DNA of 13,555 nucleotides from a bacterium (GTDB taxonomy: Bacteria; AUK180). The position numbers and the translations under genes are program-made. Shown here piece by piece: positions 1 through 13,555 of the stretch (its first letter is position 1; every line of letters begins with the position of its first letter). The stretch is taken from contig JAUXGM010000051.1 in the NCBI GenBank assembly GCA_030622125.1, positions 1 to 13,555 of the forward strand, given 5' to 3'. Under the pieces are notes generated by a model. It was not told where the DNA came from and made no database searches. It worked only from the letters and a program-made list of their open reading frames with translations.

Positions 1-90
1 CGTACTAAGTACTAAGTTTTTCGTACTGAGTTTAAGAAATTCCATTTCTATTTACTCAACACGGAATACGGTATACTGGGTACTGATTTT
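1..90. repeat. Degenerate 7-bp tandem repeats, GTACTRA type
   Basis: The left edge contains heptamers in phase: GTACTAA at 2-8 and 9-15, GTTTTTC at 16-22 and GTACTGA at 23-29. A related unit recurs near 70-86 (GGTATAC followed by TGGGTAC). No open reading frame of note crosses it. It looks like the eroded end of a short-period array and may continue beyond the window. This is the first of several arrays with 7- or 8-bp period in this 352-bp gene-free stretch. Confidence 0.55.
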
Positions 91-123
91 CAACTCTCAA
101 TTCTCAATTCTCAACTCTCAACT
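91..123. repeat. 7-bp tandem repeat, CAAYTCT, 4.7 copies
   Basis: Consecutive units are CAACTCT (91-97), CAATTCT (98-104), CAATTCT (105-111), CAACTCT (112-118) and a partial CAACT (119-123). The only variation is C/T at the fourth base. This is the cleanest array in the region. It is followed directly by the 11-mer ACTGTTTTCGG (121-131), which recurs at 13215-13225. Confidence 0.85.
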
Positions 124-177
124 GTTTTCGGTATGTCCCTCTTTTGTTAGTAACGGAATTTAATATTGTTTTTCTTT

Positions 178-217
178 ACTCATTAATCCATCAACTCATT
201 CACTCATACACTCATTT
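178..217. repeat. 8-bp tandem repeat, ACTCATTN, 5 units
   Basis: Units in 8-bp phase are ACTCATTA (178-185), ATCCATCA (186-193, degenerate), ACTCATTC (194-201), ACTCATAC (202-209) and ACTCATTT (210-217). The stretch is non-coding on both strands. The 8-bp period sets it apart from the 7-bp arrays on either side. Confidence 0.7.
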
Positions 218-233
218 TCCTTATTTTCTTATT

Positions 234-275
234 TTAGACTTTAGACTTTCGACTTTCGACCTTCGACCTTTGACT
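234..275. repeat. 7-bp tandem repeat, TTYGACY, 6 units
   Basis: Six heptamers in phase: TTAGACT (234-240), TTAGACT (241-247), TTCGACT (248-254), TTCGACC (255-261), TTCGACC (262-268) and TTTGACT (269-275). Neighbouring units share their variants, as expected of stepwise duplication by slippage. The array ends just before TTGACA at 281-286, about 70 bp upstream of the first gene. The bases between 276 and 352 show no convincing -10 box at normal spacing from that TTGACA. Confidence 0.85.
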
Positions 276-352
276 TGGCTTTGACAGTTGTTTTATGTCC
301 GTCCTTGTGAAATAAATCCATTAAGAAATCGTAGTGTTTATATGGAGATGAA

Positions 353-1459
353 ATGAAAAAGATTGTCTATTATTTTTTAATTGTTCTTATTCTGATAGCG
401 GGGTGTAAAAAGAATGCCGGTAAAAAGATGGCGCCGAATGCTCTTAAAGTTGTGGAATATACCGTCAAAAAGGGAAATATCTCAAAATCGCTTATGCAGA
501 ATGGAATATGTCAACCAAAGCGTGTTGTTACCGTTATGTCCAAGATAAGTGGAAAGATCGCAAAATATCTTGTAGAAGAAGGTGATTTCGCTAAGGAAAA
601 AGATCAGATCGTATATATTTATCCCGATATTAATGAACTTCAGAGAGTAAATCAAATAAAAAAGAACTTTGTTATCACAAAAAAAGATTTTTCCAATACA
701 ACGACCAAATATAAATCATATAAAAATCAATTAAAAAAAGGATTTGTTTCTCAAAGCGAATTTGATAATGTTGAAAAAGAATATATGAATTCAAAAATGG
801 CTTATGAGAACGCTAAATTAGAGTACGATTATCTTTCGGATGTAAAAGAAATTAGATACAATGGTAATCTTTGTTACTCAATTTCCGCTCCAACCTCCGG
901 AACATTTTACGGCAAGACGGTAGAGGAAGGTGAATTTATTCGTTCGGCAATGCAAAACTACACTGCGGGAACTATTTTGGGTTATATCGGTAACATTGAT
1001 GATATGGAAGTTGTTATAGATATAGATGAAGTGGATTATCCATACATAAAAAAAGGGCAGGAATGCAACATAACTTTTGACGCTTTTCCTGAAATAAGAA
1101 CCACAGGTAATGTAGATTTTATCTCATTGAATGCAACCCAAAAAGATATATTTAACCAATTTATCGTTAAGGTTAAGATCAATAAAAATCCCAAAGGCAT
1201 CATTAAACCCGGGATCGGTGCGAATATAGATATTATCGTACTTAATGTAAAAGATGTTCCGATCATACCTATGAAAGCAATAAAATGGAACGGAGCAAAT
1301 CCTTTTGTTACTAAAAAGGGAAAAAAGGAACCTACCTTTATCAAAACCGGAAAGAATGACGGTAAATTTACAGAAATAAAAGAGGGGTTAAAGGAAGGTG
1401 ATGTTATAATTTACGAACAATTACCAAAGATAGATTATAAAAACTGGAGGAAAAAATGA
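353..1459 (+). CDS. Efflux transporter periplasmic adaptor lipoprotein (HlyD/MacA-like)
   Basis: A membrane-fusion adaptor that would link an inner-membrane ABC or RND pump to the outer membrane. Residues 1-18 form a lipoprotein signal with lipobox IAGC, acylated Cys18. Residues about 58-90 form the first half of a lipoyl-like domain (SGKIAKYLVEEGD). Residues 92-165 are a charged helical hairpin, and 178-196 are the second lipoyl half (SAPTSGTFYGKTVEEGEFI). Residues 210-300 make the beta-barrel (IIKPGIGANIDIIV at 283-296), and 301-355 the membrane-proximal domain. Its 368 residues are normal for the family. The start is supported by GGAG at 344-347, 5 nt upstream. The stop overlaps the next start (ATGA, 1456-1459), so translation of the two is probably coupled. 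No pump permease or outer-membrane factor lies in this window, so the partner and substrate are unknown. Confidence 0.9.
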   Translation: MKKIVYYFLIVLILIAGCKKNAGKKMAPNALKVVEYTVKKGNISKSLMQNGICQPKRVVTVMSKISGKIAKYLVEEGDFAKEKDQIVYIYPDINELQRVNQIKKNFVITKKDFSNTTTKYKSYKNQLKKGFVSQSEFDNVEKEYMNSKMAYENAKLEYDYLSDVKEIRYNGNLCYSISAPTSGTFYGKTVEEGEFIRSAMQNYTAGTILGYIGNIDDMEVVIDIDEVDYPYIKKGQECNITFDAFPEIRTTGNVDFISLNATQKDIFNQFIVKVKINKNPKGIIKPGIGANIDIIVLNVKDVPIIPMKAIKWNGANPFVTKKGKKEPTFIKTGKNDGKFTEIKEGLKEGDVIIYEQLPKIDYKNWRKK

Positions 1460-2457
1460 GAAAAATTACACTATTTTTTACCTTTTTTTTATTTATAATA
1501 TGTGTCAATGCCGATCAACTTGATAATTACACTGAAAAGCCAATTGCAAATTACGGTAATTATATGATCTTGATCAAAACCGATGATGGCACACTACATA
1601 GCGGACTTTATCTTGATCGGGGAATTCTCATCACAAATTATCGAATAGAAGATACTGATAATGTTATGTCGCTAACAGGGAAAGCAGTTATGATTGAAGA
1701 GGAAAATTTTATAAAATACGAAGAAGGACTCTATTTTTATAAAACGACAACTGCATTTGGAAAAATTAAATTCATTGATAACATTGATACCCGTAATGAA
1801 AAATGGTACGTATTCGTAGAGATATTGAACAATGGGAGCGTAAATGGAAGCATCCGAAAACTTGCTCTTAAAGCAATTAGAAAGAGAGTAAGCGTAAAAG
1901 GATTCAAATTCGTTTTTAATAACAACGGTAGTTTGGTCGGTGTGTATTATAATTATGATATCGGCTCACTTATTAAATATATTTTTCATCGAATAAAAGC
2001 AGGAGATAATATTGAAATTGATGCTATATTCGGAGGGAAATTTAATACAATACCGGAACTTATGAATATAGCGAAAACCGATCTAAAAAGACCTGCATGG
2101 CTTGGAATAACATTTTCTATTCGTAAAAATAAGGTACTAATAAACGGAGTTTTTAAGGATTCTCCTGCTGATAAATATGGATTGAAAGAGGGAGATTTAA
2201 TATTAGAAGCAGATGGAAAACCGATCCTTACGATCACTGAATTAACATCCGTTATGAGAGAGAAAAAAGAAGGCGATCGGATTAGATTAACAATAAAACG
2301 CGGGAATAATATATTAAAAAAGAAGATCGTTCTTGCCGGAAAAAAACGCATTATCTATCGTAGTCATCAGAACAATAACATGGAAAATATAAAAAAAGAA
2401 TTAAAAAAACTTGAAGAAAAATTAGATGATTTAAAGGAAAGATTAAAAAATCATTGA
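1456..2457 (+). CDS. Secreted HtrA-like PDZ protein, probably catalytically dead
   Basis: Signal peptide at residues 1-19 with a VNA|DQ cleavage site, so periplasmic. Residues about 35-180 look like a decayed trypsin-type fold. The stretch HSGLYLDRGILITNYRI (48-64) matches the GSGxxxxxGxxxTNxHV segment of DegP/HtrA proteases but has Arg63 where the catalytic His would be. VFNNNGSLVGVY (153-164) sits where GNSGGPLVNxxG is expected and lacks the GNSGG serine motif. A PDZ domain follows at 213-294 (WLGITF, SPADKYGLKEGDLILEADGK). A short charged coiled coil closes the protein at about 308-331. The start overlaps the adaptor's stop (ATGA), with GGAGG at 1446-1450. The likely role is a binding or scaffold protein for the envelope rather than a protease. 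The PDZ call is firm; the degenerate protease fold is inferred from motif order. Confidence 0.82.
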   Translation: MRKITLFFTFFLFIICVNADQLDNYTEKPIANYGNYMILIKTDDGTLHSGLYLDRGILITNYRIEDTDNVMSLTGKAVMIEEENFIKYEEGLYFYKTTTAFGKIKFIDNIDTRNEKWYVFVEILNNGSVNGSIRKLALKAIRKRVSVKGFKFVFNNNGSLVGVYYNYDIGSLIKYIFHRIKAGDNIEIDAIFGGKFNTIPELMNIAKTDLKRPAWLGITFSIRKNKVLINGVFKDSPADKYGLKEGDLILEADGKPILTITELTSVMREKKEGDRIRLTIKRGNNILKKKIVLAGKKRIIYRSHQNNNMENIKKELKKLEEKLDDLKERLKNH

Positions 2458-2490
2458 AAAATGTCTCTTTTTTTTATATAATATGATATT
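2454..2490 (+). promoter_or_regulatory. Sigma-70-type promoter, probably leaderless, for the BatD-like gene
   Basis: TTGAAA (2454-2459) is followed by a 17-bp spacer and TATAAT (2477-2482). The -35 box overlaps the stop codon of the upstream gene. With the usual 6-8 nt between the -10 box and the start site, transcription would begin at 2489-2491, at or 1-2 nt before the ATG at 2491. No Shine-Dalgarno is seen before this ATG. This suggests an internal start of transcription giving a leaderless mRNA for the four downstream genes. Confidence 0.7.
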
Positions 2491-3327
2491 ATGAAAAAGG
2501 TAATATTTTTTTTATATTTATTCTTAATGATTCCCCTTTTTGTTTTTCCTACATCTTTTAAGATATTTCTTAATGCAAATATCGATAAACAGGAATTGAA
2601 AATTGGTGAATATTTTACCTACACGATTAAAATAAGAAGAATTGGAAATAGCAATATTGAAATGTCAAGCCCTATTATACCGAGATTGGATTGGGCTGTT
2701 CAGTTTTTTACATCCTCATCTTCAAGGGTAAACATTGTAGGCAACAACGCTGAAAGTGTTACTACATACAAGATCAAATATCGATCTGTTAAAGAGGGCG
2801 AACACATCTTTCCTTCCATAAAAATGCCTTATTACAATCCTGAAACAGAGACAACAATTGAATTAAAGGTTGATCCGATAAAGGTGAAAATTACGAAGGG
2901 TGCTGCGCATTTAAATATTATTTTTCCTATTCTATTTTTTTTGATAATTGCAATCATCGTTATAATCATGTTGGTAAAATATAATGAATCAAAGATAAAA
3001 AACAATTTAAAAGCAGGATCAACGGAAGAAAAAGAAAAGAAAAAAGATATTTATGAGGAATTAAAATTACTTACGAACAAAAATGAGAAACTTGAAAAAT
3101 TTAATAATACAATAAAAGATTATCTTCATACGAGGTATGGTATTGAGAGAAATATCTTAAGAAAAGAAGCAAAAAAGATCATTAAAAAAAAGGAGTTCAA
3201 TGTTGAAAAAAAAGAGATATTATATGACATTTTGGATTTTTTATACATAGTAAAATATACAGGTTTTATTCCGCCAGATGAAGAAATAAATAGTTGGATC
3301 GATAAGTTTAAAAAGATCAGTGAATAA
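2491..3327 (+). CDS. BatD-like membrane protein
   Basis: An N-terminal signal or anchor (1-22) precedes an extracytoplasmic beta domain at about 23-135. That domain has the BatD pattern: an opening strand 'NANIDKQELKIGEYFTYTIKI', an aromatic strand near 67-73, then TYKIKYRSVKEGEHIFPSI with the G-x-H/Y-x-FPSI turn typical of these modules. One transmembrane helix spans about 142-163. The cytoplasmic tail is Lys/Glu-rich and ends in a helical domain (LEKFNNTIKDYLHTRYGI, 201-218) like that after the membrane helix in BatD and DUF4381-type proteins. At 278 residues it is much shorter than classical BatD, with a single beta module. BatA/B, MoxR and BatE partners are absent here. It overlaps the next gene by 8 nt. 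The fold assignment is fairly sure; the function in this cluster is unknown. Confidence 0.7.
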   Translation: MKKVIFFLYLFLMIPLFVFPTSFKIFLNANIDKQELKIGEYFTYTIKIRRIGNSNIEMSSPIIPRLDWAVQFFTSSSSRVNIVGNNAESVTTYKIKYRSVKEGEHIFPSIKMPYYNPETETTIELKVDPIKVKITKGAAHLNIIFPILFFLIIAIIVIIMLVKYNESKIKNNLKAGSTEEKEKKKDIYEELKLLTNKNEKLEKFNNTIKDYLHTRYGIERNILRKEAKKIIKKKEFNVEKKEILYDILDFLYIVKYTGFIPPDEEINSWIDKFKKISE

Positions 3328-5377
3328 AAAAAAATTTGGCATATTTATCGCTTTTTTCATAATACTATCCTTTCTCGGACTATACAAATTAACCTATAAT
3401 ATTGTTTCGATCAAGGAATTATTTTATATCGTTACAAGCTTTTTCTTCTTCTCATTTATCCTTCTACAAAAAAAGGGTATTATTGAGGGGTATAAGGTAG
3501 AATTATGGCTTTACATCTACCTCTTTTTTAATATTATATTATTCGTTCTTGTAAAATATAAGTATTTTTCATGGCATTACACGGTAATACTTATAACATC
3601 TCTATTTTTCTATCTTTTAATAAGAGAGCTAAATCATAAATTCTCCTTTTATCTCCTTGAACTGATCGGGGCTATTTCCTCTATATACGGTATTTTACTT
3701 TCATCTGGGATTGATATTTTAAACCTCTATGGCGGTGTAAGTGGAAGAACTCCCTCATTTTATGGAAATTCTAATTTTTTTGCGGGACTTTTGATCCCAT
3801 TTATTATTATTACTATCGCTGCAATTTTCATCTCAAGGGATATAAAATTAAAAGTGCTTCATAGTATCGTACTTTTTCTTAATCTTTATGCAATGTTTTT
3901 GACACGGACAAGAGCAGCATTTGCCGGACTTCTTGTTTCTCTTGTTCTTCTTTTGATCTATTTTATTAAGAGAAAAAAAATAAAGAAGTTCGGGATCTTT
4001 TTATCCGTTTTTATATTTTTAGCTGTTCTTCCATTTGTTCCAAAAGATTATTGGGAAAGAATAAAACAATTGAAAAATGTATCAAAAGGAACACCAATGT
4101 TCAGGGTTTATACATGGAATTCCTCACTTCATATAATTAGCGATCATCCACTTGGTGTCGGACCCGGGAATTTCAGGATCTATTACCCGACATATAAAAG
4201 CAAGAGAATATTCTTATTTGAAGGACATCATAATGCGGAAACGATCCATGCCCATAATGATTTTATTGAAACCGCTGTTGATACCGGTTTTATCGGTTTT
4301 TTTCTATACCTCGCTTTTCTTTTCGGTTTTCTCTATCTTTTTTTCAAGATGGAACGGAATATCTACTATAGAAATAGGAATGTAACCGATTCTCTCATCC
4401 TTTTTTCCGTTGCTATCGGAATTGTCGGATTACTTGTAGATAATATATTTAGTGTGAACCTCAAATGGCTCTCCTCTATTATAATGCTATACTTTTTAAT
4501 TGGACTTGGAATGTCGGTCGTTAAAAAGTACAAAAAACCATGGAGAATATATAAAACAGGGCAAATTGGCGGTTTCATTATATTGGTATTGGGTATTTTT
4601 TTCTTTATTGGCTCTTACAGAAGGATCACTTCCGATAAATATTTACTGCGCGCAATAAATTGCTCCAAAACCGGTGTTATCGTAAGAAGTAAAAAGAAGA
4701 ATAATGATCTTGCAATAAAATATTTTGAAAAGGCGAATGGATATTATAAAAGATCCTTATCCTTAAATAGAAATAATATCATCGGAATATATTTTTCAGG
4801 CAATCTGAGAATGGATTTATACAGCTCTACAAAAGAGAGCAACTACCTTACGGAGGCACTAAATTATTATAAAAAAGTACAAACGATCTCACCTAATTAT
4901 GTTCAAGTCCATTTTTTGAAGGGAAAAACTTACTATAATTTAGGAAAATATGAAAAAGCAAAAACAGAATTTGAGGATTATTTAAAACAGGATCCGGTAG
5001 ATCCTGAGGTATACAATTATCTTGCAAAGATCTATGATAAACTTGGCTTAAAGACAAAAAAACAAGAGCTTTTTAAATTTTTGGAAGATGAGATCAAAGA
5101 GAATCTGAAGATAAAACCGGATCACAAGGAACTTTATTCGTTAATGGAATTTAACTACAAACAATTAGGTCAAATTAATAAAATCATCCCAACCTATAAA
5201 GAGCTTTTAAAAAAGGTCGGAAATAAGAAAGTACGAACAGTTATTTATAAAAGAATTGCAGCTTACTATTATAATTTTGATAAAGAAGGTGGTAAAAATT
5301 ATTTTAATGGTATAAATGAAAGGATGGATATTCTACCGGAACTTCGGAAGCTTTTTAATAGAGGAGGAAAACAATGA
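3320..5377 (+). CDS. O-antigen ligase/polymerase (Wzy-WaaL family) with C-terminal TPRs
   Basis: A polytopic membrane protein with about a dozen hydrophobic segments in residues 5-436, followed by a soluble TPR region at 440-685. Family hallmarks are visible: GRTPSFYGNSNFFAG (142-156, Arg143), LTRTRAAFAG (Arg196, Arg198), and the large-loop signature LGVGPGNF (278-285) with HAHNDFIE (310-317) then GFIG (323-326). Enzymes of this family join or polymerise undecaprenyl-linked glycans at the outer face of the inner membrane, or glycosylate proteins. TPR units include YVQVHFLKGKTYYNLGKYEK and VYNYLAKIYDKLGLKTKK. The start is GTG at 3320, within the end of the BatD-like gene; no Met codon occurs before the first membrane helix, so this start is needed. 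The stop overlaps the next ATG (ATGA). TPR fusion suggests protein partners, possibly as in protein O-glycosyltransferases. The acceptor cannot be told from sequence. Confidence 0.85.
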   Translation: MNKKKFGIFIAFFIILSFLGLYKLTYNIVSIKELFYIVTSFFFFSFILLQKKGIIEGYKVELWLYIYLFFNIILFVLVKYKYFSWHYTVILITSLFFYLLIRELNHKFSFYLLELIGAISSIYGILLSSGIDILNLYGGVSGRTPSFYGNSNFFAGLLIPFIIITIAAIFISRDIKLKVLHSIVLFLNLYAMFLTRTRAAFAGLLVSLVLLLIYFIKRKKIKKFGIFLSVFIFLAVLPFVPKDYWERIKQLKNVSKGTPMFRVYTWNSSLHIISDHPLGVGPGNFRIYYPTYKSKRIFLFEGHHNAETIHAHNDFIETAVDTGFIGFFLYLAFLFGFLYLFFKMERNIYYRNRNVTDSLILFSVAIGIVGLLVDNIFSVNLKWLSSIIMLYFLIGLGMSVVKKYKKPWRIYKTGQIGGFIILVLGIFFFIGSYRRITSDKYLLRAINCSKTGVIVRSKKKNNDLAIKYFEKANGYYKRSLSLNRNNIIGIYFSGNLRMDLYSSTKESNYLTEALNYYKKVQTISPNYVQVHFLKGKTYYNLGKYEKAKTEFEDYLKQDPVDPEVYNYLAKIYDKLGLKTKKQELFKFLEDEIKENLKIKPDHKELYSLMEFNYKQLGQINKIIPTYKELLKKVGNKKVRTVIYKRIAAYYYNFDKEGGKNYFNGINERMDILPELRKLFNRGGKQ

Positions 5378-6210
5378 AATTTTTTATCTCATTTGATTGG
5401 GAAGGCGTCAATGGGGTTACTTCATGGAAACAGATGGAAAAAGGTAATCTACATAATGAGGCAATTGAAAATGCAATATCCGAATTAAAAGCGGTTATAG
5501 ATGGCATATTGCAAAGCAAGGTTAAGGTTGAAGAGATAACGATCTGTGATTCTCATAGTATTGGTGAAAATATTCCATTTGATTCGTTTCCGGATATGGT
5601 AAATATTATTCGAGGATTTCCAAGAAAACATTATATGGTGGAAGGATTAAATGATACATACAACGGCTTATTTTTAATAGGATACCATGCACCGATTGGA
5701 ACAAAACATTCGCTTATGGATCACACTTATTCCTCATCATCCATTTATGAGGTGAAGGTAAATGATCAAACTGTCGGGGAAGCTGAGATCAACGGTTTGG
5801 TCGCTGCTGAACATAATGTTCCTGTGTTATTGATATCCGGTGATGATAAGTTATTTTCCTTTTCCTCAAATTATTTTCAAAATTTAGGAACAAAATTTAT
5901 TATAACAAAGGAGTCATTTGGAAGATTCACTGCCAAAATGTATAACAAAAATGGTGTTTTAAAAGAACTGTCTGAAAAAACAAAGGAACAGATATTGGAC
6001 ATTGATAAAGTTAAACCTCTAAAATGGCAATCTCCATATACGATGGAATTAAAATTGATGGACACCTTACGGGCGGATCTAATTGAAACAATGCCGCTTT
6101 TTAAAAGAATAGACGGAAGAAGCGTTACATTCACATCTGATAATTTTGTGGAAGTATATGAAGCATTTATCAGTGCTACCTTGATGCTGATATCAGCAAA
6201 CTACATATAG
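5374..6210 (+). CDS. dppA: M55-family D-aminopeptidase (DppA-like)
   Basis: A zinc peptidase that, in Bacillus subtilis DppA, releases N-terminal D-amino acids such as D-Ala from short peptides. The metal-site pattern is complete: Asp8 and Glu10 in SFDWEG, His61 in DSH, His105 in GYHAPIG and Glu136 in GEAEINGLVA. His117 in DHTYSS corresponds to the proposed catalytic His. SGDD (155-158) is also conserved. At 278 residues it is family length. Strong GGAGG at 5363-5367 lies 6 nt before the ATG, and the start overlaps the stop of the ligase gene. No signal peptide is present, so it acts in the cytoplasm, perhaps salvaging peptidoglycan-derived D-Ala peptides. The usual Dpp transporter genes are missing, so the symbol reflects family rather than operon role. 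Confidence 0.9.
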   Translation: MKFFISFDWEGVNGVTSWKQMEKGNLHNEAIENAISELKAVIDGILQSKVKVEEITICDSHSIGENIPFDSFPDMVNIIRGFPRKHYMVEGLNDTYNGLFLIGYHAPIGTKHSLMDHTYSSSSIYEVKVNDQTVGEAEINGLVAAEHNVPVLLISGDDKLFSFSSNYFQNLGTKFIITKESFGRFTAKMYNKNGVLKELSEKTKEQILDIDKVKPLKWQSPYTMELKLMDTLRADLIETMPLFKRIDGRSVTFTSDNFVEVYEAFISATLMLISANYI

Positions 6211-6221
6211 GACGGGAAATT

Positions 6222-6974
6222 ATGAAGGTAAAACAACTAAAATCATTTCTTGATGATTATTTAAATGTTGCCAAGATAGAGGATACCTCTTTAAACGGAC
6301 TTCAGGTTGGAGATCTGAATAACAATATTAGTCAAGTCGGTTTTGCTGTTGATGCAAGTTTAAAATTATTTAAAACGGCGGCAAAAGAAGATTACAATTT
6401 TCTTATTGTACATCATGGGCTATTTTGGGGTGAGCCATTTCCGATAATCGGTTTAAATTGGGAAAGATTCAAGGTAATGATCGAAAATAAACTCAACCTG
6501 TATGCTGCTCACTTACCGCTTGACCTTCATTCGAAAATCGGGCATAATGCTCAGATGGTCAAAATATTAAAACTGGAAAATGTCAAACCTTTCGGCAATT
6601 ATAAGGGTACGGATGTTGGCTTTTGCGGAGAATTTGAAAAGAAAAAGTCTGTTCCTGAAATGGAAAAATTATTAAAAAAATTATTGGGAAAATATACTTT
6701 TTTGGATTTTGGGAAAGATCGCATAAAAACCGTTGCCATCGTTTCAGGTGGTGCTGCATCACTTATTCCCGAGGCAATTGAAAAAAATATAGATCTTTAT
6801 ATTACGGGTGAACCTTCCCATTCATTGTTTCATTTTATTAAAGAGGGGAAATTAAATGTTGTTTATGGCGGTCATTATAAGACGGAAACCTTTGGTTTGT
6901 TGGCATTACAAAAATTGATAGAAGTTAAATTTAATTTAAAAACAAAATTTTTTGATATTCCAACCGGCTTTTGA
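6222..6974 (+). CDS. Nif3-like dinuclear metal centre hexameric protein (YbgI/YqfO family)
   Basis: Metal ligands of the family are visible: His64-His65 in VHHGLFW, Asp101 in AAHLPLD, and His218/Glu222 in GGHYKTETFG. TGEPSH (195-200) is the conserved loop between them. At 250 residues it matches the short YbgI form without the inserted CutA-like domain. Family members bind two metal ions and form hexameric toroids. They are often annotated as GTP cyclohydrolase 1 type 2, but the physiological reaction is not established. The start is 11 nt after the stop of the M55 gene. A weak AGGA (6209-6212) overlaps that stop, so expression probably depends on coupling. This is the last gene of the plus-strand run. 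Confidence 0.92.
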   Translation: MKVKQLKSFLDDYLNVAKIEDTSLNGLQVGDLNNNISQVGFAVDASLKLFKTAAKEDYNFLIVHHGLFWGEPFPIIGLNWERFKVMIENKLNLYAAHLPLDLHSKIGHNAQMVKILKLENVKPFGNYKGTDVGFCGEFEKKKSVPEMEKLLKKLLGKYTFLDFGKDRIKTVAIVSGGAASLIPEAIEKNIDLYITGEPSHSLFHFIKEGKLNVVYGGHYKTETFGLLALQKLIEVKFNLKTKFFDIPTGF

Positions 6975-6996
6975 GTGCCGGGGTGGTGTTTTTTTT
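6964..6996 (+). terminator. Weak candidate terminator at the convergent gene junction
   Basis: CCGGC (6964-6968) and GCCGG (6977-6981) form a 5-bp GC stem with an 8-nt loop across the Nif3 stop codon. A run of eight T follows at 6989-6996. The gap of 7 nt between stem and T-run is longer than in standard intrinsic terminators, so the call is tentative. On the minus strand the same stem lies past the end of the convergent gene but has no T-run. Confidence 0.35.
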
Positions 6997-8986
6997 ACCT
7001 TATTACCATAAACTTCCCTGTTGCGTCTTTTGAACCGTCATCATAAATAACTCTGAAAATATAGGCACCGGGAGCAATAAATTGCCCTTTATCATTATTT
7101 AGATTCCATGATTCATCGGCATCGTTATCGGTATGATATATCGTTCTAATCTTTAATCCCGATATTGTATATACTTTAATGGTGCATTTTCCAATCAAAT
7201 GAATAAAGTCAACCTTCTTTGAGGATGTTGCCCATGTTGTATACTCTCCTTCAATATACGGGTTCGGAACAATCTCAACCTTACCTTTATATTCTTTCGG
7301 CGTTGATTCACTATACCAGGCAGGTGTAACGGACTGTACATTTGCGATCGCCGAGGAATAAGCAGGGTCAATATTTTGTGACCTGTCGCCTCTGTCATAA
7401 GCACATACAGAGTAATAATAGGTAAAGCCGTTGAAGATTGAAGGATCATTATCCGTATATTCACAAAAATATGTTTCTGTCCAATTTTTTGGATTAAGCT
7501 CTCTTTCAGGGATCGGCTCTCCTTTAATAAGGTCATAAGCATACGGTGGTTCATTAAAGGTATTATAAATATAAGTAGAATCCATCTGTGTTACAAGAGC
7601 ATAATCGCCTAATTCAATATCGCCCATTCCTGTTAGATTTCTATAAACTCGGTAACCATCCCAGTCATGTATCCCGGAACCGGGAGGATCCTCTGATGCC
7701 TCGGAACCAATTGAATATTCAGGGGAAGGATCCGCGTCTTCCGTATATGAACCATTTAAACCACCAGGAAGAGGTTTTGGAATATAATTTCTATTTCTTG
7801 ACCATCTAAGATCTACCTTTTTATTTCCGGGCTCAGTCATAAGAAATGGTGACTCGGGCGGAGGATTGGGAATTATCCAATTATTATCATGTACCTTTCT
7901 CGCTGTTTTGACATTCTGCTTGAATTTTGAAACATCATATCCCATAGGATTTGCCCAGGCTATCTCTACCGTAGCTCCTGATGGAAGTGAAAATGGACCA
8001 AGCCCCATCAACATTAAAGCATCGTGTGGTTTTTGATTGCTTTGGTCAATTAGGTCACTTGTGATAATATTCCAAAAATAAGCATCCGACCAATCACCAG
8101 CAGTATCATAACTCAGATCAAAATTACAGCTCTTAATAGAAGAAATATCAAAGACGGTTACGCCTACTACGCCTAATTCTTCCTTGTTGGGACAATAAGA
8201 ATATGCAGTGCCCGTTTCGGGATCAAAGAGTGAAACATTGTGAGCAAAATTATTCCAATCAACATCAGGATCCATAAAAATCCCTACATAAAATTCATTA
8301 TAATTATTTTCAGAGTTATTTTGAAGTGTTACAATATGAATATTAAAAGCATCTGCATTGGGATAATTCCATCTTAATGTTCGGACATTACCACTAACTT
8401 CGAGAGGGTTTTTGCTAAAAGAATCATCAAAGAACGACATATAATCAGACTGAGAGAGATTATCCATTTGTTCTATATTTATTGAAGTAAAGTAGTAACC
8501 GTAAAAACTTGTTAAGCCCTTGTATTTTTGAGGATACGGAACAAGAGATTCTTCGGGTGACTGAATATCTCCATCCCATTCAAAATCCGAAACAATGCCG
8601 TTTGCCCCCCACATAATATTATGGTCGGTTACCATCTGGCTCATTTCATGTTCTCCTAAATTCTTCGGATACTGCCAACCGGCAAAATATGGTGCCCAGC
8701 CGCCCGACCATGGCGCCCATGCAAGTAATCCGAACCACCAGCAATTTGTACCTACCGTTATCGCATAATTGCCGAAACAATCATTATACATTGATGCCCG
8801 TAATGATACCCATAAATAATCATAAGGAATGACATAAGAACAAAAATAGAACGGACTTTTACCGTCATATTCTTTAAAACAGGTAAGAAGTTCAGCTTTT
8901 TTATATGGTATCGACTTTGTAACGGATGATACACAAATTAAAACAAATAGGAATAGGATTAAGAAAAAAAATACTTTTTTACTCAT
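6995..8986 (-). CDS. Large secreted protein with FlgD/T9SS-like C-terminal Ig domain
   Basis: A 663-residue protein from the chosen ATG at 8986; an in-frame ATG at 8998 would add MNLY. I chose the inner start because the outer ATG overlaps the only good -10 box. A long hydrophobic stretch (VFFFLILFLFVLICV) forms a signal peptide without a proper lipobox. The mature N-terminal half is rich in Trp, Tyr and Asp, including six Trp within about 22 residues near 83-104. A fibronectin-III-like segment begins near PPPESPFLMTEPGNKKVDLRW. The last 97 residues form a C-terminal domain with VEIVPNPY, a strand CTIKVYTISGLKIRTI and the ending GAYIFRVIYDDGSKDATGKF. This matches secretion/anchoring domains (T9SS type A or FlgD-like) in FCB-type bacteria. 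It is probably a surface or secreted structural/adhesive protein. No enzyme motif was recognised. Confidence 0.8.
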   Translation of the reverse strand: MSKKVFFFLILFLFVLICVSSVTKSIPYKKAELLTCFKEYDGKSPFYFCSYVIPYDYLWVSLRASMYNDCFGNYAITVGTNCWWFGLLAWAPWSGGWAPYFAGWQYPKNLGEHEMSQMVTDHNIMWGANGIVSDFEWDGDIQSPEESLVPYPQKYKGLTSFYGYYFTSINIEQMDNLSQSDYMSFFDDSFSKNPLEVSGNVRTLRWNYPNADAFNIHIVTLQNNSENNYNEFYVGIFMDPDVDWNNFAHNVSLFDPETGTAYSYCPNKEELGVVGVTVFDISSIKSCNFDLSYDTAGDWSDAYFWNIITSDLIDQSNQKPHDALMLMGLGPFSLPSGATVEIAWANPMGYDVSKFKQNVKTARKVHDNNWIIPNPPPESPFLMTEPGNKKVDLRWSRNRNYIPKPLPGGLNGSYTEDADPSPEYSIGSEASEDPPGSGIHDWDGYRVYRNLTGMGDIELGDYALVTQMDSTYIYNTFNEPPYAYDLIKGEPIPERELNPKNWTETYFCEYTDNDPSIFNGFTYYYSVCAYDRGDRSQNIDPAYSSAIANVQSVTPAWYSESTPKEYKGKVEIVPNPYIEGEYTTWATSSKKVDFIHLIGKCTIKVYTISGLKIRTIYHTDNDADESWNLNNDKGQFIAPGAYIFRVIYDDGSKDATGKFMVIR

Positions 8987-9024
8987 ATATAAATTCATTA
9001 TACTTAAATTTGCTTTTTTTTCAA
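8987..9024 (-). promoter_or_regulatory. Promoter of the secreted-protein gene, near-leaderless
   Basis: On the minus strand TTGAAA (9024-9019) is followed by a 16-bp spacer and TATAAT (9002-8997). The predicted transcription start is about 8991-8989, only 3-5 nt before the ATG at 8986. The upstream in-frame ATG (8998-8996) shares bases with the -10 box and so would not be in this transcript. No Shine-Dalgarno precedes either ATG. Confidence 0.62.
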
Positions 9025-9095
9025 TATGTTTTTGAAAAATCTCAGAAACATATTGGATTTTGCTTGTAAAAAAATTCGGTATTTAAATAATAATA

Positions 9096-9326
9096 TTAAC
9101 CACAGATTAGACAGATTAAACAGATTAAAAATAATAGAAAATATTTAAAATTAATCTTTAAATTTTCAGTTATGAAATGAAATTTCATTATTTTAAATCT
9201 TTTTAATTATTAGAAAATTAATTTTCTACTTAAAAAAAAGATTTAATGAAAAGTGATTTAGTAAAATCACTTAAACTGAAAATTTAGGACTTTAAAATCC
9301 GTGTAATCCGTACAATCCGTGGTTAA
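9096..9326. repeat. 231-bp inverted-repeat (MITE-like) element with nested hairpins
   Basis: The ends are imperfect inverted repeats of about 34 bp (26 of 34 positions identical). Each starts TTAACCAC and carries three 9-bp direct units, CAGATTAGA-like on the left and ATCCGTGTA-like on the right. Inside is a perfect 12-bp stem, AAATTTTCAGTT (9160-9171) with AACTGAAAATTT (9274-9285). Within that lie three hairpins: palindrome 9176-9189, stem 9195-9204/9235-9244 topped by the 18-bp palindrome 9211-9228, and stem 9251-9259/9264-9272. The folded form is a three-armed cloverleaf. There is no ORF inside, so it would be non-autonomous or a structured repeat. TTAA at each end may be a target duplication or part of the repeat. 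It sits between two divergent promoters. Confidence 0.75.
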
Positions 9327-9393
9327 AAAATCTTATTTGGTAAAAAAACTGTTTTTAAAAAAAGTCCAAAATATATTGAAACACGACAGTTTT

Positions 9394-9428
9394 TTGACAT
9401 AAAACAAATAATAGTTTATAATAATAAT
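9394..9428 (+). promoter_or_regulatory. Consensus sigma-70 promoter, predicted leaderless
   Basis: TTGACA (9394-9399), a 17-bp spacer and TATAAT (9417-9422) match both consensus boxes exactly. Only six bases separate the -10 box from the ATG at 9429, so transcription should start at the A of the start codon or within a base of it. There is no Shine-Dalgarno. The next in-frame ATGs, at 9438 and 9453, are also without a Shine-Dalgarno. Confidence 0.82.
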
Positions 9429-10538
9429 ATGAATGAAATGAACTCAAAAAAAATGCCAAGATTAAAGATCGGCGATCTTGAGATTAAAATACCTATTGTT
9501 CAAGGAGGAATGGGTGTTGGTATTTCTTTGTCAAGATTAGCCTCGGCTGTTGCAAAAATAGGGGCTATTGGTGTTATAGCAGCGGCAGGGATCGGCATGC
9601 TTGAACCCGATTTTAGTACAAATTTCAAAGAAGCAAACAAAAGAGCCTTGAGAAAAGAAATAAGAAAAGCAAAAGAAATGACAAATGGTATTATCGGAGT
9701 CAATATAATGGTTGCTTCCTCGGATTTTAATGAGCTTTCACTTGTAGCTATAGAAGAAGGTGTAGATCTGATTTTTCTTGGGGCAGGTCTTCCACTAAAT
9801 GATCCCAAAACATTAGTATTGGATAGATTGAGAAAAATTCCTACAAAAGTTGTTCCTATTGTATCTTCTGCAAAAGCTGCTAATATTATATTTAAATATT
9901 GGGCAAGACATTACAATCATGTGCCTGATGCTGTGGTTGTTGAGGGACCTTTAGCCGGAGGACATCTTGGTTATAAAAAGGAACAAATAAACGACCCTAA
10001 TTATAAATTGGAGAAAATACTTCCAGAGGTTATTTCAGTAATAAAAACTTTTGAGCAACAATTTAATAAAAACATTCCGGTAATTGCAGCAGGAGGAATA
10101 TACTCCGGAAAAAATATCTATGAATTTATTCAAATGGGTGCTGATGGCGTACAGATGGCTACCAGATTTGTAGGCACATATGAGTGCGATGCAGATGTAA
10201 AATTCAAAGAAGCATATGTAGAATGCAAAAAGGAAGATTTAATTTTAATTGATAGTCCTGTTGGCTTGCCGGGAAGAGCAATACGAAACAAATTTATAGA
10301 TGATGTATCCGCAGGTATGAAGAAACCTTTTAAATGTTCCTGGCAATGTCTGAAAAGTTGCGATTTTAAAAATTCGCCATATTGTATTGCACTTGCATTA
10401 ACCAATGCGAAAAAGGGAAATATGGATGAAGGCTTCGCTTTTGCAGGAGCTAACGCTTATAAAACGGATAAAATCATTTCTGTTAAAGAATTGTTTGAAA
10501 CCTTACTGTTAGAGTATGAAAAGGCAGCATCTATATAA
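9429..10538 (+). CDS. NAD(P)H-dependent flavin oxidoreductase, nitronate monooxygenase family
   Basis: A cytoplasmic FMN-binding TIM-barrel enzyme of the nitronate monooxygenase / 2-nitropropane dioxygenase / FabK group. The start IPIVQGGMGVGIS (residues 18-30) is the classic N-terminal FMN loop. GGHLG (177-181) carries His179, at the position of the catalytic His in nitronate monooxygenases. AAGGI (220-224) and GVQMATRFV (240-248) are the phosphate-binding end. The family also includes enoyl-ACP reductases (FabK), so oxidation of nitronates versus reduction of enoyl-ACP cannot be settled here. The C-terminal part has four Cys at 303, 307, 311 and 319 (CX3CX3CX7C). It is a single-gene unit with its own consensus promoter and no Shine-Dalgarno. 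Confidence 0.88.
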   Translation: MNEMNSKKMPRLKIGDLEIKIPIVQGGMGVGISLSRLASAVAKIGAIGVIAAAGIGMLEPDFSTNFKEANKRALRKEIRKAKEMTNGIIGVNIMVASSDFNELSLVAIEEGVDLIFLGAGLPLNDPKTLVLDRLRKIPTKVVPIVSSAKAANIIFKYWARHYNHVPDAVVVEGPLAGGHLGYKKEQINDPNYKLEKILPEVISVIKTFEQQFNKNIPVIAAGGIYSGKNIYEFIQMGADGVQMATRFVGTYECDADVKFKEAYVECKKEDLILIDSPVGLPGRAIRNKFIDDVSAGMKKPFKCSWQCLKSCDFKNSPYCIALALTNAKKGNMDEGFAFAGANAYKTDKIISVKELFETLLLEYEKAASI

Positions 10539-10585
10539 ATTGCTTCGTCTAAAAAAAGGTTAGGTGACATACTATATAAGAAAAT

Positions 10586-10590
10586 AAGGA
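10586..10590 (+). promoter_or_regulatory. Ribosome binding site for a possible small ORF
   Basis: AAGGA lies 4 nt before the ATG at 10595. It is the only clear Shine-Dalgarno in the 160 bp before the acyltransferase, and it points to the small ORF rather than to the acyltransferase start. Confidence 0.4.
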
Positions 10591-10594
10591 AAAT

Positions 10595-10714
10595 ATGATG
10601 AAGATATTAAGAATTGCCTTGTGCATTGGTCAACAAAAATATCATTACCTAATATATAGGAAAATACAGATAAAATACTTGATATATTTTTTAATTGGAT
10701 GGCAAAAAAAATGA
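10595..10714 (+). CDS. Possible 39-residue peptide overlapping the acyltransferase start
   Basis: This ORF reads from a tandem ATG-ATG to TGA at 10712-10714 and has AAGGA at proper spacing. The product is basic and hydrophobic: it begins MMKILRIALCIG and ends IKYLIYFLIGWQKK. It overlaps the acyltransferase in another frame. Its TGA overlaps an in-frame acyltransferase ATG at 10711 (ATGA), the same coupling pattern used elsewhere in this window. It could be a leader peptide, a small membrane protein, or chance in AT-rich DNA. I do not recognise the sequence. Confidence 0.35.
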   Translation: MMKILRIALCIGQQKYHYLIYRKIQIKYLIYFLIGWQKK

Positions 10715-11382
10715 TACACAAGATTTTTTATAAGATCGGAAGTTTAATATTAAGGATTCTTTTCTTTTTCTATCTAAATTTTAAATACAAATTTAAGGCA
10801 AAAATTCCAAGAGGTCCAAAGGTATATGCCGTAAATCATCCAACTGAATATGATGCATTTCCCGCATTGATCATAGCGCCGGATTTTGTTCACACAATGA
10901 TAAATGAGGAAATATGGGCACTCCTTATTCCCAATATAATATTCAGTTTAACCAGACAAATAAAAATAATCAGAGGTGCGGATTCACATAAAACAATAAT
11001 TGAATGTCTTGAAATCCTTGACAAAAATGAAGCAATTCTTATTGCACCCGAAGGCGAAAAAATAGCCAAACAAGGAAAAGCAAGGGCTAAAAAAGGTGTA
11101 ATTCGGCTTGCTCTGGAAAAGAAAGTACCGATAATTCCAATGGCTGTCTGGTTGGATGATAAAGATATTATAATCAGAAAGATCTATTATAAAAAATTAA
11201 AAAAAACGGGTTATCTGCATGGTCCGAAATTTCGCGCAAATTACGGTTGTGTCATCGGAGAACCTATATATCTTAATGAATATTATGAAAAAAAATTATC
11301 AATAGACGATTATCAAGAGCTTGCAAATATGGTAATGGAAAAGATTTACGATCTTTCAAAGGAAGCAAAAACTCTTTTTTGA
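10699..11382 (+). CDS. PlsC-family acyltransferase (1-acylglycerol-3-phosphate acyltransferase-like)
   Basis: A membrane-associated glycerolipid acyltransferase that transfers a fatty acyl chain, typically to lysophosphatidate. Motif I is NHPTEYDAF, with catalytic His47 and Asp52 (HX4D). A motif II-like Arg lies in IIRG (Arg92). Motif III is APEGEKI (116-122), and motif IV is VPIIPMAVW (143-151). A hydrophobic N-terminal segment (13-28) would sit at the membrane. Its 227 residues are normal for short PlsC proteins. Motif III reads PEGE where most members have PEGT, so the substrate may differ. Two starts are possible: ATG 10699 (no clear Shine-Dalgarno) or ATG 10711, which overlaps the stop of the small ORF upstream. 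An AT-only T6/A8 tract follows the stop but is not a convincing terminator. Confidence 0.85.
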   Translation: MAKKMIHKIFYKIGSLILRILFFFYLNFKYKFKAKIPRGPKVYAVNHPTEYDAFPALIIAPDFVHTMINEEIWALLIPNIIFSLTRQIKIIRGADSHKTIIECLEILDKNEAILIAPEGEKIAKQGKARAKKGVIRLALEKKVPIIPMAVWLDDKDIIIRKIYYKKLKKTGYLHGPKFRANYGCVIGEPIYLNEYYEKKLSIDDYQELANMVMEKIYDLSKEAKTLF

Positions 11383-11395
11383 AAAAAAATTCCGT

Positions 11396-11468
11396 TTGAC
11401 AAATCTTACATTTTTATGTAAAATCAAAAAGATATAATTAAATATATTATTTCAAATAAGGAGGCATG
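11396..11468 (+). promoter_or_regulatory. Promoter and strong Shine-Dalgarno of the symporter gene
   Basis: TTGACA (11396-11401), a 17-bp spacer and TAAAAT (11419-11424) form a good promoter, giving a 5' leader of about 38 nt. AAGGAGG at 11458-11464 is a full Shine-Dalgarno. It is only 1 nt from ATG 11466 but 4 nt from ATG 11469, which favours the second ATG. This promoter with a normal leader contrasts with the leaderless arrangement at three other genes. Confidence 0.72.
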
Positions 11469-12908
11469 ATGATCGTAAAGGTATGTGTTCTTTTAGCGTA
11501 TGTGTTGATGATTATCATTATCGGGATACTTGGATTGAAAAAGACTCATTCTTTTTCGGATTTTTTTCTCGGAGGCAGAAAAATTGGTCCGTGGATGACG
11601 GCATTCACTTATGGAACTGCATATTTTTCAGCAGTATTATTTATTGGTTTTGCAGGAAAGATCGGATGGGCTTTCGGTTATTCGGGTTTATGGATAGCAT
11701 TCGGAAACGCATTTATTGGCGTTCTTGTTGTCTGGTGGCTTTTGGGTCCCAGGATTAAAAAAATGTCAATCGACTATAATATTTCAACTATGCCTGAATT
11801 TTTTGAAAAGCGATACAATAGTAAAGTATTAAAAATCTTTTCCTCCGTATCAATCTTCGTTTTTTTCATTCCTTATTCAGCAGCGGTTTTTATTGGATTA
11901 GCCTATCTATTTAAATCGAACTTTAATATAGATTATACGATGGCTCTTGTTCTTATGGGAGTTCTTACAGCTACATACCTTGTTTTAGGCGGATATAAAT
12001 CAATGGCAATGGTAGATGTTATTTTTGGAATAATTATGATCGTTGGGGTTATTATCTTATTATGGAGCACTATTGTTAAAGGAAGCGGTCTTGCAAATAT
12101 TACTGCGAACTTATCTTCCATAGACCCAAAACTAACAAAAGCAATTGGACCACCGGGTATATGGCCGCTTTTCTGTCTGGTTTTTCTAACCAGTGTAGCA
12201 CCCTTTGCAATGCCGCAATTAGTCCAGAAATTCTATGCAATTAAAGATAAAAGATCAATCAAAATAGGAATGGTAGCTTCAACCTTCTTTGCAATTCTAA
12301 TTACCGGTATAGCATATTTCACAGGAGCTACGATCAGATTTTTCTTATCACCGGAAACGGCTCCGAATGCATTCAGTAATGGAAAACCTATTTTTGATGC
12401 ATTGATGCCTGAATTATTGTCCAATGTAATTCCAGGTTCATTATCGGTTTTAATGTTCCTCCTAATATTGTCAGCTTCTATGTCAACCTTAGCTGCATTG
12501 GTTTTGATCTCCAGTTCCTCTATTGCAAAAGATATCTATGCAGGTTTTATCAATAAGAACATCTCTGATAAAAATTTAACTCTGCAAATGAGATTTTTAA
12601 GTGCATTTTTTATTATCCTTTCCGTAATCTTAGCTTATTTTAGACCTGCAACTATTGTTAGTATATTAGGAATTTCATGGGGAGCAATCGGTTCTGTATT
12701 TCTTGGACCGTTTATATGGGGACTCTTTTCCAAGCGGGTGAATAAAATCGGTGCCATCTCTTCATCGGTAGTTGGATTGGCAACCTGTCTGGTTCTGTAT
12801 ATATTAAAAATGCCTTCACCACAGGCGGGAACGATTGGAATGATGGTATCTCTTGTCGTTAATCCGATTTTCAGTCTTTTAAAACCCAACAAGCCGGTAA
12901 ATAATTAA
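11469..12908 (+). CDS. Sodium:solute symporter (SSS/PutP-like family)
   Basis: An inner-membrane Na+-coupled transporter with about 13 hydrophobic segments; 479 residues from the chosen start, as usual for the family. The first loop/helix signature SFSDFFLGGRKIGPWMTAF (29-47, counted from ATG 11466) is the typical SSS opening. VLGGYKSMAMVDV is the conserved mid-protein motif. SASMSTL carries Ser340-Thr341, matching Na+-site residues of Escherichia coli PutP in motif and number. PutP's Asp55 position is Tyr53 here, so proline need not be the substrate. Other SSS members move pantothenate, sugars, sialic acid or short organic acids. No catabolic genes adjoin to suggest the solute. The gene is a single unit with its own promoter, followed by hairpins. 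Confidence 0.9.
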   Translation: MIVKVCVLLAYVLMIIIIGILGLKKTHSFSDFFLGGRKIGPWMTAFTYGTAYFSAVLFIGFAGKIGWAFGYSGLWIAFGNAFIGVLVVWWLLGPRIKKMSIDYNISTMPEFFEKRYNSKVLKIFSSVSIFVFFIPYSAAVFIGLAYLFKSNFNIDYTMALVLMGVLTATYLVLGGYKSMAMVDVIFGIIMIVGVIILLWSTIVKGSGLANITANLSSIDPKLTKAIGPPGIWPLFCLVFLTSVAPFAMPQLVQKFYAIKDKRSIKIGMVASTFFAILITGIAYFTGATIRFFLSPETAPNAFSNGKPIFDALMPELLSNVIPGSLSVLMFLLILSASMSTLAALVLISSSSIAKDIYAGFINKNISDKNLTLQMRFLSAFFIILSVILAYFRPATIVSILGISWGAIGSVFLGPFIWGLFSKRVNKIGAISSSVVGLATCLVLYILKMPSPQAGTIGMMVSLVVNPIFSLLKPNKPVNN

Positions 12909-12912
12909 GGAT

Positions 12913-13000
12913 TAAAAGGGGACTAAGTCATTATGAGACTTTGCGGTAGCAAAGTCGTGATAATCTCATTTGGCTATGGGGTTAGACTGCGTTCCTTTTA
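12913..13000. repeat. Long imperfect hairpin downstream of the symporter gene
   Basis: A perfect 8-bp stem GACTTTGC/GCAAAGTC (12937-12944/12949-12956) closes a GGTA tetraloop. It is extended by ATTAT/ATAAT (12930-12934/12960-12964) across a small internal loop. Outermost TAAAAGG (12913-12919) pairs with CCTTTTA (12994-13000). The hairpin lies 28 bp after the symporter stop. It has no T-run, so it is not a classical intrinsic terminator, but could protect the mRNA 3' end or be a repeat-family member. Confidence 0.5.
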
Positions 13001-13003
13001 TCC

Positions 13004-13067
13004 GTCATTCAGAGGGAGCCCCGTTCTAATACGGGGTAAACTCAGCGACTGTAGAATCCGGTTTTTT
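13004..13067. repeat. Imperfect palindromic repeat (GTCATTC...GAATCC) with inner hairpin and T-run
   Basis: GTCATTC (13004-13010) and GAATCC (13054-13059) are the outer arms. Between them CCCCGT/ACGGGG (13019-13024/13031-13036) forms a perfect GC-rich stem with a 6-nt loop. Six T follow at 13062-13067, after CCGG, so the outer stem plus T-run could act as a terminator on the plus strand. Its high GC stands out from the surrounding AT-rich DNA. Confidence 0.55.
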
Positions 13068-13082
13068 CTTTCATTCTTCTTT

Positions 13083-13109
13083 GTCATTTCTGACCTGATT
13101 AGAAGTCTA
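13083..13109. repeat. Second, eroded GTCATTT...AGAAGTCTA palindromic repeat
   Basis: GTCATTT (13083-13089) and AGAAGTCTA (13101-13109) bracket a short spacer. The arrangement matches the repeats on either side (GTCATTY then GAA-TCTA) but the arms are diverged. It is called only because it lies between two clearer members. Confidence 0.35.
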
Positions 13110-13141
13110 TCTTTCTCCCTTTATTCCTCTTTTGTTTTCTA

Positions 13142-13162
13142 ATTGTCAATTGTCCATTGCCT
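13142..13162. repeat. 7-bp tandem repeat, ATTGYCN, 3 units
   Basis: Units are ATTGTCA (13142-13148), ATTGTCC (13149-13155) and ATTGCCT (13156-13162). The period is the same 7 bp as in the arrays at the left end of the window, though the unit differs. Confidence 0.6.
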
Positions 13163-13188
13163 GTCATTCCCGTACAAACGAGAATCTA
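13163..13188. repeat. Third GTCATTCCCG...GAATCTA palindromic repeat
   Basis: ATTCCCGT (13166-13173) and ACGAGAAT (13178-13185) pair at seven of eight positions around an ACAA loop, within GTCATTC...GAATCTA. The general form resembles dispersed ATTCCC/GGGAAT palindromic repeats known in several bacterial groups, for example the dRS3-type repeats of Neisseria. The resemblance is structural only. The rest of the gene-free stretch, 13189-13238, holds the 11-mer ACTGTTTTCGG (13215-13225) and nothing else I can name. Confidence 0.55.
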
Positions 13189-13238
13189 CAAAACTGTCAA
13201 ACCATCAATCTGGCACTGTTTTCGGCACTTTTTTCTTA

Positions 13239-13555
13239 TTACCTAATTTTTTTTACACCGCCTTCGGAATCATAATAAATCTCTTTATATTCATATTCTT
13301 CCGGATTTGGGCAAGATAGAATATAATGATCTTTTGTAATTAGTTTAAAAGTATAATCCTTTCCAGTCATTGGATCAGTTATAGCTCTCCTTAGATACCC
13401 TTCTTTTATTAAAATATGATCTTTCGCTGCTGGTGTGCTATCATTGGGATATACATCTTTATTGTCTCCTGCATACATATCAAGTGCTGTTGCAATGTTC
13501 TTTAAGTTTGATATATTTGCTGAATTCTTTTCTCTTTTCTCGTAGGCTATTATTA
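13239..13555 (-). CDS. Type IV pilin-like / type II secretion pseudopilin, 5' end outside the window
   Basis: The frame is open from the right edge to TAA at 13241-13239, giving about 104 residues without the N-terminus. The ATG at 13478 is internal, not the start: upstream codons read AYEKREKNSANISNLKNIATALD straight into MYAGDNKDVYP. The pattern NLKNIATALDMYAGDNKDVYP is typical of the segment after the N-terminal helix in GspG-like pseudopilins and related prepilin-cleaved proteins. A glycine/proline region with DPMTGKDYTF and a C-terminal CPNPEEY follow. The GFTLIE-type prepilin motif expected upstream is not in the window. It probably forms part of a pilus or type II secretion pseudopilus in the inner membrane and periplasm. 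Confidence 0.75.
   Translation of the reverse strand, partial: IIAYEKREKNSANISNLKNIATALDMYAGDNKDVYPNDSTPAAKDHILIKEGYLRRAITDPMTGKDYTFKLITKDHYILSCPNPEEYEYKEIYYDSEGGVKKIR

Follow-up and report, generated by a model that had tools for sequence, protein, structure and literature searches.

The 231-base element at positions 9096-9326 of the window, by which we mean the whole 13,555-nucleotide stretch of bacterial DNA analysed here, is probably a non-autonomous, MITE-like mosaic relative of elements whose inverted end arrays surround GxxExxY genes, which code for a PD-(D/E)XK-nuclease-like protein. Its ends belong to the same class as the ends of GxxExxY cassettes, and copy number together with this shared end type argues for mobility. 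Between its ends lies no gene; the payload there, one four-way cloverleaf or two, would be folded DNA.

Anatomy and surroundings of the window copy

The element begins with TTAACCAC and finishes with GTGGTTAA, and each end carries three 9-bp units, as the original prediction held; the units form inverted arrays with the consensus TTAACCAC RGATT NNACRGATT NNACRGATT. The A/G difference between the ends that was noted at the same time, CAGATT on the left and CGGATT on the right, is real in this copy and also in most of the others. A 128-bp four-way cloverleaf (CL1, 9159-9286) lies inside these ends. Its closing stem, described earlier as a perfect stem of 12 bp, is indeed perfect but is 13 bp long (9159-9171 with 9274-9286), and it encloses the three separate palindromic arms that had been recognised, here placed at 9172-9188, 9196-9243 and 9251-9272. 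That this nesting is too regular for chance was confirmed by folding z scores of -8.7 for the plus-strand RNA, -11.8 for the minus-strand RNA and -9.2 for DNA, with no shuffled sequence folding as well. There is no ORF of at least 80 aa in 9096-9326, and the window gave no Rfam match, rRNA included. The features are as follows.

8997-9024, minus strand: outward-facing sigma-70-like promoter (TTGAAA-16-TATAAT) of the left gene
9032-9069: outer left module (TTGAAAAATCTCAGAAACATATTGGATTTT...), repeated by promoters in this genome and in G002, a second genus of the family, at some places with no element beside it
9070-9347: practical extent of the repeat, common to most dispersed copies (blastn of 8800-9700 against about 55 copies)
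9096-9127, plus strand: left end, 'A-type', TTAACCACAGATTAGACAGATTAAACAGATTA, that is TTAACCAC and three 9-bp units (CAGATTAGA CAGATTAAA CAGATTA)
9128-9158: spacer on the left, probably what remains of a second cloverleaf, CL2 (comparison with the copies on C25, C62, C82, C109 and C122)
9159-9286: core cloverleaf CL1, a four-way junction (fold, covariation and model search)
9159-9171, plus strand: CL1 closing stem, 5' arm, TAAATTTTCAGTT, pairing with 9274-9286 with 100% complementarity
9172-9188, plus strand: hairpin 1, ATGAAAT..ATTTCAT, one compensatory pair
9196-9243, plus strand: hairpin 2, nested, an outer stem around AGAAAA..TTTTCT, three compensatory pairs in two stems
9251-9272, plus strand: hairpin 3, AAGTGATTT..AAATCACTT, three compensatory pairs
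9274-9286, plus strand: CL1 closing stem, 3' arm
9296-9326, minus strand: right end, 'G-type', AATCCGTGTAATCCGTACAATCCGTGGTTAA, the left-end array inverted, with CGGATT units
9348-9396: outer right module (...TTTTTAAAAAAAGTCCAAAATATATTGAAACACGACAG...), also a repeat, forming an imperfect inverted copy of the left module
9394-9422, plus strand: outward-facing sigma-70-like promoter (TTGACA-17-TATAAT) of the nitronate monooxygenase-family gene

The outer edge of the repeat is not TTAA..TTAA, as sequence common to the copies goes past both ends, to about 9070-9347. In the blastn comparison, the number of covering loci steps up from 5 to 15 at position 9070 and drops from 22 to 10 across 9340-9350, and in a sub-family of copies the shared sequence runs from about 9032 to 9396. 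The inverted ends themselves reach beyond 9096-9326, because similarity persists in the AT-rich stretches just outside TTAACCAC, between AAATAATAATATTAACCAC on the left and AAATAAGATTTTTTAACCAC, read as reverse complement, on the right. The exact boundary is blurred by this sequence common to copies outside the ends, and the copies may have spread by recombination.

The divergent, leaderless promoters that were predicted to flank the element are both consensus matches and both can be leaderless, and the window copy sits between them without interrupting either. An outer module is present without the element on another contig (C52). The motif TTGAAAAATYTCAGAAACATATTGGATTTT (window 9032-9061; L205, L207, L209, L225-L227) adjoins promoters of unrelated genes in two genera, and it also lies upstream of a G002 relative of the window's sodium:solute symporter. 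The minus strand of the window encodes, at 6995-8998, a protein of 667 aa whose start resembles a signal peptide and which matches nothing in Pfam or NCBIfam.

Copies, modularity and position

Copies exist elsewhere, as had been anticipated, both in the element's own genome (G000) and in the second genus. Comparison of the region with the 2.08-Mb genome returned 67 matching stretches, some of them being the palindrome aligned with its own opposite strand. The end motif, counted with up to two mismatches, occurs 61 times in this genome (28 forward, 33 reverse) and its backward control not once; CL1 is found as 13 full-length and 6 shortened cloverleaves. Whole and partial copies are mostly 75-98% identical, and many contigs of the MAG begin or stop within a copy, which is expected because assemblies break at repeats. 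G002 holds four CL1 copies, some lacking the left array and each with one CRGATT end or none, and the element is wholly absent from three of the four relatives in the family. A covariance model of the core had no match in the 39 searched genomes besides G000 and G002, an exact-pattern scan of genome contigs for a 36-bp core piece had none either, and a text search of papers for the letters of the repeat gave nothing relevant among the matches listed.

The element is modular, with CL1, CL2 or both held within the same ends. CL1 stands alone in the window copy and on C122, C57 and C184; the 401-bp copy on C62 combines CL1 with CL2, which has three hairpins of its own; CL2 is joined to CL1 on C25; and CL2 stands alone between the usual ends on C82 (about 230 bp). 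Comparison with these copies suggests that the left spacer of the window element is probably the scar of a lost CL2. On C43 CL1 is inverted between otherwise normal ends, as it is in eight others, and over all copies in which an end and CL1 are joined the two orientations number 17 and 9. At several loci there is a single end only, or the filler is of another kind altogether, gaggttagagg-type arrays for example (L015, L045).

Further arrangements were seen around these copies. CL2 with its three hairpins, with or without CL1, follows window-type ends on C62, C25, C82, C109 and C8 (L028, L013, L234, L107 and L041, respectively). A linker, AATCCRGTATTTAAATAATAATATTA (L229, L230, L233, L219), is succeeded by end arrays that differ by place (ACCACAGATT, ACCACAGAGCAC, CACCGCAGAGACGC), and a recurring stretch, GTGTCCCGGACTCTTCATTAGATAACGATAGACCACCCG..., adjoins many of the elements (L044, L081, L093, L220, L221).

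Neither an empty site nor a target-site duplication was found, the neighbourhood of the window copy not being conserved in the family: there is no synteny around the nitronate monooxygenase gene in G001, G003 or G004, and a search of G002 did not recover the gene. A search with the joined flanks gave one-sided matches and two weak (70-72%) spanning matches, on C49 and C39, the former of which was not counted as an empty site since it looks like a deletion derivative. With respect to genes, 32 of the 48 ends with an ORF within 500 bp face a 5' end and 16 a 3' end, a rough count made with a simple ORF caller. G-type ends lie on the 5' side of genes in 20 cases versus 5 on the 3' side, many of them at roughly 90-130 bp from the ORF.

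End arrays shared with GxxExxY cassettes

Strong inverted repeats flank 25 of 38 GxxExxY genes from diverse genomes, in comparison to 2 of 73 control positions taken from other parts of these loci (300-bp flanks, score at least 30; Fisher p = 3e-13); by this score the other 13 of the 38 genes have none. Most of the flank repeats consist of a short array whose units measure 9 or 10 bp (ACCACAGAG-type, CCGCCGATGAA-type and CCACAGATTACGCAGATTTCG-type), and CRGATT, or a unit close to it, makes up the arrays at L131, L277, L286, L287, L294 and L296. CRGATT units surround GxxExxY genes in other genomes only. The one intact GxxExxY gene of the element's own genome (L049; PF13366, E 4e-43) lies between ACCGCAGAAACGCAGAGATCGCAAAG and, inverted, ACCGCAGAGACGCAGAGGTCGCAAAG, the units of which are CGCAGAG and not CRGATT but obey the same grammar. 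This cassette of about 480 bp with array ends (L049:1432-1910, on C46) lies exactly at the junction of wzm/wzt-like ABC-2 permease and ATPase genes.

GxxExxY genes are present in all nine of the tested genomes that bear the exact CRGATT end motif versus 14 of 55 without it (p = 3e-5), an association that could in part reflect a bias of both toward large, repeat-rich genomes. Relative to the cassettes of this family (GxxExxY/PDDEXK_3; TIGR04256, PF13366), the window element obeys an identical end grammar and shares the CRGATT unit with those of several genomes; it differs in being gene-less and in carrying cloverleaves. No GxxExxY ORF lies within it; encoding no such protein, it is therefore at most a non-autonomous relative. 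We found no published description of these cassettes, or of the end-array rule of GxxExxY genes, in the open-access literature.

A comparable rule applies to the four-helix-bundle, or 23S IVS, protein genes (TIGR02436), which lie between inverted arrays of 7-bp units in 16 of 24 cases against 0 of 46, with a lag-7 periodicity of 0.54 compared to 0.09. This agrees with the tandem heptamers GACAGAT of the Coxiella 23S rRNA intervening sequence (PMC4990558). Inverted 7-bp-unit arrays accompany TIGR02436 and PF05635 genes at L159-L188 in several genomes (L167 in the own genome), and G014 has about 20 four-helix-bundle matches, most of them in opposite-strand pairs a few hundred bases apart. The intervening sequences with an S23p/four-helix-bundle ORF (Coxiella, PMC4990558) are, like the window element, small, with terminal inverted repeats and tandem short units near an end. 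They differ in having 7-bp units, in lying within rRNA and in being excised by RNase III; the window element is intergenic, between protein genes, and is gene-less with 9-bp units.

The serious rival to the MITE-like reading, albeit an unlikely one, is a passive mosaic repeat that arises by slippage, gene conversion and recombination between short palindromes, with no protein recognising its ends. Such processes would account for conserved outer flanks that combine with several different end arrays at one junction, for a CL2 seemingly deleted across its stem base in several copies, and for inversion of the core through the 13-bp perfect inverted repeat. They would not readily account for an identical 9-bp end grammar, the exact motif occurring in 11 of 193 genomes and its backward control in none, nor for arrays that flank one gene family in genomes sharing no other part of the repeat.

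It is improbable that the copies are REP- or REPIN-like elements moved by a RAYT or by an IS200-type single-strand transposase that recognises hairpins. The own genome does have four Y1-transposase-family genes, and RAYTs are the proposed movers of GTAG-tagged palindromic repeats (PMC3733652), which like the window family are palindromes scattered between genes and presumed to move in trans. The families differ in size, ends and position bias, however, and ours has no link to Y1 loci: the CRGATT end array was absent from the fetched flanks of all 30 Y1 loci inspected. Our elements are units of 230-400 bp with array ends, not hairpins of 20-40 bp with an unpaired GTAG or CGTC tag, and the only GTAG in the window element falls within a paired stem, on the minus strand of hairpin 2. 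They also prefer the 5' sides of genes (32:16), whereas REPs are mainly located downstream of coding regions (PMC3733652).

Conservation of the cloverleaf

In an alignment of nine cores from the own genome and four from G002, for which RNAalifold gives 42 pairs, eight base pairs have changed on both sides, and these are spread over all helices. Shuffled controls average 1.6 such pairs, with none of 500 reaching eight, and slid controls give at most three. The compensatory changes between copies that the original prediction had looked to are hence present, and because of them we regard the cloverleaf fold as being under selection; with two genera only, this evidence is good but not overwhelming.

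The same prediction had taken the A/G differences as a sign that the structure may be maintained in a minus-strand RNA, a view that our data do not support. The core occurs in both orientations, the mismatched pairs of the plus strand comprise 8 A-C versus 4 G-U (the reverse on the minus strand) with no significant preference, and the promoters point outward. Transcripts from the neighbouring promoters do not contain the element, because both point away from it. The A/G difference of the ends is a matter of common descent and gives no independent support for RNA. A strand-specific regulatory RNA is unlikely given the variable orientation, the mismatches that favour neither strand and the outward promoters, and a structure needed as DNA fits better than one needed as RNA. 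More broadly, a functional structured RNA or regulatory leader common to many genes would suit the strong folding, the compensatory changes and the preference of G-type ends for gene 5' sides (20:5). Yet with the core lying both ways round (17:9), so that its structure is conserved without a fixed strand relative to the surroundings, and with no G-U strand preference, outward window promoters and no Rfam match, we consider this highly improbable. Least probable of all is a cis-acting DNA element (a supercoiling sink, nucleoid-protein site, insulator or UP-element) selected between divergent promoters, which would agree with the 32 of 48 ends that face a gene 5' end, the many G-type ends some 90-130 bp from an ORF and the outer modules recurring by promoters in two genera, but which leaves 16 ends facing gene 3' ends and three of four family relatives without the element, while selection against promoter disruption would give an equal location bias.

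Discussion

Our findings favour a MITE-like element, having no coding capacity, terminal inverted repeats and many dispersed copies. In common with bacterial MITEs it is short, gene-less, A+T-rich, intergenic, of high copy number and strongly folding. It departs from them in that its ends are arrays of 9-bp units, it carries a conserved four-way cloverleaf in which compensatory changes have occurred, and neither a target duplication nor a transposase with identical ends was found for it in its own genome. Under the MITE-like reading, the copies would have dispersed through something resembling transposition or homing, with recognition of the end arrays as a step in it. The recognising protein would be supplied in trans, most simply as a GxxExxY protein, though this step taken alone we hold to be doubtful. 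The cloverleaf may act as single-stranded or extruded DNA, perhaps in lagging-strand replication, and not as RNA.

We tentatively propose that the nuclease-like GxxExxY proteins (9-10-bp units) and the four-helix-bundle IVS proteins (7-bp units) may define a class of minimal mobile elements that is widespread and ends in short tandem arrays, the period of which is set by the protein family. The window element would belong to it as a member without a gene, multiplying in trans and bearing a DNA cloverleaf under selection. If this is true, GxxExxY, an obscure family of unknown function, would gain a role in recognising tandem-unit inverted ends and moving short elements, even gene-less ones, and the 'ACCACAGAG...' and 'ACCACGGATT...' repeats that recur across genomes of different families would be explained. 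The 7-bp rule of the 23S IVS protein would then unite two unexplained families under one design, and the cloverleaf would be a clear instance of compensatory change preserving a secondary structure of DNA and not of RNA.
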